Source: Candidatus Methanomethylophilaceae archaeon (GTDB taxonomy: Archaea > Thermoplasmatota > Thermoplasmata > Methanomassiliicoccales > Methanomethylophilaceae). Taken from it: 64,000 bases of DNA. Each line of letters opens with the position of its first letter. The stretch's first letter is position 1. Under the pieces are notes generated by a model. That model did no database searches, was not told the origin of the DNA, and saw nothing but the letters and a program-made list of their open reading frames with translations. Shown in pieces: positions 1 to 64,000 of the stretch. The position numbers were made by a program, and so were the translations under genes. The DNA is taken from NCBI GenBank assembly GCA_944320495.1, contig CALUHR010000003.1, positions 124,001 to 188,000 of the forward strand. The letters run 5' to 3'.

Positions 1-857
1 TTTCCAGTGATGGCCTTGACGATGGGTCCCTCGTATCCGCAGTCCTTGTCGGGTCCGGTGGCACCGCACTCGGGGGCCACAAGGGTCCTGGCAGCGGAGA
101 TGGCACGGGTCACAGCGGAGAAGGTCCTCTGGACATCGTTGTCGAGGTATCCTCCAGCCATGAACATCGAGGTGTTGGCTCCGGAGCAGTTCGTGTCTCC
201 TCCAGCGACGACCTTGTTCTTCTTGCAGATGTCGACGAACTGGGACCAGACATACTCCATGTCGATGGATCCGAGGTATCCGACACCGAACAGGAAGGCG
301 ACAATGTCTCCGTTGGTGACAGCGAAGTCAGCGAGCTCTTTTCCGCCGAGGGTCTCGCAGCTCAGGACATCGGCACCGTTCTCGCAGGCGATCTCGGCGC
401 AGTTGAACAGAGCCTCGGGGTAGGCGTGCTTTCCGCCCATGCCAGGCCTGTATCCCTCCTCAGCCTCACGCTGGTCGGGGATGGTCTGCCTGACGGCGCA
501 GTTGATGCCGTACTCCTCGTAGTATTTCTCGCAGATGGCCTTCTGTCCCTCGACGACGGGGGTCGCCATCTTGGGGTTACCCATCTGGGAGACCCACTCG
601 GTCTCGAGCTGGACATCGGGGAATCCGACGGTGACAGCCCTGTTGAGGATGTCCTTGGAGATGTAGTCGACGTACTCCTTCCTGAGGGACTCGGGGTCCT
701 TCTCCTTTCCGGGCCTGGGTCCGTAGTTGATCTCAGGGATGACGCGGCCAGCTCCGACTTTCATTCCGAAGCCGTAGGAGATGGGGTATTTGGCGGTTCC
801 AAAGACCATCTCGTCCGCGTTGCTGTATGCCATCTTGGTGTATCTAGTTGCTGCCAT
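1..857 (-). CDS. mtaB: Methanol:corrinoid methyltransferase MtaB (C-terminus cut by window edge)
   Basis: Zinc enzyme that transfers the methyl group of methanol to the Co(I) corrinoid of MtaC, the first step of methanol-dependent methanogenesis in the cytoplasm. About 285 residues are present against roughly 460 in the family; the gene runs off the window start. Candidate zinc ligands known from the family are visible: a Glu in DVLSCETLGG, a Cys in GGDTNCSGAN and a Cys in APECGATG. The start ATG lies 5 bases after the mtaC stop, so the two are co-transcribed in the usual mtaC-mtaB order. No in-frame amber codon occurs, as expected because MtaB is not a pyrrolysine protein. Confidence 0.95.
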   Translation of the reverse strand, partial: MAATRYTKMAYSNADEMVFGTAKYPISYGFGMKVGAGRVIPEINYGPRPGKEKDPESLRKEYVDYISKDILNRAVTVGFPDVQLETEWVSQMGNPKMATPVVEGQKAICEKYYEEYGINCAVRQTIPDQREAEEGYRPGMGGKHAYPEALFNCAEIACENGADVLSCETLGGKELADFAVTNGDIVAFLFGVGYLGSIDMEYVWSQFVDICKKNKVVAGGDTNCSGANTSMFMAGGYLDNDVQRTFSAVTRAISAARTLVAPECGATGPDKDCGYEGPIVKAITG

Positions 858-862
858 TTTAA

Positions 863-1648
863 TCACTCCTCTCCACCGACGATCTGATCCCACTCGTCCC
901 TGACTCTCTTCCAGTCGTATCCGGCGAGGACCTTGTCCGCAATCGGCGGGGTCTGGGGAGCCTTCTCGGAGTAGATTCCAAGCGGGAAGGACTCGGCGAA
1001 GTCCCTGTTCACAGCGCCTCCGGCGGCCATGAAGGGGATGTTGACGCCATCGGCGACCAGTTTCTCGGCAGCCCTGGGGAAGGCGGTCATGGTGGTGGTC
1101 ATCAGAGCGGTTCCGGTAACCATCAGGGGCTTGACCTCCTCGACCTTGGCGACGACATCGACGACAGCGACGTCCTTACCCATGTCGATGACAGTGTATC
1201 CAGAGGACCTCAGCATGACAGCGGCGATGTTCTTTCCGATGTCGTGGGGGTCTCCCTCGGCAGCGTGCATGACGATGGTAGCTTTGGTCTCCCTTCCGCC
1301 GGGGATCTGCTTCTCGGCGATAGCGATTCCAATCTCCATGGTCTTGGCGGCCATCATGATCTCGGGCAGGTAGTAGATGTGCTCGGCGTACAGCTTGGCG
1401 ACGCACTCCATACCAACGACGAGTCCGTTGTTGATGATGTCAAGGGGCTGCTTGGAGGACAGAGCCTTGGTAGTGACCGGTCCGACTTCCTTGAACTTCA
1501 TGTAGAGGACGCACTCCGCAACCTCCTTAAGAACGGGGTCGGAAGGCAGCATCTTCTTGGCGACGGCCTCAGGGGTGGTCTCGTTCTGAGACTCAACGTC
1601 GTAGCGTTTGAGGATCTTAGCGAAGTCCACCTTCTTGTAGTCAATCAT
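863..1648 (-). CDS. mtaC: Methanol-specific corrinoid protein MtaC
   Basis: Carries the cobamide that accepts methyl from MtaB and passes it to the MtaA methyltransferase. The 261 residues show an N-terminal helical cap domain (about 1-120) and a Rossmann-like B12 domain with the corrinoid signature EGDPHDIGKN, whose His is the lower cobalt ligand, followed by TGTALMTTTM, which contacts the nucleotide tail. A strong Shine-Dalgarno (AGGAGG) precedes the ATG. It is the first gene of the leftward mtaCB operon, divergent from the GTPase/activase genes. Methyl-corrinoid proteins for other substrates share the fold, but pairing with MtaB makes the methanol assignment secure. Confidence 0.95.
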   Translation of the reverse strand: MIDYKKVDFAKILKRYDVESQNETTPEAVAKKMLPSDPVLKEVAECVLYMKFKEVGPVTTKALSSKQPLDIINNGLVVGMECVAKLYAEHIYYLPEIMMAAKTMEIGIAIAEKQIPGGRETKATIVMHAAEGDPHDIGKNIAAVMLRSSGYTVIDMGKDVAVVDVVAKVEEVKPLMVTGTALMTTTMTAFPRAAEKLVADGVNIPFMAAGGAVNRDFAESFPLGIYSEKAPQTPPIADKVLAGYDWKRVRDEWDQIVGGEE

Positions 1649-2154
1649 TCGTTTTCCTCCTATCGCCTTGTCCGGTGTTACCCGAACTCAGCAATACATC
1701 CAACCCATGGCGGTTATTTAACCCAAATCGAGGATGGATGTTTTGACCATAATTTATATACTACAAACAAAGATTTAAATAATAGTTTACATAACTTTCC
1801 TATTTTGAAGACGAATTCAATATTTTGTTTAAATATCATTATTTAAAGAATCTCGATTTATTTAAAAAGAAGATTTGATTATTTCTTTTAGGATTTTATT
1901 ATCAAATATTTCCTTTTGAGATAATATTGAGCCATCAATACAATGGATTCGGACGGACTACGGCACGGAGACTGATGCAAGAGCATACATCCAACCACCA
2001 TCCATCCAAGTTCCGTCCGAAGAAACCACTTTCCTACTCTATACAAAAAGTATATAGATGGTAGGATTGGGAAATCCATCCATCGCGATAAAGCCTCATT
2101 AAAAAAGGGAGTAAGATTGGAAACCGTTTTAATCAGAAAAACATCGGACCAATC
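1649..2154. promoter_or_regulatory. AT-rich divergent promoter region between mtaCB and the GTPase operon
   Basis: About 500 bases with no credible gene, much richer in A+T than its flanks. TATA-like boxes for the leftward mtaC promoter are read on the minus strand at about 1714-1725 (GTTAAATAAC) and 1751-1762 (AGTATATAAATT). On the plus strand there is TATA-like sequence around 2038-2058. The 12-mer ATACATCCAACC occurs twice in direct orientation (about 1691 and 1985) and related CCATCC runs are scattered between, so a regulator-binding role is possible. Strong expression of mtaCB from a long upstream region is typical of methanogens; the specific sites are inferred. Confidence 0.5.
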
Positions 2155-2742
2155 ATGTACGTATACATACTGGGCGGCTTCCTCGGAAGCGGGAAGACCA
2201 CCCTTCTCATGAAACTGGCATCCATGTACACCAAACGCGGCGAGAAGACCGCGCTCCTCGTGAACGAATCCGGGGAGATCGGTGTGGACGGGGCCACTCT
2301 GAAGGCACAGGGTTACGACGCCATCGAGCTGCCGAACGGATGCATCTGCTGCTCCCTCTCCGGTACCCTGCAGTCCGCCCTCAAGAACATCAAGAAGGAC
2401 ATCGACCCCGACATAATCATCATCGAGCCCACCGGACTCGCCCTCCCCCACAAGGTCAGGGAGCTCGTCAAGGTATCCATGATCGACCCGGACGACATCT
2501 TCATCATCGGAGTCGCCGACGTCCAGAGGTTCGACGACCTCGTCAAGAAGAAGGAGCAGTTCTTCAAGATGCAGATGTCCAACGCCGACTTCATCCTGAT
2601 CAACAAGAAGGACCTGGCCAGGCCCGGACAGATCGAGGAGGTCACCGGATGGCTCAACAAGGAGTTCCCCGGCAAGCCCGTGGAAGCCATCTCCGCCAAG
2701 ACCGACGAGAACATCGACAAGCTCTACGAGATGATGAGATGA
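2155..2742 (+). CDS. COG0523 (CobW/HypB-like) metal-chaperone GTPase
   Basis: A 195-residue SIMIBI GTPase of the COG0523 family, which delivers or inserts metal ions. Visible motifs are the P-loop GGFLGSGKTT (7-16), a switch region with EPTG, the metal-binding signature GCICC (about 62-66) and the guanine-specificity motif NKKD (about 143-146). It lacks the C-terminal CobW_C domain of longer relatives. Its stop overlaps the next start (ATGA) in a His-rich metal-binding gene, and a RamA-like activase follows, so it belongs to the methanol methyltransferase locus. Loading Zn into MtaB or handling Co for MtaC are plausible jobs, by inference from context only. Confidence 0.85.
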   Translation: MYVYILGGFLGSGKTTLLMKLASMYTKRGEKTALLVNESGEIGVDGATLKAQGYDAIELPNGCICCSLSGTLQSALKNIKKDIDPDIIIIEPTGLALPHKVRELVKVSMIDPDDIFIIGVADVQRFDDLVKKKEQFFKMQMSNADFILINKKDLARPGQIEEVTGWLNKEFPGKPVEAISAKTDENIDKLYEMMR

Positions 2743-3365
2743 GCGGACACGACGAGGAATGCCACTGCCACGATCACGACCATGAGCACGAGCACACCTC
2801 GCTCGACGACGCGAGCGGATGCGCGGTCGGGCTGCAGGGTAGCATCGTCGGCTGGAACGCCGATGCCGAGGCAAGGATGGCGAACGCCCTCCTGACCGTC
2901 GGGAAATGGGTCGCCCAGGAGTCCGGCTGCCTCCTCGGGCACATCAAGGCCGCCGTCGTCGACGAGAACGGCGCCGGCGTGACCCTGAACCTCACCGACC
3001 TCGACAACGGGGTCGAGCACCACGGTACCCTAGAGCCCATGGAGAAGGTGCGCTTCGCATTCATGTGCGCCGTCGTCGACGTCGACGAGCACGAGCTCAG
3101 GCACAGGATGTTCCACGCCATCGACGACACCGGCCTCGACTACGAGCTGGACGAGCACGTGGAATGCCACTGCCACGATCACGACCATGAGCATCACCAC
3201 CACGACGGGGAGTGCCACTGCCATGACCATGAGCACGAGCACGGACACGAGCACCATCATGATGGCGAGTGCCACTGCCACGATCACGATGACAAGGGCT
3301 GCTGCGAGCAGAAGCCCGCGAAGGAGGAGAAGAAATCCTTCTGGAGCAAACTCAGGAGGAAGTGA
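2739..3365 (+). CDS. His/Cys-rich metal-binding protein with ECHCHDHDHEH repeats
   Basis: A 208-residue protein not recognised as a named family. One His/Asp/Glu/Cys-rich segment lies near the N-terminus (ECHCHDHDHEHEH, about 7-19). Three related blocks (ECHCHDH followed by H/E/D runs) fill about 145-195, then a Cys pair and a Lys-rich tail. The middle (about 25-140) is a normal acidic globular domain of unknown type. Such tracts bind Zn, Ni or Co. Translation is coupled to the COG0523 GTPase by an ATGA overlap, which suggests a metal store or chaperone for that GTPase. No signal peptide is visible, so it is probably cytoplasmic. Confidence 0.8.
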   Translation: MSGHDEECHCHDHDHEHEHTSLDDASGCAVGLQGSIVGWNADAEARMANALLTVGKWVAQESGCLLGHIKAAVVDENGAGVTLNLTDLDNGVEHHGTLEPMEKVRFAFMCAVVDVDEHELRHRMFHAIDDTGLDYELDEHVECHCHDHDHEHHHHDGECHCHDHEHEHGHEHHHDGECHCHDHDDKGCCEQKPAKEEKKSFWSKLRRK

Positions 3366-3411
3366 GCCCTCGGGACACGTCTTCCGAACCAAACCTTAGG
3401 AGGAAAATAGA

Positions 3412-5028
3412 ATGGCTTATGGAATATCGATTGACATCGGCACCAGCGGGAGCAGGGCGCACGCGGTCGACCTGGACAGCGGGAAGATCCTGTCCACCTC
3501 GGTCACCGAGTGCCACCCCCTCCCCGGCGCGAACATCATGGACCATCTCACGTTCTGCATCAACGTGGGGACCGAGGTGGCCCACAAGATCCTCATCGAC
3601 ACCGAGAACAAACTGATCAAGACCCTCGGCATCGACCTCAAACAGGTCGAGAAGGTCAGCATCTGCGGTAACCCCATCCAGCTCTCCCTGTTCCAGGGAA
3701 TCCCCGTGGACGACCTCGCCTTCGCCGGCGAGAACGCCCACAAGGCCAGAGGCATCACCGCGCAGAAGAGGGATGCGGGAGTGTTCTCCGCGGTCGACGT
3801 CGGACTCGAGGTCAAGGACGGCTGCGAGCTCTACGTCCCCCCTGCGATCAGGCACGAGATCGGGGCCGACGCACTCGCCATGATGTACAAGAGCGGATTC
3901 CTCGAGGACAAGCGCAACTGCCTCGTCACCGACTACGGAACCAACGCCGAGATGGCCCTGAAGATCGGGGACGACATCTATACGGGGTCCGCCGCGGCCG
4001 GACCCGCCATGGAGGGACAGTCCATCCAGTGCGGGATGCTCGCCGGACCCGGAGCCATCTCCGACCTGACCTACGACTTCCAGTGGGTCTGCCAGGTCCT
4101 GGACGACGACATCATCCCCAAGGAAGGGGACAAGGTCGACTTCGGCCTCGAGACTGTCATCCCCAACGGACCCATGCACGGCAAGGCCACCGGAATCACC
4201 GGAACCGGTGTCATCGCGGCCGTCGCGGCCGCCCTCGACCAGCACCTCTGGAGGAAGGGCAAGCTCACCACCAGCGACGGTAAGCTCCACCTCCAGGACG
4301 GCGTCTACATCGACTCCCACGACATCTCCGAGGCCATGAAGGCCATCGGAGCCATGCGCGCCGGGCACTTCACACTGCTCGAGCACGCCGGTATCAAGTT
4401 CGACGAGATGAGGGTCATGTACATGGCCGGAGCATCCGGAACCTACGTCGACGCCGTCAAGGCCAGGGACGTCGGTCTCCTCCCGCCCTCCTGCGACACG
4501 ATCTACCAGTGGGGCAACACCTCGCTCGCCATGGCCACGGACATCCTCAAGGACCCCGAGCTCCTCGACAAGCTCCAGGACATCGCCAACGGAATCAGGG
4601 CCAACCACATCATGTTCGCCGGCGACAAGATTTTCGAGCAGATCTACACCCAGGAGCTGGCCGTCTGCGACGAGGGCATGCCCATGGACATGTACAACCA
4701 GAATAACGCCATCTACGGCATCCAGGCGCTGCCCAAGCCCAGGGGGACCCCCGAGGTCCACCGCATGGTCCAGCGTGACATCCCAGATCTCGGAGAGCGC
4801 GGACTGTACATCCTCCACGACATCGGCACCGAGCTCCGCGGCCACATGGAGGGCTGCACCGGATGCAAGAAGTGCGAGAGGGAGTGCCCCGAGAACGCGC
4901 TCAAGGTCACCGACGACAAGGAGATCATCGTCCAGACCAAGAACTGCCTGGGTACCGCCTGCTACAGGTGCCAGTTCTCCTGCCCGAGCAAGGTCTACAA
5001 GTACGACAACCTCAAGCTGACCTTCTGA
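3412..5028 (+). CDS. RamA-type reductive activase of corrinoid methyltransferase proteins
   Basis: ATP-dependent iron-sulfur protein that reduces inactive Co(II) corrinoid back to Co(I) so that methyl transfer can resume. The 538 residues contain an ASKHA-type nucleotide-binding region (N-terminal GISIDIGTSGSRAHAVD and the DUF4445-like central part) and a C-terminal ferredoxin domain. That domain has one classic cluster motif (CTGCKKCERECP, about 482-493) and a second set of cysteines (CLGTACYRCQFSCP). A clear AGGAGG precedes the start. Placement beside mtaCB suggests it activates MtaC, a role played by MAP or RamA-like proteins in other methanogens. The substrate is inferred from neighbourhood. 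Confidence 0.9.
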   Translation: MAYGISIDIGTSGSRAHAVDLDSGKILSTSVTECHPLPGANIMDHLTFCINVGTEVAHKILIDTENKLIKTLGIDLKQVEKVSICGNPIQLSLFQGIPVDDLAFAGENAHKARGITAQKRDAGVFSAVDVGLEVKDGCELYVPPAIRHEIGADALAMMYKSGFLEDKRNCLVTDYGTNAEMALKIGDDIYTGSAAAGPAMEGQSIQCGMLAGPGAISDLTYDFQWVCQVLDDDIIPKEGDKVDFGLETVIPNGPMHGKATGITGTGVIAAVAAALDQHLWRKGKLTTSDGKLHLQDGVYIDSHDISEAMKAIGAMRAGHFTLLEHAGIKFDEMRVMYMAGASGTYVDAVKARDVGLLPPSCDTIYQWGNTSLAMATDILKDPELLDKLQDIANGIRANHIMFAGDKIFEQIYTQELAVCDEGMPMDMYNQNNAIYGIQALPKPRGTPEVHRMVQRDIPDLGERGLYILHDIGTELRGHMEGCTGCKKCERECPENALKVTDDKEIIVQTKNCLGTACYRCQFSCPSKVYKYDNLKLTF

Positions 5029-5045
5029 GGTCGCATTGAGAAACA

Positions 5046-5072
5046 GGGCCTCCGGGCCCGTCTTCCTTTATT
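5046..5072 (+). terminator. Terminator after the RamA-like gene
   Basis: A GGGCC/GGCCC stem-loop is followed by a T-rich run (TCTTCCTTTATTAT) starting about 20 bases after the stop codon. Confidence 0.6.
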
Positions 5073-5138
5073 ATAATATTCAAGAATCGACAGGGACCCA
5101 TGGCGCGTGTGTCCCCCTGACATCACGGATAGAAGGAG

Positions 5139-5164
5139 CCCCGCCGTCCCAAAGACGGCAGGGG
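5139..5164 (-). terminator. Hairpin downstream of the leftward ABC operon
   Basis: CCCC-GCCGTC pairs with GACGGC-A-GGGG around a CCAAA loop. It lies 46 bases beyond the stop of the ATPase gene and could end leftward transcription. Confidence 0.5.
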
Positions 5165-5209
5165 TAAAATCGTTTGGACCCCTCGCGTTGATCGGGAGGG
5201 GCGGGAGCC

Positions 5210-6055
5210 TCACTCCAGGACGTTCTCCTTCTCCAGCTCTTCGAGGATCCTCTTGCGGAGCGCGGTGAACTCGGGGGAGGCGCGGTCCCTGGGACGGGGC
5301 CAGCCGATCTCCACGACCTCCTTGATGGTAGCCGGGCGCTTGGTCAGGATGACGATCCTGTCCGACAGGTAGACCGCCTCGTCGACCGAGTGGGTGATGA
5401 AGATGATCGTCTGATCGGTCTTGTCCAGGATCTTCAGCAGGCCGGCCTGCATCAGGTTCCTGGTCTGGGCATCGAGAGCGCCGAACGGCTCATCCATCAG
5501 GATGACGTCGGGGTTTGTGACCATCGCCCTTGCGATGGCGACGCGCTGCTTCATCCCTCCTGAGAGCTCGTGTACCCTGTGGTCGGCGAACTTCTCCAGA
5601 CCGACGATCTTCAGGTACTTCTCGGCGCGCTCGCGGCGCTCCTCCTTGGGCATGCCGGCGATCTCGAGGCCGAACTCTACGTTCTTCCTGACGGATCTCC
5701 AGGGGAACAGGGCGAAGTCCTGGAAGACCATGCCCCTGTCCGAACCTGGTCCGGTGCACTCGCGGTCCCCGATCAGGATCTTCCCCGAGGACGGGGGGAT
5801 CAGGCCCGCCAGCATCCTCAGTATGGTCGTCTTCCCGCATCCGGAGGGGCCGACGATCGTTATGAGCTCGCCCTTGCGGATATCGAGGGAGAAGTCCTCC
5901 AGGACCACAGTCTCGGAATCCTCGGTGACGTACGTCTTGCTCAGATTCCGAATGTGAATCTGGTCCTCCCCCTCCTTGATCTCCTCGGAGGGCACGAAGG
6001 TGTCGCTCTCCACTGCTGTGCCGGCGGTTACACCGGGTTCGATCTCCTCAGACAT
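5210..6055 (-). CDS. ABC transporter ATPase, nitrate/sulfonate/taurine family
   Basis: Cytoplasmic ATPase of a SsuB/TauB-like importer, 281 residues. Visible are Walker A GPSGCGKTT, the Q-loop, the ABC signature LSGGMKQR and Walker B VILMDEPFGALD. The first 30 residues are an acidic extension ahead of the conserved domain. Its start overlaps the end of the permease gene by 8 bases, and it is the last gene of a leftward operon of binding protein, permease and ATPase. The substrate cannot be fixed from sequence; sulfonates, nitrate, cyanate and pyrimidine-like compounds are all used by family members. Confidence 0.92.
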   Translation of the reverse strand: MSEEIEPGVTAGTAVESDTFVPSEEIKEGEDQIHIRNLSKTYVTEDSETVVLEDFSLDIRKGELITIVGPSGCGKTTILRMLAGLIPPSSGKILIGDRECTGPGSDRGMVFQDFALFPWRSVRKNVEFGLEIAGMPKEERRERAEKYLKIVGLEKFADHRVHELSGGMKQRVAIARAMVTNPDVILMDEPFGALDAQTRNLMQAGLLKILDKTDQTIIFITHSVDEAVYLSDRIVILTKRPATIKEVVEIGWPRPRDRASPEFTALRKRILEELEKENVLE

Positions 6056-6872
6056 TGGACATCCCCATCCTCTTCGTAATGATCTTGTGGACGTACTCCG
6101 CGAGGCCCGTGGTGAGTATACCCAGTATCGCGATGATCACGATCGCCGCGAAGGCGTTGGGCCACAGGCCGTTGGTCGCCATGGTCGAGAGGTAGTATCC
6201 GATTCCTCCCAGCTGAGGCGCGTAGAGCTCCGCGGCCACGATACACATCCATCCTACCCCGAGACCGACCTTGACACCGTTCATCAGGTACGGGATGGCG
6301 CTCGGGACCATAACCTTGTAGAACACCTGGACCGACGACGCCCCCATCGTCCTGGCGGCGTCCATCAGGTTGGGATCGATCTTCTGCACACCGAACACCA
6401 CGTTCGTGAGCACCGGGAAGAATATGCCGATGAACACGACGAGTATGGGTCCGATGGTGTAGTCGATGGCCAGGATGAATATGGGCGCCCATGCGATCGG
6501 GGCGATAGGCCTCAGGACCTCAATTACCGGGTTGGCGAACTCCCTCACGGTCTTCGAATATCCTATGATGAGACCGAGGGGAACGGCCACGACGAGGGCC
6601 AGGAGGAATCCCAGCAGGAACGTCTTGAGACTCGATCCGATGTACTGCCAGACCGTGCGTCCGCTGGTGACCGAATCGCCGTTGACCACGAGGTCGACCA
6701 GGGCGTTCCACGTCTCCAGCGGGGTCGGGATGGCTGTCGAGTTCAGGAGGAGGGACACGTCCCACCAGGCGAACACGAAGCACACCAGCGACGTGATGGC
6801 TATCACTGCGGTCCTGAACCAGCGATGGTAGCGGTTGTTCTCATCGTAGGTCCAGTTCAATATGGTCGCCAT
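6048..6872 (-). CDS. ABC transporter permease, SsuC/TauC-like
   Basis: Integral membrane permease of the BPD_transp_1 fold, 274 residues with about six transmembrane helices. The EAA-type coupling loop that contacts the ATPase is recognisable (DAARTMGASSVQVFYKVMVP, about 157-176). It begins 10 bases after the binding-protein stop and overlaps the ATPase start, so the three are one operon. Family membership follows from the loop, the length and the SsuB-like partner; the transported compound is unknown. Confidence 0.9.
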   Translation of the reverse strand: MATILNWTYDENNRYHRWFRTAVIAITSLVCFVFAWWDVSLLLNSTAIPTPLETWNALVDLVVNGDSVTSGRTVWQYIGSSLKTFLLGFLLALVVAVPLGLIIGYSKTVREFANPVIEVLRPIAPIAWAPIFILAIDYTIGPILVVFIGIFFPVLTNVVFGVQKIDPNLMDAARTMGASSVQVFYKVMVPSAIPYLMNGVKVGLGVGWMCIVAAELYAPQLGGIGYYLSTMATNGLWPNAFAAIVIIAILGILTTGLAEYVHKIITKRMGMSNV

Positions 6873-6882
6873 TATGCCACCT

Positions 6883-8133
6883 TCAGCTCGGGATCAGGGA
6901 ACCGTTGATGACAGCGGTCGTTATGGGTGGGGCTCCGACGAATCCGAACACGACCTCTCCGTTCTGCAGGGAGGTCGCCACGCCGCCGCCGTTGGAGGCG
7001 CTGCTGACCTCGACGTTGATGCCGTACTCCTCGTAGAATCCCTTCTCTATGCCAAGGTGGATGGCGATCTGGTGGATATCTCCGGCGATGACTCCGACCC
7101 TGACGGTGGACATCGAGTACCCGGACTCACTCTTCTCGTAGTCCAAGGCCTTGGCGAGATATCCGCCATTGACGTACCTCTGCGCGAACTCGTACGTGTC
7201 GCTGAATCCCTGCCTCTCGACGGAACCGGCGAGTCCGAGGTTGTCTACGAGATCCGCCACGGCGTCCTCGAGGCTGGCAAGGGGCTTGTCCGCGGTGTCC
7301 CCGAGGGACGCGTCGTTCCCGTACACGTAGTTCACGGAATCCAGGGACGCCTCGATGACGGCGCGGTTGGAGATCCCGGTCCTGTCCATGGCGAGCTGCA
7401 CCAGCTCGGCGTACTCCTCGGAGGACTTGTCGGCGATGGCGTTGTTGACCCAGTCGACGGACTTGATGTATCCGGCGAGGAACCTGACGGTTATGTCGGA
7501 GTTGGAGGTTATGAACTCATGGGAAGCGCCGATGACGCAGCAGGTGTGTCCGGGGTCGTAGTCGGCGGAGGTCATGAGGGACACGCATGGACGGACGGTG
7601 CTCTCGAGCATCGCCTGGTACTGGGGCTGCCAGATGATCCCTCCGTCGAGCTGGGGGGAGTTCTCGAAGGCCGCGGCGTTGGTGATGCTGTCGTTGTAAT
7701 AGACGATGCCGCATCCCGGGGAGGTGTTGGCCCCGGTGGTGTACAGCATGAAACGGAGGCCCATGCTCTCGACTATGCTCTTCAGTTGAACGTGTTGGAT
7801 GGTCGTCGGTCCGGGGGTGCCGAAGATCTTGCCCTCCCAGAAATCAGGATGGTACGTGATCGTGCCGTCCTCGCCGATCAGCGGGGTCCCGTCGCTGTCG
7901 ACATCGATGAAGTCGCTTGCGCTGTACTTGTCGTCGATATAGATTCCAGACCCTTCCGTGTTGACACGGGCTATGAGGTTGATCTCCTTGTCATCGTTAT
8001 CCTGATTGTAGAACATGACCAGGATGGAAGAGGAGAGCAGGAACGCGACCACGATGGCCGCAGTGAGTACTACCTTCTTGTCCAGGGTATCCTCCTTCTG
8101 GAAGTAAACAAACGTTGTTTGATATTTAACCAT
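6883..8133 (-). CDS. Membrane-anchored NMT1/SsuA-type binding protein, apparently circularly permuted
   Basis: Substrate-binding protein of the adjacent importer. A hydrophobic anchor spans about residues 20-44. The order of family segments is unusual. Residues from about 52 start with ARVNTEGSGI, which in ordinary family members follows the first lobe half. The usual N-terminal segment (VRVGVIAGDIHQIAIHLGIE, then ENGEVVFG-like and VGAPP motifs) sits at the very end, about 341-416. The protein stops at NGSLI, exactly where the N-terminal part would join. Start choice: a TATA-like box (GGTTAAATATC, about 8121-8131) overlaps the first ATG, while AGGAGG at 8091-8096 sits 5 bases before a CTG codon at 8085. 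The working start may therefore be CTG. Confidence 0.85.
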   Translation of the reverse strand: MVKYQTTFVYFQKEDTLDKKVVLTAAIVVAFLLSSSILVMFYNQDNDDKEINLIARVNTEGSGIYIDDKYSASDFIDVDSDGTPLIGEDGTITYHPDFWEGKIFGTPGPTTIQHVQLKSIVESMGLRFMLYTTGANTSPGCGIVYYNDSITNAAAFENSPQLDGGIIWQPQYQAMLESTVRPCVSLMTSADYDPGHTCCVIGASHEFITSNSDITVRFLAGYIKSVDWVNNAIADKSSEEYAELVQLAMDRTGISNRAVIEASLDSVNYVYGNDASLGDTADKPLASLEDAVADLVDNLGLAGSVERQGFSDTYEFAQRYVNGGYLAKALDYEKSESGYSMSTVRVGVIAGDIHQIAIHLGIEKGFYEEYGINVEVSSASNGGGVATSLQNGEVVFGFVGAPPITTAVINGSLIPS

Positions 8134-8337
8134 TAGAGGAATTGATTTTACAATCAGGATAATTCAATATTCGTGATGTCCCCTTCCGATTGAACATCCA
8201 GAGGTGATCGGATGTGGACGGGGACATCGGCATGAGGTCCGGGAGATATGACCGCATTCCGCGTGCGATTCCTGATTGGGTGAAATCCGGATGTGGATAA
8301 CGGTCGGGATGACAGGAACTTGTGGAAGCTGTATGAC

Positions 8338-8353
8338 GGGGCCTTACGGCCCC
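8338..8353 (-). terminator. Terminator after the SpeD-like gene
   Basis: GGGGCC-TTAC-GGCCCC stem-loop 14 bases beyond the leftward stop codon. Between 8134 and 8337 I see only promoter sequence for the leftward binding-protein gene and no reading frame of interest. Confidence 0.6.
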
Positions 8354-8366
8354 TGTTTCAGCGGGA

Positions 8367-8801
8367 TCAGATGTCCCTGAAGAGCGTCGCGTACTGCATG
8401 CGCTCGGCGCCGAAGTACTCCTTGCAATACTCCGCCGTGGCCTCCGGAGGAAACTCCCTGCAGGAGAACACGTCTATGAACGCCCGGTCCGTGTCCTCGG
8501 CGAAGTGCCCTGCTATGCAGGACGTCTCGATCAGCTGCACCAGGGAGTAGCCCTCGACCTTCGGCTCCGCACCGAACCTGACGACGACGGGGTCTCCGAA
8601 GCGCTTCATCCTGATGTGATCCGCGAGGTCGATGGCGAACTGCCTGATGTAGTCGCCGTCGCAGATCTTCTGGTGGTCGCACCCGCCAAGATCAACGGCC
8701 ACGTGGAGACCCCAGTGGTTCTCATCGCCGTATTTCCTGATGGACTCCTCATCCGTGAGGAGTGGTCCCGAATAGGGGCTCATGCTGTACATGTCAAACA
8801 C
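8367..8801 (-). CDS. SpeD/AdoMet-decarboxylase-like protein with altered cleavage site
   Basis: A 144-residue protein resembling short class 1B S-adenosylmethionine decarboxylases. It has an early GLHVAVDLGGC strand, a central GYSLVQLIETSCIAGHF that aligns with the GVSGxxxxxESHxxxH processing region, and DVFSCREFPPEATAEYCKEYFG matching the DVFTCG segment. In classic enzymes a Glu-Ser bond self-cleaves to form the pyruvoyl cofactor. Here the Glu is followed by Thr-Ser, so normal processing is doubtful. The gene stands alone between a terminator and a divergent promoter. It could be a SpeD paralogue with a new activity or a non-catalytic relative; polyamine biosynthesis should not be assumed. 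Confidence 0.65.
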   Translation of the reverse strand: MFDMYSMSPYSGPLLTDEESIRKYGDENHWGLHVAVDLGGCDHQKICDGDYIRQFAIDLADHIRMKRFGDPVVVRFGAEPKVEGYSLVQLIETSCIAGHFAEDTDRAFIDVFSCREFPPEATAEYCKEYFGAERMQYATLFRDI

Positions 8802-8991
8802 CTGCGGTTTAACCGCGGATGGACGAACGGGGAACCCTACTTGAAACCGACCCTACCCCATGTCTCGTAAGAGATAATCGGAGGCCAGTGTTGTCTCCCA
8901 CGTGTCATCCGTTCGGTCCAGGAGACAGCCCGACGGACATCCCGCCGGGCGGGAGCGAACCGTAATATCGGGATATCCAGTTGACTATGGT

Positions 8992-10104
8992 ATGAATCCC
9001 CCGAAGGTCTACTACACATCCATGCGGTGCGAGGTCGGAGACAGCCTCCTGGACAAGCTGGAGAGACTGGTCCGCGCGGCCGGCATCGAGGACATCGACA
9101 TGGACCGCAAGTTCGTGGCCATCAAGACCCATTTCGGCGAGTACGGCAACCTCTCGTACCTCAGGCCGAACTACGCCAAGACCATAGCGGACATCGTGAA
9201 ACTCCAGGGGGGCATACCTTTCCTCACTGACTGCAACACCCTGTACGTGGGCAAGAGGAAGAACGCCATCGAGCACATGGACACCGCCAACCTCAACGGG
9301 TTCTCCCCGATGTCCACGGGATGCCAGATTGTGATCGCCGACGGCCTGAAGGGCGACGATGACGTCGAGATTCCCATCGACGGGGAGTACGTGAAGAACG
9401 CCAAGATCGGACGCGCCATCGCCGATTCCGACGTCATCATCACTCTCAGCCACTTCAAGTGCCACGAGCAGACCGGGTTCGGCGGCGCCCTCAAGAACCT
9501 GGCCATGGGGTGCGGATCCCGCAGGGGGAAGATGGAGATGCACTCCGCCGGGAAGCCGTGCGTCGATGCCGAGAAGTGCAGGGGCTGCGGGAAGTGCATG
9601 CAGTTCTGCGCCGCCGATGCCATAGAGATGGTCGACCGCAAGGCGGAGATCGTCGAGGACAGGTGCGTCGGGTGCGGGAGATGCGTGAGCGCCTGCCCGT
9701 TCGACGCCGTGGAGGCGTTCATGGACCAGAAGTTCGACATAGTGAACGCCAAGATCGTCGAGTACGCCATGGCCGCGACCAAGGGGAAGGAATGCTTCCA
9801 CATCAGCGTCATCTGCGACGTGTCCCCGTTCTGCGACTGCCACGGCGAGAACGACGTGCCAGTGGTTCCGGACGTGGGCATACTCGCATCCACGGACCCC
9901 GTGGCCCTCGACAGGGCGAGCGTCGATCTGGTGCAAAAGCAGCAGATCATTCCCGGGTCCCGCCTCTGGGACAACTGCAGCGGGAGGAGGCCATCGGACC
10001 TCCTGACGTGCAACCAGCCCGCCACCAACTGGATGTCCACCTTCGAGCACGCCGCAAAGATGGGATTCGGCAGCTCCGAGTACGAGCTCGTGGAAGTGAG
10101 ATGA
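8992..10104 (+). CDS. DUF362 protein with two [4Fe-4S] ferredoxin motifs
   Basis: A 370-residue iron-sulfur protein: DUF362 segments before and after (about 25-175 and 265-345) and a ferredoxin insert at about 185-245 with CRGCGKCMQFC and CVGCGRCVSACP. DUF362 proteins are common in anaerobes and methanogens, and their biochemical role is unknown. An upstream in-frame ATG at 8902 exists, but the start at 8992 (MNPPKVYYTSM) matches the family N-terminus better. The stop overlaps the next start by ATGA, pairing it with a PQ-loop membrane protein. Confidence 0.85.
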   Translation: MNPPKVYYTSMRCEVGDSLLDKLERLVRAAGIEDIDMDRKFVAIKTHFGEYGNLSYLRPNYAKTIADIVKLQGGIPFLTDCNTLYVGKRKNAIEHMDTANLNGFSPMSTGCQIVIADGLKGDDDVEIPIDGEYVKNAKIGRAIADSDVIITLSHFKCHEQTGFGGALKNLAMGCGSRRGKMEMHSAGKPCVDAEKCRGCGKCMQFCAADAIEMVDRKAEIVEDRCVGCGRCVSACPFDAVEAFMDQKFDIVNAKIVEYAMAATKGKECFHISVICDVSPFCDCHGENDVPVVPDVGILASTDPVALDRASVDLVQKQQIIPGSRLWDNCSGRRPSDLLTCNQPATNWMSTFEHAAKMGFGSSEYELVEVR

Positions 10105-10466
10105 TGGAGGCCATGATCTCGGACCTGTTCGAGATCCTGATGCTGCTCGGCTTCGCCGCAGCCTGGCCCTTCAACATCATCCGCGCATGGCGCGCCCGCA
10201 CCGCCGTCGGCACCAGCCCTTACTTCATGATCGTCATCGAGTTCGCATACCTCTGCGGCATGATCAGCAAGGCCGTCGTCGCCGACTGGTGGCCGGTGTT
10301 CCCGTTCTACGTGCTCGACTTCTGTCTCGTCGCGGTGGCCCTGATGATATACGTCAGGAACAGGCGGATGGATGCCGCCAAAGGCAGGCCGCGAGACGAG
10401 AAACGACAGTGCCAGCACATCGACGGGACGGAGGGGCCCCTTCGGGGCCCTATCCCCTCCCTTTAA
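10101..10466 (+). CDS. Small three-helix membrane protein, PQ-loop/SemiSWEET-like
   Basis: 121 residues with three hydrophobic helices (about 8-27, 41-61, 68-90). The AAAWPFNIIRAWR segment resembles the proline-containing PQ loop of SemiSWEET-type transporters. A solute-carrier role is possible but unproven. It is coupled to the DUF362 gene by ATGA. The last dozen codons are encoded by a GC hairpin (10432-10451) that looks like a terminator, so the original stop may have been lost and the C-terminus extended. Confidence 0.65.
   Translation: MMEAMISDLFEILMLLGFAAAWPFNIIRAWRARTAVGTSPYFMIVIEFAYLCGMISKAVVADWWPVFPFYVLDFCLVAVALMIYVRNRRMDAAKGRPRDEKRQCQHIDGTEGPLRGPIPSL
10432..10451 (+). terminator. 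GC hairpin inside the 3' end of the PQ-loop gene
   Basis: AGGGGCCCC-TTC-GGGGCCCT near-perfect stem followed by a C/T-rich run. It overlaps coding sequence of the preceding frame and is 41 bases before the Sel1 gene. Confidence 0.5.
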
Positions 10467-10492
10467 GTTCAGAAGCACGTTGACTACGCCCG

Positions 10493-12292
10493 ATGGAACC
10501 CATTGAGGATATCATATCCAAGGCCGAGGCAGGGGACGTGCAGTCCTGCTTCGAGCTTGGGCAGAGGTTCGCACTCGGCCAGGGCGTCGATGCGGACGAG
10601 TCTGCCGCCTTCGGTTGGTACGTCCGCGCAGCCAAAGGGGGTCATCCCGGGGCCCAGTTCGTCGTAGGCCACTGCCACGCCTACGGCCTGACGGTCCCAG
10701 CTGACCCTGCGGAGGGCTGCATGTGGATGTTCCGCGCATGCATGGAGGGCAACGCGGAGGCGCACAGATGGCTGTCCGACTATTACCAGTCGCACGAGAC
10801 GCCGAAAGACGGCGTCGTCTTCGAATACTTCAGGCAGAGGGCGGGCGCGGAGGATCCCGACGCGTCCTACGTTCTGGGCAGGCTGAAGGAGCTCGCCGTG
10901 GGCACGGAGTTCGACCCGGCGGGCGCTTTCGCGGATTACACCGCGGCCGCCGAGGCAGGTCACAACGCCGCGCGCTGCATGAGGGCCATCTGCGTCCTCA
11001 ACGGCATGGGCACCAGCCGCGACAGGAACCGCGGGGCCGCCATGCTCCAGGAGCAGGCCGAGGCGGGATACGCACCGGCCGCCGAGGAGCTCGGCAGGTG
11101 CTACGAGTACGGCTACGGAGTGGCCAGGGACCGCAGCAAGGCATTCGCGATCTACAGGGAGCTCGCCGATGCGGGAGACGCATCGGGAATGTACAACCTG
11201 GGAAGGGCGTACATGGACGGCATCGGCGTCGAGAAGGACGGACCGGCCGCATACGCATGGTACTCGGCAGCCGCCGGCAGGGGATCCATCTCCGCCGTGT
11301 ACGGGCTCGCCAGGTGCCACATCGGAGCCGTGGGGACCGAGAAGAACCGCGACCTGGGACTGAAGCTGCTCGAGGAGGCCGCCTCCTTCGGACAGACCGA
11401 CGCCATGGTCATGCTCGGACAGCTCAACGCCCGCGGCAAACAGGTCAAGAAGAACACCCAGCTCTCCGCTGCCTGGTTCAAGAGGGCCGCCGACCTGGGC
11501 GACGGATACGCCCAGCTGGTCACCGGCGACAACTACGCCAACGGCACCGGCCTCAAGAAGGACAACAAGATGGCCATCAGGTACTACCTGATGTCCGCCG
11601 CCCACGGCAACGACGTGGCCTGCTTCAACGTCGGCAACGCCTACGCCCTCGGACGCGGAGTCCCGAGGAACGACGAGCAGGCCTTCATCTGGCTCAACAG
11701 GGCCGCCGAGGACAACTACATGAAGGCCCAGTACTCCGTCGCGGAGGCCTACTCCAAGGGACGCGGAGTGAAGAAGGACCTCGCCAAGTCGTTCGCCATC
11801 CACAAGCAGCTCGCGGAGAACGGGTTCGCCAAGTCCCAGTACCATGTCGCCTACGGCTACATGGAGGGAGAGGGCACCGAGAAGGACCCTGCGACGGCCT
11901 ACGGATGGTTCGTCAAGGGAGCCGAGGGTGACGATCCAGTGTGCCTCTACTACGCCGGATACTGCTGCCAGAACGGCCTCGGTACCGAGAAGGACATGGA
12001 CAAGGCCGTCGAGTGGTACACCCGCGCGGCTCAGCTCGGACACATCATGTCCAGGGACATCGTCGAGCGCCTGACCGGAGAGAGGGTCCAGATCAAGGAG
12101 AAGGAGTCCCCGTTCCAGGCCTACCTCAGGTCCGCCGAGAAGGGAGACCCCGACGCCATGTTCATCGTCGGACGCTGCTACCAGGACGGAGTAGGCACCG
12201 AGAAGGACATGGACAAGGCCATGGAGTGGCTCAAGAAGGCCGCTGACAAGGGCAACGCCGCAGCCAAGAGGATGCTGCAGCCCAAGCAGTGA
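10493..12292 (+). CDS. Sel1-like (TPR) repeat protein
   Basis: 599 residues made almost entirely of Sel1-type repeats of about 36 residues, with the recurring pattern AxxxLGxxYxxGxGVxxDxxKAxxWYxxAA. At least a dozen units can be counted; strong examples are GRAYMDGIGVEKDGPAAYAW and GRCYQDGVGTEKDMDKAMEW. Sel1 proteins form solenoids that scaffold protein complexes, and no enzymatic residues are expected. No signal peptide or membrane helix is visible, so it is probably cytosolic. It is a single-gene unit with a terminator right after the stop. The partner is unknown. Confidence 0.9.
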   Translation: MEPIEDIISKAEAGDVQSCFELGQRFALGQGVDADESAAFGWYVRAAKGGHPGAQFVVGHCHAYGLTVPADPAEGCMWMFRACMEGNAEAHRWLSDYYQSHETPKDGVVFEYFRQRAGAEDPDASYVLGRLKELAVGTEFDPAGAFADYTAAAEAGHNAARCMRAICVLNGMGTSRDRNRGAAMLQEQAEAGYAPAAEELGRCYEYGYGVARDRSKAFAIYRELADAGDASGMYNLGRAYMDGIGVEKDGPAAYAWYSAAAGRGSISAVYGLARCHIGAVGTEKNRDLGLKLLEEAASFGQTDAMVMLGQLNARGKQVKKNTQLSAAWFKRAADLGDGYAQLVTGDNYANGTGLKKDNKMAIRYYLMSAAHGNDVACFNVGNAYALGRGVPRNDEQAFIWLNRAAEDNYMKAQYSVAEAYSKGRGVKKDLAKSFAIHKQLAENGFAKSQYHVAYGYMEGEGTEKDPATAYGWFVKGAEGDDPVCLYYAGYCCQNGLGTEKDMDKAVEWYTRAAQLGHIMSRDIVERLTGERVQIKEKESPFQAYLRSAEKGDPDAMFIVGRCYQDGVGTEKDMDKAMEWLKKAADKGNAAAKRMLQPKQ

Positions 12293-12302
12293 TGAAACTC
12301 CA

Positions 12303-12322
12303 GACGGGGGTCTGCCCCCGTC
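12303..12322 (+). terminator. Terminator after the Sel1 gene
   Basis: GACGGGGG-TCTG-CCCCCGTC perfect stem followed by ATCTTTCCACTTTT. Confidence 0.75.
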
Positions 12323-12411
12323 ATCTTTCCACTTTTACAGATACGGATGGGTTCATCCGGAAGAAGATGTGATCCGGGAGCCCCTCGCGGCGGCCCCCGA
12401 GGATGTTTGGT

Positions 12412-12516
12412 TCAGCTCCAGAGAGCCATGACGACGCCGACGGCCACGAGGATGACCAGGCTGATCGCGGGGAGCGCGTTGACGCACCTGTCCTGTTTGG
12501 AAATCTTGTGCTCCAT
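12412..12516 (-). CDS. 34-residue single-pass membrane microprotein
   Basis: Reading the minus strand from ATG at 12516 gives 34 residues. A charged start (MEHKISKQDRC) is followed by an uninterrupted hydrophobic helix (ALPAISLVILVAVGVVMALW) ending in Ser and TGA. The charge pattern and clean helix look like a genuine small membrane protein rather than chance. It lies alone in the gap between the Sel1 terminator and the phosphatase gene. I do not recognise a family. Confidence 0.5.
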   Translation of the reverse strand: MEHKISKQDRCVNALPAISLVILVAVGVVMALWS

Positions 12517-12588
12517 GGGGGCGAATCCACGTATTCTCTATAAAGTAAATCCCCAACCTAGATATCCGCGACCGCGATAACCCTGGCC

Positions 12589-13068
12589 GTGATCGGGAGA
12601 ATAAGAGTTATGTTCGTATGCTACGGCAACATATGCCGCAGCCCCATGGCCGAGTTCGTCTTCAGGGACCTGCTGTCCCGCGAGGGGCTCGCCGAGAGAT
12701 TCGTCGTCGCATCGTCCGGCACCAGCGGGGAGCACATAGGCGACCCTCCGGACCCGAGGACCGTGAGGGAGCTCTCGCTCCACGGGATCGGCGCCTCCGG
12801 GAAGACGTCCAGGAGGCTCCTGCGCTCGGACTTCCTGGACTACGACTACATCGTCTGCATGGACTCGTCCAACCTCGGATACGCCAACAGGGTCGCGCCC
12901 TACGAGAAGGTGGCCGAGATCTCCAAGCTCATGGACTTCGCCGGAGGTGGGGACGTGGCCGACCCGTACTACACGGGCGACTTCGGCAAGGCTTACCGCG
13001 ACATCCTCCGCGGATGCGAGGGGCTCCTTGAGCACATCAGGGCGCAGCATCCGGAGCTGGGCGCATGA
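12589..13068 (+). CDS. Low-molecular-weight protein-tyrosine phosphatase family
   Basis: 159 residues with the phosphate-binding loop CYGNICRS (CX5R) near the N-terminus and the general-acid motif DPYYTGDF near residue 125. The start is taken as GTG at 12589, because the ATG at 12610 would remove the first strand just before the P-loop. The Arg and Ser of the P-loop are intact, so catalysis is likely; arsenate reductases share the fold. The stop overlaps the thpR start (ATGA). Confidence 0.9.
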   Translation: MIGRIRVMFVCYGNICRSPMAEFVFRDLLSREGLAERFVVASSGTSGEHIGDPPDPRTVRELSLHGIGASGKTSRRLLRSDFLDYDYIVCMDSSNLGYANRVAPYEKVAEISKLMDFAGGGDVADPYYTGDFGKAYRDILRGCEGLLEHIRAQHPELGA

Positions 13069-13604
13069 TCAGGACCTTCGTGTCCATACCGGTCCCGGAC
13101 AACTCGGAGATGGATTCCCTCAGGAGGGAGCTCAGGGTCGCCGGCATCCGCCCCAGCCCTCCGGAGCAGACCCACATCACCCTGAGGTTCATCGGCGACG
13201 TCCAGGAGTCCAAGGTGAAGAGGATAGCGGCATGCGTCGAGCGCGCTTCTCAGGGCATCGCGCCCTTCGAGCTTCGCGTCTCCGGGATCGGTGCGTTCCC
13301 GAACGAGAACAGGCCATCGGTCATATGGCTGGGGGCCGAGCCCGCCGGCACACTCCGCACACTCGCGGACCGCCTAGCCGAGGAACTCAGGAAAGAGGGC
13401 ATCGGATTCGACGCGAAGCCCTTCAGGGCCCATGTCACCGTGGCAAGGTCCCGTGACGGGGACGTTCCCCTCAGGATCTTCGATTCCCATCGCGACACCC
13501 TGTTCTCAGAATCGCAGGTCCGGGAGATCCTCGTCATGAGGAGCGACCTCGGTCCGGGCGGGGCGAAGCACACCGTCCTGGCCCGCGTGCCACTCCTGAA
13601 ATGA
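13065..13604 (+). CDS. thpR: RNA 2',3'-cyclic phosphodiesterase ThpR (LigT family)
   Basis: 179 residues, the normal length for the 2H phosphoesterase ThpR, which opens 2',3'-cyclic phosphates on RNA and was originally assayed as a 2'-5' RNA ligase. Both catalytic HxT/V motifs are present: HITLRFIGD (about 44-52) and HVTVARSRD (about 125-133). It is translationally coupled to the upstream phosphatase gene; no shared pathway is evident. Confidence 0.9.
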   Translation: MIRTFVSIPVPDNSEMDSLRRELRVAGIRPSPPEQTHITLRFIGDVQESKVKRIAACVERASQGIAPFELRVSGIGAFPNENRPSVIWLGAEPAGTLRTLADRLAEELRKEGIGFDAKPFRAHVTVARSRDGDVPLRIFDSHRDTLFSESQVREILVMRSDLGPGGAKHTVLARVPLLK

Positions 13605-13622
13605 TTATACATATCTAAAATC

Positions 13623-13660
13623 GTGCATGTATACTTGCACTGACGTCTGCCCTTTAAATC
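13623..13660 (+). promoter_or_regulatory. Promoter of the pilin-like operon with an upstream palindrome
   Basis: An imperfect 18-base palindrome GTGCATGTATACTTGCAC (13623-13640) is followed 12 bases later by a TATA-like box (CTTTAAATC, about 13651-13659). Transcription would begin just before the ATG at 13691, so the palindrome sits where an archaeal operator or activator site would. Confidence 0.5.
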
Positions 13661-13690
13661 ACGTGTGAGCGAACCACCGTCCCGAGTGAC

Positions 13691-14152
13691 ATGCAACTCA
13701 GGAACGGAAAGGATGAATCGGGAGGCATAGAGGGCCTCCCGCTCCAGCTCATGATCATCATACTGGTGGCGACCATGGGGGCCGCCATACTCGTGGGCTG
13801 GATGGGGAACATAGAGGCGCCCCATTCGATAGGAGATGTCGATGTGGATCCGGACAGCGTCGAGGCCGGTGCCGACGGTACAATCGTCGAAGCCGTCACC
13901 ATCACCGTCACCGACCAGGACGGGAACCTGCTGGAGGGCGCGACAGTCGTCCTCGAGGGTCTCAACGTGAGAGTCTCCGACGACGACGGCTACGAGACCG
14001 CGTATCTCGTCACCGACTCGGAAGGCAAGGTGACGTTCAAAAACCTGAACGTCAGACAGCCTGGGAACACGTCCGTGGGATTCATAGACGTACTGGTGAC
14101 GAAGTCCGGATACGGCGAGAGCAGCGACTGCAGGATCACGGTGGTATTTTGA
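13691..14152 (+). CDS. Archaeal pilin-like secreted protein with Ig-like domain
   Basis: 153 residues. An N-terminal basic/acidic segment ends in a Gly-containing stretch (ESGGIEGLPLQ), followed by a hydrophobic helix (LMIIILVATMGAAILVGWMG, about 20-39), as in type IV pilin-like precursors processed by a prepilin peptidase. Residues about 45-153 form a beta-rich Big/Invasin-type domain (VEAVTITVTDQDGNLLEGATV). Probably a surface filament subunit or cell-surface adhesin. First of three overlapping genes of the same general design. Confidence 0.6.
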   Translation: MQLRNGKDESGGIEGLPLQLMIIILVATMGAAILVGWMGNIEAPHSIGDVDVDPDSVEAGADGTIVEAVTITVTDQDGNLLEGATVVLEGLNVRVSDDDGYETAYLVTDSEGKVTFKNLNVRQPGNTSVGFIDVLVTKSGYGESSDCRITVVF

Positions 14153-14571
14153 GGTCCGACGACCGCGGCGTGCTGGACATGCCGGTGAGGCTCGCGGTCG
14201 CCATCCTCATCATAGCCACTGTGACACCTGTACTGATGGGGATGGTCGGTACGGCCGAGGACGTCATGTCGTCATCGGAGGCGGAGGTCGAGGCCGACAG
14301 GCTCTGCGACGGCATTTCAAGGGCATACTACGGCGGCGAGGGTACGATGGTCTCCGTCGAGCTCTCGATCCCACCGGGACAAGCCCTGGAAATGGGCGGG
14401 GACGAGGAATACGTCATCCGCATCCTGGACGGCGGGAGGGAGATCGACAGGGTCTACATCGAGCGCCCCGCCGTCCCCGTGCTCGAACCGGTGAAGATCG
14501 CCGGTAGGACGGTCGTCACGATCCAGAGCGGCGTCTCCGATGGCGACTACGGGGTCTGGGTGTCCGCATGA
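14149..14571 (+). CDS. Pilin-like membrane-anchored protein
   Basis: 140 residues starting at TTG, which overlaps the preceding stop (TTGA). A short charged N-terminus (RSDDRGVLDMP) and a hydrophobic helix (VRLAVAILIIATVTPVLMGM) resemble archaeal type IV pilin accessory proteins. The rest is a small beta-rich domain of no named type. It is coupled on both sides to similar genes, so the three probably build one surface structure. Confidence 0.6.
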   Translation: MRSDDRGVLDMPVRLAVAILIIATVTPVLMGMVGTAEDVMSSSEAEVEADRLCDGISRAYYGGEGTMVSVELSIPPGQALEMGGDEEYVIRILDGGREIDRVYIERPAVPVLEPVKIAGRTVVTIQSGVSDGDYGVWVSA

Positions 14572-16112
14572 TCGAGTTCACCCTCTCCCGCGTCGTCATG
14601 TGCGTGTGCGGGATCGCGCTGCTCGCCGCCGTCACCGGGATTCTGGGCGCCGTCAACGACGATTCCGAGAACGGGATGATGGACGGGCTCGCCGAGTCGG
14701 TGGCGGACGTCCTGGATAGGTTCGAGGACTCTGAGACGGACGAGCTGACACTGCGCGGAGTGGAGCTGCTGCCGTCCGATGATCATGTCCTGACGGTGTC
14801 CGGACATGTCGTCACCATAACCTGCGGCGACAGGACGTCCAAGGCTGCCACGTCCTACGGCGGGGAGTTCGAGCTCCGCCGTTCGACCGCGGTCACGCTG
14901 TCGAGATCGGTTCCCGAAGGTCTCGGCGATGTGCCTGACGGCATCGGTGAACACGTCGATCTCCTCGGGCGTGTTGTATATGTACGTGGAGGCGCGGGCG
15001 CTGCCGTCGATCCCGCGGGAGACGTAGAAGGGATGTGCGCAGTGCATGCCGGAGCGGATCATCACGCCGGCCATGCTGTCGAGCATCATGCCGATGTCGT
15101 GGGCGCCGAGGCCGTCGATGTTGAACGAGAACACGCCTCCCCTCAGACGGGGCTCCTCGGGACCGACGACATGCAGGCCGCGGACATCCTCGAGGGACGA
15201 GCATATGCGCTCCATGAGCATGAGGTCCCACCTCTCGACCTCGTCCATGCCTATCTTCGACAGGTATTCCAAGGCCGCCTTGGTGCCGATGATGCCGGCG
15301 TAGTCCTGCAGACCCGCCTCGAACCTGTCCGGTATCGGGGCAAGGTTGACGGAGTCGTAGGTGGCCAGTCCGACGGTGCCGCCTCCGAGCTCCAGCGGGC
15401 GCATCCTCTCCAGGACCTCGCGCCTGCCGTACATCACGCCCATGCCGGACGGCCCGAGCATCTTGTGGACGGACATGCAGTAGACGTCCGCCCCAAGATC
15501 CTCGAGGTCTATCGGCATGTGCGGGGCGGCCTGGGCGCCGTCCACTATGACGATGGCACCGTAGTCGTGGGCGATCTCCGCGACCGCCTTCACCGGGACT
15601 GTGCATCCGGTGACGTTGCCCGCATGCTGAACGGAGACCACCTTCACATCATGGTCCATGCACCTGTGGAAAGATTCCAGGTCGAACGTGCCGTCGGCCC
15701 TCGACTTGGTCATGCGCCTCCTTATCCCCACCGTCTCCTGGAGACGGAGCCAGGGCACATGGTTGGAGTTGTGCTCGGTGTCGGTGGTGACCACCACATC
15801 CCCCCTCTTCAGCGGTACGCCGTATGCCGCCGTGTTGAGTGCGCCGGTGCAGTTGCGCGTGAACGCATAGCAGTCGGGATCCTTCGTGTGGAAGAAGCGG
15901 GCGAGGGTCTCGCGGGTCTCGTCGATGGCGATGGACACGCGTGTCGCCATGGAGTGGACGCTGCGGCCCCCGCAGGCGGGGTAGTCCTCGTAGTACTCGG
16001 TGATCGCACGTATGACGCTGTCCGGCCTGAGGGACTGGCATGCACTGTCCAGATAGATCCCCTTGCCCTTGCGGATGGTCGGGAAGTCCGCACGCACCGA
16101 GTCGACGTCCAT
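14547..16112 (-). CDS. SufS-like group II cysteine desulfurase
   Basis: PLP enzyme that abstracts sulfur from cysteine for Fe-S cluster or thiolation chemistry. The conserved part is about 395 residues: PLP Lys in SVHKMLGPSGMG, the DGAQAAPH aspartate region, and the mobile Cys loop RSGMHCAHPF typical of SufS/CsdA. The conserved sequence ends near base 14925, but the first in-frame stop is at 14547. The last 125 codons are therefore antisense to pilin-like genes and are probably not native. Start at 16112 (MDVDSVRADFP). Confidence 0.82.
   Translation of the reverse strand: MDVDSVRADFPTIRKGKGIYLDSACQSLRPDSVIRAITEYYEDYPACGGRSVHSMATRVSIAIDETRETLARFFHTKDPDCYAFTRNCTGALNTAAYGVPLKRGDVVVTTDTEHNSNHVPWLRLQETVGIRRRMTKSRADGTFDLESFHRCMDHDVKVVSVQHAGNVTGCTVPVKAVAEIAHDYGAIVIVDGAQAAPHMPIDLEDLGADVYCMSVHKMLGPSGMGVMYGRREVLERMRPLELGGGTVGLATYDSVNLAPIPDRFEAGLQDYAGIIGTKAALEYLSKIGMDEVERWDLMLMERICSSLEDVRGLHVVGPEEPRLRGGVFSFNIDGLGAHDIGMMLDSMAGVMIRSGMHCAHPFYVSRGIDGSARASTYIYNTPEEIDVFTDAVRHIAETFGNRSRQRDRGRTAELELPAVGRGSLGRPVAAGYGDDMSGHRQDMIIGRQQLHSAQCQLVRLRVLEPIQDVRHRLGEPVHHPVLGIVVDGAQNPGDGGEQRDPAHAHDDAGEGELDHADTQTP
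14568..14920 (+). CDS. Third pilin-like protein, 3' end unresolved
   Basis: Starts at ATG overlapping the previous stop (ATGA). The N-terminal helix (FTLSRVVMCVCGIALLAAVTG) and a small beta-rich domain (TLRGVELL to about TAVTLSRS) match its two neighbours in size. No stop follows: the frame stays open to 16283 only because it then runs antisense through the SufS-like gene. The end given is where the pilin-like character ceases, not an observed stop codon. Either the stop was lost at the convergent junction or a base is wrong there. Confidence 0.4.
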
Positions 16113-16206
16113 GACGGTACGATGGGCTTCGCCGTAATAAGACCTGGGTATGCGCCGGAGCGCGGAGTTCGCCATCTTTATAGTCGCGCCATCCATCATC
16201 TCGGAC

Positions 16207-17112
16207 ATGGCATCGCTGAAAACCCGCGTCGGGACGCTGGACCTCGAGAGGCCCGGCATGGTCGCGTCCGGGATCATGGATGAGACCGGACCGTCGCTGG
16301 TGCGCATGATGGAATGCGGCTGCGGTGCGGTTGTCACTAAATCGATAGGGCTGCAGCCCAACCAGGGCCACGCCAATCCCTGCTTCACCGAGGTGGACGG
16401 CGGATACGTGAACGCCATGGGGCTCCCCAACCCGGGAATCGAGGAGTTCGCCTCCGAGATGGAGGTCGCTGTGAGGGCGGGGCCCGTCATCGGATCGATA
16501 TACGGAGCCGGACCAGGGGACTTCTCCGAACTCGCCGGCAGGATGGAGGACTACGGTGCCAGCGCCGTGGAGCTGAACCTCTCCTGCCCCCACGCCAAGG
16601 GATTCGGCATGGAGGTCGGGACCGACCCGGCCATGGTCGGATCCATCGTCTCCGCCGTGAAGTCGGCGGTATCCATACCCGTATGGGCCAAGCTCACGCC
16701 CAACACCCACATCCTGCAGGACATCGGACGTGCGGTGCAGGACGCCGGCGGTGACGCAATCGTCGCGATCAACACCTTGAAGGCCATGGTCATCGAGCCG
16801 GAGTTCGCCAGGCCGCTCCTGAGCAACAGGTTCGGCGGGCTCTCGGGGAAGTGCCTCCTGCCGGTCGGCGTCAGGGCGATCTACGACCTGAGAACGGCCG
16901 TCGACATCCCTCTGGTGGGTGTCGGAGGCATCGAGACCTGGAGGGACGCGGCCCAGTACATCATGGCCGGCGCATCCGCGTTCCAGATCGGCAGCGCCGT
17001 CGGGACGATAGGGCCGGAGGTCTTCTCCTTGATAAACGACGACCTTTCGGCATTCATGGACGAGTACGGCTACGGCCACATCTCCGACATGGTGGGGGTG
17101 GCCCATGACTGA
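16207..17112 (+). CDS. pyrD: Dihydroorotate dehydrogenase, catalytic subunit (class 1B)
   Basis: FMN enzyme oxidising dihydroorotate to orotate in pyrimidine synthesis. 301 residues. The catalytic-loop motif ELNLSCPHAKG with the class 1 Cys, the substrate loop AINTLKAM, and FMN phosphate-binding GVGGIETWRDA and AFQIGSAVG are all visible. The start at 16207 removes a 19-residue unrelated extension. Overlap with pyrK shows the class 1B heterotetramer. Confidence 0.95.
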   Translation: MASLKTRVGTLDLERPGMVASGIMDETGPSLVRMMECGCGAVVTKSIGLQPNQGHANPCFTEVDGGYVNAMGLPNPGIEEFASEMEVAVRAGPVIGSIYGAGPGDFSELAGRMEDYGASAVELNLSCPHAKGFGMEVGTDPAMVGSIVSAVKSAVSIPVWAKLTPNTHILQDIGRAVQDAGGDAIVAINTLKAMVIEPEFARPLLSNRFGGLSGKCLLPVGVRAIYDLRTAVDIPLVGVGGIETWRDAAQYIMAGASAFQIGSAVGTIGPEVFSLINDDLSAFMDEYGYGHISDMVGVAHD

Positions 17113-17869
17113 CGTCGTGAGGATCGTCGATGTCGTGGACGAATGCTACGACACTAAGACGTTCGTCTTCGAGTGGGGCGCCGAGGTCAGGCCTGGACAG
17201 TTCGTCATGGTCTGGGTCCCCGGCGTGGACGAGATCCCCATGTCCGTCTCGGGCATCGACGGGAACAGGAAGAGCATTACCGTCAAGGCGATCGGAGAGG
17301 CCACCAGGGCCATACACCAGCTCAAGGCAGGCGACCACCTGAGGATCCGCGGGCCCTTCGGCAACGGGTTCGACCTCGGTTGCGGGGAGATGCTGATCAT
17401 CGGCGGAGGCGTGGGCACCGCCGCCATCATGCCCGCAGTGAAGGCCACCGGAGCGGACACGATCATCGCCGCGCGCTCGGACAGGGACGTCATCATGGAA
17501 TCCGTAGCATCCGGCAGCGCCGGGAGCCTCTGGATCGCCACCGACGACGGCAGCCGCGGGTTCCACGGCAACGCCGTCCAGCTCATGAGGGAGCGCATCG
17601 CCGAGAAGCACTACGACTGCGTGCTCGCCTGCGGACCCGAGGTCATGCTCTGGTTCACCTACAAGGCTTGCGAGGAGCTCGGCGTGGACTGCCAGCTCTC
17701 ATTGGAGAGGTACATGAAATGCGGCGCCGGCGTCTGCGGCTGCTGTGTGATGGACGACTCCCGCGTCTGCAGGGACGGACCGGTCTTCACCAGGGACCAG
17801 CTCTCGAAACTCACCGAATTCGGGAAGTCCAAGAGGGACGCCTGCGGACGCGTCGTGAGCTTCAGATGA
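17105..17869 (+). CDS. pyrK: Dihydroorotate dehydrogenase electron-transfer subunit PyrK
   Basis: 254 residues: an FAD-binding ferredoxin-reductase-like domain (RPGQFVMVWVPG, about 28-39; IRGPFGNGF), an NAD-binding part (LIIGGGVGTAAI) and a C-terminal [2Fe-2S] motif with four cysteines (CGAGVCGCC and a later Cys). It couples PyrD oxidation to NAD. It overlaps pyrD by 8 bases and the next gene by ATGA. Confidence 0.95.
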   Translation: MTDVVRIVDVVDECYDTKTFVFEWGAEVRPGQFVMVWVPGVDEIPMSVSGIDGNRKSITVKAIGEATRAIHQLKAGDHLRIRGPFGNGFDLGCGEMLIIGGGVGTAAIMPAVKATGADTIIAARSDRDVIMESVASGSAGSLWIATDDGSRGFHGNAVQLMRERIAEKHYDCVLACGPEVMLWFTYKACEELGVDCQLSLERYMKCGAGVCGCCVMDDSRVCRDGPVFTRDQLSKLTEFGKSKRDACGRVVSFR

Positions 17870-18300
17870 CTCAGGCGGGCCACATCACGGTGGTCCACGG
17901 GAACCTCACCGTGGACGTCCCCCGCAGGCTGTTCAGGGGACCGGACTGCGAGATAGACGAGGAGGCCGCCAGACCATTCAGGGACATGGTCAGGGCCAGG
18001 TACCCGTGGGTCTCCGAGAGCTCCATGGACGTCCTGATGAGCAAGGCCCGCAAGGAGATGATCCGCGTCATCGACGAGGAGACCGGAGGCAGGAGCCACA
18101 GCTCCAACCTCGCCCAGCAGGGCAAGCTCGACGAGGCGATTGCCCACATGAGGCTCCACATAGAGCAGGACCCAGAGGATGCGGACTCGTGGTACGCCCT
18201 CGGGAACCTGCTCTGCCAGGCCGGAAGGACCGACGAGGGATACAGGGCGTTCAACAGGGGACGCGAGCTCGCTCAGAAGGCCCAGAGAAGAGGTCGTTGA
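17866..18300 (+). CDS. Small TPR protein cotranscribed with pyrDK
   Basis: 144 residues. The N-terminal 80 are a charged region of no named family; the rest contains two TPR-like helices pairs (AQQGKLDEAIAHMRLHIEQD and ADSWYALGNLLCQAGRTDEG). It probably mediates a protein contact. It is coupled to pyrK by ATGA. Its 3' end overlaps the convergent gene by 50 bases, with genuine stops for both. Confidence 0.65.
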   Translation: MTQAGHITVVHGNLTVDVPRRLFRGPDCEIDEEAARPFRDMVRARYPWVSESSMDVLMSKARKEMIRVIDEETGGRSHSSNLAQQGKLDEAIAHMRLHIEQDPEDADSWYALGNLLCQAGRTDEGYRAFNRGRELAQKAQRRGR

Positions 18301-19111
18301 TCGCTTCGACGACCTCCGGGACCGTGGCGCCCCACGGAACGCGCACGACGTCTCCGTCGCGCTCGTGACCCTGCTTCACCTTGCAGCATTTCACTATCGT
18401 CCTCTCCCCCGGAACGACGTAGTCCGCAGGGCAGACGTTTATGAACACGGGAACGTCGGAGCCGTACAGCTCACGGTAGATCCTGCGGGACAGATGGCAT
18501 CCTATCAGCGTGACCTCGCCGTCGACCTCGGGCGCATCGTCCAGGAAGAGGAACGGACGGTCCGCGGTGAGATGGGAGACCCTGCACGGGAACATGACGA
18601 TGGGCGTGAACACATCCGACACACGGTCGGCCATGTCTATGATGCGGTCCTCGGGGATTATTGGATGCTCCACGAAACCGGATGCGAGCGCCCTGCGGAC
18701 GAGAACCCCGAGCTTCGAGGGCGACGGGGGCACGTTGTCCACCACGACGAGGCTCTGCGGCTCCAGGTCCTTCACGTAGCTTATGTGCGAGAACATCCCG
18801 CGGACCACCACGGCCTTGCCCGGATGCCTCGCCTGCACCTCGGCCATGGCCGGGAGGTTGAGGACATCCAGGTCCGGGATCTCCTCGAAAACCGTGTCTT
18901 CGGGCATTGACACGATCTCATAGCCGTCCAGATCCCTGAAGAGACCTGTGCCGGGATGCTTGCGGAGCTCCACCACGGCGTATTCGTCCCCGTTCCTGAG
19001 GACAAGAGCCTCCGTGCGGACGTATGACCTCCAGCCGTCCATCAGGGACGCAACGGATTCGCGGGTCAGCGGCACATCCACATCCTTCATGGAGACATCC
19101 TTGCAGTGCAT
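18251..19111 (-). CDS. Conserved hypothetical protein, Cys-containing C-terminal half
   Basis: 286 residues, not assigned with confidence. There are no membrane helices. The N-terminal half is acidic and the C-terminal half holds Cys-containing stretches (MFPCRVSH, IGCHLSRRIY, INVCPADY, KCCKVKQGHE) that could bind metal or a cofactor. A TATA-like box on the minus strand (CTTTATACTGG, about 19131-19141) places the transcript start at the ATG at 19111, so translation is probably leaderless. The product may be specific to methanogens, but I cannot verify that. Confidence 0.6.
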   Translation of the reverse strand: MHCKDVSMKDVDVPLTRESVASLMDGWRSYVRTEALVLRNGDEYAVVELRKHPGTGLFRDLDGYEIVSMPEDTVFEEIPDLDVLNLPAMAEVQARHPGKAVVVRGMFSHISYVKDLEPQSLVVVDNVPPSPSKLGVLVRRALASGFVEHPIIPEDRIIDMADRVSDVFTPIVMFPCRVSHLTADRPFLFLDDAPEVDGEVTLIGCHLSRRIYRELYGSDVPVFINVCPADYVVPGERTIVKCCKVKQGHERDGDVVRVPWGATVPEVVEAINDLFSGPSERARVPC

Positions 19112-19186
19112 CAGCCCTCGATGCGGGAGCCAGTATAAAGGGGTGGCCTCAACGATTATATAGAACTGATGAATCGGGTGATTCAA

Positions 19187-19260
19187 GTCGGGGTACCACA
19201 GCGGCCATGGGGCGGACTGCAGATCCGTTTATGGGGGTTCAACTCCCTCCCCCGACTCCA
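19187..19260 (+). tRNA. tRNA-Cys (GCA)
   Basis: Acceptor GTCGGGG pairs with CCCCGAC, then T discriminator and an encoded CCA. Anticodon stem GCGGA/TCCGT (one G-T) closes loop CTGCAGA with anticodon GCA. T-arm GGGGG-TTCAACT-CCCTC. D-stem CCA/TGG. A TATA-like box (TTATATAG) lies about 27 bases upstream. Confidence 0.93.
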
Positions 19261-19288
19261 TACAATTTATGAGAATTGGTGTTTCGTT

Positions 19289-19308
19289 CCCGGTCCTATT
19301 GGACCGGG
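19289..19308. terminator. Bidirectional hairpin between tRNA-Cys and a leftward gene
   Basis: CCCGGTCC-TATT-GGACCGGG perfect stem just beyond the tRNA and just before the end of the convergent gene. Confidence 0.65.
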
Positions 19309-19316
19309 AGTTGGGT

Positions 19317-19802
19317 TCAGTCCTCGCCCTCCTCGTCGTCCTCGCCGAGCATCAGACGGACCATGAACTCGTCCGATGTCTCACCGAAGGCCTCTATGAG
19401 GGCGTCGTCCTCCACATACATGCCGTAGGCGGTGCCGTCGTAGGACACGAACACGGAGGCGGCGAAGGGCTCGCCGTCGTACTCCTTGTCGAGATACTCG
19501 TCTATCTCGTCGTTACGGTCGTCGATGGCCTCGTAGACCTCGTCCATGCACTCCTCCTCGAACATCTCCTCCAGGGGGTAGGCCCCCGGATCGACGTAGA
19601 AGTCGTCGAACTCTGGATAGTCGTACTGGACCATGAGCGCCCTGGACCCTACTGCATCCGCGAACTTCAGCACCGAGTAGATGTCGTTGGAACCGACCTG
19701 CACCGGTCCGGTCATCGGTTCGAGGGCACCAGCCACCTCGAACACCGGGATGTCCGCTCTCGCCCTGATATCCTCCATCGTCGGTATGACGCTCTGCTTC
19801 AT
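19317..19802 (-). CDS. Acidic hypothetical protein
   Basis: 161 residues with many Asp/Glu, including a C-terminal acidic tail (GEDDEEGED) and an internal EEMFEEECMDEVYEAIDDRN region. No membrane helix, no cofactor motif and no recognised family. It lies between tRNA-Cys and the divergent TBP gene, and the terminator shared with tRNA-Cys follows it. The codon use matches neighbouring genes, which supports a real product. Confidence 0.55.
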   Translation of the reverse strand: MKQSVIPTMEDIRARADIPVFEVAGALEPMTGPVQVGSNDIYSVLKFADAVGSRALMVQYDYPEFDDFYVDPGAYPLEEMFEEECMDEVYEAIDDRNDEIDEYLDKEYDGEPFAASVFVSYDGTAYGMYVEDDALIEAFGETSDEFMVRLMLGEDDEEGED

Positions 19803-19971
19803 GGATTTGGAATCTCATCCCAGACGTATAATTGTACCCTCTATGGGCCAGCCACAAGACACCTGGCATGTGCCAGACGTACGATTCCCGATGCTTGCGC
19901 CCTGTGACCGGACATACGCGGCGAAGCAAAGCTATATAAAAGGCATTTAAATAGCCCGATTCGGTGCTTAG

Positions 19972-20520
19972 ATGGCAAAGATGAACATCGAGAATGTGGT
20001 CGCCTCTACCTATCTCGGCCAGGAGCTCGACCTCAACAGGATTGAGGAGGCTCTGGAGGGCGCCGAATACAACCCTCAGCAGTTCCCCGGACTCGTCTAC
20101 AGGCTCAAGGAGCCCAAGACCGCTACCCTGATCTTCAGGAGCGGAAAGGTCGTCTGCACGGGAGCCAAGTGCAGGGACGACGTCAAGGTCGCAATCTCGA
20201 AGGTGGCCAAGGATCTCGAGAAGGCCGATGTCCACATCACCATCGAACCCAAGATCGAGGTGCAGAACATCGTCGCATCCTCCGACCTCGAGCAGGAGAT
20301 CAACCTCAACACGGTCGCCATCACACTCGGTCTGGAGAAGGTCGAGTACGAGCCCGAGCAGTTCCCCGGACTCGTCTACAGGCTGGACGACCCCAAGGTC
20401 GTCGTCCTGCTCTTCGGATCCGGCAAGATGGTCTGCACCGGCGCGAAGGTCCCCGAGGACGTCACCCGCGCCGTAGACAAGATCGCCGCGGAGCTCAGGG
20501 CCGCCAGCCTGATGAGCTGA
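19972..20520 (+). CDS. tbp: TATA-box-binding protein
   Basis: 182 residues made of two direct repeats of about 90, each with the motif (Q)QFPGLVYRL and a following VLLFGSGKMVCTGAK or equivalent. This is the saddle-shaped TBP that recruits TFB and RNA polymerase. The promoter box CTATATAAAAGG sits about 30-40 bases before the ATG. A single TBP gene is seen in this window. Confidence 0.97.
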   Translation: MAKMNIENVVASTYLGQELDLNRIEEALEGAEYNPQQFPGLVYRLKEPKTATLIFRSGKVVCTGAKCRDDVKVAISKVAKDLEKADVHITIEPKIEVQNIVASSDLEQEINLNTVAITLGLEKVEYEPEQFPGLVYRLDDPKVVVLLFGSGKMVCTGAKVPEDVTRAVDKIAAELRAASLMS

Positions 20521-20523
20521 ACC

Positions 20524-20545
20524 GAGGGCGCCGGAAGGCGTCCTC
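20524..20545. terminator. Hairpin between tbp and the convergent ACT gene
   Basis: GAGGGCGCC-GGAA-GGCGTCCTC with one G-T pair, just after the tbp stop. Confidence 0.55.
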
Positions 20546-20558
20546 CGGGAAAACACCC

Positions 20559-20963
20559 TTACTCCTTCTTCCCAACTATCGCTTCAGGATCCGTCCACGC
20601 ATATCCCGAATCATGCAGGATGTGCAGGGATTCACCGAACCTCCCCTCCTTGACGAGGACGTAGTCAGTGTCGTAAGTCGAGACGACGAAGATCGCTATG
20701 CCGGCATCCGCGAGGACGCGCGATATCCCCGCCAGGACTCCGACCATCGAGAATTCGAGCTGTCCCGCAATCCTGAACGCCCTCCATCCGTCGTCGCGCT
20801 CCACTGTATTTCCAGGAACCATGTCGGTTGGACAGACCACTGAGGTCTCGTCGTCCGTCCTGCCGATGAACAGCGGCTCCGAATCCGGATCCACCTGCGA
20901 CAGGTCCGCGACCTTGCACACCGAGAGGGCCTGAGGCAGAGGCTGGATGGTCAGACCAGTCAT
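20559..20963 (-). CDS. ACT/CASTOR-domain amino-acid-binding regulator-like protein
   Basis: 134 residues. The second half has a typical ACT pattern (FSMVGVLAGISRVLADAGIAIFVVSTYDTDYVLV). The first half carries VSVVCPTDMVP-like strands as in COG3603/CASTOR-type two-ACT proteins. Ligand binding is likely an amino acid. It overlaps the upstream hypothetical gene by ATGA and converges on tbp. Confidence 0.75.
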   Translation of the reverse strand: MTGLTIQPLPQALSVCKVADLSQVDPDSEPLFIGRTDDETSVVCPTDMVPGNTVERDDGWRAFRIAGQLEFSMVGVLAGISRVLADAGIAIFVVSTYDTDYVLVKEGRFGESLHILHDSGYAWTDPEAIVGKKE

Positions 20964-21343
20964 TGGATCACGACGACGGTGTCTGCGATCGCCCTCTTGA
21001 GCTCCTTGAGGGCCTGATGGGTGACCTTCTCCTCCTTGACGGAGGGGCCGATCTCCCGGAGGTACTTCGCGTAGAGCTTCGGCGATATGTCCTTGGCGGA
21101 GGCCAGCACGAGCAGATCCTCCTCGTCCCCCGTGTCCAGGGAGTCGATGTCCCCACCGTAATAGGCAGCGGCCATCCTGTAGAAGCGTATGTCGGTGTTG
21201 AGGAACTCCGCGATGTCCAGGAAATCCGCCGAGTTATCCGGCTCCTCGAAGGCACGCATTATGAACTTCTCGCGCTCGGAGAGCTTCCGGTCCGCCCCTG
21301 TGGAAAATCTATCGGCCAAATCCCTCCTCTCTACTCTTATCAT
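20960..21343 (-). CDS. Hypothetical helical protein coupled to the ACT gene
   Basis: 127 residues, mostly charged helices (LSEREKFIMRAFEEPDNSADF, then HQALKELKRAIADTVVV). No family recognised. The start is taken at 21343 because an AGGAGG-like signal is absent further upstream and the extra N-terminal 22 residues look unrelated. It is coupled to the ACT protein by ATGA, so they may work together. Confidence 0.5.
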   Translation of the reverse strand: MIRVERRDLADRFSTGADRKLSEREKFIMRAFEEPDNSADFLDIAEFLNTDIRFYRMAAAYYGGDIDSLDTGDEEDLLVLASAKDISPKLYAKYLREIGPSVKEEKVTHQALKELKRAIADTVVVIQ

Positions 21344-21405
21344 GGTATCACACTGAATCTTCGATCCATTCCATCGGTGAATGTCTATCCGCATCCTCCG
21401 ACCGA

Positions 21406-22173
21406 TCACGTCTTGAGAGCATCCGCAAAATCAGCCCTCTTCGACCAACTCACAGGATTCATGCCATACTCCTCAGAGGCTTTGGTGAACTCCTTCACCC
21501 TATTCTTCGATTCCGTATCATCTATCAAAAGATACAGTTCTACATCCTGCCTCTTCTGGAGATCCTGGAAGACCAACAATTGATCCGCGAACTTCGATTT
21601 CGTCGGTTGGACCACCAGCTGTATGATCCGACGGGGTTCCTTTGATGACCTCTCCGACAGGATGAAATCCACATGATGAGTGAAACTGCCACCCTGTAGC
21701 AAGACATTGCTGCTATGAGGTATTCCAGCACCACAGAGCCAATCAGAGACATCGTAGAAGAACAGATTCGCCACATGATCCCTGGAGGTATAATACAGAT
21801 CATCGATGGCCTGCATGGATTGAACAAGATTGTGTTTCTTCGATGGGAAATCATCTGCATTGCTGTAAACACAGATGCAGTCTCCATTCAACATCGTTCC
21901 ATAACCATTGAGGATCGAACTAACGAATTTTTCCCTCTTGCCAGAAAGAACGTCACATCCTGATGACCTGAGATCACGTATCGTGTGACCATCGTCGGTT
22001 AGTAGATATCCTCCATCCTCCTCCTTGACATAAATCTCGAAATTATCATTGTGCCTATCAAGGAAAGGGGTTGTTATCGAGAACCAACCGTCAGACTCCG
22101 CCTGAATCAAAATATTGTCACGAAGCCACCTGACATAGCTGTCCGTCAGACTGTCAATATCTGCCCTGGTCAT
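21406..22173 (-). CDS. DUF1828/DUF1829 protein
   Basis: 255 residues. The N-terminal half resembles DUF1828 (DGWFSITTPFLDRHNDNFEIYV, DDGHTIRDLRSSGCD) and the C-terminal half DUF1829 (TKSKFADQLLVFQDLQKR, LYLLIDD). These families are found on plasmids, prophages and islands, and their function is unknown. The gene is noticeably A+T-richer than neighbours, which suggests horizontal acquisition. It overlaps the upstream DUF6978-like gene by 20 bases, so the two form one unit. A toxin-antitoxin or phage-defence role is possible but only a guess. Confidence 0.75.
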   Translation of the reverse strand: MTRADIDSLTDSYVRWLRDNILIQAESDGWFSITTPFLDRHNDNFEIYVKEEDGGYLLTDDGHTIRDLRSSGCDVLSGKREKFVSSILNGYGTMLNGDCICVYSNADDFPSKKHNLVQSMQAIDDLYYTSRDHVANLFFYDVSDWLCGAGIPHSSNVLLQGGSFTHHVDFILSERSSKEPRRIIQLVVQPTKSKFADQLLVFQDLQKRQDVELYLLIDDTESKNRVKEFTKASEEYGMNPVSWSKRADFADALKT

Positions 22174-22678
22174 CGAATGTCCCCTGAATCGGAATGCTAT
22201 CTATATTACAGAACCCCAGGAACTTGAAAAACACTTGTCCCATATCCTCGTAGGAATCAATATCCAATAGATCCTTGGGACGATATGCCCACTTGTCTTC
22301 GAATCCCTCACGGTATATGTGGATGTGAGGTTCTTTGATAAAACGGCGACCCGCGTATCCTGGCTGAATATCCTTCAGCCAATCTCCGTCGCCAAGCTCC
22401 AATTCCACAGGAGGATTCGTATGTGAACCGCCAACATCCAGCCTTACAAGACTGTATGTCTTTGAATATCTGGTCTGGAAAGTGTACTTTAGAATCACCC
22501 TCCCACGTTCCACATCCAAAGTAAAGATATCATGGAGATTGCTCGTGTAGAGATCTATGTGTCTATCTGTTCCTGGGCTGATAACGACACTGCGACAATC
22601 AGAGAACTTCTTTCTGGATATCAGCTCGAATACCTGCTCTTGAGAAAGATTTGGGTGGGCCGTAGCATCAGAATCCAT
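22154..22678 (-). CDS. DUF6978-like protein partnered with DUF1828/1829
   Basis: 174 residues, resembling the DUF6978 family (VRLDVGGSHTNPPVELE, KEPHIHIYREGFEDKWA). That assignment is from memory of the family pattern and is moderate. It is A+T-rich like its partner and is translated just before it with overlapping ends. The pair looks like a transferable module inserted beside the PHP-metG genes. Confidence 0.6.
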   Translation of the reverse strand: MDSDATAHPNLSQEQVFELISRKKFSDCRSVVISPGTDRHIDLYTSNLHDIFTLDVERGRVILKYTFQTRYSKTYSLVRLDVGGSHTNPPVELELGDGDWLKDIQPGYAGRRFIKEPHIHIYREGFEDKWAYRPKDLLDIDSYEDMGQVFFKFLGFCNIDSIPIQGTFDDQGRY

Positions 22679-22726
22679 ACGAATCCTGATAGATATGCGA
22701 ATATATATGAGTATTCGATTGCTTAT

Positions 22727-23386
22727 TCACATCCTCTTGCAGCCGCGGAGCAGCCACTCGCCAATGGACTTGACACCGTACTTCAGCGTGGCCTTCATGT
22801 GGCGGCTGTGACTGCAGACGATGGGCGCGTCGTTGTGCATGATGTACTCGACGACCTCCTGCCATGTGGTGAGGTCGTCGGGGACCTCCACGTAGCCCTC
22901 GCCTATGTGGCGGGGCGTATGGGCGTCGCTGCCGGCAGTCATCGGCTTGCCGATCCTCCTGGCCAGCTTCTCCGAGCGCCTGTTGCCCCTCGGGGTGGAG
23001 CGCCCGTTGCGGGCCTCGATCCCGTCGAAGGGATACGCCAGGGTGTTCTTCTCCCCGAGGCCGGACCACCATCTGTAGGGATGGGCGGCGAACGCGTAAC
23101 CGCCGGCCTCGTGGATCCTGTCTATGGTCTCCTGGATGGAGAGGTCCCGCGGGATCAGCCTGTCGATGCCGAGGGCGACTATGTGGCCCTCGGCCGACGA
23201 GACCTCTTCCGCGGGTATGATTATGACGCGGCCGTTGTCCTTGAGGCGCTCGTACGCCTCGAACTGGTTGTGGTCGGTCACGGCGATGCAGCCGATCCCC
23301 ATGCGCTCCGCGTATTCCAGCAGCTCCTCCAGCGTGGTCTTGCCGTCGTTGGAGTACAGCGTGTGCACATGGAGATCCGCCTTCAT
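22727..23386 (-). CDS. PHP-domain metal-dependent phosphoesterase
   Basis: 219 residues of the PHP fold: motif I KADLHVHTLYSNDG, motif II AVTDHNQFEA, the EE in IPAEEVSS, FAAHPYRWW and GSDAHTPRHIG, all carrying His/Asp metal ligands. Such stand-alone PHP proteins often hydrolyse phosphoesters of nucleotides or RNA ends. Its ATG overlaps the metG stop (ATGA), so it is translated with MetRS. Confidence 0.85.
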   Translation of the reverse strand: MKADLHVHTLYSNDGKTTLEELLEYAERMGIGCIAVTDHNQFEAYERLKDNGRVIIIPAEEVSSAEGHIVALGIDRLIPRDLSIQETIDRIHEAGGYAFAAHPYRWWSGLGEKNTLAYPFDGIEARNGRSTPRGNRRSEKLARRIGKPMTAGSDAHTPRHIGEGYVEVPDDLTTWQEVVEYIMHNDAPIVCSHSRHMKATLKYGVKSIGEWLLRGCKRM

Positions 23387-25632
23387 CTGACCCTCGCCCC
23401 GTCGATGAAGTCGTTGTCGTCGACGGTGATGAAGCATCCCTTGCCGTCTCCCATGGGGACGCGGATGTCTCCGTCGTAGACGAACGCGGCGGTGTCCGGA
23501 CACTCCTCCGGGACGTTCTCCCCGAGGACCTTGCCGTCGGTCATCTTGCCGACGCGGATGTCGACCTTCTCGCAGTGCTTGACCTCTATCCTCGAGGACG
23601 AGCACTCCAGACCGCAGTCGATCCTGGTGCCGTCGGGGACGTCGGCCGAGGGCTTCAGCAGCTTGATCGCATGTCCACCGAGGTCCTCGTCGTCCAGCGC
23701 CATGAGCATTCCGTCTGACTTCACGCCGCGGAACTTGGCCGGCTTGAGGTTGGAGATGACGAGCAGCCTCCTGCCCTCCATCTGCTCCCTCGGGTAGACG
23801 GTCTTGAGGTTGGTGACTATCTGCCTGGGCTCGGCCTCGCCGAGGCTGATCTTCAGAACGTAGAGCTTCTCCGCGTCCGGGTGGTCGGCGACCTCCACGA
23901 CGGTGCCGACGCGGATGTCCATCCTCCTGAAGTCGGCGAACGGTCCCGCCGGCGCCTGCTGCTGCGTCTCCTTGGGCTTCTCCTGCTTCTCCTCCATCTT
24001 CGGTTCCTCCTTCTGGACCTCGACCTTCTTGTATACCGGTACGGGCTCCCCGAGCTCCTGTCCGGCGACGACGGGCCTCAGGGCCTCGTCGAGTCCCGCG
24101 TCCTCGGGCGTGCCCTGGTATCCCAGGTACTGCCACACCCTCTCGGACGAGCGGGGCATGAACGGCCACATCATTATGCTGAGGGCCTTGGCTATGCGGA
24201 GGGCGGTGTTCATCGCGGCTCCGCAGGCCTCCCTGTCCTCCTTGATGAGGGCCCAGGGCTTCATCGAATCGAAGAACCTGTTCCCGTAGCGGGCCAGGTC
24301 CATGACAAGTTTGATGCCGCGCTTGAGCTCGCACGCGCCCATGAGATCGCGGTACTCGGCGACGGTCCTCTCGATCTCGGCGACCGTCTCCGGGTCGGTC
24401 TCGCCTGCGGGGATGGCGCCGAAGTTCTTCTTGGTGAAGCTCAGGCACCTGTGGTAGTAGTTGCCGAGGGTGGCGACCAGGTCGTTGTTGATCTTGGTGT
24501 CCAGATCCTCCCAGGTGAACTCGGTGTCGTGGGAATCGGGCATGTTGATCGATAGGTAGAACCTGATCGCGTCCGCATCGTACCTGGACAGGACGCTGGG
24601 GATGTCGATCGCCCCTCCGCGGCTGCGGCTCTTGGAGAGCTTCCCACCGCCGATCATGAGGTACTCGTTGGCGGGGATGTCGTACGGCAGGTCGAGTCCG
24701 CCCTCGCCCATGAGGATCGCCGGCCATATGATCGAATGGAACGGGATGTTGTCCTTCCCGATGAAGTAGTAGTGCCTCGCCTCGGGGTCCTTCCAGAACG
24801 CCTCCCAGTAATCGGGCTTCCCAATCATCCTGGAGTACTCCACCGATGCGCTCAGGTATCCGATGACGGCCTCGAACCACACGTAGATGACCTTGTCGTC
24901 CCATCCCTCGACGGGGATCGGGACGCCCCAGGACATGTCCCTGGTGATGGCCCTGTCGTGAAGGCCGTCCTCCAGCCAGTTCCTGGTGAAGGCCTTGACG
25001 TTGGCCCTCCATCCCTCCTTGCCCTCGAGGTATTTGAGCAGGGGCTCCCTGAACGCGCTCAGCTTCAGGAAGAAGTGCTCGGTCTTGCGGATCTCCGGGG
25101 TGCCGTTGCACAGGGTACAGTACGGCCTGAGGAGGTCCCCGGGCTCGAACGTCATGCCGCACGCGTCGCACTGGTCGCTGCGGGTCTTCTCGGCACCGCA
25201 GTTGGGGCAGACTCCCTCGACGTACCTGTCGGGGAGGAACCTGGCGCAGTGGGGGCAGTAGTACTGGTCCGTCTCCTTGGTGTAGACGTACCCCTTGTCC
25301 CTGAGGTCGTTGAACAGTCTCTGGACGACCTCGAAGTGGGTCGGGCAGTGGGTCTTGTTGTACAGGGTGTACTCGATGCCCATGTCCTCGATGGCCTTCT
25401 TGTTGATCTCGTGGAACTTGTCAGCGTACTGCTCCGGCGTCATGCCCGCCTTCTCGGCGGAGACGGTGATGGGGGTGCCGTGCTGGTCGGAGCCGCCGAC
25501 CATGAGGACCTCGTTGCCGATGACGCGGTTGTACCTGCTGAATATGTCCGCCGGCAGTAGGGACCCGGCGAGATGTCCCAGATGGATGGCGCCGTTGGCG
25601 TACGGCCAGGCGACGTTGACAACTACCTTCAT
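23383..25632 (-). CDS. metG: Methionyl-tRNA synthetase
   Basis: Charges tRNA-Met. 749 residues: class I HIGH equivalent HLGHLAGS near residue 18, a double zinc-knuckle insertion (CPHC, CPNC, CDAC, CTLC, about 125-165), KLSKSRSRG as the KMSKS loop, an anticodon-binding helical domain, and a C-terminal EMAP/Trbp tRNA-binding domain (MDIRVGTVVEVADHPDAEKL) followed by a further OB-like tail. The start at 25632 (MKVVVNVAWPYANG) is supported by the family N-terminus; the upstream frame extension is unrelated. Confidence 0.97.
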   Translation of the reverse strand: MKVVVNVAWPYANGAIHLGHLAGSLLPADIFSRYNRVIGNEVLMVGGSDQHGTPITVSAEKAGMTPEQYADKFHEINKKAIEDMGIEYTLYNKTHCPTHFEVVQRLFNDLRDKGYVYTKETDQYYCPHCARFLPDRYVEGVCPNCGAEKTRSDQCDACGMTFEPGDLLRPYCTLCNGTPEIRKTEHFFLKLSAFREPLLKYLEGKEGWRANVKAFTRNWLEDGLHDRAITRDMSWGVPIPVEGWDDKVIYVWFEAVIGYLSASVEYSRMIGKPDYWEAFWKDPEARHYYFIGKDNIPFHSIIWPAILMGEGGLDLPYDIPANEYLMIGGGKLSKSRSRGGAIDIPSVLSRYDADAIRFYLSINMPDSHDTEFTWEDLDTKINNDLVATLGNYYHRCLSFTKKNFGAIPAGETDPETVAEIERTVAEYRDLMGACELKRGIKLVMDLARYGNRFFDSMKPWALIKEDREACGAAMNTALRIAKALSIMMWPFMPRSSERVWQYLGYQGTPEDAGLDEALRPVVAGQELGEPVPVYKKVEVQKEEPKMEEKQEKPKETQQQAPAGPFADFRRMDIRVGTVVEVADHPDAEKLYVLKISLGEAEPRQIVTNLKTVYPREQMEGRRLLVISNLKPAKFRGVKSDGMLMALDDEDLGGHAIKLLKPSADVPDGTRIDCGLECSSSRIEVKHCEKVDIRVGKMTDGKVLGENVPEECPDTAAFVYDGDIRVPMGDGKGCFITVDDNDFIDGARVR

Positions 25633-25699
25633 GATAACATCCCCCGGAGGGAGGGTTGCAGACTTATATTCATCGTCCGGAAGGGAATGTGGCGGGAGT

Positions 25700-27085
25700 T
25701 CACTCGGCCCCAGCACGCGGATCGGCGACGGATTCCTCGTGCTCGACCCTGCGGAGGACAATGCGTGCATGGGCGTACATCATCAGACCTCCGAGGATCT
25801 CCGCGATGGCCGTTGCCCACCAGAGCGATGTGAGCGTACCGATGGCGACCATGGCGGCGTACATGCCCGCACTGAGGATTATGTTCCTGGCCAGCGAGTT
25901 GATCATCCCGCCCGTCGCCCTGTTTATGGACTGCATGAGCGAGGATCCCGTGTACACCAGTGACATCACGGGAAGGAACAGGGCGAAGATCATCAGCATC
26001 TCGGTCATGTCGCCGTGCAGGTAGGCCAGGTCGTCGGACATGGTGAACACCGACGACAGGGGACCTGCCGCCAGCGCAAGGACGACGGAGAGCGCGGCGG
26101 TCATCAGCACCGATGTGACGACGGAGTATCTGAATGCGGTACGTATGAGATCGAACCTCCGCATACCGTATTCGGCGGCACACACGGCCACCATAGCGCC
26201 TCCCATGGCCTGGCCGACGATCATGATGAAGTTGGCGATCCTCCAGCCGGTGGAGTACAGGCCGACCATGTCCGTGCCCCCGACCTCGATGACGACGTAG
26301 TTCAGGAAGATGTTGAACAGGTACATGATCGAGAGCTCGAGGGCCTCGGGACCCCCGACGGACATTATGCCCCTCCATACGCGGGCATCGGGCCTGTAGT
26401 CCGACCTGGTGATGGAGATGTACATGCTCTTGTCGCGGAGGTACCAGTACGCCGCGATGGCGCAGGAGACGACGAACGCTATCACCGTCGCCCATGCGGC
26501 TCCGGCCACGCCCATGTCCAGGGTGTAGATCATGATCGGGTCTAGGACGATGTTGACCAGGGCGCCGATGACCTGTATGGCCATGGAGCGCTTGGCGGCG
26601 CCCTCCCCGCGCAGCATGCCGGACATCACGCCGCTGAGGATGATGAAGAACGTCGACAGATAGAGGGGATTGGCATATGCCAGGCAGTCCCCGACGGTGT
26701 CGCCTGCCCCCATGATCACCATCAGCGGCTCCGCCGTCAGCAGCAGGAACGGTGTGAGTATGAGGCTCACTACCAGCGTTATCACTATGCCCTGTGCGGC
26801 GGACCTGTTGGCATCAGCGTGATTGCGATGCCCGATGTCCCTGGCTATCGCGGCCCCGACACCGATGCCCAGGCCGTTCCCGATCCCGATGAGGATTGTG
26901 TAGATCGGGTAGACGATTCCGAGCGCTCCCATGGCGGAGCCCCCGAGCCCGGCGACCCAGAGGCTGTCGACGATGTTGTTCAGCTGCTGGAAGAAGAGCG
27001 CCACTCCTATCGGTATCGCTAACGCGATGACCCCCTTGCGCGGGTCGCCCAGCAGGGTCCTCGTCCCGACGGTGCTCTCCTCCAT
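25700..27085 (-). CDS. MATE-family efflux transporter
   Basis: 461 residues with about 12 hydrophobic helices and the MATE pattern (ALAIPIGVALFFQQLNNIVDSLWVAG near the start, and a second half beginning GPEALELSIMYL). Exports drugs or metabolites using Na+ or H+. Start at 27085 (MEESTVGTRTLL); the upstream extension is spurious. It stands alone between metG and a decayed ATPase. Confidence 0.92.
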   Translation of the reverse strand: MEESTVGTRTLLGDPRKGVIALAIPIGVALFFQQLNNIVDSLWVAGLGGSAMGALGIVYPIYTILIGIGNGLGIGVGAAIARDIGHRNHADANRSAAQGIVITLVVSLILTPFLLLTAEPLMVIMGAGDTVGDCLAYANPLYLSTFFIILSGVMSGMLRGEGAAKRSMAIQVIGALVNIVLDPIMIYTLDMGVAGAAWATVIAFVVSCAIAAYWYLRDKSMYISITRSDYRPDARVWRGIMSVGGPEALELSIMYLFNIFLNYVVIEVGGTDMVGLYSTGWRIANFIMIVGQAMGGAMVAVCAAEYGMRRFDLIRTAFRYSVVTSVLMTAALSVVLALAAGPLSSVFTMSDDLAYLHGDMTEMLMIFALFLPVMSLVYTGSSLMQSINRATGGMINSLARNIILSAGMYAAMVAIGTLTSLWWATAIAEILGGLMMYAHARIVLRRVEHEESVADPRAGAE

Positions 27086-27147
27086 GACCGCGTCACCTGA
27101 TGTCCTCGTTATAATGACTGCGAAAGGGACGCCCCGACCATGGTCCG

Positions 27148-28032
27148 TCAGGGACCCATGGACGTTATCGGAACGACGCAGACGCCGTCCGGACGCCTGT
27201 ACGCGTACCTGGTCATGCCGCATACCACACACAGGACCGACGGCGGGGTTCTCTCCTTCCTGAAGAACTCCTCCATCCTTTTCAGGTTCTCCGCCGCAGC
27301 ATCGATCTGCCCCGCCCCGAGTTTGATCTCGAATGCGCCCCATCTGCCGTCCTCGGCCTCCACCACCGCATCGATCTCCCTCCCACGGCCGTCGCGGTAA
27401 TGGAAGAGCCTGCCGCCCTCATGTTCCGCGTATATCTGGAGGTCATGTTCGCAGAGTGCCTCGAACAGGAATCTCGTGGTTCTGAGGTCGTTCCTGAGCA
27501 TCTGGGCGTTGAGCCTCATGGCCGCCACAGCAAGTGACACGTCTGTCAGATGACGCTTCGACTCTTCCCGATGCGGGCATCGGACCTCACATTCGGACTG
27601 AAACTGGGCATATCATCGATGAGATGCATCCTGTACAGGCAGTTCATGTAGTCCGCGAACGTGTCGTTCGAGATGCTCTCGTTCTCGTACTCCCTCATAT
27701 CCGATTTGATCTTCGAGTTCGAAGCCAAGGTGCTCTCGTTGCGGGCCAGCGAGCGGATCAGCATCGACATCTTCCGTTCGTCACGGCTCCTGCCGTCCAT
27801 ACGGGCCGCGTCCTCCGTAGCATTGTCCACGTACGCTCTGGCCAACATGGAGGGATACCCTCGGGATCCAAGTGCACCGGGCCAGCCCCCGCGAATCGGC
27901 ATGGTTCTCTGCGGTCCATGTCTTACCGCACCAGCGTGGATTCTCGATCGATATTGCCCCGAACGCCTCGAGCATCTCCTCCATCTCCTCGTCGAGAAGT
28001 CTGGGTCTGTTTCCTTTAGGAGTCGGGGTCAT
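27148..28032 (-). pseudogene. Decayed DUF4143-type AAA ATPase
   Basis: Pieces of one gene are spread over frames. The start (MTPTPKGNRPRLLDEEMEEM, then IENPRWCGKTWTA Walker A) runs from 28032 to about 27900. There the Walker B half is missing by deletion and the frame shifts. RGGWPGALGS to SPNVRSDARI then continues to about 27545, another frame shift follows, and the DUF4143 C-terminal part (FLFEALCEHDLQIYAEHEGG, FEIKLGAGQID) runs to 27148. Full-length relatives have roughly 400 residues. These ATPases are frequently accessory and are lost and gained often. Confidence 0.85.
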
Positions 28033-28247
28033 GGTACCCGGATGACCTCTAATCATGATACATCTATGGATTTCCTTCCACCGACTAGAAGGATTTCCAA
28101 GTTCGGTCGATAGTATGTCTTGGACCCCCGATGACGATAAGGGGACGTGTCCTCCACACGGATCATGCCAGATGCCGTCCCTGGAGTCGCACCAGCGGAT
28201 CGGACCCTCGTGCGAGTCTATTTAACAGATAAGGAAATGGAACTCGC

Positions 28248-30020
28248 ATGCGGATAGCGGCGGTACTGAACGACAGATGCCAGAACAAGAAATGCAACCA
28301 GGAGTGCGCCAAGTTCTGTCCCCTGAACAGGACGGGAGTGGAGTGCGTCACCTTCGGCGAGAGGGGGAAGCCCATCATCTCCGAGACCCTGTGCCAGGGA
28401 TGCGGCATCTGCGTGAACAAGTGCCAGTTCGAGGCCGTCAAGATCATCGGCCTCGCCGACGAGCTGAAGGAGGATCTCATGCACCAGTACGGTCTGAACT
28501 CCTTCCGCCTGTACCGCCTTCCCGTGCCCAAGAAGGGCATCGTCACCGGAATCCTGGGTCCGAACGGTATCGGTAAGACCACCGCCATCAAGATGCTCTG
28601 CGGCATCGAGGTCCCCAACCTGGGCAACTACGAGAACCCCCCGACCAAGGAGGAGGTCCTCGCCAGCTTCGCCGGCACCGAGCTCCACGACTACCTCGAG
28701 AACCTGTACGCCGGCAAGATCAAGACCGCCATGAAGCCGCAGTACGTCGACAAGCTCCCCAAGGCCACCCAGGGAGTGGTCAGGGACCTGCTGTCCAAGG
28801 TCCAGGAGCGCATGACCCTGGAGGAGGCCGCCGAGACCTTCGAGCTCACCGAGGTCCTCGACAGGGAGCTCTCCAAGCTCTCCGGAGGGGAGCTGCAGAG
28901 GGTCGCCATGGCCGCGACCATGATGAAGGACGCGGACGTCTACTTCTTCGACGAGCCCACCTCCTACCTCGACATCTACCAGAGGGTCAAGATGGCCCGC
29001 CTGATCAAGGAGCTCGCAGCCGAGAAGCAGGTCATGGTCATCGAGCACGACCTGGCCATCCTGGACTTCCTGGCGGACAACGTCAACGTCGTCTACGGTT
29101 CCGAGGGGGCGTACGGAGTCTTCACCCTTGCCCGCCAGGTCAGGACCGCCATCAACGTCTACCTGGACGGATACCTCCCCGAGGAGAACATCAGGTTCAG
29201 GGACAGACCCATCGAGTTCGAGGCCTCGCCTCCCCGCGGAGACTGGCAGACCGGGGACCTGATATCGTTCAAGGCCCTGCACAAGGATTTCGGCGAGTTT
29301 AAGCTGGACGTCACCGGCGGGGCCGTCAAGATCGGTGAGTCCGTCGGAATCGTCGGACCCAACGCCACCGGTAAGACCACCCTGGTCAAGATGCTGGCCG
29401 GGATCATCGACCCCGACTCGGGAGAGATGGACAACAAGGTCAAGGTGTCCTACAAGCCCCAGTACATCACCGGGGACTTCGACGGCACCGTGCAGGAGCT
29501 CCTCTACGCCAAGGCCTACGAGACCGTCACATCCAGCTTCTTCACCGGCGAGGTCATCGAGCCCCTCGGCATCAAGTACCTGATGGACAAGGATGTTGCC
29601 AAGCTCTCCGGAGGTGAGCTGCAGAGGGTCGCCATAACGCTGTGCCTCGCCACCGACGCGGACATCTACCTCTTCGACGAGCCGTCGGCCTACCTCGATT
29701 CCAATCAGAGGATGAATGCCGCCAAGACCATCCGCCGCATGATGGAGAAGTCCGGGCGCAGCGCCATGGTCGTCGACCACGACATCTACTTCCTTGACAT
29801 GGTCTCCGACTCCATGATGGTGTTCGGAGGCGAGCCCGGCCACCATGGAATCGGCGACGGTCCGTTCGACATGCGCGAGGGCATGAACAGGTTCCTCTCC
29901 GCCGTGGACATCACGTTCCGCAGGGACGCGGACACCCACAGGCCCAGGATCAACAAGCCCGACTCCAGGCTGGACAGGGAGCAGAAGTCCAAGGGCGAGT
30001 ACTACTACGCCAGCTCCTGA
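28248..30020 (+). CDS. ABCE1/RLI ribosome-recycling ATPase
   Basis: 590 residues. An N-terminal iron-sulfur domain with two clusters (CNQECAKFCPLNRTGVEC and CQGCGICVNKCQF), then two ABC domains with Walker A GPNGIGKTT and GPNATGKTT, two signatures LSGGELQR, and Walker B FFDEPTSYLD and LFDEPSAYLD. It splits post-termination ribosomes together with aRF1/aPelota. Leaderless-type promoter: TATTTAAC about 28 bases ahead of the ATG. Confidence 0.97.
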   Translation: MRIAAVLNDRCQNKKCNQECAKFCPLNRTGVECVTFGERGKPIISETLCQGCGICVNKCQFEAVKIIGLADELKEDLMHQYGLNSFRLYRLPVPKKGIVTGILGPNGIGKTTAIKMLCGIEVPNLGNYENPPTKEEVLASFAGTELHDYLENLYAGKIKTAMKPQYVDKLPKATQGVVRDLLSKVQERMTLEEAAETFELTEVLDRELSKLSGGELQRVAMAATMMKDADVYFFDEPTSYLDIYQRVKMARLIKELAAEKQVMVIEHDLAILDFLADNVNVVYGSEGAYGVFTLARQVRTAINVYLDGYLPEENIRFRDRPIEFEASPPRGDWQTGDLISFKALHKDFGEFKLDVTGGAVKIGESVGIVGPNATGKTTLVKMLAGIIDPDSGEMDNKVKVSYKPQYITGDFDGTVQELLYAKAYETVTSSFFTGEVIEPLGIKYLMDKDVAKLSGGELQRVAITLCLATDADIYLFDEPSAYLDSNQRMNAAKTIRRMMEKSGRSAMVVDHDIYFLDMVSDSMMVFGGEPGHHGIGDGPFDMREGMNRFLSAVDITFRRDADTHRPRINKPDSRLDREQKSKGEYYYASS

Positions 30021-30088
30021 GCTGCCCTCCGCATCGGTCGAAGTGTTCGGGAGAACTCTAAAAATACACGAAAGGATGCGTTATCCCG

Positions 30089-31144
30089 ATGGGAAAAGCC
30101 GATACCCATGTCCATACCGAATTCTCGGGGTTCCAGAAGCTCGGGGTGATCAAGTTCCCCGAGTCGGTCGCGCAACCCGAGACGCAGGTGGACAGGGCCC
30201 GCGACAACGGCATGGACGTCTTGTGCATCACGGACCACGACGAGGTCCACGGCGCGATGATCGCCCAGAAGTACGCGCATCAGAAGTACGACGACATCGA
30301 GGTAGTGGTCGGCGAGGAGGTCACCACCAGGGACGGCGAGATCATCGGCCTGTTCCTGACCGAGAGGGTGCCTGACATGCTGTCCGTCGAGGAGACCGTC
30401 GATATCATAAGGGAGCAGGGCGGCCTCGTCATCGCCCCGCATCCGTTCAGCTTCCACGTGCCGGGCCTGAAGGAAAGGATCCTCGACCTGGACATAGACG
30501 GCTTCGAGGTCATCAACGGCGGTCATCCGGACGCCTACACCAACATGTTCGCCAGGCTGGTCATGGACCGCTATCCCGGCAGATGGTGCGAGACCTCCGG
30601 GAGCGACGCTCACTCCGTCTACACCACGGGATACAACTGGACCGAGTTCCCCGGCAGGACCGCGGACGACCTGCGCCGGGCCATACTCGATAAGACCACC
30701 AAGGCCTGCGGAACGGCGGCCCCGGTCTTCGGACAGGTCCAGTGGAGCGTGGACGTCGTCATCGGCGGACAGAAGCTCATGTACAGGTCACTCAAGGGGA
30801 GACTCAAGAACGTCCCGAAGGACCACCTCGTCGAGAAGATCAACAGTATAAGCGACCTGAAGAAGGCCACCGGGATCTTCGCCGGGATGCTCTACGTCAT
30901 CCCGCCGCTGTCCTTCATCGCCACCGTCGCCAGCACTTCGTTCCTGAGGAAGGGGGCCGAGAGGATGACCATGGGGATTCCCGACAGGCTTGAGTTCATC
31001 GACTCCGTCATAAGGGAGGTCGACGCCAACGGCGGCCCCGGCCACCACCGCCCGGCATACCTGGACGAGAGGGACGAGAGCCCGCTCGCCGCATACAAGG
31101 GCCTTCCGTTCAAACTGCCCTTCGACGTCGCCCGCAACAAATGA
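30089..31144 (+). CDS. PHP-domain protein with hydrophobic C-terminal region
   Basis: 351 residues. PHP motifs ADTHVHTEFSG, CITDHDEVHG, GEEVTTRDGE, APHPFSFH and GSDAHSV occupy about the first 210. The rest includes a hydrophobic stretch (GMLYVIPPLSFIATVASTSF, about 270-289) that may anchor it to the membrane. Substrate unknown; relatives act on phosphoesters. A second PHP protein lies at 22727-23386 and shares only motifs. Confidence 0.8.
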   Translation: MGKADTHVHTEFSGFQKLGVIKFPESVAQPETQVDRARDNGMDVLCITDHDEVHGAMIAQKYAHQKYDDIEVVVGEEVTTRDGEIIGLFLTERVPDMLSVEETVDIIREQGGLVIAPHPFSFHVPGLKERILDLDIDGFEVINGGHPDAYTNMFARLVMDRYPGRWCETSGSDAHSVYTTGYNWTEFPGRTADDLRRAILDKTTKACGTAAPVFGQVQWSVDVVIGGQKLMYRSLKGRLKNVPKDHLVEKINSISDLKKATGIFAGMLYVIPPLSFIATVASTSFLRKGAERMTMGIPDRLEFIDSVIREVDANGGPGHHRPAYLDERDESPLAAYKGLPFKLPFDVARNK

Positions 31145-31169
31145 TATCCGCCGACGCGTTCCACCCCCG

Positions 31170-31514
31170 ATGGAAGCATACAAGATCGGCGTCACGGTGC
31201 CTCTCGGCACCGAGCATGAGATGATGGACACCCTCGACGGATACTTCTCCCCGCTCTATCCCGGATACGACCACGTTTACTCGTGGTGGGAGACCGAGGG
31301 GAGCTGGAGACCCCTGGAGGGGTCGCACCCGCACCAGGGGGAGATCGGCAGGATCGAACGCGCCCGCGAGGTGCGCATAGAGTTCGCGGTACATGCCCGG
31401 GACGCGCCCGCGGTGGTCCGCCGCATCGCGGAGGTCCATCCCTTCGAGGAACCCGCGATAGACGTGATCCCGCTGATCCCGTGGAAGGACGTCGCTGTGC
31501 TGGACGGTAGTTGA
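31170..31514 (+). CDS. YqfO/NIF3-insert-like (CutA/PII-fold) protein
   Basis: 114 residues resembling the YqfO-type domain seen as an insert in NIF3 proteins and as stand-alone COG3323 proteins: KIGVTVPLGTEHEM at the start and the terminal pattern HPFEEPAIDVIPL. The fold is PII/CutA-like, so a trimeric regulatory or metal-binding role is plausible. It has a normal TGA stop, but the convergent gene at 31192-32052 has none before running into it. Confidence 0.7.
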   Translation: MEAYKIGVTVPLGTEHEMMDTLDGYFSPLYPGYDHVYSWWETEGSWRPLEGSHPHQGEIGRIERAREVRIEFAVHARDAPAVVRRIAEVHPFEEPAIDVIPLIPWKDVAVLDGS

Positions 31515-32052
31515 ACAGGTTGTCGAAGGACTTCTGCATCCTGTGGATCTTGAGGCTCTGCTTCCTGTACGCGAGCTCCCCGTCGTCGATCAGTCCCATG
31601 GCGTTGTACCTGTCCAGGACCGCGAAGGCACCGTCGTAGTCGCCGTCGACGCCGACCATGATGTCGATTAGCCTGTTCCTGCATGAGAGCCTGCCCTCGG
31701 GCGGGAACGATGCGGAGACGGCTGGATACAGATCCAGATTCCTCAGGCACATGGCCTTGGCGTCGGCGAACCTGTCGGAGCCGAAGAGGCCCTCGATGAG
31801 ACCCTCCGTCGCCCTGAACCTGGAGACGTCGTCGAGCTCGGCTGCCTCGAGGAACTCCCCAGCTGTCACGGCGAGTTTGTAGTTGTGGTCGTCGACCGCG
31901 CGGGACATCAGGTCCGTGAGGAATCCGAGCTGGGAGGACGTGTCTATGCCGTCAACGTACCTGCGAACCCTGACCCTGTCCTGGGAGGACAGGCCGGAGT
32001 ACCATCCGTCAAGCCCCGCCTGGGTGACCTGAGAGGGGATCTCATCTGCCAT
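31192..32052 (-). CDS. Hypothetical helical protein, 3' end reads into the convergent gene
   Basis: The N-terminal 180 residues (MADEIPSQVTQ to SFDNLFNY, about 31515-32052) look like a normal acidic helical repeat protein with codon use like its neighbours. After that the frame continues 107 codons antisense to the YqfO-like gene and gives Arg/Pro-rich sequence typical of a shadow frame. The family is not recognised. The true end is probably near 31510. Confidence 0.5.
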   Translation of the reverse strand: MADEIPSQVTQAGLDGWYSGLSSQDRVRVRRYVDGIDTSSQLGFLTDLMSRAVDDHNYKLAVTAGEFLEAAELDDVSRFRATEGLIEGLFGSDRFADAKAMCLRNLDLYPAVSASFPPEGRLSCRNRLIDIMVGVDGDYDGAFAVLDRYNAMGLIDDGELAYRKQSLKIHRMQKSFDNLFNYRPAQRRPSTGSAGSRLSRVPRRDGPPRCGGPPRARPGHVPRTLCAPRGRVRSCRSPPGAGATPPGVSSSPRSPTTSKRGRIRDRAGRSIRRGCPSSHARCREAP

Positions 32053-32076
32053 GGGACCGGAATCGTCGCATCTGGT

Positions 32077-33093
32077 TTAAACCTCGGCTTCGTCCGTCTC
32101 CCTCTCCACGGGTGATGTCATGGACTCGGTGGTCCACTCGATCCTCCCCTCGAACTCGACGGTGCGGGTGAAGCAGTTCCTCTCGCACACCCTGCAGTAT
32201 CCCTCGGTGCAGGGGACGGGTGTGATGGAGACCTCGATGGAATCGCCGTACTTGTCGCAGACCGCCTCGTTGATCTCGTCCTCCTCCCTTCCGACCTCCT
32301 CGACCGTCATGCAGCGGGGGAAGACCACCTTCATGTCGGCGTAGATCCTGGGGCCGTACTTTATCAGACGGAGGTTGCGGACGTCGATCCAGTCGTCATG
32401 GCGGTATCCGCGGATGGTTCCGGCCACCTCCTCCAGGAGGCCCGCGTCGGCGGTGTCCATGATGTCGTCCATGGCCCTCTTGATGACCTTGATTCCCGTG
32501 ACGACGATGATCACGCCGAACACCGCCGCGATCGATGAGTCCAGCCACCTGGCGTCGTACCCCATGCTCTCTGCGATGTAGACGACGACCAGACCGATCA
32601 GGATACCGATCGAGGAATATGTGTCGGAGCAGAGGTGCCTGCCGCTGGCCTCCAGGGCGGGGGACCTGTTCCTCCTTCCCTTGACGATGGCCGCGCGTCC
32701 GACAGCGAAATTCGCCACGGCGGCTATCGCGACGAGTATCAGACCGATGTCCAACTCGTCGGTGATCTCCCCCGGGTTGATGAAGGACTGGACGGTCTCG
32801 TAGAGGATCAGGAGACCGGCTGCCATGATCATCGTTCCCTCGATCGCCGAGGAGATGATCTCGATCTTCCCGTGGCCGAACGGATGGTTCCTGTCGGCCG
32901 GCTTCGCCGACAGGTAGAGCGCGTAGATGCCGATGCACGCGGCGACCACATTGACGATGGACTCGGTAGCATCGGTAAAGATGGCGACGGATCCCGTGAG
33001 GAAGTATGCCACATACTTGATGATCAGGAGTGTGAAACCGAGGACCACGATGATCTTCTGGAACTCGAAGTTCTCATCCGCCGCTTTCGACAT
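32077..33093 (-). CDS. Cation diffusion facilitator (Zn/Mn/Fe efflux) with Cys-rich tail
   Basis: 338 residues. Six transmembrane helices occupy about 10-210, with metal-site motifs FTDATESIVN and HLCSDTYSSIG plus HPFGHGKIE. A cytoplasmic ferredoxin-like domain (about 225-300) follows. It ends in an unusual tail CTEGYCRVCERNC that could sense or bind thiophilic metal. TATA GCATATATCT at about 33112-33121 puts transcription at the ATG (leaderless), with palindromes just upstream. Confidence 0.92.
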   Translation of the reverse strand: MSKAADENFEFQKIIVVLGFTLLIIKYVAYFLTGSVAIFTDATESIVNVVAACIGIYALYLSAKPADRNHPFGHGKIEIISSAIEGTMIMAAGLLILYETVQSFINPGEITDELDIGLILVAIAAVANFAVGRAAIVKGRRNRSPALEASGRHLCSDTYSSIGILIGLVVVYIAESMGYDARWLDSSIAAVFGVIIVVTGIKVIKRAMDDIMDTADAGLLEEVAGTIRGYRHDDWIDVRNLRLIKYGPRIYADMKVVFPRCMTVEEVGREEDEINEAVCDKYGDSIEVSITPVPCTEGYCRVCERNCFTRTVEFEGRIEWTTESMTSPVERETDEAEV

Positions 33094-33111
33094 ACATCTA
33101 GGAAAACCGCA

Positions 33112-33164
33112 CCAGATATATGCTTATTCGATTAGAAACGCCTAATCCTATCACAAATGTGATA
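33112..33164 (-). promoter_or_regulatory. CDF promoter with two inverted repeats upstream of the TATA box
   Basis: The TATA-like box (about 33112-33121) is flanked upstream by GATTAG-N6-CTAATC (33130-33147) and the near-perfect palindrome TATCACAAATGTGATA (33149-33164). Such sites just above an archaeal TATA are where regulators bind; metal control is inferred from the gene. Confidence 0.55.
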
Positions 33165-33217
33165 ATCAAACTGGTTCCGAGACTCTTTAGATTAGACGGC
33201 ATCCCTTTAAGTGAACC

Positions 33218-34612
33218 TCATTCGGAGTACGCGGAGGTCTCCCTCCCCCTGAGGAAGGATGCGAACGTCCCCACGATGCACATGCCGAGGCACACGGCGA
33301 AGGAGATGTGTATCACGTCGAGGAACGAATCATAGTTCTCCGGCACGAGATTGTCCGACCCTCCCATTATCACCGAGATGAACAGCATCGCGATGCCCAT
33401 GCTGACCATCATGCCGGATTGGCGCATGACCGCCACCATGGCGGAGGCCTCCCCGGTCTCCTCAGGCCTGACAGAGCCCATGACGACCGACGTGTTGGGT
33501 GCGGAGAACATCCCCATGCCGAACCCGACCACGAGCATGGTGGCGATGACGAGCGTGTAGTCGACCTCTAGCCCGTAGAACAGGAAGAACGAGACACCTA
33601 CGCCTGTGATGATCATCCCGGTGGTCGGCAGGATGCGTTTGTCCTCGACGCGATCGGACAGACGGCCGAAAAGCGGTGTCACGACGGCCTGCAAGGCGGC
33701 CTGCACGAGCATGAGGATTCCAGCCTCCGTGGCGGAGATGGCGCCGATGCTCTGGAGATAGAGCGCCAGGAAGTAGGATATGGAGTAGGACGCGGCATAG
33801 TTGAGGAACGTGGCGAGACAGGACCCGGCGAAGACCTTGGTCCTGAACAGCCCCACGTTCAGCAGATGGTCGGGCGTCCTGGATTCCCATCTGGCGAACA
33901 GAGCGATGACGACCACCCCGATGACGAGCATCGCGACCGCCCAGAGCTCGGGCATGTTGATCACACCGCCCATGGCGAGCATGATGCCCACCCCGTACAG
34001 CACGCTCCCCCTACCGTCGAAACGGTGTCCGGCGGACGGGGATATCTCATGCCTGAACGAGAGCATGCATATCGCCGATACGATGGCGAGCGGGACCACG
34101 AACAGAAACAGGGCGTGCCATCCAATCAGATCGTTGAGGGTCCCTCCCAGCGGGGGTCCCAGGGACAGGCCGATGTAGACGCACATGGTCTGCATGCCGA
34201 TCGCGCCTCCCCTGGACTCGCGGGGATAGACGTCGGTGATGAGCGACACGCTGGTGGTCACGAGCGCGGCGGAGCCGAACCCCATGATGACCCTGCATCC
34301 TATGAGCCACCAGAACGTGGGCGACACAGCGCCCAGCAGGCAGGCGACAGCGATCGCGGTCAGCCCTATGAGATACATCCTCTTCTTGCCGATGATGTCC
34401 CCGGCGCGGGCCAGCGGGACCATGAACACGACCGACGATAGCAGGAACGCGGTGTTCACGTAGGCGAGCTGATGCGAACCCACGCCGAAGCTGTCCCCGA
34501 TGTTGACCAGGGAGAGGTTCATCATCGTGCTCAGCAGCGGCGTGACAAGGCCGGAGATGCAGCAGGCGAGCAGGACGATGCCCCTCTCCCTCTTGCTGAA
34601 TCCCTCCCCCAT
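33218..34612 (-). CDS. MFS drug-efflux transporter (EmrB/QacA-like)
   Basis: 464 residues, about 14 hydrophobic helices. Major facilitator motifs: the loop 2-3 GDIIGKKRMYLIG and the fifth-helix GLSLGPPLGGTL, typical of drug:H+ antiporters of the EmrB/QacA type. Start at 34612 (MGEGFSKRERG). A terminator separates it from the second MFS gene upstream, so they are expressed independently. Confidence 0.88.
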   Translation of the reverse strand: MGEGFSKRERGIVLLACCISGLVTPLLSTMMNLSLVNIGDSFGVGSHQLAYVNTAFLLSSVVFMVPLARAGDIIGKKRMYLIGLTAIAVACLLGAVSPTFWWLIGCRVIMGFGSAALVTTSVSLITDVYPRESRGGAIGMQTMCVYIGLSLGPPLGGTLNDLIGWHALFLFVVPLAIVSAICMLSFRHEISPSAGHRFDGRGSVLYGVGIMLAMGGVINMPELWAVAMLVIGVVVIALFARWESRTPDHLLNVGLFRTKVFAGSCLATFLNYAASYSISYFLALYLQSIGAISATEAGILMLVQAALQAVVTPLFGRLSDRVEDKRILPTTGMIITGVGVSFFLFYGLEVDYTLVIATMLVVGFGMGMFSAPNTSVVMGSVRPEETGEASAMVAVMRQSGMMVSMGIAMLFISVIMGGSDNLVPENYDSFLDVIHISFAVCLGMCIVGTFASFLRGRETSAYSE

Positions 34613-34640
34613 GTCCGTCACATCTCCAATCGAATGACCC

Positions 34641-34668
34641 GGCGGTCCCTCCAATGAAAGGGACCGCC
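34641..34668 (-). terminator. Terminator between the two MFS genes
   Basis: GGCGGTCCC and GGGACCGCC form a perfect 9-base stem 16 bases beyond the upstream gene's stop. Confidence 0.7.
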
Positions 34669-34684
34669 GATAAAACCATTTTTC

Positions 34685-35905
34685 TCAGGCGGCGGGACCG
34701 GCTGACGAGAACCTGCGGTCCTTCGCGCAGTAGAGGATGAACAGGACCGCGACAACGACCGCCAGCGAACCCATGACACCGAACAGGTCGGGTATGCTGT
34801 CGTTGACGGCGGCGAGCAGAGGGACGCTGACGAGGGAGATCGAGAACTGGCCGAAGTTGAGGAAGGTGGAGTACCCTCCCATGATCTTCCCCGATGTGGA
34901 TCCGGTGGCCTCACCGGCGAGGACGTTCGTCACCGCCGGGCAGATCATCCCGATGCCGAGGCCGGCAAGCACCATCGTGAAGAACGCGGTTACGACGGCC
35001 GGATGGGTCATGATGATGACCATCCCCACGCCCATGATGAGGAACCCGACCCCCATGATCATGAACGGCCTTATGCGGTCGGCCAGACGCCTATAGAACA
35101 GCGCCATGACGGCGTTGCTGATCCCGTTCACACCCAGGAACAGACCCACCACGGATGCGCTGAGATGACCCGGGAGCTCCGGATCCTCGAGGAATGTGGG
35201 CATCTTTGTGGGGAGGAGGAACGACATGGTCTGGCACACGAAGATGGCGACATAGCAGATCACGATGAGGCGGGTGTTGGCCTTCTTCGCCGGACGCTCC
35301 GCGGGCGTCGCCTCCCTGGCGGGCTCGCGGGACGGCTCCCTCATCGATGCGATGCAGAGAAGCAGGATCGGTATGCCGATCAGATAGACGAGGAACGGCT
35401 CATGCCAGCTGAACGCCGCGAGCGAACCGCCGGTGTACTCCAGGATGAGTACACCGAGACCCATGGCGGCGGACTGGTAGCTCAGGACCTTTACCCTCGA
35501 CACGCCGGTGTAGTACTCGGCCATCAGGGCGGTCACGGCGGCCGATATGCCGGCGATGCCGACACCGACCAGGAACCTCATGGCGAGGATGACCATCAGA
35601 TCCTCGAGGAAGAAGCTGGCCACACCTGCGGCGGTGAACAGCACCAGCGCGACGCAAAGTGTGCGGACCTTCCCGAATTTGTCGGCAAGCGATCCGATGA
35701 CCAGACCCAGGAGACCGACGGCGAGCGATGGGAGGGTGATGACCAGCGAGACCGCGAAGTCCTGGCCGGGGAACGCCTCGTTTATGAGCGGCAGAGCGGG
35801 TGCGACCGCGGCGCCTCCCATCAACATGAGCATGGATGCGAGAAGCATTGCGACGAGCGTGAGCCTCGTCGGAACGAACGGCTTCCCGTCGTTCTTCGTT
35901 TGCAT
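34685..35905 (-). CDS. MFS transporter
   Basis: 406 residues with about 12 helices and the classic loop GSLADKFGKVRTL. First helix begins at about residue 14 (LVAMLLASMLMLMGGAAVAPALP). Unlike the neighbour it fits the 12-helix group (sugar/drug). The substrate is not determinable. It is divergent from the XRE-cupin regulator, which might control it. Confidence 0.88.
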   Translation of the reverse strand: MQTKNDGKPFVPTRLTLVAMLLASMLMLMGGAAVAPALPLINEAFPGQDFAVSLVITLPSLAVGLLGLVIGSLADKFGKVRTLCVALVLFTAAGVASFFLEDLMVILAMRFLVGVGIAGISAAVTALMAEYYTGVSRVKVLSYQSAAMGLGVLILEYTGGSLAAFSWHEPFLVYLIGIPILLLCIASMREPSREPAREATPAERPAKKANTRLIVICYVAIFVCQTMSFLLPTKMPTFLEDPELPGHLSASVVGLFLGVNGISNAVMALFYRRLADRIRPFMIMGVGFLIMGVGMVIIMTHPAVVTAFFTMVLAGLGIGMICPAVTNVLAGEATGSTSGKIMGGYSTFLNFGQFSISLVSVPLLAAVNDSIPDLFGVMGSLAVVVAVLFILYCAKDRRFSSAGPAA

Positions 35906-35991
35906 GGCCTGCCTAGAATCGGCATCCGATTTAACGGTTTACAGAATCCCCCTCGCGCGACTATATATCATATCTCTGCATCGCAACGGCC

Positions 35992-36573
35992 ATGGATGCC
36001 ACCCCCAAGATTCCCGAGATTGCAGAGAGGATACGCGCACTCCGCGAGATGTGCGGATTCACCGTCGAAGAGATGGCCGAGGCCACCGGCGTAACCGCGG
36101 AGGAGTTCTCCAGGCTCGAGACCGGCACCGAGGACTTCGGATTCACGTTCCTCTACAAATGCGCGGAGAAGCTTGGCGTGGACATCATCGAGATCATCAC
36201 CGGCAGGGACCCGAAGCTCAGCGGGTTCTCCCTCGTCAGGTCGGGGGAGGGGCTGCCGATCAAGAGGCGCGAAGGATTCACCTACTATCACCTGGCACCC
36301 ACCTTCAAGGACAAGATCTCGGAACCGTTCCTCGTGTTCGCACCGTACATCCCCGAGGAGCAGGACAAGGAGATCCACCTCTCGTGCCACGAGGGGCAGG
36401 AGTTCGACTACATCCTGTCCGGCTCCCTGCGCTTCTGCCACGAGGGCCGCACCGTGGACGTCGGACCCGGCGACACCCTCTACTACGACTCGGGAAAGGG
36501 GCACGGCATGATCGCCACGTCCAGGGAGGGGTGCACCTTCCTCGCCGTGGTCATGAGGAGGGATACCGAGTGA
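35992..36573 (+). CDS. XRE-cupin transcriptional regulator
   Basis: 193 residues: an N-terminal helix-turn-helix of the XRE type (IRALREMCGFTVEEMAEATG, SRLETGTED) and a C-terminal cupin (HEGQEFDYILSGSLRF, VDVGPGDTLYYDSGKGHGM), the design used by MtlR-like regulators that sense small ligands. TATA CTATATATCA at 35961-35970 suggests a leaderless transcript. The stop overlaps the next gene's GTG start, so it is cotranscribed with the acyl-CoA synthetase. Confidence 0.9.
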   Translation: MDATPKIPEIAERIRALREMCGFTVEEMAEATGVTAEEFSRLETGTEDFGFTFLYKCAEKLGVDIIEIITGRDPKLSGFSLVRSGEGLPIKRREGFTYYHLAPTFKDKISEPFLVFAPYIPEEQDKEIHLSCHEGQEFDYILSGSLRFCHEGRTVDVGPGDTLYYDSGKGHGMIATSREGCTFLAVVMRRDTE

Positions 36574-38210
36574 TCGGCATCTGGAAGGAGTACCTGAGGG
36601 AGGAGTTCGACGACCAGGGACGCACCTCCAAGGCCCACATCGAGATCCCCCCGAACTTCAACTTCGCATACGACGTCGTGGACCGCATAGCGGCCGCTGA
36701 ACCGGACAGGCGCGCGCTCCAGTGGTGCAGCGTGACCGGGGCCGAGAGGACGTTCACCTTCGGCGACATCAGCAGGCTCTCGAACAAGGCCGCCAACTAT
36801 CTCACCTCCATGGGCATCACCAAGGGGGACTACGTGCTCGTCGTCGTCAAGCACAGCTGGCAGTTCTGGTACCTCTCGATCGCACTCCACAAGATCGGAG
36901 CGGTCATGGTGCCCGCCACCTTCATGCTCAGGAAGCACGACATCGAGTACCGCGTGAACGCAGCCAGGATCAAGGCGTGCATCTGTACCGCCACCTGCGA
37001 CATACCCGATCAGGTGGACATCTCCGAGGACATACCGTCGCTGAAGATGAAGTTCCTGCTCAACGGTCACCGCGACGGCTGGATCGACATCGACGCCGGC
37101 GTGGAGACAGCACCCGAGGAATGGACCAGGGTCCCGAACCGCTCCACCGACACCATGCTCATGTACTTCACCTCGGGGACCGCCGGGGACCCCAAGATGG
37201 TCCTCCACGACTTCTCCTACCCGCTGGGCCACATCCTCACCGCCAAGAACTGGTACTGCGTCGACCCCGAGGGCCTCCACTTCACCATCGCCGACACCGG
37301 CTGGATCAAGTGCGCCTGGGGGAAGCTGTACGCCCCGTGGATGATGGAGGCCGGGATCTTCGTCTACGAGTTCGAGAGGTTCGACCCCTCGGACATCATG
37401 GACAAAGTCGAGAGGTACAGGATCACCACCCTCTGCAGCCCGCCCACCATGTTCAGGATGTTCCTCAACGCCGGGACCGAAGGGCACGACCTGTCCTCGC
37501 TGAAGCACACCGGCATCGCCGGCGAGGCCCTGAGCCCCAACACCTACAAGATGTGGCTGGAGAACACAGGGCTGAAGCTCATGGAGGCCTTCGGGCAGAC
37601 CGAGACCCCGCCGATCATCGGGACCTGGGACGGATACGAACCGAAGCCGGGATCGATGGGCGTCCCCTCCCCGCTGTTCGATGTTGACCTTGTGGATCCG
37701 GACGGCAACCCCGTGCCCCCTGGTGTCGACGGCGAGATCATCGTCCGCGTGGCTAACCGCGAGCCTGGAATCACCGTCGGCTACCTGAAGAACGACAAGG
37801 GCAACCGCGAGCTCCAGGTGGAGCACGTCCACCACACCGGCGACGTCGCCTGGAGGGATGAGGACGGCTACTTCTGGTACGTCGGCAGGAACGACGACAT
37901 CATCAAGTCCTCCGGATACAGGATCAGCCCGTTCGAGATCGAGAGCGTCCTGATGCACCACCCCGCTGTTCTGGAGTGCGCCATCACCGGCATACCGGAC
38001 CCCGTCAGGGGCCAGCTAGTGAAGGCCACCATCGTCCTCCGCGCAGGATACGAGGGCACGGACGAGCTGGCGAAGGAGCTCCAGAACTACGTCAAGAAGG
38101 GCACAGCCCCGTACAAGTACCCCAGGGCCATCGAGTTCGTCAAGGAACTGCCCAAGTCCACCTCCGGGAAGATCATGCGGCGCACGATCAGGAAGAAGGA
38201 CGCGGAGTGA
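36570..38210 (+). CDS. AMP-forming acyl-CoA synthetase
   Basis: 546 residues of the ANL family. The ATP-binding loop TSGTAGDPKMV, the EAFGQTE motif, the hinge WYVGRNDDIIKSSGYRISP and the catalytic Lys in PKSTSGKIMRR are present. It activates a carboxylate to its CoA ester; a medium-chain, acetate or aromatic acid substrate cannot be told apart here. It starts at GTG overlapping the regulator's stop, indicating the cupin protein may sense the same acid or its CoA ester. Confidence 0.9.
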   Translation: MIGIWKEYLREEFDDQGRTSKAHIEIPPNFNFAYDVVDRIAAAEPDRRALQWCSVTGAERTFTFGDISRLSNKAANYLTSMGITKGDYVLVVVKHSWQFWYLSIALHKIGAVMVPATFMLRKHDIEYRVNAARIKACICTATCDIPDQVDISEDIPSLKMKFLLNGHRDGWIDIDAGVETAPEEWTRVPNRSTDTMLMYFTSGTAGDPKMVLHDFSYPLGHILTAKNWYCVDPEGLHFTIADTGWIKCAWGKLYAPWMMEAGIFVYEFERFDPSDIMDKVERYRITTLCSPPTMFRMFLNAGTEGHDLSSLKHTGIAGEALSPNTYKMWLENTGLKLMEAFGQTETPPIIGTWDGYEPKPGSMGVPSPLFDVDLVDPDGNPVPPGVDGEIIVRVANREPGITVGYLKNDKGNRELQVEHVHHTGDVAWRDEDGYFWYVGRNDDIIKSSGYRISPFEIESVLMHHPAVLECAITGIPDPVRGQLVKATIVLRAGYEGTDELAKELQNYVKKGTAPYKYPRAIEFVKELPKSTSGKIMRRTIRKKDAE

Positions 38211-38258
38211 AGGACCTGTAAGAAGGATGCCCCGACCGAATCCGGACGGTGTCCGTCC

Positions 38259-38628
38259 ATGACTGGACACATATCGATCGACGAGTCAGGCGACCTCGGT
38301 TCCAAAGAGTCGACATGCTTGCCATAGCTGCGCTGGTGATGCTGAGGTAAGTCCTCGCGGATGCTGTGGGTGTCCTCTTTGCAGGGATTTCAACGTGATC
38401 GTGGACCGTAGCAGCTTCATCGAGATCGAAAGACTCAGGTAGATGACGAGAGAGGAAGCTGTGAAGACCCGGAGTCAATCTGATGAAGTGCGACAAAGTG
38501 ACATCTGAGCAGAACAGGTGTGTCCATCTGGTCGACTATTGCCGGTGCTTCCAGGACAAGATTCGAGGATGAGGACACATCGATACACGTTAATCGAGAA
38601 GAGAATATCCGTTGCCCGCAGGTACTAA
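38259..38628 (+). pseudogene. DUF3800 family remnant
   Basis: Opens with MTGHISIDESGDLGSKES, the hallmark DUF3800 start (IDESGDxG), then a TAG in the same frame. AIAALVMLR continues in another frame, FNVIVDRSSFIEIERLR appears later, and the end has SEQNRCVHLVDYC and TLIEKRISVARRY before TAA. The order fits DUF3800, but at least two frame shifts and deletions leave it far shorter than the usual 200-250 residues. DUF3800 proteins are RNase-H-like and typical of mobile or defence regions. The rest of 38211-38706 shows nothing else. Confidence 0.75.
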
Positions 38629-38706
38629 GGGCCACCCAACGGCGACCGACACTGCGGGTCTTATCTGGATACCTGTAACCTGTTTCTTTACTATTTGAAT
38701 GGTTTA

Positions 38707-40248
38707 TCAGTAGAAGTACAGTCTTGTTCTTCTCAGGTGAAGGTACAGGACGGCTGTCAGGATCAGCACGATCATCGCCGTCACACCCATCGTGAGATCG
38801 GGCACCGGGCTCATGCCGGATACCATCAATGGGACGATCACAGATGCCAGGCCTATCCCCATGGACCCCAGCATGGACACGGAGCCACCCTTCACCGCAT
38901 AGTACTCGCTGCTCCAGTCGTACCTCGGATAACGTATGTTCATGACCATTCCCAGAGCGGGGGTGAACAGGGCGTATGAGGTTGAAACCACGACGAGCAG
39001 AACGAGATCCACGCCCGAGATCCCCAGGCCGATGGCAAGCATCGCTATGCTCACGAGTTCCAGAGGGACGACGATCGTGAGGTTGACTAGAATCTTCGAT
39101 AGGAAGATGTCCCATGGCCTCAGAGGCGACGAACCCAAGATCCAGCGGGTATCGCCCTCCATCGAAAGAGACACGGACGTCGTGCAGGAGAGCGCGACGA
39201 AGAACGAGACGAACAACGGCATAGCCGTCGTCAACAGCGGCATGAGCTGTCCGAGCTCGGAGGAGTCAAGACCGTCGGTGAAGGCAATCATGTACGACAG
39301 CACGACCAGGAGAAGCATCCCGACGGCCGTGTTCGTGATGTAGATCCTGCTGGATACGTATCTCCTGATGTCTCTTCTGTACAGGGAGAACAGGCGTCCG
39401 CTGGCACGGGCTTCGGCAGCGGAAGCCTTGCGGGCGGCAGAGGCATTCCTCGAGTTGAGGCTCATCAGACATCTCGATGCGACCAGCACCACGACTGTTG
39501 CTGATGCGAGCGATGCGACGATCAGCAGGATGATGCACGGGACATCCCAAGCGGCCCATCCGGCGATCCATGCGGCAGGAGGACAGAATGCTAGAACCAC
39601 ATCCCCGAGGGATGTGATCATGTCGGATCCTCCGACCTCTCCGGACATCCAGTCCATCAGCACGGCCAGGACGGCTACGATGACCACCAGTGCGACGATC
39701 GAGGTCGCACCCTTGTGAGACGATGTCGAACCGACCCTGCTGACGATGGTGCCAAGGGCGGCTCCGACGGATGCGGGTATGAGCGAACCGATGAGTGTGG
39801 CGACTGTGAATGCGAATATGGAGCCCATGGAATAGTGACCGGACATCGCCAGAGCTCCGATAAGTGACAGATACAGTCCGATCGCCGCCGACACCAAATA
39901 CACCGACAGGAAGCGGGATAGGGCGACATGGGTCGAACTGACCGGCATGGACATCACGAGGTCGTAGTCATCGAACACGAACGCATGGGTTCCCCTGAAG
40001 AAGGAGAATCCCAGGGAAGCCGTGACGGAGATGAAGGCGGCAATCAGAGGAATCTGATCGGCAAGCCCCATCTGGACCAGAGCGTCCATGAACATATATT
40101 GGATGAAACCGAACAACACAGCGACAAGGGCCACCGATGCGAAGTAGGTCAGGGCATCGCGATTACCGCTCCGCCTGTGGAACACCGCTCCGAGGCGCAG
40201 CTCCTCGCACAGCTGTATCTTCATGAGGGCTGCGATGTCACTGCCCAT
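38707..40248 (-). CDS. ABC-2 type exporter permease
   Basis: 513 residues with about 12 hydrophobic segments. Its start overlaps the end of the ATPase gene by 11 bases, and the pair is a typical two-gene ABC exporter. The N-terminal SNRDALTYF-like cytoplasmic start and long hydrophobic runs are typical of the large ABC-2 permeases in archaea. The substrate (a drug, lipid or peptide) is unknown. It is probably controlled by the adjacent HTH protein. Confidence 0.8.
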   Translation of the reverse strand: MGSDIAALMKIQLCEELRLGAVFHRRSGNRDALTYFASVALVAVLFGFIQYMFMDALVQMGLADQIPLIAAFISVTASLGFSFFRGTHAFVFDDYDLVMSMPVSSTHVALSRFLSVYLVSAAIGLYLSLIGALAMSGHYSMGSIFAFTVATLIGSLIPASVGAALGTIVSRVGSTSSHKGATSIVALVVIVAVLAVLMDWMSGEVGGSDMITSLGDVVLAFCPPAAWIAGWAAWDVPCIILLIVASLASATVVVLVASRCLMSLNSRNASAARKASAAEARASGRLFSLYRRDIRRYVSSRIYITNTAVGMLLLVVLSYMIAFTDGLDSSELGQLMPLLTTAMPLFVSFFVALSCTTSVSLSMEGDTRWILGSSPLRPWDIFLSKILVNLTIVVPLELVSIAMLAIGLGISGVDLVLLVVVSTSYALFTPALGMVMNIRYPRYDWSSEYYAVKGGSVSMLGSMGIGLASVIVPLMVSGMSPVPDLTMGVTAMIVLILTAVLYLHLRRTRLYFY

Positions 40249-40987
40249 CAGCCATCAGCTCCAGGAACGCATCCTCAAGCGTGCCGTCGCCACGGACCCC
40301 ATCCATGCCGCCAGATGCCACCAGCCTGCCCGACTTGATCACAGACACGGTGTCGCAGAGCCTCTCGGCCACGTCCAGGACGTGGGTCGAGAAGAACACG
40401 GCGCATCCCGAATCGCACATCTCGCGCATCATCATCTTCAGGGAATGGGTCGACTCCGGATCGAGACCGACGAACGGCTCATCGAGTATCAGGAGCTTCG
40501 GGTCGTGCGACAGGGCACCGATGATGGCCAATTTCTGCTTCATGCCGTGGCTGTACGAACCGATGAGACTGCCAAGGTCGTCCCGGAGCCCGAACACGGA
40601 AGACAGCCTGTCGATCCTCTCGCGGCGATCCCCTTCGGAGACACCGTACATGTCGCACACGAAGTCGAGGTACTGTATTCCGGAGATGTAGTCGTAGAGG
40701 TCGGGGTTGTCCGGGATGTACGCCAGTACCCTCTTGCATTGAACCGGCTCCTCTTTGATGGAGTGCCCGTCGATCGTGATCTCGCCCTCATCGAAATCCA
40801 TCAGCCCAACCACTGCGCGAAGTGTGGTGGTCTTCCCGGCCCCGTTGCGTCCTATGAACGCGTGGATCTCCCCGGGACGGACATTCAGAGAAAGGTCGGA
40901 GACAGCCTTCTTGCCTCCCTTGTAGGTCTTGGACAGATTCTCTATGCGGAGTATGCCCCCGTTGTTCCGATTCCCACCCATGGTCAT
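40238..40987 (-). CDS. ABC exporter ATPase
   Basis: 249 residues: Walker A GRNGAGKTTT, signature YSHGMKQK, Walker B LLILDEPFVGLD and the H-loop STHVLD. This is the CcmA/DrrA group that pairs with ABC-2 permeases. The gene is preceded by a TATA-like AT run (about 41010-41030) and an HTH gene in the same direction. Confidence 0.92.
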   Translation of the reverse strand: MTMGGNRNNGGILRIENLSKTYKGGKKAVSDLSLNVRPGEIHAFIGRNGAGKTTTLRAVVGLMDFDEGEITIDGHSIKEEPVQCKRVLAYIPDNPDLYDYISGIQYLDFVCDMYGVSEGDRRERIDRLSSVFGLRDDLGSLIGSYSHGMKQKLAIIGALSHDPKLLILDEPFVGLDPESTHSLKMMMREMCDSGCAVFFSTHVLDVAERLCDTVSVIKSGRLVASGGMDGVRGDGTLEDAFLELMADGQ

Positions 40988-41064
40988 CGGTTACCATGGT
41001 ATCTCGATTCTGTATTTATTAAGCGTTAATCCAAGATTGATACTAATCATCTAATAGTGAAGCA

Positions 41065-41622
41065 TCAGGAGTGGGGCGGTGAGAGGATGAGACCGATGGT
41101 GTGGAACCTGCGGCCATCGGCAGGCTCGTTCTCCCTGAGCCTCCCGATGATGTCGGCGATCTCCCTCATGGCGCCGTTGATCTCCTCGTTGGTTGCAAGG
41201 ACAGGGCTCATGGAGAATCCGGCATCGTGGGTGAGGTTAGCGTCGGAGTCGTCGCAGAACTCGCGGAACTGTTGCACGAAGCTCAGAACGTACTGCATGA
41301 ACATGGAGAAGTACATCTCTGATGGGTTCGACCGGAGGACTGATTCCATATCTTCGAACACCCTCTTTACCGGAGCATAGGTGCGTTCCACGGTGCCACG
41401 TTTCTTCACTTCGTCGACGATCTCGATCAACCCATCGTCGGTGAGGCGTTTGAGTTGACGATACATGGTGGCACGAGGTATGTTCGGGCATCTGCTGTGA
41501 AGCTCGCTGGCTTTGGAACATGTACCGCGGAGTATCTCCACGAAAAGCTGACATCTGTAGGGATCGGACAGACAATCCACGATATGGCGGTTGAACTCCT
41601 CAGCAGACTCAGCTTTCTCCAT
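41065..41622 (-). CDS. Winged-helix transcriptional regulator next to an ABC exporter
   Basis: 185 residues. Residues about 20-95 form an ArsR/PadR-like winged helix (RCPNIPRATMYRQLKRLTDDGLIEIVDE). The C-terminal half is helical and may bind effector or dimerise. The gene lies immediately before the exporter in the same direction, the usual layout for a local regulator. The 41623-41820 stretch upstream holds its promoter and no gene. Confidence 0.8.
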   Translation of the reverse strand: MEKAESAEEFNRHIVDCLSDPYRCQLFVEILRGTCSKASELHSRCPNIPRATMYRQLKRLTDDGLIEIVDEVKKRGTVERTYAPVKRVFEDMESVLRSNPSEMYFSMFMQYVLSFVQQFREFCDDSDANLTHDAGFSMSPVLATNEEINGAMREIADIIGRLRENEPADGRRFHTIGLILSPPHS

Positions 41623-41820
41623 CGATCGGGAGATGGAGACGATATTAATGTGGATTGTTCAGTAATCCCGGGGGATGTGTGACGTGGTTCGTTGATTCAT
41701 CGAGTTCCCACTCAGATGTTCCCCTGTCAAAACCTGACCTTCGACGCTCGATTGATCCGATTCACGTATCTCGAACACCGCACGACAGCTCTGATGCGAA
41801 CGATTAACCCCGGTGGGTCC

Positions 41821-41841
41821 TCCGGCGGATCTCCCGCCGGA
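41821..41841 (-). terminator. Terminator after the sulfite reductase gene
   Basis: TCCGGCGG and CCGCCGGA pair around a short loop, 8 bases beyond the leftward stop. Confidence 0.65.
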
Positions 41842-41848
41842 GTATGTT

Positions 41849-43372
41849 TCATGCTATGTAGTCCGCCAGGACCTGTCTGATGTCGTTGGAGCTCAGCCAC
41901 TCGTCGAAGCACTTGCCGCTGTCCCTGACGGCCTTCCCCAGTGTGACGACCATCTCCGGGATCCTGTCCTGGGCGATGGTCCCGACCTCCTCGCCCATGC
42001 GCTCCCTGCCCTCGGCTCCGCATCCGTTGATGGACATCTTGAACGCCGGCACGGCCTGACCGTCGACGGTCTTCGAGGCTCCCTGGAGGCCGACGATCCC
42101 GACCTGGTGACATCCGCACGAGGACGGGCATCCGGAGATCCTGAACCTCGGGAGGTACTCCCCGACGCCGGCCTCGCGGACCGCCGCGATCATGGCGTTG
42201 AGCAGGCCGCTGGAGTCGCGGACACCCTGCTGGCAGATCGTCCCGCCGATGCACGACACGGAGGTCTCGAACAGGTTCCGGGCGCCGCCCTCGGTAGCGT
42301 CCCTCACCCTGACCGCCTCCGCGCCGTCCAGGTTGATGATGTACAGGGCGCTGTCGGGGGACACGCGAACCTCCGCGCCGTCTGCGTCGGCGATGGCGTC
42401 CCTTATCCTCTCTAGCATCTCCAGGGGCACGTCCCCTCCCACGGGATGGTACTCCACATAGTACAGCCCTTCCTGGCTCTGCCTGTGGATCCTCTCCCCG
42501 GAGACGTCCTTGACCTCCTTGATCGGGAACACCGACGGGGCGGGATGGATGTCCATGCCGCCCTGCTCCAGCAGTCTGGATAGGTGCTTGCCGTACTCCT
42601 TGGCGAACAGCTCGTCCCCGAGCCTGTCCCTCATGTACCTGGTGCGGGCCCTGCCGCGGTTCTCGTAGTCGCCGTGCTCCATGAAGGTGTCCACCATGGC
42701 GCGCACGTAGTACAGCACCTTGGACGGGTCCACGCCCTCGGCGAGCATCATGCCGAACTTCGGGTTGTTACCCAGACCGCCTGCCCCCCAGACGTCGAAC
42801 CTCCCGTCCGGCCTGGAGACGAATCCCAGGTCCCTGAAGGTGGCGTGCGTCTCGTTCCTCGGCGAGCTGGAGAACGTGACCTTCAGCTTGCGGGGCATCT
42901 TGACATCGGGCATGATGTCCAGCAGGTACGTCTCGGCGGCCTTCGCGTAGGGGTACACGTCGAAGTTCTCCCCCGGCTCGACGCCGGACAGCGACGTCGC
43001 GGACACGTTCCTCGGGTTGTCCCCTCCCCCTCCCTGGGTGTTGATGCCATGGTCCAGTGCGCGGTCCATGATCTCCGCGATCTCGTCCCCCTTGAGGTTG
43101 TGCAGCTGTACGGTCTCGCAGGTGGTGGTATGGATCCTGGACACCCCGTACCTCCTGCACTCGTCTATGATGAACGACAGCTTGTCCCTGTCCATGTGGC
43201 CGCCGCACATGCGGAGCCTGATCATACCAAGCTCTCCGCCCCTCTGGGCATAGCTGCCGAACCTGCCGGATATGCCCTTGTACGTCTTGGCGTCCATCTC
43301 GCCGGAGAAGAACTTCCTCTCGGCGTCGACGAACTCCGGTATCCTCGACCTGAAGAACTCGCTGTCCCTCAT
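41849..43372 (-). CDS. Siroheme nitrite/sulfite reductase
   Basis: 507 residues of the siroheme/[4Fe-4S] reductase family, reducing sulfite to sulfide (or nitrite to ammonia). The cluster cysteines are CIGGTIC (CX5C) and CPSSCGC (CX3C). Two NIR_SIR ferredoxin-like halves and two catalytic halves can be followed, with HTTTCETVQLHNL near the start. The neighbouring cysteine synthase and MetA favour sulfite. It is single-domain, without the F420-oxidoreductase fused in Fsr. Divergent from the adenosyltransferase. Confidence 0.88.
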   Translation of the reverse strand: MRDSEFFRSRIPEFVDAERKFFSGEMDAKTYKGISGRFGSYAQRGGELGMIRLRMCGGHMDRDKLSFIIDECRRYGVSRIHTTTCETVQLHNLKGDEIAEIMDRALDHGINTQGGGGDNPRNVSATSLSGVEPGENFDVYPYAKAAETYLLDIMPDVKMPRKLKVTFSSSPRNETHATFRDLGFVSRPDGRFDVWGAGGLGNNPKFGMMLAEGVDPSKVLYYVRAMVDTFMEHGDYENRGRARTRYMRDRLGDELFAKEYGKHLSRLLEQGGMDIHPAPSVFPIKEVKDVSGERIHRQSQEGLYYVEYHPVGGDVPLEMLERIRDAIADADGAEVRVSPDSALYIINLDGAEAVRVRDATEGGARNLFETSVSCIGGTICQQGVRDSSGLLNAMIAAVREAGVGEYLPRFRISGCPSSCGCHQVGIVGLQGASKTVDGQAVPAFKMSINGCGAEGRERMGEEVGTIAQDRIPEMVVTLGKAVRDSGKCFDEWLSSNDIRQVLADYIA

Positions 43373-43462
43373 CTCTTACACCTGCGGGCGAATCAGGTCA
43401 GGCGTTTATACGGATGGCGGGCGACGGCAGGCATTAAACCCCCCTTTAGAGATTCACATGAC

Positions 43463-44017
43463 ATGTCAGGAACCACCGGGTGTCCGAAGGATGTCAAGGA
43501 GGGCCTGGGACTCGTCCAGGTCTACACGGGGAACGGAAAGGGCAAGACGACATGCGCCCTGGGACTCGCCTTCAGGGCGGTAGGGTGCGGACTGAACGTC
43601 ATCATGATACAGTTCCTAAAGCCCGACGGAGGGTACGGGGAGCACATCTCCGCCTCCAGGATGGATGGGTTCGAGATCGTACCGATGGGCGTCGACCACA
43701 TGGATGAGAAGGTGCCGCTGGAGAAGGACCTGGAGCTCACCAGGGCAGCCATGGCGAAGGCCCGCGAGGTCCTCACCTCCGGCGAGTACGACCTTGTGAT
43801 ACTCGACGAGATCAACAACTCGCTGAAGTTCAAACACGTCACACCGCAGGAGGTCATCGATCTGCTGGATTCGAGGGCTCCCCACACCGAGGTCGTGCTG
43901 ACCGGGCGCGGGGCCCCGCAGGAGATCATCGACTACGCCGACCTCGTGACCGAGATGAGGATGATCAAGCACCCCATGGACAGGGGCGTGCCCGCCAGGA
44001 GAGGCATCGAGTTCTGA
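43463..44017 (+). CDS. Cob(I)yrinic acid a,c-diamide adenosyltransferase (CobA/BtuR type)
   Basis: 184 residues. P-loop GNGKGKTTCALG near residue 23 and the family motifs MIQFLKPDG and DLVILDEINNSLK. It adds the 5'-deoxyadenosyl group to corrinoids, needed for cobamide assembly used by MtaC-type proteins. Start at 43463. Divergent from sulfite reductase, with about 90 bases between. Confidence 0.92.
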   Translation: MSGTTGCPKDVKEGLGLVQVYTGNGKGKTTCALGLAFRAVGCGLNVIMIQFLKPDGGYGEHISASRMDGFEIVPMGVDHMDEKVPLEKDLELTRAAMAKAREVLTSGEYDLVILDEINNSLKFKHVTPQEVIDLLDSRAPHTEVVLTGRGAPQEIIDYADLVTEMRMIKHPMDRGVPARRGIEF

Positions 44018-44041
44018 CCGCTCCGCCGAAGGGCGGGGCGG
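44018..44041 (+). terminator. Terminator after the adenosyltransferase gene
   Basis: CCGCTCCGCC and GGCGGGGCGG form a stem with one T-G pair directly after the stop codon. Confidence 0.65.
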
Positions 44042-44077
44042 AACCCCTAAATCGTACCCATGGGGTAGGCCACGCAT

Positions 44078-44986
44078 ATGACAGTCTACAACAGCATAAC
44101 CGAGACGATCGGGGACACGCCGATGATCCGCCTCAACAGCATGGCGCCGCCGGGATCCCACGTCTACGTCAAGAGGGAGAGCGTCAACCCCAGCGGCTCC
44201 ATCAAGGACCGCGCCGCGCTGTCCATCATCGACGACGCGGTCGCCCGCGGTCTGCTGAAGGAGGGCGGGACGATCATCGAGCCCACCTCCGGGAACATGG
44301 GCATCGGCCTCGCGATGATAGCCGCGGCCCGCGGCTACAAGGCGGTCATCGTCATGCCGGAAACCATGAGCAAGGAACGCATCTCCCTGATGCGCGCCTA
44401 CGGGGCTGAGGTCGTCCTCTCCCCTGGCGCGCAGGGCATGCAGGGCTCCGTGGACATGGCGAACGAGATCGCGAGGGAGCGCGGCGGATTCATCGCGGGA
44501 CAGTTCGACAACCCCGCCAACTCCGCGGCCCACCGCACCGGGACTGGGAAGGAGATCCTCAGGGACCTCCCCGACGTGGACCTCGTCTACGCCGGCTTCG
44601 GCACCGGCGGCACGGCCACCGGGATCGCCATGGCCTTCAGGGACGCGGGGTCCAAGGCCCAGGTCATCGGGATAGAGCCGGCCGAGAGCCCCCTGGTCTC
44701 CGAGGGGAGGGCGGGCCCGCACGCCATCCAGGGCATCGGAGCCAACTTCGTCCCCGGTAACCTGAACAGGGACCTCCTCGGAGGGGTCGAGACCGTCACC
44801 GGCGATGACGCCGTACGCACGGCGGTCGAGCTCTGCAGGAAAGAAGGCATCTTCTGCGGCATATCCTCCGGCGCCAACGTATTCGCCGCCATCCGCGCCG
44901 CCAGGGAGCATCCCGAGAAGCGCATCGTCGCCATCCTGCCGGACGGAGGGGACAGATACCTCAGCACCGGCATGTTCGACGAGTGA
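44078..44986 (+). CDS. Cysteine synthase (O-acetylserine sulfhydrylase)
   Basis: 302 residues of the fold-type II PLP family, making cysteine from an activated serine and sulfide. The PLP Lys lies in [12 protein letters not shown], the phosphate loop in GTGGTATG, and TSGNMGI is the substrate Asn loop. Four bases separate it from metA. Together with the sulfite reductase this gives an assimilatory sulfur route. Confidence 0.92.
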
Positions 44987-44990
44987 TAGG

Positions 44991-45917
44991 ATGCCGGTCA
45001 AGATCCCGGACGACCTGCCGGCAGCGGCCGTGCTGGAATCCGAGAACATATTCGTGATGTCCGCCAGGAGGGCGGACACCCAGGACATCCGCCCGCTGGA
45101 GATCCTCATCCTGAACCTCATGCCCACCAAGGTCGAGACCGAGATCCAGATCCTCAGGTGCCTGAGCAACAGCCCGCTCCAGACGAACGTCACGCTGCTC
45201 CAGATGTCCTCTCACGAATCGAAGAACACCTCCGCGGAGTACCTGGAACGCTTCTACAAGACCTTCGACGACGTCAGAGAGATGAAGTTCGACGGGATGA
45301 TCATCACCGGGGCCCCCCTCGAATCGATAGAATACGAGGACGTGGACTACTGGCCGGAGTTCTGCGAGATCATGGACTGGACGCTCACCAACGTCTGCTC
45401 CACCCTCTACATCTGCTGGGGCGCCCTCGCCGGGCTGTACTACCACTACGGGATACCGAAGCACTCCATGGACTCGAAGGTCTCAGGGATCTTCGAGCAC
45501 CGCGTGCTCATACCGAACGAGCCCATAGTCAGAGGCTTCGACGACCGCTTCTTCATGCCTCAGTCGAGGCACTCGGAGGTCAGGGCGGAGGACATCGCGG
45601 CGAACCCGCATCTGCACATCATCTGCGCCTCCGAGGACTCCGGCGTCGCCGTGGTCCAGTCGGAGATGAACCAGACGTTCATCACGGGACATCTGGAGTA
45701 TGATGCCGCGACGCTGTCGTACGAGTACGAGAGGGACCTGAACGCCGGCAAGAACCCGCACGTGCCGGACAACTACTTCGAGGACGACGACCCGCACAAA
45801 GACCCGGTGGTCAGGTGGAGGGCCCATGCCACGCTCTTCTACACCAACTGGCTCAACTACTGCGTGTACCAGGAGACCCCGTACGACATCGACGAGATCG
45901 GCAGGCGCCGATCGTGA
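44991..45917 (+). CDS. Homoserine O-acyltransferase, MetA type
   Basis: 308 residues. Catalytic Cys in [15 protein letters not shown], the His/Glu pair in RHSEV and GHLEYD. It acylates homoserine (acetyl or succinyl; the archaeal and most other MetA enzymes prefer acetyl-CoA) for direct sulfhydrylation to homocysteine. It begins 4 bases after the cysteine synthase stop and is followed by a strong terminator. Confidence 0.9.
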
Positions 45918-47173
45918 AAACCAGGCGGTCCGAGGGATCGGACCGCCGCCTCCTTTCGATGTGTGACCTCATGCCAGCGCATCGGCAGAATTCCTCGGAG
46001 ATCCCCATGGGACCATGAGAAGGGCGCTGCAATCCGGGATCGCTGGCTGACCACCCTCGGGTTCACGAGCTTCCCGACGAGGGCGTCCCTGACGAACATG
46101 TTTATGCCCGAGTAGTCGCCGTCCGAATCCAGGAGCTTCTGGACCTCGTCGGCTATGTGTGTGAACACCTCGCGGAAGATCCTGCATGAGTCCCCGTCGG
46201 TGTTCTCGAGGCCTACCTCGTGGTAGGCGTCCATGCTGCACCCTCCGTTGCAGAACCTGTAGATGGGACACGAGGCGCACTTCTCCCTGCGGGCGACGGA
46301 ACCCGCCAGGATCCTACGGAAGCCCTCAGAATGGAAGGCCTCGTCGAGGCTGGAGATGGAATTCACATTGCCCATGCAGAACTCTGGCGGGCAGGCCTTG
46401 GCACACGGGTATATCGAACCGTCGGGGTTGACGCAGACCCACTTGGTGAGACAGGATGTGTGGGCGCAGTCCGAGGGCGTGGGATCGCCCAGATAGTTGA
46501 GGACGTAGAGGTAGTGCGGGATCAGGGGGACCTTGCTGCCGGCGTCATGGAGCCATGTGTCGAAGGCCTCTATGCTGCCCCTGATGTACTCGTCCGGATC
46601 CGGGACGGTGCCGTTGCATCTGGCGCATCCCGCCGGAATCACCGGGGACATGGAGATGTTCGTCCCCCTGTCGCGATAGTACTCGTAGATCTCCCTCTGC
46701 TTCAGCGCCGTCTCGCGGGAGATTGTGGCGCTGACGGAGTACTTGTTATCCTTGTCGGATAGCATCGAGATGGCCTTCTCGGGATCCAGCTCCCTCAGAA
46801 CATTGTTGTAGGGACCTTCGCACGACACGCCGACGTTGATCATCTTCTCGCGGCAGTATGCCATGAGACGGCGGTTGAGGAGCGTCCCGTTGGTCTGTAT
46901 GGTGTTCCCCACACGGAAGGAGGACTTTCCGAAGTGCTTCTCCTCCAGCTCGATGGCCTTCTTGTAGAAAGACATCGGGACGGTGAGCGGCTCCCCGCCG
47001 TGCCATATGAACCAGGCCGCCTGGTACTCGGTGGCGACCATGCCCATGAGACGGTCCAGCGTCTCAAGGCTCATCTCTCCCCGGACGCGCTCGTCCGGGG
47101 CATGATAGCAATGGCTGCAGGATTCGTTGCAGAAAAGGGTCGGTTTTATGACGACCGATATGTACGGCTTCAT
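45857..47173 (-). CDS. Radical SAM/SPASM peptide maturase
   Basis: Start at 47173 ([12 protein letters not shown]). Radical-SAM motif CNESCSHC (15-22, CX3CX2C) and a C-terminal SPASM/twitch with [20 protein letters not shown], then [14 protein letters not shown] and a final Cys, as in anSME, sactipeptide and Cys-rich-peptide maturases. Such enzymes form thioether or C-C crosslinks on a precursor using auxiliary Fe-S clusters. It lies 17 bases after the 12-Cys peptide gene at 47191-47499, which is its likely substrate. The 3' end is unclear: conserved sequence fades near 46060, yet the frame stays open through a terminator and into metA antisense to 45857. Confidence 0.85.
45924..45947. terminator. 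Terminator after metA
   Basis: GGCGGTCCGA-GGGA-TCGGACCGCC, a perfect 10-base stem with a following CCTCCTTTCG. The convergent radical-SAM frame reads through it. Confidence 0.75.
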
Positions 47174-47190
47174 GGCCGGCTTCCGCCGGC

Positions 47191-47499
47191 TCAGAAGGGC
47201 CAGTAGGTCCAGACGCCGTTGAATCCATTGGTGGCGTAGCAGCAGCAGATGCAGCAGACCACGACGCAACCGACGACGCAGGCGTGCCATCCCATACTGT
47301 TGCAGTATCCCTTCTCGCTGCAGCAGCAGTAGTCGCACTTGGAGTCTCCGCCGTGGTCCTCGTCGGCCGCCTTGTCGAAGCGCTCGTCATGGGTGTGCTC
47401 CTGGGGGAGTCCCTCCATCGCGAACGCGATGAAAGCCGAGGGGGACTGGCTCTCGTAAATCGCTGTCAGGTTGTCTACGGATTCCACGTCGTAAGCCAT
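47191..47499 (-). CDS. Cys-rich RiPP precursor-like peptide
   Basis: 102 residues. The first 54 are Cys-free, acidic and leader-like (MAYDVESVDNLTAIYESQSP at the start). The C-terminal 48 hold 12 cysteines at about 55, 58-60, 66, 74, 78, 82, 83, 85-87, interspersed with Gly, Val and aromatic residues, ending WTYWPF. A GGTGAT ribosome site precedes the ATG. Immediately downstream in the same direction is a radical-SAM/SPASM enzyme, so this is best read as leader plus core of a ribosomally made modified peptide. An alternative is a Cys-rich membrane-inserted protein, since VVGCVVVCCICCC is hydrophobic. Confidence 0.7.
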   Translation of the reverse strand: MAYDVESVDNLTAIYESQSPSAFIAFAMEGLPQEHTHDERFDKAADEDHGGDSKCDYCCCSEKGYCNSMGWHACVVGCVVVCCICCCYATNGFNGVWTYWPF

Positions 47500-47627
47500 T
47501 GCTCAATCACCTACCACTGCTGGCTGGTTGAGCTTCCGAACCTATATTGCGTATTTATGACTTTTCGGAACGACCGTACATCAGACAGCCCAGCGGAACC
47601 CTTATCCGCACGATACGTTCACGGTGC

Positions 47628-47784
47628 ATGGACGACAGGACGCTCGGATACATCCTGATCGCGGCGGTCTTCGCCGTGGCACTGTATGCCTCGTTCCTCA
47701 TGGCCCGGCGGATCCCGCCCAAGGAGCGAGTGGGATCGCAGGGAAGTACGGCATCCGTCGACCACACGCATACGGGCGAACGAC
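47628..47784 (+). other. Possible single-pass membrane ORF ahead of the DUF5685 gene
   Basis: ATG at 47628 gives MDDRTLGYILIAAVFAVALY and a second hydrophobic-to-basic turn (SFLMARRIPPKER). No stop follows before the frame enters the DUF5685 gene, where it is a shadow. It may be a small membrane protein whose stop was lost, or an accident; the end given is arbitrary. Confidence 0.3.
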
Positions 47785-48693
47785 ATGTTCGGATACACCA
47801 CCCCAGCTTACGGAAGGCTCTCCCCGACCGACAACCGCACCTACCGCAGGTACTACTGCGAGGGATGCCATCAGCTCAGGGACGGCTACGGCCTCACCGG
47901 GACCGGGACGGTGAACTACGACATGACGTTCAACACCATCCTCCTCGAGGGGCTGGTCTGCGACTGCCCCGACTTCGGGCCCACGACCCGCAGGATCTGC
48001 GTACTAGACTCCCCCAAGGCCGACTCCAGGCTTATGCACGAGATGGCCGCCTACACCCTCATACTCACGAAATGGGAGCTCTACGACGACGAGACCGACA
48101 TGCCGTCGATAAAGACGAAGCTCATCTCCCTGACTCTGAACCGCGCCATACAGAAGGCCGTCTCCGAGTTCCCGGAGTACGACAGGATGGTCGGGGAGGG
48201 ATTCATGCGCCTCCGCGACATGGAGCTGGCGGGATGCAGGGACGCTCTCTCCATGGGAAGGGAGTTCGGCAGGGGCCTGACGGGACCGCTCGAGGGCATC
48301 GCCGGCGACTTCTACACGGAGGACCTGGGCGACGTCTTCACCCAGCTGACCGCCGCGGTGTACGTCATGGATACGATAGACGACCTGGACGACGACTTCA
48401 TGGACGGTACCTACAACCCGCTGCTCCCCGAGACGGGATACGTCAACGCGCGCACCCTCGTCGACAGGGACGTCATGAGGTTCACGTCCCTCGTGTCCGA
48501 GGCGGTGGGATCCCTCCAGTCCGCCTACTCCAAGGTGCGCCCCTCCATGCGCGGGAACGTCTCCCTCTGCGACAACATCGTCTACTACGGCATACCGGAA
48601 TCGGCCAAGCGCGTCATAATGGGCGATGCGAAGGCCAAGGCCAGCGTCAAGAACATCCTGTCGAACAGGAAGGACAGGCTGGCATCGGAATGA
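47785..48693 (+). CDS. DUF5685 family protein
   Basis: 302 residues beginning MFGYTTPAYGRLSPTDNRTY with the CEGCHQLRDGYG motif, which fits the DUF5685 family; more cysteines follow at CDCPDF and RRIC. The rest is mainly helical (DDLDDDFMDGTYNPLL) without catalytic motifs I recognise. DUF5685 proteins occur in anaerobes near peptide or radical-SAM genes, as here, divergent from the Cys-rich peptide. Role unknown. The start is set by the family N-terminus. Confidence 0.75.
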   Translation: MFGYTTPAYGRLSPTDNRTYRRYYCEGCHQLRDGYGLTGTGTVNYDMTFNTILLEGLVCDCPDFGPTTRRICVLDSPKADSRLMHEMAAYTLILTKWELYDDETDMPSIKTKLISLTLNRAIQKAVSEFPEYDRMVGEGFMRLRDMELAGCRDALSMGREFGRGLTGPLEGIAGDFYTEDLGDVFTQLTAAVYVMDTIDDLDDDFMDGTYNPLLPETGYVNARTLVDRDVMRFTSLVSEAVGSLQSAYSKVRPSMRGNVSLCDNIVYYGIPESAKRVIMGDAKAKASVKNILSNRKDRLASE

Positions 48694-48918
48694 TCCGGCG
48701 GGGTCGAAGTCCGAGCACACGTCCAGGGAGTCCCTGGGCTCCGAATGCCTGGAGCACATGCCCCCACTCCACGACCTGCAGCTGCCACAGCATCCCGGAC
48801 GGTACCTCCCGCATCCGTCCTCCGGTCCCGTCGGCCTGGATTCCGGCATGCACACCCACACATCGTCCGAATGAGCGCAGAGGCGACACGTGCGGCACTT
48901 CCCGTAGCTCTCGTCCAT
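48693..48918 (-). CDS. Small Cys-rich putative metal-binding protein
   Basis: Start at 48918 gives MDESYGKCRTCRLCAH, a second set CGRYRPGCCGSCRSW, MCSRHSE, and VCSDFDPAG: about ten cysteines in 75 residues, as in zinc-ribbon or Fe-S proteins. It begins 24 bases after the esterase stop on the same strand. The Cys-rich part ends at about 48693. The frame has no stop until 48004, all antisense to the DUF5685 gene, so the 3' end given is a judgement. Possibly a further member of the Cys-rich peptide neighbourhood. Confidence 0.45.
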
Positions 48919-48941
48919 GGACGGACATGTGCGGGAGGACC

Positions 48942-49643
48942 TTATCGGTTTCCGTCGGCCGTGAGACGGTCCAGCATCCATGACATCCCGCGCGCCATCC
49001 TGCCGGCCGGATCGGTGAAGTGGTTGCCGGGATTCATCTCCAGTACCACATCGGACACGTTCGGATCGCTCCCGTACGCCGTCCTGACGGATCTTATAGC
49101 ATCGCCGACCGATGCCATCACCGGGTTCCTCGCCTTCTCCTCCTTGGTCCCGAGGCTCAGATACACGTATGAACCCTCAGGGGCGCCGCGTCCGGCCGCG
49201 TACTCGGTCCATCCCGGATACCATACGGACGGGGAGCATGCCACCGCCCCTCTGAACAGGCCGGTCTCGTGGAACGCCCAGAGGGAGAACAGGCCAGCCA
49301 GCGAGTATCCGCATACGGCGAGAGGGACATCGTCCCCCGCCTCCAGAGCGTCCCTCGCCCGAGGGACCCATTCGTCCCTCAGACGCTCGAGGGTCTCCCC
49401 TCCGCCTCCCGTGAAAGCCCTCGCTCCCATGACGGGTTCGGATGACCAGGGCGTGAGCCCCGAATCCCAGTCCCCCACCCTGCATTCGACGATCGCGAAG
49501 CGCGGATCCGTCGCAGACAGCCTCACCTTCCGGATCACATCGTCCGCGATGCCCGCCTCATGATCCCCGGTCATCCAGAACAGCACCGCGTCGGGACCCG
49601 GGTCCCCCGTGATGCGGATGTCGTCCGCCCAGACTCCGTCCAT
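48942..49643 (-). CDS. Alpha/beta-hydrolase esterase
   Basis: 233 residues, esterase-D/enterochelin-esterase-like. The nucleophile elbow CGYSLAGLFS carries GxSxG at about residue 114, and the catalytic His is likely in NPGNHFTDP. The N-terminal part (VLFWMTGD) is a short strand of the fold. No signal peptide. The hydrolysed ester is unknown. Confidence 0.75.
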   Translation of the reverse strand: MDGVWADDIRITGDPGPDAVLFWMTGDHEAGIADDVIRKVRLSATDPRFAIVECRVGDWDSGLTPWSSEPVMGARAFTGGGGETLERLRDEWVPRARDALEAGDDVPLAVCGYSLAGLFSLWAFHETGLFRGAVACSPSVWYPGWTEYAAGRGAPEGSYVYLSLGTKEEKARNPVMASVGDAIRSVRTAYGSDPNVSDVVLEMNPGNHFTDPAGRMARGMSWMLDRLTADGNR

Positions 49644-49700
49644 TGAGATCGCCTACGCACCGCAGTTCATTGATTAAATATGGAATGGGGTTGGGGGTGC

Positions 49701-50267
49701 ATGGTCGTCAGGGTAGCGTACATGGGAATCCCGGGCTCCAACTCCGAGCAGGCGGCGACTGAGCTCGCCGGCGCCATGGGCTGGGACGTCTTCGTACTCA
49801 TTCCTAAGGAGGACTCCAGGAACACTGTTGCAGCCCTCGATTCCGGGGAGGCGGACTACGGTGTCGTCGCATCCCGCAACGTCACCGCCGGACCCGTAGA
49901 GGAGACTGAGAGGTCCCTCGAGGGGAGGGGTGACATCGAGATCCTCAGGGCCCTCTGGCTGCCCATCCACCACTGCGTCTTCGTTAAGCATCCCGGGGTG
50001 AGCGTCAGACGCGTCGCCTCCCACATCCAGGCCCTCCTGCAGACGAAGGAGCACCTCAATATGCTCTATCCGGACTCCGACAGGGTCGAGGTATCCGACA
50101 CGGCCGTCGCGGCCGAGATGCTCTCGGACGGCAGGCTCCCCGAGGACACCGCGGTGGTCTGCCGCCGCAACGCAGGGGAGATGTTCAGGCTCCACCTCGT
50201 CCACGAGAACATCGAGGACATGGAGGGGAACATGACGGAGTTCGAACTCCTGAGGCTCAGACGATGA
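49701..50267 (+). CDS. Prephenate-dehydratase-like protein without the catalytic TRF motif
   Basis: 188 residues. The N-terminal half follows the PDT pattern (VRVAYMGIPGSNSEQAATEL, DYGVVASRNVTAGPV), the second half the second lobe (ESIHHCVF-like H, and ending NMTEFELLRLRR). Canonical enzymes have Thr-Arg-Phe where this has Thr-Glu-Phe, and the ACT regulatory domain is absent. It may be a binding protein or a drifted paralogue rather than the phenylalanine enzyme. TATA GATTAAATAT at 49672-49681 points to a leaderless start at 49701 rather than the upstream ATG. It overlaps the next gene by ATGA. Confidence 0.7.
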   Translation: MVVRVAYMGIPGSNSEQAATELAGAMGWDVFVLIPKEDSRNTVAALDSGEADYGVVASRNVTAGPVEETERSLEGRGDIEILRALWLPIHHCVFVKHPGVSVRRVASHIQALLQTKEHLNMLYPDSDRVEVSDTAVAAEMLSDGRLPEDTAVVCRRNAGEMFRLHLVHENIEDMEGNMTEFELLRLRR

Positions 50268-50950
50268 TCGCCGAACAGATAGAGAAGGACGCCCGCCGTC
50301 TGGACGAGATCATCGCCGGATACAACAAAGAGGCGAACCGCGCCAAGCAGTCCAGGGATGAGTTCCACAGACGCGCCTCCGAGCTCGCGGACCGCAGGGA
50401 CAAGCTCCAGAAGAAGGCCAAGTCCCTCTCCGCGGAGGCTGCCGTCTACAAAGCTCGCAGGGACGACGCCAACCTCACCGCCAAGGAATGCCGCGCCCGC
50501 AGGGACGAGTGGAACGACCGCGGGGCCAGAATGCGCGCGTCCGGAGGCCTCGGCGACATCGGCGAGTGCAAATCGCAGGCGAACAGCTGGCACCAGAAGG
50601 CGGTCAAGGCCTCCGAGGACGCCAACACCGCCCACGAGAAGATGCATCAGCTCTACGACGAGGCGGACAGGCTTAGGGCGGAGGCGCAGAAGTGCCACGA
50701 ACAGTACCTCGACTGCAAAAGGGGCGCCGACGCGGAGCACACGAGATACATCCAGGCCGTCAGGAGCATAGAGCGCGTGAGGGAGAACCTCCCCGATCGA
50801 GGGCGCAGCATCACGTCCCCGCGCCTTATCGCCATGAAACGGTACTCGCGCATCCTCCCGGTCTTCGGGTCCGGGAGCTCGAGGATGCCTGTCTCCCTGA
50901 AGTTCGATTTCTCGAGACATCTGCCGGAAGCCTCGTTCTCGGTATCGTGA
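50264..50950 (+). CDS. Coiled-coil protein, 3' end reads into the convergent gene
   Basis: The first 175 residues are a highly charged coiled coil (EKDARRLDEIIAGYNKEANR, DRRDKLQKKAKSLSAEAAVY) like archaeal coiled-coil proteins of unknown function, sometimes annotated near phosphatases. From about 50810 the frame becomes antisense to the GNAT gene and its protein no longer looks native. It is coupled to the prephenate-dehydratase-like gene, so the two may work together. Confidence 0.55.
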   Translation: MIAEQIEKDARRLDEIIAGYNKEANRAKQSRDEFHRRASELADRRDKLQKKAKSLSAEAAVYKARRDDANLTAKECRARRDEWNDRGARMRASGGLGDIGECKSQANSWHQKAVKASEDANTAHEKMHQLYDEADRLRAEAQKCHEQYLDCKRGADAEHTRYIQAVRSIERVRENLPDRGRSITSPRLIAMKRYSRILPVFGSGSSRMPVSLKFDFSRHLPEASFSVS

Positions 50951-51348
50951 CGGGCCTGGATCCACTCGTAGCTGGTGGTGTCGAACACATAGTTCACCAC
51001 CGCCCTCAGGGCCTCGGTCATGTAACCGCGGTCCCAGTACCGCTGAGAGAGGCAGTATCCTATCTCACAGTAGCCCTTCTCCGGATGCTCCCTCACCACG
51101 GTTATGCTGCCTATCGGCTCGTCGCTCCCGCGCAGCGTTATGCACCAGTCCATGGTGCCGCTCGCGTATTCTGACACCCACTCGGCTATCGTCCGGCGGC
51201 TCACCTCCGGATCTGGATGGGTCTCCCACGACAGGAATCTGGTGACGTCCGGGTCGGACATCCAGTTCCTGAACGCGGCCTCGGCATCGTCCTCCCTGAA
51301 CCTCCTCAGTTGGAGGCGCTCGGTCAGGAGGCGCGCCGTACCCCTCAT
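50653..51348 (-). CDS. GNAT acetyltransferase (RimJ/RimL-like)
   Basis: About 175 native residues. LTERLQLRRFREDDAEAAFRN at the start, the acetyl-CoA-binding EIGYCLSQRYWDRGYMTEAL (motif A, R/QxxGxG/A-like), and LEKSNFRETG near the end of the fold. It acetylates a small molecule or protein N-terminus. Conserved sequence ends at about 50815 (MREYRFMAIRRGD). The frame then stays open antisense to the coiled-coil gene as far as 50653. Confidence 0.8.
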   Translation of the reverse strand: MRGTARLLTERLQLRRFREDDAEAAFRNWMSDPDVTRFLSWETHPDPEVSRRTIAEWVSEYASGTMDWCITLRGSDEPIGSITVVREHPEKGYCEIGYCLSQRYWDRGYMTEALRAVVNYVFDTTSYEWIQARHDTENEASGRCLEKSNFRETGILELPDPKTGRMREYRFMAIRRGDVMLRPRSGRFSLTRSMLLTAWMYLVCSASAPLLQSRYCSWHFCASALSLSASS

Positions 51349-51387
51349 CTCGAAGCCTCCGCGGCCACTGGACGGCCCGACTGAACA

Positions 51388-51990
51388 TCAGACATCGGAC
51401 ATCCGTATGCCGGGCATTAGAAAAATGGATGCGTCCCATCGGATCGACGGAACACATCCTGGAATTTGATCCGGCCTCCGGGATCGCACCCGGGGCTCGG
51501 TACCGGGGCTCCTGCGATGGATTATCCCCCGGACGACGCTGTACGGGATGTCCATGGACAAGGATATGTCCAGGCATCCGCGGCCTCTGCGGTACTCCCT
51601 CATGACGTCGTCCTCCATCAGCATGGACATCTCCCTCGGAGGTATCACGACCTCCGGCTCGATGTCCCACAGACGGGTTCCGCAGAACGGGCAGCGCTTC
51701 GGCAAATGGGAGCTCTTGGAGTCCCAGGAGACGCCGCACCTCAGGCACCTGTACGACTTCAGGGGGACGTTCCACTGATGGGATCCGCAGGACGGGCAGC
51801 GCTTGGGCTTGCCGTCATGGGAGTTCCATGTGTGGCCGCATCTTACGCAGGTGACCTTCAGGTCCGGATTGTTCCATTTGACCGAACGGCAGCGTGGGCA
51901 ACGCTTGGGTGGCTGTCCCCTGCGGGGCATCCACTCATAGGAGCACCTGTGACACACCAATCTGGATTCTGGGGCGAACTGTGGATGCAT
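51388..51990 (-). CDS. Tandem zinc-ribbon protein with C-terminal HTH-like segment
   Basis: 200 residues. Three similar zinc ribbons, each C-X2-C...W...P/K-R-C-P-X-C, at about 12-40, 47-74 and 80-108 (CHRCSYEWMPRRGQPPKRCP, CVRCGHTWNSHDGKPKRCPS, CLRCGVSWDSKSSHLPKRCP). Then a helix-turn-helix-like stretch (DVMREYRRGRGCLDISLSM). Probably binds nucleic acid. A TATA-like CATATATCC about 26 bases ahead suggests a leaderless start at 51990. Confidence 0.75.
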   Translation of the reverse strand: MHPQFAPESRLVCHRCSYEWMPRRGQPPKRCPRCRSVKWNNPDLKVTCVRCGHTWNSHDGKPKRCPSCGSHQWNVPLKSYRCLRCGVSWDSKSSHLPKRCPFCGTRLWDIEPEVVIPPREMSMLMEDDVMREYRRGRGCLDISLSMDIPYSVVRGIIHRRSPGTEPRVRSRRPDQIPGCVPSIRWDASIFLMPGIRMSDV

Positions 51991-52087
51991 AATAAATATT
52001 CTACCTTATGGATATATGAACATTTGTACTTAGAAAATGAAACAAACGTTATTGGTCCGACGACCTTAGTCGATTTAGAATGCTACA

Positions 52088-53128
52088 TCACCATCCAAGA
52101 TTGAATGCGATGTAGACAGACATGTACACTTCTGCCCACTTGGGTCTGCGCATCATCGCGTAGGCTCCGCGGGCGAGCGAGTACCCCTTGCGGAAAGGCC
52201 CCATGGCGTCGGCGATCTCCTCCGGCCCCCATGACGCGAACGTGTCGTGCGCGCCCATGAAGTGGGGACTGAACATCGGGTTGCGGGACACCCAGTGCTG
52301 GTACCTCTCGAGCCTGCCGTCTGCCATCGCCCTGGCCGCCTCCCTTCCGGATAGGAGCGCAGCGCCTATGCCTCCGAAGCACAGGGGGTTGGCGAGGCAT
52401 GCGGCGTCACCCGCGATTGCGCAGCACCCGTCCACGACCCTCTCCTGGACGCCGAACGGCAGGTCCCTGGCGCCCCAGTCCACGATCCCCTCCACCTCGG
52501 ACGGGTCTGTGTGCCCCCTCGGGAACCCGATGGACACTTTTCCGGGGCCGGAGGGGAAGCGCCAGCCGTAGAACCCGTCCCCGTATCCTCCGACGGTGAA
52601 CGAGAGCACGTCCTCCTCGCCCTCGGCTATGCAGTTGAATACCTGCAGCCTCCTCGTCGGACCGGTGCCGAAGACGTCTCTCCGAACCGCCGAATGCGCA
52701 CCGTCGGCACCTATCAGACCGCGACAGCGGATCCTGCGTCCGTCGGTGAGCTCCAGGGTGTATCCGACGTCGTCCGTCCCAACGGAGCGGACGGACCCGC
52801 GGATGATGTCGGCATCACAGCCGTCCATGAGCTCCGACAGCATCAACGGGCGGTCTACGACCATGCCGCCGACCGGGATGTCGACGGAGATCTCGTCGGA
52901 GAACGCTATGCGGATCGTGTCCACCCTGCGGACGCAGCCGCTGGGCCTCCAGCCCAGCTTCCCGAACGTCCTGTCGCTGACCGCCTCCCCGCAAATCCTG
53001 TGGTAGCGGCCGAAGCCCTCGTCGTGGAGGCGCTCGATGCACGCGACGGAGATGCCCCTCCCGGACAGCTCCCTGACCGCGGACGCACCGGCGGGACCGG
53101 ATCCCACCACCGCGACGTCGTACGTCAT
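52088..53128 (-). CDS. Geranylgeranyl-reductase-family flavoprotein
   Basis: 346 residues. N-terminal FAD motif DVAVVGSGPAGASAVREL, the ADGAHSAVRRDVF segment and AGDAACLANPLCFGGIGAAL, the signature of archaeal lipid-saturating geranylgeranyl reductases and related FAD-dependent oxidoreductases. Start at 53128 overlaps the upstream stop (ATGA); an in-frame ATG at 53149 is also possible. The phospholipase-D-type neighbour strengthens a membrane-lipid role. Confidence 0.85.
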   Translation of the reverse strand: MTYDVAVVGSGPAGASAVRELSGRGISVACIERLHDEGFGRYHRICGEAVSDRTFGKLGWRPSGCVRRVDTIRIAFSDEISVDIPVGGMVVDRPLMLSELMDGCDADIIRGSVRSVGTDDVGYTLELTDGRRIRCRGLIGADGAHSAVRRDVFGTGPTRRLQVFNCIAEGEEDVLSFTVGGYGDGFYGWRFPSGPGKVSIGFPRGHTDPSEVEGIVDWGARDLPFGVQERVVDGCCAIAGDAACLANPLCFGGIGAALLSGREAARAMADGRLERYQHWVSRNPMFSPHFMGAHDTFASWGPEEIADAMGPFRKGYSLARGAYAMMRRPKWAEVYMSVYIAFNLGW

Positions 53129-54609
53129 GCCAGGAGCTTCATCTGCCATGATACCGCCATCCTGATCCTCATCATGAGCGTGCTCCTGCCGTACTCCTCG
53201 CAGGAGTACTCGGTGCTCCTCTCCAGGTCCGCCAGGAACTGGTCCGCCGCCTGGGCGTTGAGCCTGCGGGAGTACATCATGACGTTCGTCTCGAAGTTCA
53301 GGGTCAGGGACCTGTGGTCCAGGTTGGCCGACCCCACGGAGACGCACATGTCGTCCATCAGGATCATCTTCTCGTGGACGAAGCCGTCGTTGTATCTGAA
53401 GACCCTCACGCCCGACTTCATCAGCTCGTTCGCGCAGGTCAGATTGTTCCAGAAGAGGAAGATGTGGTCCTTCTTGTCGGGTATGAGTATCCTGACGTCC
53501 ACCCCCGACCTGGCCGCGTTGGCCAGGGCGACCATCATCGAGTCGTCCGGGGACAGGTACGGGGTGGTAACGTAGAGGCGCCTGCGGGCGTTGACGATCA
53601 TCGAGAGGTACTGCATCTGGACCGGGTTGTTCGGCATGGTGTCCGGACCGCCGGAGACGAGCTGCATCCTGTCCCTGCCCCCGGTTCCGGCGAAGTCTAT
53701 GTCCATGTAGTGCTCCACCGGGCGGAGCGGATCCCTCTTGGCGCAGTACTGCCAGTCGGCGCAGAAGCGGATCATCATCGGCAGGATGCCCTCGCCGACC
53801 ACCTTCACGGTCGCGTCCCTCCAGTGGCCCAGCGGCCCCTCGCCGCGGTACTCGTCCCCGATGTTGAAACCTCCGCAATAGGCCATGGAGCCGTCGATGA
53901 TGGCGATCTTCCTGTGGTTGCGGTTGTTCTTCTTCGGGCTGAGGAGCAGGTTGAGGGAGGAGTGGAAGGTGGCGTAATGGCCTCCAGCGTTCCTGAACCT
54001 GAAGATGCCCTCCTTCGGACCCTTCCCGATGCCGAAGGCGTCCGTCAGCAGACGGACCTCGACGCCCTCGCGGACCTTGGATATCAAGAGGTCCATGAGC
54101 GCGTTGCCGTCGTGGTCGTTGCGTATGATGTAATACTCGATGAGGATCGACTTCCTCGCGTTCGCGATGTCCCTCATCATGTCGTTGAACAGCGGCTCCC
54201 CCTCGGTGTACAGGGTGATGTCGTTGTTTGCGGAGTACGGCCATGCGCCTGCGTTCTCCAGGGACTTGGCCATGTGGAAGATGTCCGCCCTGTCCGGATG
54301 CGCCGCGTAGTCCTCCTCGATGCGACCCCTCTGCCACTGGTAGGCCCTCATCATCTGGGTGTCGGTGATGTTCTTGGGGGTGAACCTGTAGCGGTTGTAG
54401 AACGTCGCGCCCATGTAGAGATACAGGATGAAGCCCACGGGCGGGAGGAAGATCAGCAGGATCAGCCAGGTCACGAACACGCGGGGATCGTACTTCTCGA
54501 GGAAGAGCATGATGAAGATGGCCACTATGTCCAGTACGACGAAAAGCATGACGAGGTCCGAGAACACGTTGGTCACGGACAGTACATCATCGACGGTGAC
54601 CTCTTCCAC
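53125..54609 (-). CDS. Cardiolipin-synthase-like phospholipase D
   Basis: 494 residues. Two hydrophobic N-terminal helices (LVMLFVVLDIVAIFIMLFL and WLILLIFLPPVGFILYLYMG), then two catalytic HKD-type motifs: NHRKIAIIDGSMAYCGG and HEKMILMDDMCVSVGSANLD. It condenses archaeal phosphatidylglycerol-like lipids to cardiolipin analogues, or a related transphosphatidylation. Coupled to the flavoprotein gene downstream. Confidence 0.9.
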   Translation of the reverse strand: MEEVTVDDVLSVTNVFSDLVMLFVVLDIVAIFIMLFLEKYDPRVFVTWLILLIFLPPVGFILYLYMGATFYNRYRFTPKNITDTQMMRAYQWQRGRIEEDYAAHPDRADIFHMAKSLENAGAWPYSANNDITLYTEGEPLFNDMMRDIANARKSILIEYYIIRNDHDGNALMDLLISKVREGVEVRLLTDAFGIGKGPKEGIFRFRNAGGHYATFHSSLNLLLSPKKNNRNHRKIAIIDGSMAYCGGFNIGDEYRGEGPLGHWRDATVKVVGEGILPMMIRFCADWQYCAKRDPLRPVEHYMDIDFAGTGGRDRMQLVSGGPDTMPNNPVQMQYLSMIVNARRRLYVTTPYLSPDDSMMVALANAARSGVDVRILIPDKKDHIFLFWNNLTCANELMKSGVRVFRYNDGFVHEKMILMDDMCVSVGSANLDHRSLTLNFETNVMMYSRRLNAQAADQFLADLERSTEYSCEEYGRSTLMMRIRMAVSWQMKLLA

Positions 54610-54742
54610 GCCCGACCATCCTGGAATGAATATAAAGACGATTCCAATTTAAATCCATATTGGATTATACATCCAATCATGTCACACGTTTTCCGAAGAA
54701 CCCATCAAGAAGGTTTTTAACGAGGAGGGGAGACGACCGGCC
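54610..54742. promoter_or_regulatory. Divergent promoter region with an AATCCA palindrome
   Basis: Between the PLD gene (leftward) and the transglutaminase-like gene (rightward) lies AATCCA-TAT-TGGATT (54652-54666), followed by ATACATCCAATC, the motif also seen near mtaC. AT-rich TATA-like boxes flank it (AATATAAAG, TTTTTAACG). Confidence 0.45.
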
Positions 54743-56023
54743 ATGCGTTGCGGCGAGTGCGGCAGGGAGATCGAGGACGGGTCCAGATACTGCCCGTGGT
54801 GCGGTGCAACATCCTCCTTCATCCCCTCGGACAGGAGAAGTGGCAGGAAGCGGACAGCCATGCTGGCGGCATTCGCCGTGGTAGCGCTGGTCATCGTGGC
54901 GGCGTTCATCGCCTCCATGGACTACGACAGGACCGATGACAGGACCCTGAACCCTCAGACCCAGCCCGACGGCGGATCCACGGTGGTATTCACCGATGGA
55001 GTCTACTACGTCAGCGGCGAGGATGCGGGCCTCTTCGACTTCGAATTGACCGAAAGCGACGGGGTCAGACAGCTCGTCGTCACCCTCGACGAATCGGTCG
55101 CATCGCAGTACGGCAGCTTCACGTGGTACGTCAATGACGAGAGCAAGTGGCCGTGGGGGTACCAGCAGATCGAGAAGACGGAGCCCGTGCTCTACTGGAC
55201 CCTGAACGATGACACCGTCGGCGATTTCAGCGTCGGCGTGGTGTGCAGGGAATCCTCCGACTTCCCGTCGTTCTTCCCCGTCGGCGGCACGGAGTACTCG
55301 GTCGACGTCTCCATAGACGGGACCTACATCCAGCAGTACTCCTGGACCCACCAGGGGAAGTCCTACGAGCTCTCGGTCGACTACACCTACTCCGACTTCA
55401 TCGAGGTGTCCGGATCCAGCGGTGCGAGCCTCGCCAAGAGGATGGGGTACGGCAACGGGACCTATTCGGTCGTGACCGACTTCATCACCGTGGACGAGAC
55501 CGTCACCGAGATGGAGAAGGGCCTCTCTGAGCTGTATCTGGGCACCTACGGCGCGATGGACGCTGCCGGATACACGGAGTTCGTCCTCGCCTTCGTCCAG
55601 ACATGCTTCGGATACACATACGACAGCGTCCTCTACGGACAGCAGGAGTACTACGCGTTCCCCCTGGAGACCATACACAACGGGGGAGGGGACTGCGAGG
55701 ACACATCCATCCTGTGCGCAGCGCTCTACGAGGCCGCCGGATACGATGCCGGCGTGTTCATCATCCCCGGCCACGCGATCGCCGCGGTGGCCCTGGACGG
55801 ATTCACCCCAGCCGAGACCTCCGTCACGACGGTGTCCGTGTTCAGCTTCGATATGGACGGCAAGACCTACTACGGGTGCGAGACGACCCTCGACTACAAC
55901 ACCTACGGCATCGGCTGGATCGGCAGCGAATACGCCATCGCCGCGGACGGCACCGTGTACTGCGAGGGGGAGGCCTACAGGGACCAGGGCTACGGGCTGT
56001 ACGTCGTCAGCGAGAAGGATTGA
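54743..56023 (+). CDS. Zinc-ribbon, single-pass transglutaminase-like surface protein
   Basis: 426 residues: an N-terminal zinc ribbon (CGECGREIEDGSRYCPWCG), a transmembrane helix (about 38-59, MLAAFAVVALVIVAAFIASM), then an extracellular region with a transglutaminase-like catalytic core. Cys, His and Asp are visible in HNGGGDCEDTSILCAALYEA and VFIIPGHAIAAV, and the Asp of the triad is probably in DYNTYG. Protease or peptide-crosslinking activity is possible. The zinc ribbon faces the cytoplasm. Confidence 0.8.
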   Translation: MRCGECGREIEDGSRYCPWCGATSSFIPSDRRSGRKRTAMLAAFAVVALVIVAAFIASMDYDRTDDRTLNPQTQPDGGSTVVFTDGVYYVSGEDAGLFDFELTESDGVRQLVVTLDESVASQYGSFTWYVNDESKWPWGYQQIEKTEPVLYWTLNDDTVGDFSVGVVCRESSDFPSFFPVGGTEYSVDVSIDGTYIQQYSWTHQGKSYELSVDYTYSDFIEVSGSSGASLAKRMGYGNGTYSVVTDFITVDETVTEMEKGLSELYLGTYGAMDAAGYTEFVLAFVQTCFGYTYDSVLYGQQEYYAFPLETIHNGGGDCEDTSILCAALYEAAGYDAGVFIIPGHAIAAVALDGFTPAETSVTTVSVFSFDMDGKTYYGCETTLDYNTYGIGWIGSEYAIAADGTVYCEGEAYRDQGYGLYVVSEKD

Positions 56024-56282
56024 TCCAAACCCCTTACCGGCCGTCCGATGGCCGGGCCCATCATCTTATCTTCACGTCTTACCTGTATAGACTCCTCACA
56101 TCTATTTGAATCTATGATTTTTCCTCATGATTCAATCGTCTAATCATCTTGTTTTCTGCCAGATATCCGTCTAAATCATCGTCTCCGAATCATTTTCTAC
56201 AATATTATACAATAACTCACAATAAAATACATTAAATAACAAAAGAGGCATCTCTAAATCACAACGAAAGAGAGAGGCGGAG
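56024..56282. other. AT-rich stretch before the integrase
   Basis: No reading frame of interest. The sequence becomes abruptly A+T-rich after about 56070, with TATA-like repeats (ATTATACAATA, ACATTAAATA), consistent with the edge of an inserted element. No clear target-site repeat found. Confidence 0.4.
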
Positions 56283-57230
56283 ATGTACAGCCCAACGTTC
56301 GAAGAATCCAGGAAGTACGCATCCGAAGGATACGGCGCGATTCCGGTGTCGCGCACGATCCCGGCGGATGTCAGGACCCCGATCGAGACCCTCAGGGCGC
56401 TCATGCGCGAGGATTTCATCATAAGGGTCCATAAACTGCTTGGCATGGTTCTCGAAGAAGCCAAGCGTAAAGGGATCATCGAAATCAACGTTGTTCGTGA
56501 GAGAATGCGCACCCCCAGACATCCACGGAAATCGAAGTTGGAAGAAGACAAGAAGGCGCTCAAACCCGAGGATGTCATTGAAATCGTCCGTTGTCTGGAT
56601 GAGGAGCCGATTACATGGCGTTGCATCCTCTATACAATGGTCATCACCGGTGCTCGCAGAGGTGAAGTCTGTGCCCTGACTTGGGACAGTCTGGATTTCA
56701 AAAACAACAACATCTGGATAGACAAGGCAGTCAGACGGATGCCTCACGAAGAGTTAATCATCAAGGATCCCAAGACATTCAGTTCGGAAAGAATCGTCTA
56801 CATGACTCCGGACCTCAAGAATCTGTACGATCTCCTGAAAAAGACGCAGGGAGGACCAGCATCGGGCTTCATCTTCAAAAATCAGAGGAATCCCGAAATG
56901 CCAATGCACCCAGATTCCATCACGTCCCATCTGAAGACGTTCAGCAAGAAACATGGGATGGAGTTCTCTCCGAAGATGCTGAGAGCGTCCTTCGTATCAT
57001 TCCTGATAGCAACGCTTCATGTTGATCCTAGAACCGCACAGGACATCGTAGGACACTCGTCCATTGAAGTCACTATGGGCATCTACGCACGTTCTAACAA
57101 CGGATCCAGAGAGCTTGCACAAATTGAGATGGAAGAGTATATCCGCAACATGGTGGCGAGGAGTTCCGACGATGAATTGAATGCTCAAAATCATCCCTCT
57201 CAGGCAATATCTTGTGAAGAGTCAGAGTAA
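56283..57230 (+). CDS. Tyrosine recombinase/integrase
   Basis: 315 residues: a SAM-like N-terminal helical part (about 30-75) and a C-terminal catalytic domain with the first Arg in TGARRGEVCALTWD, LRASFVSFLI for the second Arg, the C-terminal His in GHSS and the nucleophile Tyr in GIYARSNN. The usual His of the HxxR motif is Lys here (SPKMLRA). The gene is followed after 90 bases by the 3' end of tRNA-Thr, the usual attachment site for such enzymes. No other phage or plasmid genes adjoin it, so it is probably a solitary or decayed element. Stops with TAA, unlike most neighbours. Confidence 0.85.
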   Translation: MYSPTFEESRKYASEGYGAIPVSRTIPADVRTPIETLRALMREDFIIRVHKLLGMVLEEAKRKGIIEINVVRERMRTPRHPRKSKLEEDKKALKPEDVIEIVRCLDEEPITWRCILYTMVITGARRGEVCALTWDSLDFKNNNIWIDKAVRRMPHEELIIKDPKTFSSERIVYMTPDLKNLYDLLKKTQGGPASGFIFKNQRNPEMPMHPDSITSHLKTFSKKHGMEFSPKMLRASFVSFLIATLHVDPRTAQDIVGHSSIEVTMGIYARSNNGSRELAQIEMEEYIRNMVARSSDDELNAQNHPSQAISCEESE

Positions 57231-57320
57231 CGTTTTTCCCTGATTTTTCCCAATTTTGCCTTTAGAGTTGGAAAAAAGCAAGTAGAAACCTCTCCATATT
57301 TAAAGAGCTTAAATAAGGTA

Positions 57321-57395
57321 TGGAGCCGCCTGAGGGATTTGAACCCCCGGCCTGCTGATTACAAGTCAGCCGCTATACCCCTAAGCCAAGGCGGC
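57321..57395 (-). tRNA. tRNA-Thr (TGT)
   Basis: Read on the minus strand: acceptor GCCGCCT with AGGCGGC, discriminator T and encoded CCA. Anticodon stem GCTGA/TCAGC surrounds CTTGTAA with anticodon TGT. T-arm loop TTCAAAT. The integrase ends next to its 3' end. Confidence 0.93.
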
Positions 57396-57525
57396 ACTGA
57401 GACCGCCGATGTCGGCATCGTTTAAATCCGTTTGCGCTGGATTCTCCGATTGTCTAATCGTTACCGACACCATTATATCAGAAAAAGCGTTGGGCGCGTT
57501 TAATTTAAATTAAAGGTGAATCCAA

Positions 57526-58218
57526 ATGGCAGACACCAAGAAGCTCTTCCACATCAACTACACCGCCTCCTTCGCCGACACCGAGAAGATGTTCGACACC
57601 AACATCGAGTCCGTTGCCAAAGAGAACGACCTCTACAACGAGAAGGTCACCTACGCCCCCATGCCGTACATCACCGGCTCCAAGATGTTCTTCCCCGAGG
57701 TCGACGAGGCCATCGCCAACGGAGAGGTCGGAAAGGAGATCGAGATCACCGTCCCCTGCGAGAAGGCCGCCGGAGCCAGGAACCCCAAGAACATCGAGCT
57801 CCACGCCCTGAAGGACTTCTACAAGAACGAGATCAACCCCTACCCCGGCATGCCCGTCTCCCTCGGCAACCGCACCGGAGTCGTCATGTCCGTCGGAGCC
57901 GGCCGTGTCAAGGTCGACTTCAACAGCCCCCTCGCCGGCCACGACATCACCTACAAGGTGACCATCGTCGACGAGATCACCGATGCCGTCGAGAAGGCCA
58001 AGGCCATCATGGGCATCCACTTCACCGCCGCCGACGACTTCGGCTACGCCGTCATGGAGGACAAGGTCGTCATCACCGAGGCCGACGTCTGCAAGTTCCA
58101 CGAGTCCTGGCCCATCGCCAAGTACTCCCTGGTCAGCGACTACCGCAACGTCTTCGGTGTCGACCGCGTCGAGTTCGTCCAGGTCTGGGAGACCGCCAAG
58201 AAGCCCGAGACCGAGTGA
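57526..58218 (+). CDS. FKBP-type (SlyD-like) peptidyl-prolyl isomerase
   Basis: 230 residues. FKBP strand pattern (FHINYTASFADTEKMFDTN, PMPYITGSKMFFPEVDEAI, VGKEIEITVPCEKAAG) with an insert and a long C-terminal extension after about 155, as in long archaeal FKBPs. Folds proteins as a prolyl isomerase with chaperone activity. Codon use is very C-ending, as in highly expressed genes. An AAAGGTG site precedes the ATG. Confidence 0.92.
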   Translation: MADTKKLFHINYTASFADTEKMFDTNIESVAKENDLYNEKVTYAPMPYITGSKMFFPEVDEAIANGEVGKEIEITVPCEKAAGARNPKNIELHALKDFYKNEINPYPGMPVSLGNRTGVVMSVGAGRVKVDFNSPLAGHDITYKVTIVDEITDAVEKAKAIMGIHFTAADDFGYAVMEDKVVITEADVCKFHESWPIAKYSLVSDYRNVFGVDRVEFVQVWETAKKPETE

Positions 58219-58225
58219 TTCTCAA

Positions 58226-58247
58226 CCAGGGGCCTCCGGGCCCCTGG
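58226..58247 (+). terminator. Terminator after the FKBP gene
   Basis: CCAGGGGCC-TCC-GGGCCCCTGG, a 9-base stem. Confidence 0.7.
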
Positions 58248-58289
58248 CCCCAAACACCTTGACCTTGATTTCTGAAAAATTAAAACGGC

Positions 58290-58769
58290 TCACTCCTGCG
58301 TGAACCTGACATCCGAGACGGGACCCTTGCGCAGGGCCCCGTTGATCTCGGATTCCATCCTGTCCGCGAATCTGCCCTCGTACACGACCTCGATACTCCG
58401 CAACCTTACGGAGTCCATCGGCAGAGGTACGTTGCCCCCACAGCCCGTGTACGCATCCAACATGTTTGACAGCCGCTCAACGGCCTTCCTGACCCTATCG
58501 GGGACGGTCCCATGCTCCGGCGACATCCTGATCTCGAGACACTCCGAGCGGAGAATCTCATCCATGACGTCCGTGAACTGATCCTCTATCTCGCATCTGC
58601 CCTTGTGATCAGTCAGGCACTTGACGCAGCCCCTGCATCTGCGTATGCGAAGGGTACTCAGATCCGCATCGCAGGGCTTCCCCGGGGAATCCGCGAGCAC
58701 GAAGCGTTCACCGTCCATGACCGGTGGATGGTTTCCCGCGATATCTTCATTTCCATGGCAGCACCGCAT
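58290..58769 (-). CDS. Flavodoxin-fold reductase-like protein, N-terminal FMN loop missing
   Basis: 159 residues. The part RIRRCRGCVKCLTDHKGRCEIEDQ (written here in pieces: RRCRGCVKCL, KGRCEIEDQF, DVMDEILRSE) resembles the Cys segment of iron-sulfur flavoproteins and NADPH-dependent FMN reductases. The usual GSPRKNGNT loop ahead of it is absent and the later lobe looks altered. It is either a shortened relative with a new role or a decaying gene. Cys spacing C-X2-C-X7-C could still bind a cluster. It begins at 58769, with an alternative ATG downstream (MDGERF). Confidence 0.45.
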   Translation of the reverse strand: MRCCHGNEDIAGNHPPVMDGERFVLADSPGKPCDADLSTLRIRRCRGCVKCLTDHKGRCEIEDQFTDVMDEILRSECLEIRMSPEHGTVPDRVRKAVERLSNMLDAYTGCGGNVPLPMDSVRLRSIEVVYEGRFADRMESEINGALRKGPVSDVRFTQE

Positions 58770-58779
58770 CCGGACCGCT

Positions 58780-58926
58780 TCAGTCGAAGTACGCGAGGAT
58801 TGAGTTGATCCCGCTGTTGGTGTTCACGTTCCTGGATCCGCGTCCGGCGGGACGCCTGCGGAAGTCCCTCTCACTGAAGCGCTGGGTGGGCTTGGGTATG
58901 ATCAGTGTCTGCTGGTAGTATGCCAT
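58780..58926 (-). CDS. 48-residue basic small protein
   Basis: Sequence begins MAYYQQTLIIPKPTQRFSER and continues with basic residues to ILAYFD. GGAGAAC lies before the ATG, and a TATA-like TTATTATAG is about 50-60 bases upstream (58976-58985). The ribosome site and promoter make it a believable small gene. Function unknown; no membrane helix. Confidence 0.5.
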   Translation of the reverse strand: MAYYQQTLIIPKPTQRFSERDFRRRPAGRGSRNVNTNSGINSILAYFD

Positions 58927-59106
58927 TTCCGTTCTCCTGCGGCCGTCAGGGCCGCGATATGACATTCCCCGGACACTATAATAACTGCTGGCTGTAATCT
59001 TGGTAATACTTGTAATATTAGTTAATTCTGTAATTCGCATGGATTGACAGGATATGGCTCACGCTGGGGGAATCTGAACGAAAGAAGAATGTCCGGGAAC
59101 CGGATG

Positions 59107-59910
59107 TCACTCGTCGGTGTAGAAGGTCCCGATGATGTTGCGGCCCTCGTCGGTGAGCACGTAGCGGGAGCGGCGATCGTCCTTCTCCGCCCAGCCGAAC
59201 TTCACCCATTTGGATATGAAGTCCCTCTGATAGTACACGGCCTCGGTCTGCCTCTGGTTGGACTTGATATCCTTTCCGCGGGATTCGGTATCCCTGTACC
59301 AGAGACCTGCCTCCTTCAGGGCAGCGACCATCTTGCCGCTGGTGACCGAGTCTCCGGCATCGTTCCTCTGGCTGAGGATCCTGAGACCGCGGACCAGATG
59401 CTCCTCCGGCATCTCTATGACATAGCTGGGGAGCGTGCGAGGATCGTATGTGGACTTGGTGAGCCCGACGGGCTTCCCGTCCAGATAGTACACTTCGGGT
59501 ATCCTCTCGGTGGGGACGGTGTACTCTTTCGATCCCACTGAGAACGGAATCGTGCCCGGTACCATCATGGACGCGATGGCCGAGGCAGCGGCATATTCCG
59601 GCGAACCGGCGGAGATATTGACATAAATCTCGCAGCCGTCCTCAGAGGAGTTCTCTTCCTGGATGATGGAGAGGACCGTGCGGAGCATCGTGGAGAAGTC
59701 GCTGACGCGCTCGTTGTGGTCGACGATCTCTATCGGAAGAGGGGACTCATTCTCGAGCAGCTCCTTGACGCGATTGCAGAAACTGTCGTAGACCTTTCCG
59801 CTCTCAGAGGCCGGATCCTTCACATAATGGATTATGTGGACCTTGTTGACCTCGTAGTAGAGAGATGGCTCCACGACCTTCGAGGTCTCGAAGGTCACGC
59901 ATGCTACCAT
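59107..59910 (-). CDS. CARF-domain winged-helix regulator (HFX_2341/DUF6293-like)
   Basis: 267 residues. N-terminal Rossmann-like CARF fold (VNKVHIIHYVKDP, EIYVNISAGSPEYAAASAIA, whose NISAGSP-like loop is the ligand site), then a C-terminal winged helix (MVAALKEAGLWYR, FGWAEKDDRRSRYVLTDEGR). CARF domains bind cyclic or linear oligonucleotides, and the HTH implies ligand-gated transcription control. No CRISPR-Cas genes lie in the window. A GAAGAGGATC site precedes ATG 59910, chosen over the ATG at 59958. Confidence 0.8.
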   Translation of the reverse strand: MVACVTFETSKVVEPSLYYEVNKVHIIHYVKDPASESGKVYDSFCNRVKELLENESPLPIEIVDHNERVSDFSTMLRTVLSIIQEENSSEDGCEIYVNISAGSPEYAAASAIASMMVPGTIPFSVGSKEYTVPTERIPEVYYLDGKPVGLTKSTYDPRTLPSYVIEMPEEHLVRGLRILSQRNDAGDSVTSGKMVAALKEAGLWYRDTESRGKDIKSNQRQTEAVYYQRDFISKWVKFGWAEKDDRRSRYVLTDEGRNIIGTFYTDE

Positions 59911-59958
59911 GATCCTCTTCTTGCGGCCAGACGGCAAAGTACATCCCGATTTGAGCAT

Positions 59959-60232
59959 GAAACTAATGATATAAATAACTCTCATTACAGGAAGAACTTG
60001 GATAACGAGCATTATCCATCAATCACATATTACGAAGATAACTTGCGATAGTTTAATAATATGGAGAGAAATCACTGTGCCAGTACCTCTCCCCGAGGTG
60101 CCAAGGGTAGCCCCATCCCAAGGAGCGGCTCATGAAAAGCAGGCCGGGGATCGAATCTTTTCGCATCTCCATCCATCAGATTCCCGGCCGACCCAAATCC
60201 TTATATCCAACATCGTTATCGCTCGTCTCAAC
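59959..60232 (+). ncRNA. Gene-free interval with stem-loops, possible small RNA
   Basis: No protein frame is convincing. A TATA-like run for the leftward CARF gene lies at about 59967-59980. From 60079 on, the sequence is GC-rich with ACCTC-TCCCC-GAGGT (about 60091-60105) and a longer stem GGCCGGGGA/TTCCCGGCC (60142-60150 with 60181-60189). The second TATA (CTTATATCC, about 60199) belongs to tRNA-Arg. A structured RNA is possible, unproven. Confidence 0.3.
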
Positions 60233-60310
60233 GGACGGGTGGCCTAGTCTGGATATGGCGGCAGCCTCCTAAGCTGCAAGCCGGGGGTTCGAATCCCCTC
60301 CCGTTCGCCA
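60233..60310 (+). tRNA. tRNA-Arg (CCT)
   Basis: Acceptor GGACGGG with CCCGTTC (one G-T), discriminator G and encoded CCA. Anticodon stem GCAGC/GCTGC around CTCCTAA, anticodon CCT. T-loop TTCGAAT. TATA-like box about 28 bases upstream. Confidence 0.93.
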
Positions 60311-60739
60311 TTTATCCCATCATATTGCGACCAGCGTGAGTTCTGCACCCTCAATCGCTACGAACAAGGATTCATCGTCACGCATGTACGCACAATGCTG
60401 GCAACACGCACCTTAGTACAACCGAGGACGGCATTGTGCATTGAGATTCCTGGATCAAGCTCATTGGGATCGACCAGACGGTAGTCGCCGAAAGTAACCT
60501 CTCTGACAAACACCGCGACATTCCCGGCCCCATCATTTAGCCGTGACAGAAGAGAGGAATCGAAGTGCCAGACTGCGCAAGTAGGACACGCCCTGCCGCA
60601 TCCCCATAGAATATGTGTCTCAATATAGACAACATATGTCACATCCTAACACATCTGGTCGTAGACAAACGCATTGTCGGATTCCTATTATATGCCATAT
60701 CGAGGGATAGCCAGATAACCAGAACATCCGGTTGGTATA
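60311..60739. other. Intergenic interval before the amino-acid transporter
   Basis: A leftward frame of 94 codons (60358-60642) exists, but its codon choices (CTA, TCA, TAG stop) differ from real genes here, so I do not annotate it as coding. A TATA-like CTATTATATG at about 60685-60694 is the probable promoter of the transporter gene at 60740. Confidence 0.5.
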
Positions 60740-62989
60740 ATGGAAAAAAGGCAACTGATAGCGATCGTCGCCGTCATGTCGGTGATATGCCTCCTGGGGA
60801 CATCCCTGTGCATATCATCCGATGTGGAGGCTGATGACGGAAGGACCCTGATAGTCGAGACGAGTCCAGACTTCGCTCCCTTCGACTACCAGGTCGGCAA
60901 GGAATATGCCGGCATAGACATGGACATAGTCCGTGCCGTGTGCAACGACATGGGATGCAAGGTCGAATTCAGGACCAACACCTTCGACTCCATCCTCATG
61001 TCCGTGCCGTCCGGCAAGTGCGACATCGGCGCATCCGGTTTCAGCATCAACCCCGACAGGGAGAAGCAGGTCGATTTCTCGCTCCCCTATGCGGAGATCA
61101 ACCAGGTGGTCGTCGCACCCAAGGACACGACCATCCAGACCAAGGAGGATCTCGAGGGGAAGATCATCTCTGTCCAGAACGGCACCACCGGCGCTGACTA
61201 CGCGGCGGAGCGCTACTCCACTAGCAACATAAAATTCCAGAAGACGTACTCGGACGTCCTCCTGGATCTGAACACCGGCAAGGCCGATGCGGAGATCGTC
61301 GACAGCACAGTCGCCCTCGCCCAGTGCGCGGCGAACCCCAACCTCACAGTCCTCGACATCCTCGACGACTCCCCCGTCGAGCAGTATGGATTCATCTTCT
61401 CCAAGGAGAACACCGCTCTGCGCGACGAGTTCAACGAGTCTCTCCAGCACATCATGGACAACGGTCTGTACGACATGATCATGGAGTACTACGAGGACAA
61501 CGGATACTCCGCTGACACCCCCTCGTTCTTCACCACCAAGGGCACCCTCGTCGTCGAGACCAGCCCCGACTTCCCGCCGTTCGACAACATGCACGGCCAG
61601 GAGTACGTAGGCATCGACATGGACATCATGAGGGCCATCGGGTACCAGATCGGCTACAACATCGAGTTCAGGCAGAACACCTTCGACTCCATCGTCCTCT
61701 CCGTCCAGCAGGGCAAGTGCGACGTCGGGGCCTCCGGATTCACCATCGACGACGACAGGAAGGAGCAGGTCGACTTCTCCACCCCGTACGCCGAGATCCA
61801 CCAGGTCCTCGTCGTGAAGGAGAGCACGAATATCGAATCCAAGGAGGATCTGAAAGGCAAGACGGTCACATCCCAGCTCGGATCCAGTGGAGCCCAATAC
61901 GCGACTGATCATCTTCCGGGCACCAACCTGGTGGCGCAGAAGGACTACACCACCGCGCTGCTGGACGTCATCAGCGGCAAAGCCATCGCCGAGGTCGTCG
62001 ACAGCACCGTGGCCGAGGCCCAGGTCGCCGCGAACGACGGACTGAAGATCCTCGACATCCTCGACGACGCCGAGACCGAGTACTACGGACTCATCTTCCA
62101 AAAGGGGGACACCGCGACCTACAACCTGGTCAACGACGCCCTTGAGAAGCTCATCGAGAACGGCACCGTCGACAAGATCATCAACTACTACTCGTCGCAC
62201 ATCGGCGAGGACGTCGCCTCATTCTACAGCGGAGATGCCGCCAGGGATGACACGGACGGAGACGATACTGACAAGGACGACGAGGAGGAAGAGGACGTCG
62301 GATGGTGGCAGGAGCTCAAGGACCGCTTCCACAACGACTTCCTGAAGAACGACCGTTACCTGTACATCTTCGAGGGTCTGAAGAACACCCTCATCATCAC
62401 CGTCATTGCCCTCATCATCGGTCTGATCATCGGGTCCGTGGTCGCCATGGTCCGTAGCACCCACGACATGACGGGGAAGCTGAAGATCCTCAACGCGATA
62501 TGCCATGTGTACATCACGGTCATACGCGGGACCCCTGTGATGGTCCAGCTGCTGCTGATCTACTATGTGGTGTTCGCCACGTCGGACCAGGGCATATTGA
62601 TAGCATCGGTGGCGTTCGGAGTGAACTCGGGAGCGTACGTGGCCGAGGTGGTCCGTTCAGGCATAACCGCCGTCCCGAAGGGACAGATGGAGGCCTGCAG
62701 AAGCCTCGGTATGAACAACAGGATGTCGATGACCAACGTCATCCTCCCGCAGGCGATCAGGAACATCACACCCGCCATCGGTAACGAGGGTATCTCCCTG
62801 CTCAAGGAGACCTCCGTCGCCGGTTATATAGGACTCATGGACCTGACCAGGGGAGCGGACATCATCAGAGGACAGACCTACGACGCGCTGCTGCCGATCC
62901 TGGTCGCTGCCGCCATCTATCTGGCCATAGTCCTCGTGCTGACATATGTGATCAGAAGAGTCGAGAAGAGGTTGAACGATGCCTACTGA
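60740..62989 (+). CDS. Amino-acid ABC transporter: two binding domains fused to the permease
   Basis: 749 residues. Signal/anchor helix (about 6-28), then two tandem family 3 solute-binding domains (about 35-265 and 270-500), each with the PDFxPFDxxxGxxYxGIDMD motif and VDSTVA. An acidic Asp/Glu linker follows (about 502-525), then a HisM/GlnP-type permease of about five helices with the EAA loop ([20 protein letters not shown]). This is the GlnP-like architecture in which binding and translocation are one chain. The substrate is probably a polar amino acid. Overlaps its ATPase gene by 11 bases. Confidence 0.92.
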
Positions 62990-63722
62990 CGGAGAAGTCC
63001 TGATAGAGGTGAGGAACCTCGAGAAGTCCTTCGGTGACCACCAGGTCCTGAAGGACATCAGCCTGGACGTGCACAAAGGAGAGGTCATCTCCATCATCGG
63101 GCCGTCCGGATGCGGGAAGTCCACCTTCCTGAGATCCATCAACCTGCTGGAGAGGCCAACGGGCGGAAGCATAGTGTTCGAGGGTGTGGACATCCTCGAC
63201 CCGAAGACCGACGTGGACCTGCTCCGCCGCAAGATCGGCATGGTGTTCCAGAGCTTCAACCTCTTCCCGCACAAGAAGGTGAAGGAGAACATCATGCTCG
63301 CCCCTGTCAAGCTGAAGCTCATGACCGAGGAGGAGGCCTCCGCGAAGGCGGACGAGCTCCTCAGGAGGATCGGCCTCCTGGACAAGGCGGACCAGTACCC
63401 CTCGAGGCTGTCCGGCGGACAGCAGCAGCGTGTGGCCATCGCCAGGGCGCTCGCCATGAACCCGGACGTCATGCTCTTCGACGAACCGACGTCGGCGCTG
63501 GACCCCGAGATGGTCGGGGAGGTCCTGAAGATCATCAAGGACCTGGCGGACTCGGGCATGACCATGATCGTGGTCACCCATGAGATGGGATTCGCCAGGG
63601 AGATCTCCGACAGGGTGCTGTTCTTCAACGACGGCATCATCGCCGAGGAGAACACCCCGGAGGAGTTCTTCGGGAACCCGCAGAACGAGCGTCTCAAGGA
63701 CTTCCTGTCCAAGATACTCTGA
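62979..63722 (+). CDS. Amino-acid ABC transporter ATPase (GlnQ/HisP-like)
   Basis: 247 residues: Walker [11 protein letters not shown]-loop [11 protein letters not shown], signature LSGGQQQR, Walker [13 protein letters not shown] and H-loop VTHEMGFA. It powers the fused binding-protein/permease upstream, whose gene it overlaps. It is followed by a terminator. Confidence 0.95.
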
Positions 63723-63729
63723 ACAAACC

Positions 63730-63745
63730 GAGGGGGCGACCCCTC
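63730..63745 (+). terminator. Terminator after the transporter operon
   Basis: GAGGGG-GCGA-CCCCTC stem directly beyond the stop codon. Confidence 0.6.
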
Positions 63746-63814
63746 ATTCCAAATTATCCCACATTTTACAATAGATCGTAGACAGCACATCCGGAAAACC
63801 GCTAGGAATCGATG

Positions 63815-63834
63815 GCCGGGTCTTGTGACCCGGC
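63815..63834 (-). terminator. Terminator for the leftward gene at the window end
   Basis: GCCGGGTC-TTGT-GACCCGGC perfect stem 15 bases beyond the ACT gene's stop. Confidence 0.65.
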
Positions 63835-63849
63835 ACGATTTGGATGGTT

Positions 63850-64000
63850 TCACTGAGACCCTACGGTATCCTCGGCCGACTGGATGCACTTGGTGAGGAC
63901 CGAGTAGGCGTTGATCATATCGGACTCGCCGACGATGAAGATCGTATCAGTGTGACAGCTGACGGTCTCCTCGATGTTTATGCCAGCATCCGAGAGGTTC
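63850..64000 (-). CDS. C-terminal part of an ACT-domain protein
   Basis: The 49 visible residues (NLSDAGINIEETVSCHTDTI, then FIVGESDMINAYSVLTKCIQ to the TGA) match an ACT strand-helix-strand, as in aspartate kinases or short ACT regulators. The rest lies beyond the window end, so the full identity is unknown. Confidence 0.65.
   Translation of the reverse strand, partial: NLSDAGINIEETVSCHTDTIFIVGESDMINAYSVLTKCIQSAEDTVGSQ

Follow-up and report, generated by a model that had tools for sequence, protein, structure and literature searches.

The window, a 64,000-nucleotide stretch from a Candidatus Methanomethylophilaceae archaeon (source genome G000; 1.77 Mb, 14 contigs), opens within a cluster of methanol genes. 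The 5' part of mtaB, encoding the methanol:corrinoid methyltransferase, occupies positions 3–893 of the minus strand (PF12176, 405 bits) and continues beyond the window start, the complete gene lying at G000:C3:123463-124848. It is preceded on the same strand by mtaC (863–1648), encoding a methanol-specific corrinoid protein with B12-binding domains that scores 277 bits against NF040669, below the equivalog cut-off of 450. A divergent intergenic region of 506 bp (1649–2154) separates mtaCB from three plus-strand genes: a short COG0523 (G3E) GTPase of 195 amino acids (2155–2742), a His/Cys-rich partner of 208 amino acids (2739–3365) that overlaps the GTPase gene by an ATGA junction, and, 46 bp 3' of the partner gene, a RamA-type corrinoid reductive activase (3412–5028), which exceeds the subfamily cut-off of TIGR04270 (724 bits versus 500). 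Because mtaCB is divergent from the pair, the pair could be cotranscribed with ramA, but mtaCB could not be part of such an operon. All of the features named by the first-pass annotation, mtaCB, a GTPase with a GCICC motif, a coupled His-rich protein and RamA, were thus found. Further along, on the minus strand, are genes for an ABC transporter ATPase (5210–6055; PF00005, 128 bits), which by synteny is a recurrent neighbor of the pair, a permease (6048–6872; PF00528, 70 bits), a substrate-binding protein of the CmpA/NrtA/SsuA type (6883–8133) and, upstream of the latter gene, an AdoMet-decarboxylase-like protein (8367–8801; PF02675, 81 bits). G000 has a single GTPase-partner pair; a second COG0523-like match in this genome (L147) is a separate HypB-like gene and not another pair. 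We also rejected a 341-amino-acid reading frame starting at 2340 as a mechanical over-extension, as the -4 (ATGA) partner start is retained in 97 of the 104 homologous loci read, a count that includes some duplicate fetches.

The GTPase matches PF02492 over residues 3–169 with 136 bits (cut-off 20.7), which places it in the COG0523/CobW-HypB-UreG group. The GCxCC metal motif lies between the GTPase motifs, as GCICC in the window and as GC[IV]CC in 58/58 sampled GTPases. CobW_C (PF07683), the C-terminal domain of a canonical full-length COG0523 protein, was not found in its 195 residues. The model for a CobW-related selenoprotein family, NF041053, describes a similarly short form and aligns over almost all 195 positions, but the score of 101.8 bits is below its equivalog cut-off of 180 and the window motif has Cys rather than Sec. 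Scores were also below cut-off for the CobW cobalt chaperone (TIGR02475, 92.7 bits versus 332), the ZigA zinc chaperone (NF038288, 66.7 versus 600) and the HypB nickel chaperone (TIGR00073, 38 versus 121). The sole relative of the GTPase found in the PDB was E. coli YjiA. A tree of 58 GTPase homologs resolved three groups, A (containing the window GTPase), B and C, with bootstrap support not fully settled.

The partner contains 34 His and 13 Cys in four ECHCHDHD-type blocks, one near the N-terminus (ECHCHDHDHEHEH, 2757–2795) and three in a C-terminal tail (3162–3365). The first-pass annotation had described it by these His-rich repeats, which are present, but repeats are not all there is to it: between the blocks lies a conserved core of ~120–121 amino acids (2799–3161) with a GHIK and an EHHG-type motif, and in an alignment of class A cores GHIK, G-V-E-x-H-G and others are invariant. 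Neither Pfam nor NCBIfam models gave anything credible for partners of classes A, B or C, the PF07683 model matched none of 15 class A cores and none of 4 full-length partner proteins, and a partner profile matched no PDB sequence up to E = 10. Structure was more informative about what the earlier annotation had overlooked, namely that the His-rich protein resembles the detached C-terminal domain of a COG0523 protein. An AF2 model of the core had a mean pLDDT of 92.7 and the order b-a-b-b-b-b-a-b, with one middle strand short. Searching this model against 350,542 PDB chains with Foldseek returned YjiA entries at ranks 1, 2 and 10; the raw E of 0.03 is weak by itself, and the likeness is persuasive because of its rank and because YjiA belongs to the same COG0523 family as the product of the adjacent gene. 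The match appears to fall in the C-terminal domain of YjiA.

A first hhalign comparison of class A cores with CobW_C was not significant. A profile of A, B and C partner cores, compared with CobW_C of 12 bacterial COG0523 proteins, scored 21.6, a value reached by 0/200 column shuffles (maximum 15.9); the alignment spans most of the domain and sets GHIK opposite RVKG/RAKG. As hhalign's own probability was only 7%, we refer to the partner as a probable remote homolog of CobW_C and not as a CobW_C member. Fold rank and shuffle controls together make such remote homology of the core probable.

Pairing of the two genes was the rule. Of 147 Methanomassiliicoccales genomes, 139 had the GTPase and 129 the partner, and 102 of the 106 core matches found with the window sequence lay within 400 bp of a GTPase match, which excludes chance pairing. 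Outside this order the partner core had no match among the 390 Thermoplasmatota genomes searched. PF07683 passed its cut-off in only 1 of the 147 genomes and matched weakly in 1 more, leaving 145 with no match. Thus, given a GTPase that lacks CobW_C, an order nearly devoid of CobW_C and a partner that resembles it, we conclude that the GTPase and partner are probably one COG0523 protein split in two. A PF07683 search of M. acetivorans likewise gave no match, which is compatible with the mta-linked COG0523 genes being split there too. The sole above-cut-off match in the order, at G031:C1:1061317-1061661, is possibly a recent transfer.

Partner tails vary. In host-associated lineages they contain a great deal of His (median 39 His), and His-rich N-termini occur in the partners of L135, L138, L149 and L150. 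In L083, L075 and L102 the His-rich stretch is followed by an additional, degenerate core, which in L083 is without GHIK. A near-identical metagenome-assembled genome (L092) encodes a partner 19 amino acids shorter than that at 2739–3365, with part of the His/Cys tail missing, through either repeat-number variation or an assembly effect. The best match in a viral library was an unnamed entry, A0A411CW79 (310 amino acids, E = 7e-4).

The first-pass annotation had proposed co-occurrence with mtaB as a check on a link to methanol use. The pair was not equally common without mtaB: of 74 high-quality genomes, 55 combine the class A pair with mtaB, 6 have the pair without mtaB, 2 have mtaB without the pair and 11 lack both (Fisher p = 2e-7, a value that is too small because the genomes are related). 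Agreement within a genus is the stronger point. In genus g30, four genomes (G138, G141, G143 and G146) have both pair and mtaB and six (G137, G139, G140, G142, G144 and G145) have neither. For three of the six pair-only genomes (G057, G119 and G122) mtaC adjoins the pair at a contig end, and for G136 the contig stops just beyond RamA; these contig-edge adjustments were made post hoc, after the co-occurrence table was known. Over all 147 genomes 18 were pair-only, including further contig-edge cases. G034, which is 99% complete in one contig and has the pair without mtaB or an mta-linked RamA, is a genuine exception, as is G024.

We mapped neighbors by tblastn with named references, because gene calls from two simple ORF finders could not be trusted in these GC-rich loci. 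In deep families (L081, L108-L110) the GTPase, partner and RamA genes adjoin mtaBC, the GTPases cluster together, and the His tails are short or absent; His-rich tails are therefore not essential to the mta context. In Methanomethylophilaceae the pair often adjoins an ABC operon encoding the AdoMet-decarboxylase-like protein, substrate-binding protein, permease and ATPase. Within 5 kb on each side of 22 non-redundant loci, an ABC ATPase was found in 15, RamA in 12 and mta genes in 10, proportions that are not population estimates, the loci having been picked partly to study exceptions. At least 8 sampled loci have the pair and the ABC operon without RamA or an mta gene, and the pair is co-directional with the operon in L066, L073, L079, L080 and L082. 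A lone GTPase for which no partner was detected still lies by mtaBC in L105, L106 and L111-L113. At G078:C1:1190338-1190916 a GTPase homolog adjoining mtaB has one in-frame TAG; the order is known for pyrrolysine.

Paralogous pairs have neighborhoods of their own. Some class B pairs share an operon with genes for a corrinoid protein and a UROD methyltransferase, and others adjoin RamA and MtaA (L142; MtaA, 305 bits); individual examples (L135, L139, L146 and L149; L142 and L143) have corrinoid-protein, UROD-methyltransferase and hydantoinase-like genes nearby, or RamA alongside. Class C pairs are located away from methyltransferases; their neighbors, identified only by eye, are a topoisomerase-like gene and a NikR-like regulator. 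The earlier suggestion of a metal-delivery step dedicated to methanol therefore holds insofar as we see a conserved pair with metal-binding signatures whose occurrence follows that of mtaB; its exclusivity does not, given G034, the ABC loci and the paralogous pairs.

That the pair handles metal we regard as very likely. With moderate confidence we place its client within the cobamide methyl-transfer system, and, slightly less firmly, we favor a reading of the pair as a split metallochaperone, probably for zinc, that serves cobamide-dependent methyltransferases, with MtaB as the one at the window locus. Delivery of zinc to MtaB in particular is a more tentative proposal. Zinc is favored because MtaB and MtaA are Zn-dependent, as cited in PMC2770081, and because a Methanosarcina COG0523 is predicted there to be ZntR-regulated. 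In the mechanism we propose, the GTPase subunit would supply nucleotide binding and the GCICC metal site, and metal, probably Zn(II), would be buffered by the His/Cys tails of the partner. By docking on the GTPase where CobW_C normally sits, the partner would complete a unit that corresponds to a full-length COG0523 protein. The GTP-bound state would then load metal, and hydrolysis would hand it to Zn-dependent methyltransferases; at the window locus the recipient would be MtaB, with RamA reactivating the corrinoid of MtaC. We also entertain, more speculatively, a broader scheme in which Methanomassiliicoccales have, as their standard COG0523, a two-protein form not described before, whose C-terminal domain was freed as a metal-buffer subunit. 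This form would have diversified into several pairs, those in corrinoid methyltransferase clusters metallating their own methyltransferase and the methanol pair being also recruited to an ABC uptake system.

The main broad rival to a methyltransferase-directed chaperone is a general zinc (or nickel) buffer and acquisition module that, with the neighboring ABC transporter, handles metal cell-wide, its placement by mta genes reflecting high zinc demand and no specific client. The 15 of 22 sampled loci with the pair less than 5 kb from an ABC operon, 8 of them lacking RamA and mta genes, would fit such a module, as would the five co-directional arrangements, the retention of the pair alone in G034 and the very His-rich tails of host-associated lineages. 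We nevertheless consider it rather unlikely: the deep families have the mta/RamA link and no ABC link, the substrate-binding protein resembles binders of bicarbonate, nitrate and sulfonate and not known metal binders, and the way the pair comes and goes with mtaB inside genera speaks for a connection with methanol use. The main specific rival is that the pair, working with RamA, loads cobalt or finished cobamide onto MtaC-type proteins, in the manner of MeaB with methylmalonyl-CoA mutase. Corrinoid proteins and RamA are indeed among the neighbors in class A and class B loci, and the family member CobW is a Co(II) chaperone (PMC10206600). Against this, a GCxCC motif together with His/Cys tails suggests free metal ions and not a corrinoid, the scores of MeaB-type models fall far short of cut-off (MeaB/lao, 24 bits versus 241 for a class B GTPase), and for cobalt insertion the order already has the anaerobic corrin pathway and cbiOMQN (PMC10804542). 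We judge this loading role less probable still.

A further alternative concerns the partner itself, which could be an unrelated His-rich metal-storage protein that is merely an operon-mate of a stand-alone short GTPase. Such a protein would explain the failure of PF07683 to match and the marginal sequence similarity to CobW_C. It would sit poorly with a core that is conserved even where the tails are nearly gone (L081, L108-L110), with a near-universal ATGA overlap, with YjiA as the top fold match and with the clear shuffle test, and of the alternatives weighed here we find it the least plausible. The split metallochaperone is our preferred interpretation.

A link between COG0523 and methanol genes is already known. 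The clustering of COG0523 with mtaA/B/C/ramM, together with the zinc idea, was published for other methanogens by Haas et al. 2009 (PMC2770081), who also report that cells grown on methanol contained a COG0523 and state that the C-terminal domain is present in most COG0523 proteins. Among the closest described systems is their subfamily 13, in which the genes clustered with an archaeal COG0523 are likewise mtaB, mtaC and one for a RamM/RamA activase, and for which zinc is proposed. The accessible part of that paper mentions no second gene, split architecture or separate GHIK partner, and names no Methanomassiliicoccales genome. The first-pass annotation had called the metal-delivery step uncharacterized. 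This is right as to biochemistry, in that we found no study of the pair genes in the open PMC literature, but too strong as to the mtaA/B/C/ramM clustering and the zinc proposal, which date from 2009. What we describe as new is the split two-gene architecture, of which we found no earlier account, together with the co-occurrence of the pair with mtaB and the indications that it is not confined to serving MtaB.

Compared with Zn-binding COG0523 proteins of the YjiA/YeiR type, the pair shares the GCxCC GTPase domain, a His-rich stretch between or after the domains and, in the partner, a probable CobW_C-like fold, but here these are distributed over two separate proteins, a GTPase of ~195 amino acids and a partner that the PF07683 model does not reach. 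In UreG/UreE and HypB/HypA, too, a G3E GTPase has a separate metal-binding partner; these systems offer an analogy in how the pair may work, although the GTPase subfamily differs and the partner fold is unrelated.

COG0523 metallochaperones are widespread, and few have a known client. A pair that tracks one zinc enzyme, MtaB, and whose halves are separate genes would make the GTPase and metal-buffer roles separable for testing. It also bears on the supply of metal to methyltransferases, the entry step of energy metabolism in methyl-reducing gut methanogens.

The ABC genes neighboring the pair have features of their own. The set at 5210–10104 of the window (AdoMet-decarboxylase-like protein, substrate-binding protein, permease, ATPase and a nearby DUF362 ferredoxin gene) recurs across Methanomethylophilaceae. 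We considered and rejected its assignment to the SAO organometal system, as the SaoA and SaoX models match below cut-off (269 versus 360 and 22 versus 300, respectively). The substrate-binding protein looks circularly permuted: a piece of the SsuA profile corresponding to the C-terminal part matches residues 152–241 and a piece of NMT1 corresponding to the N-terminal part matches residues 343–411, an order reversed from that of the profiles. An AF2 model searched with Foldseek gave CmpA, NrtA and SsuA as the nearest folds, and relatives of the protein retain both the permuted domain order and an invariant H-x-C-C.
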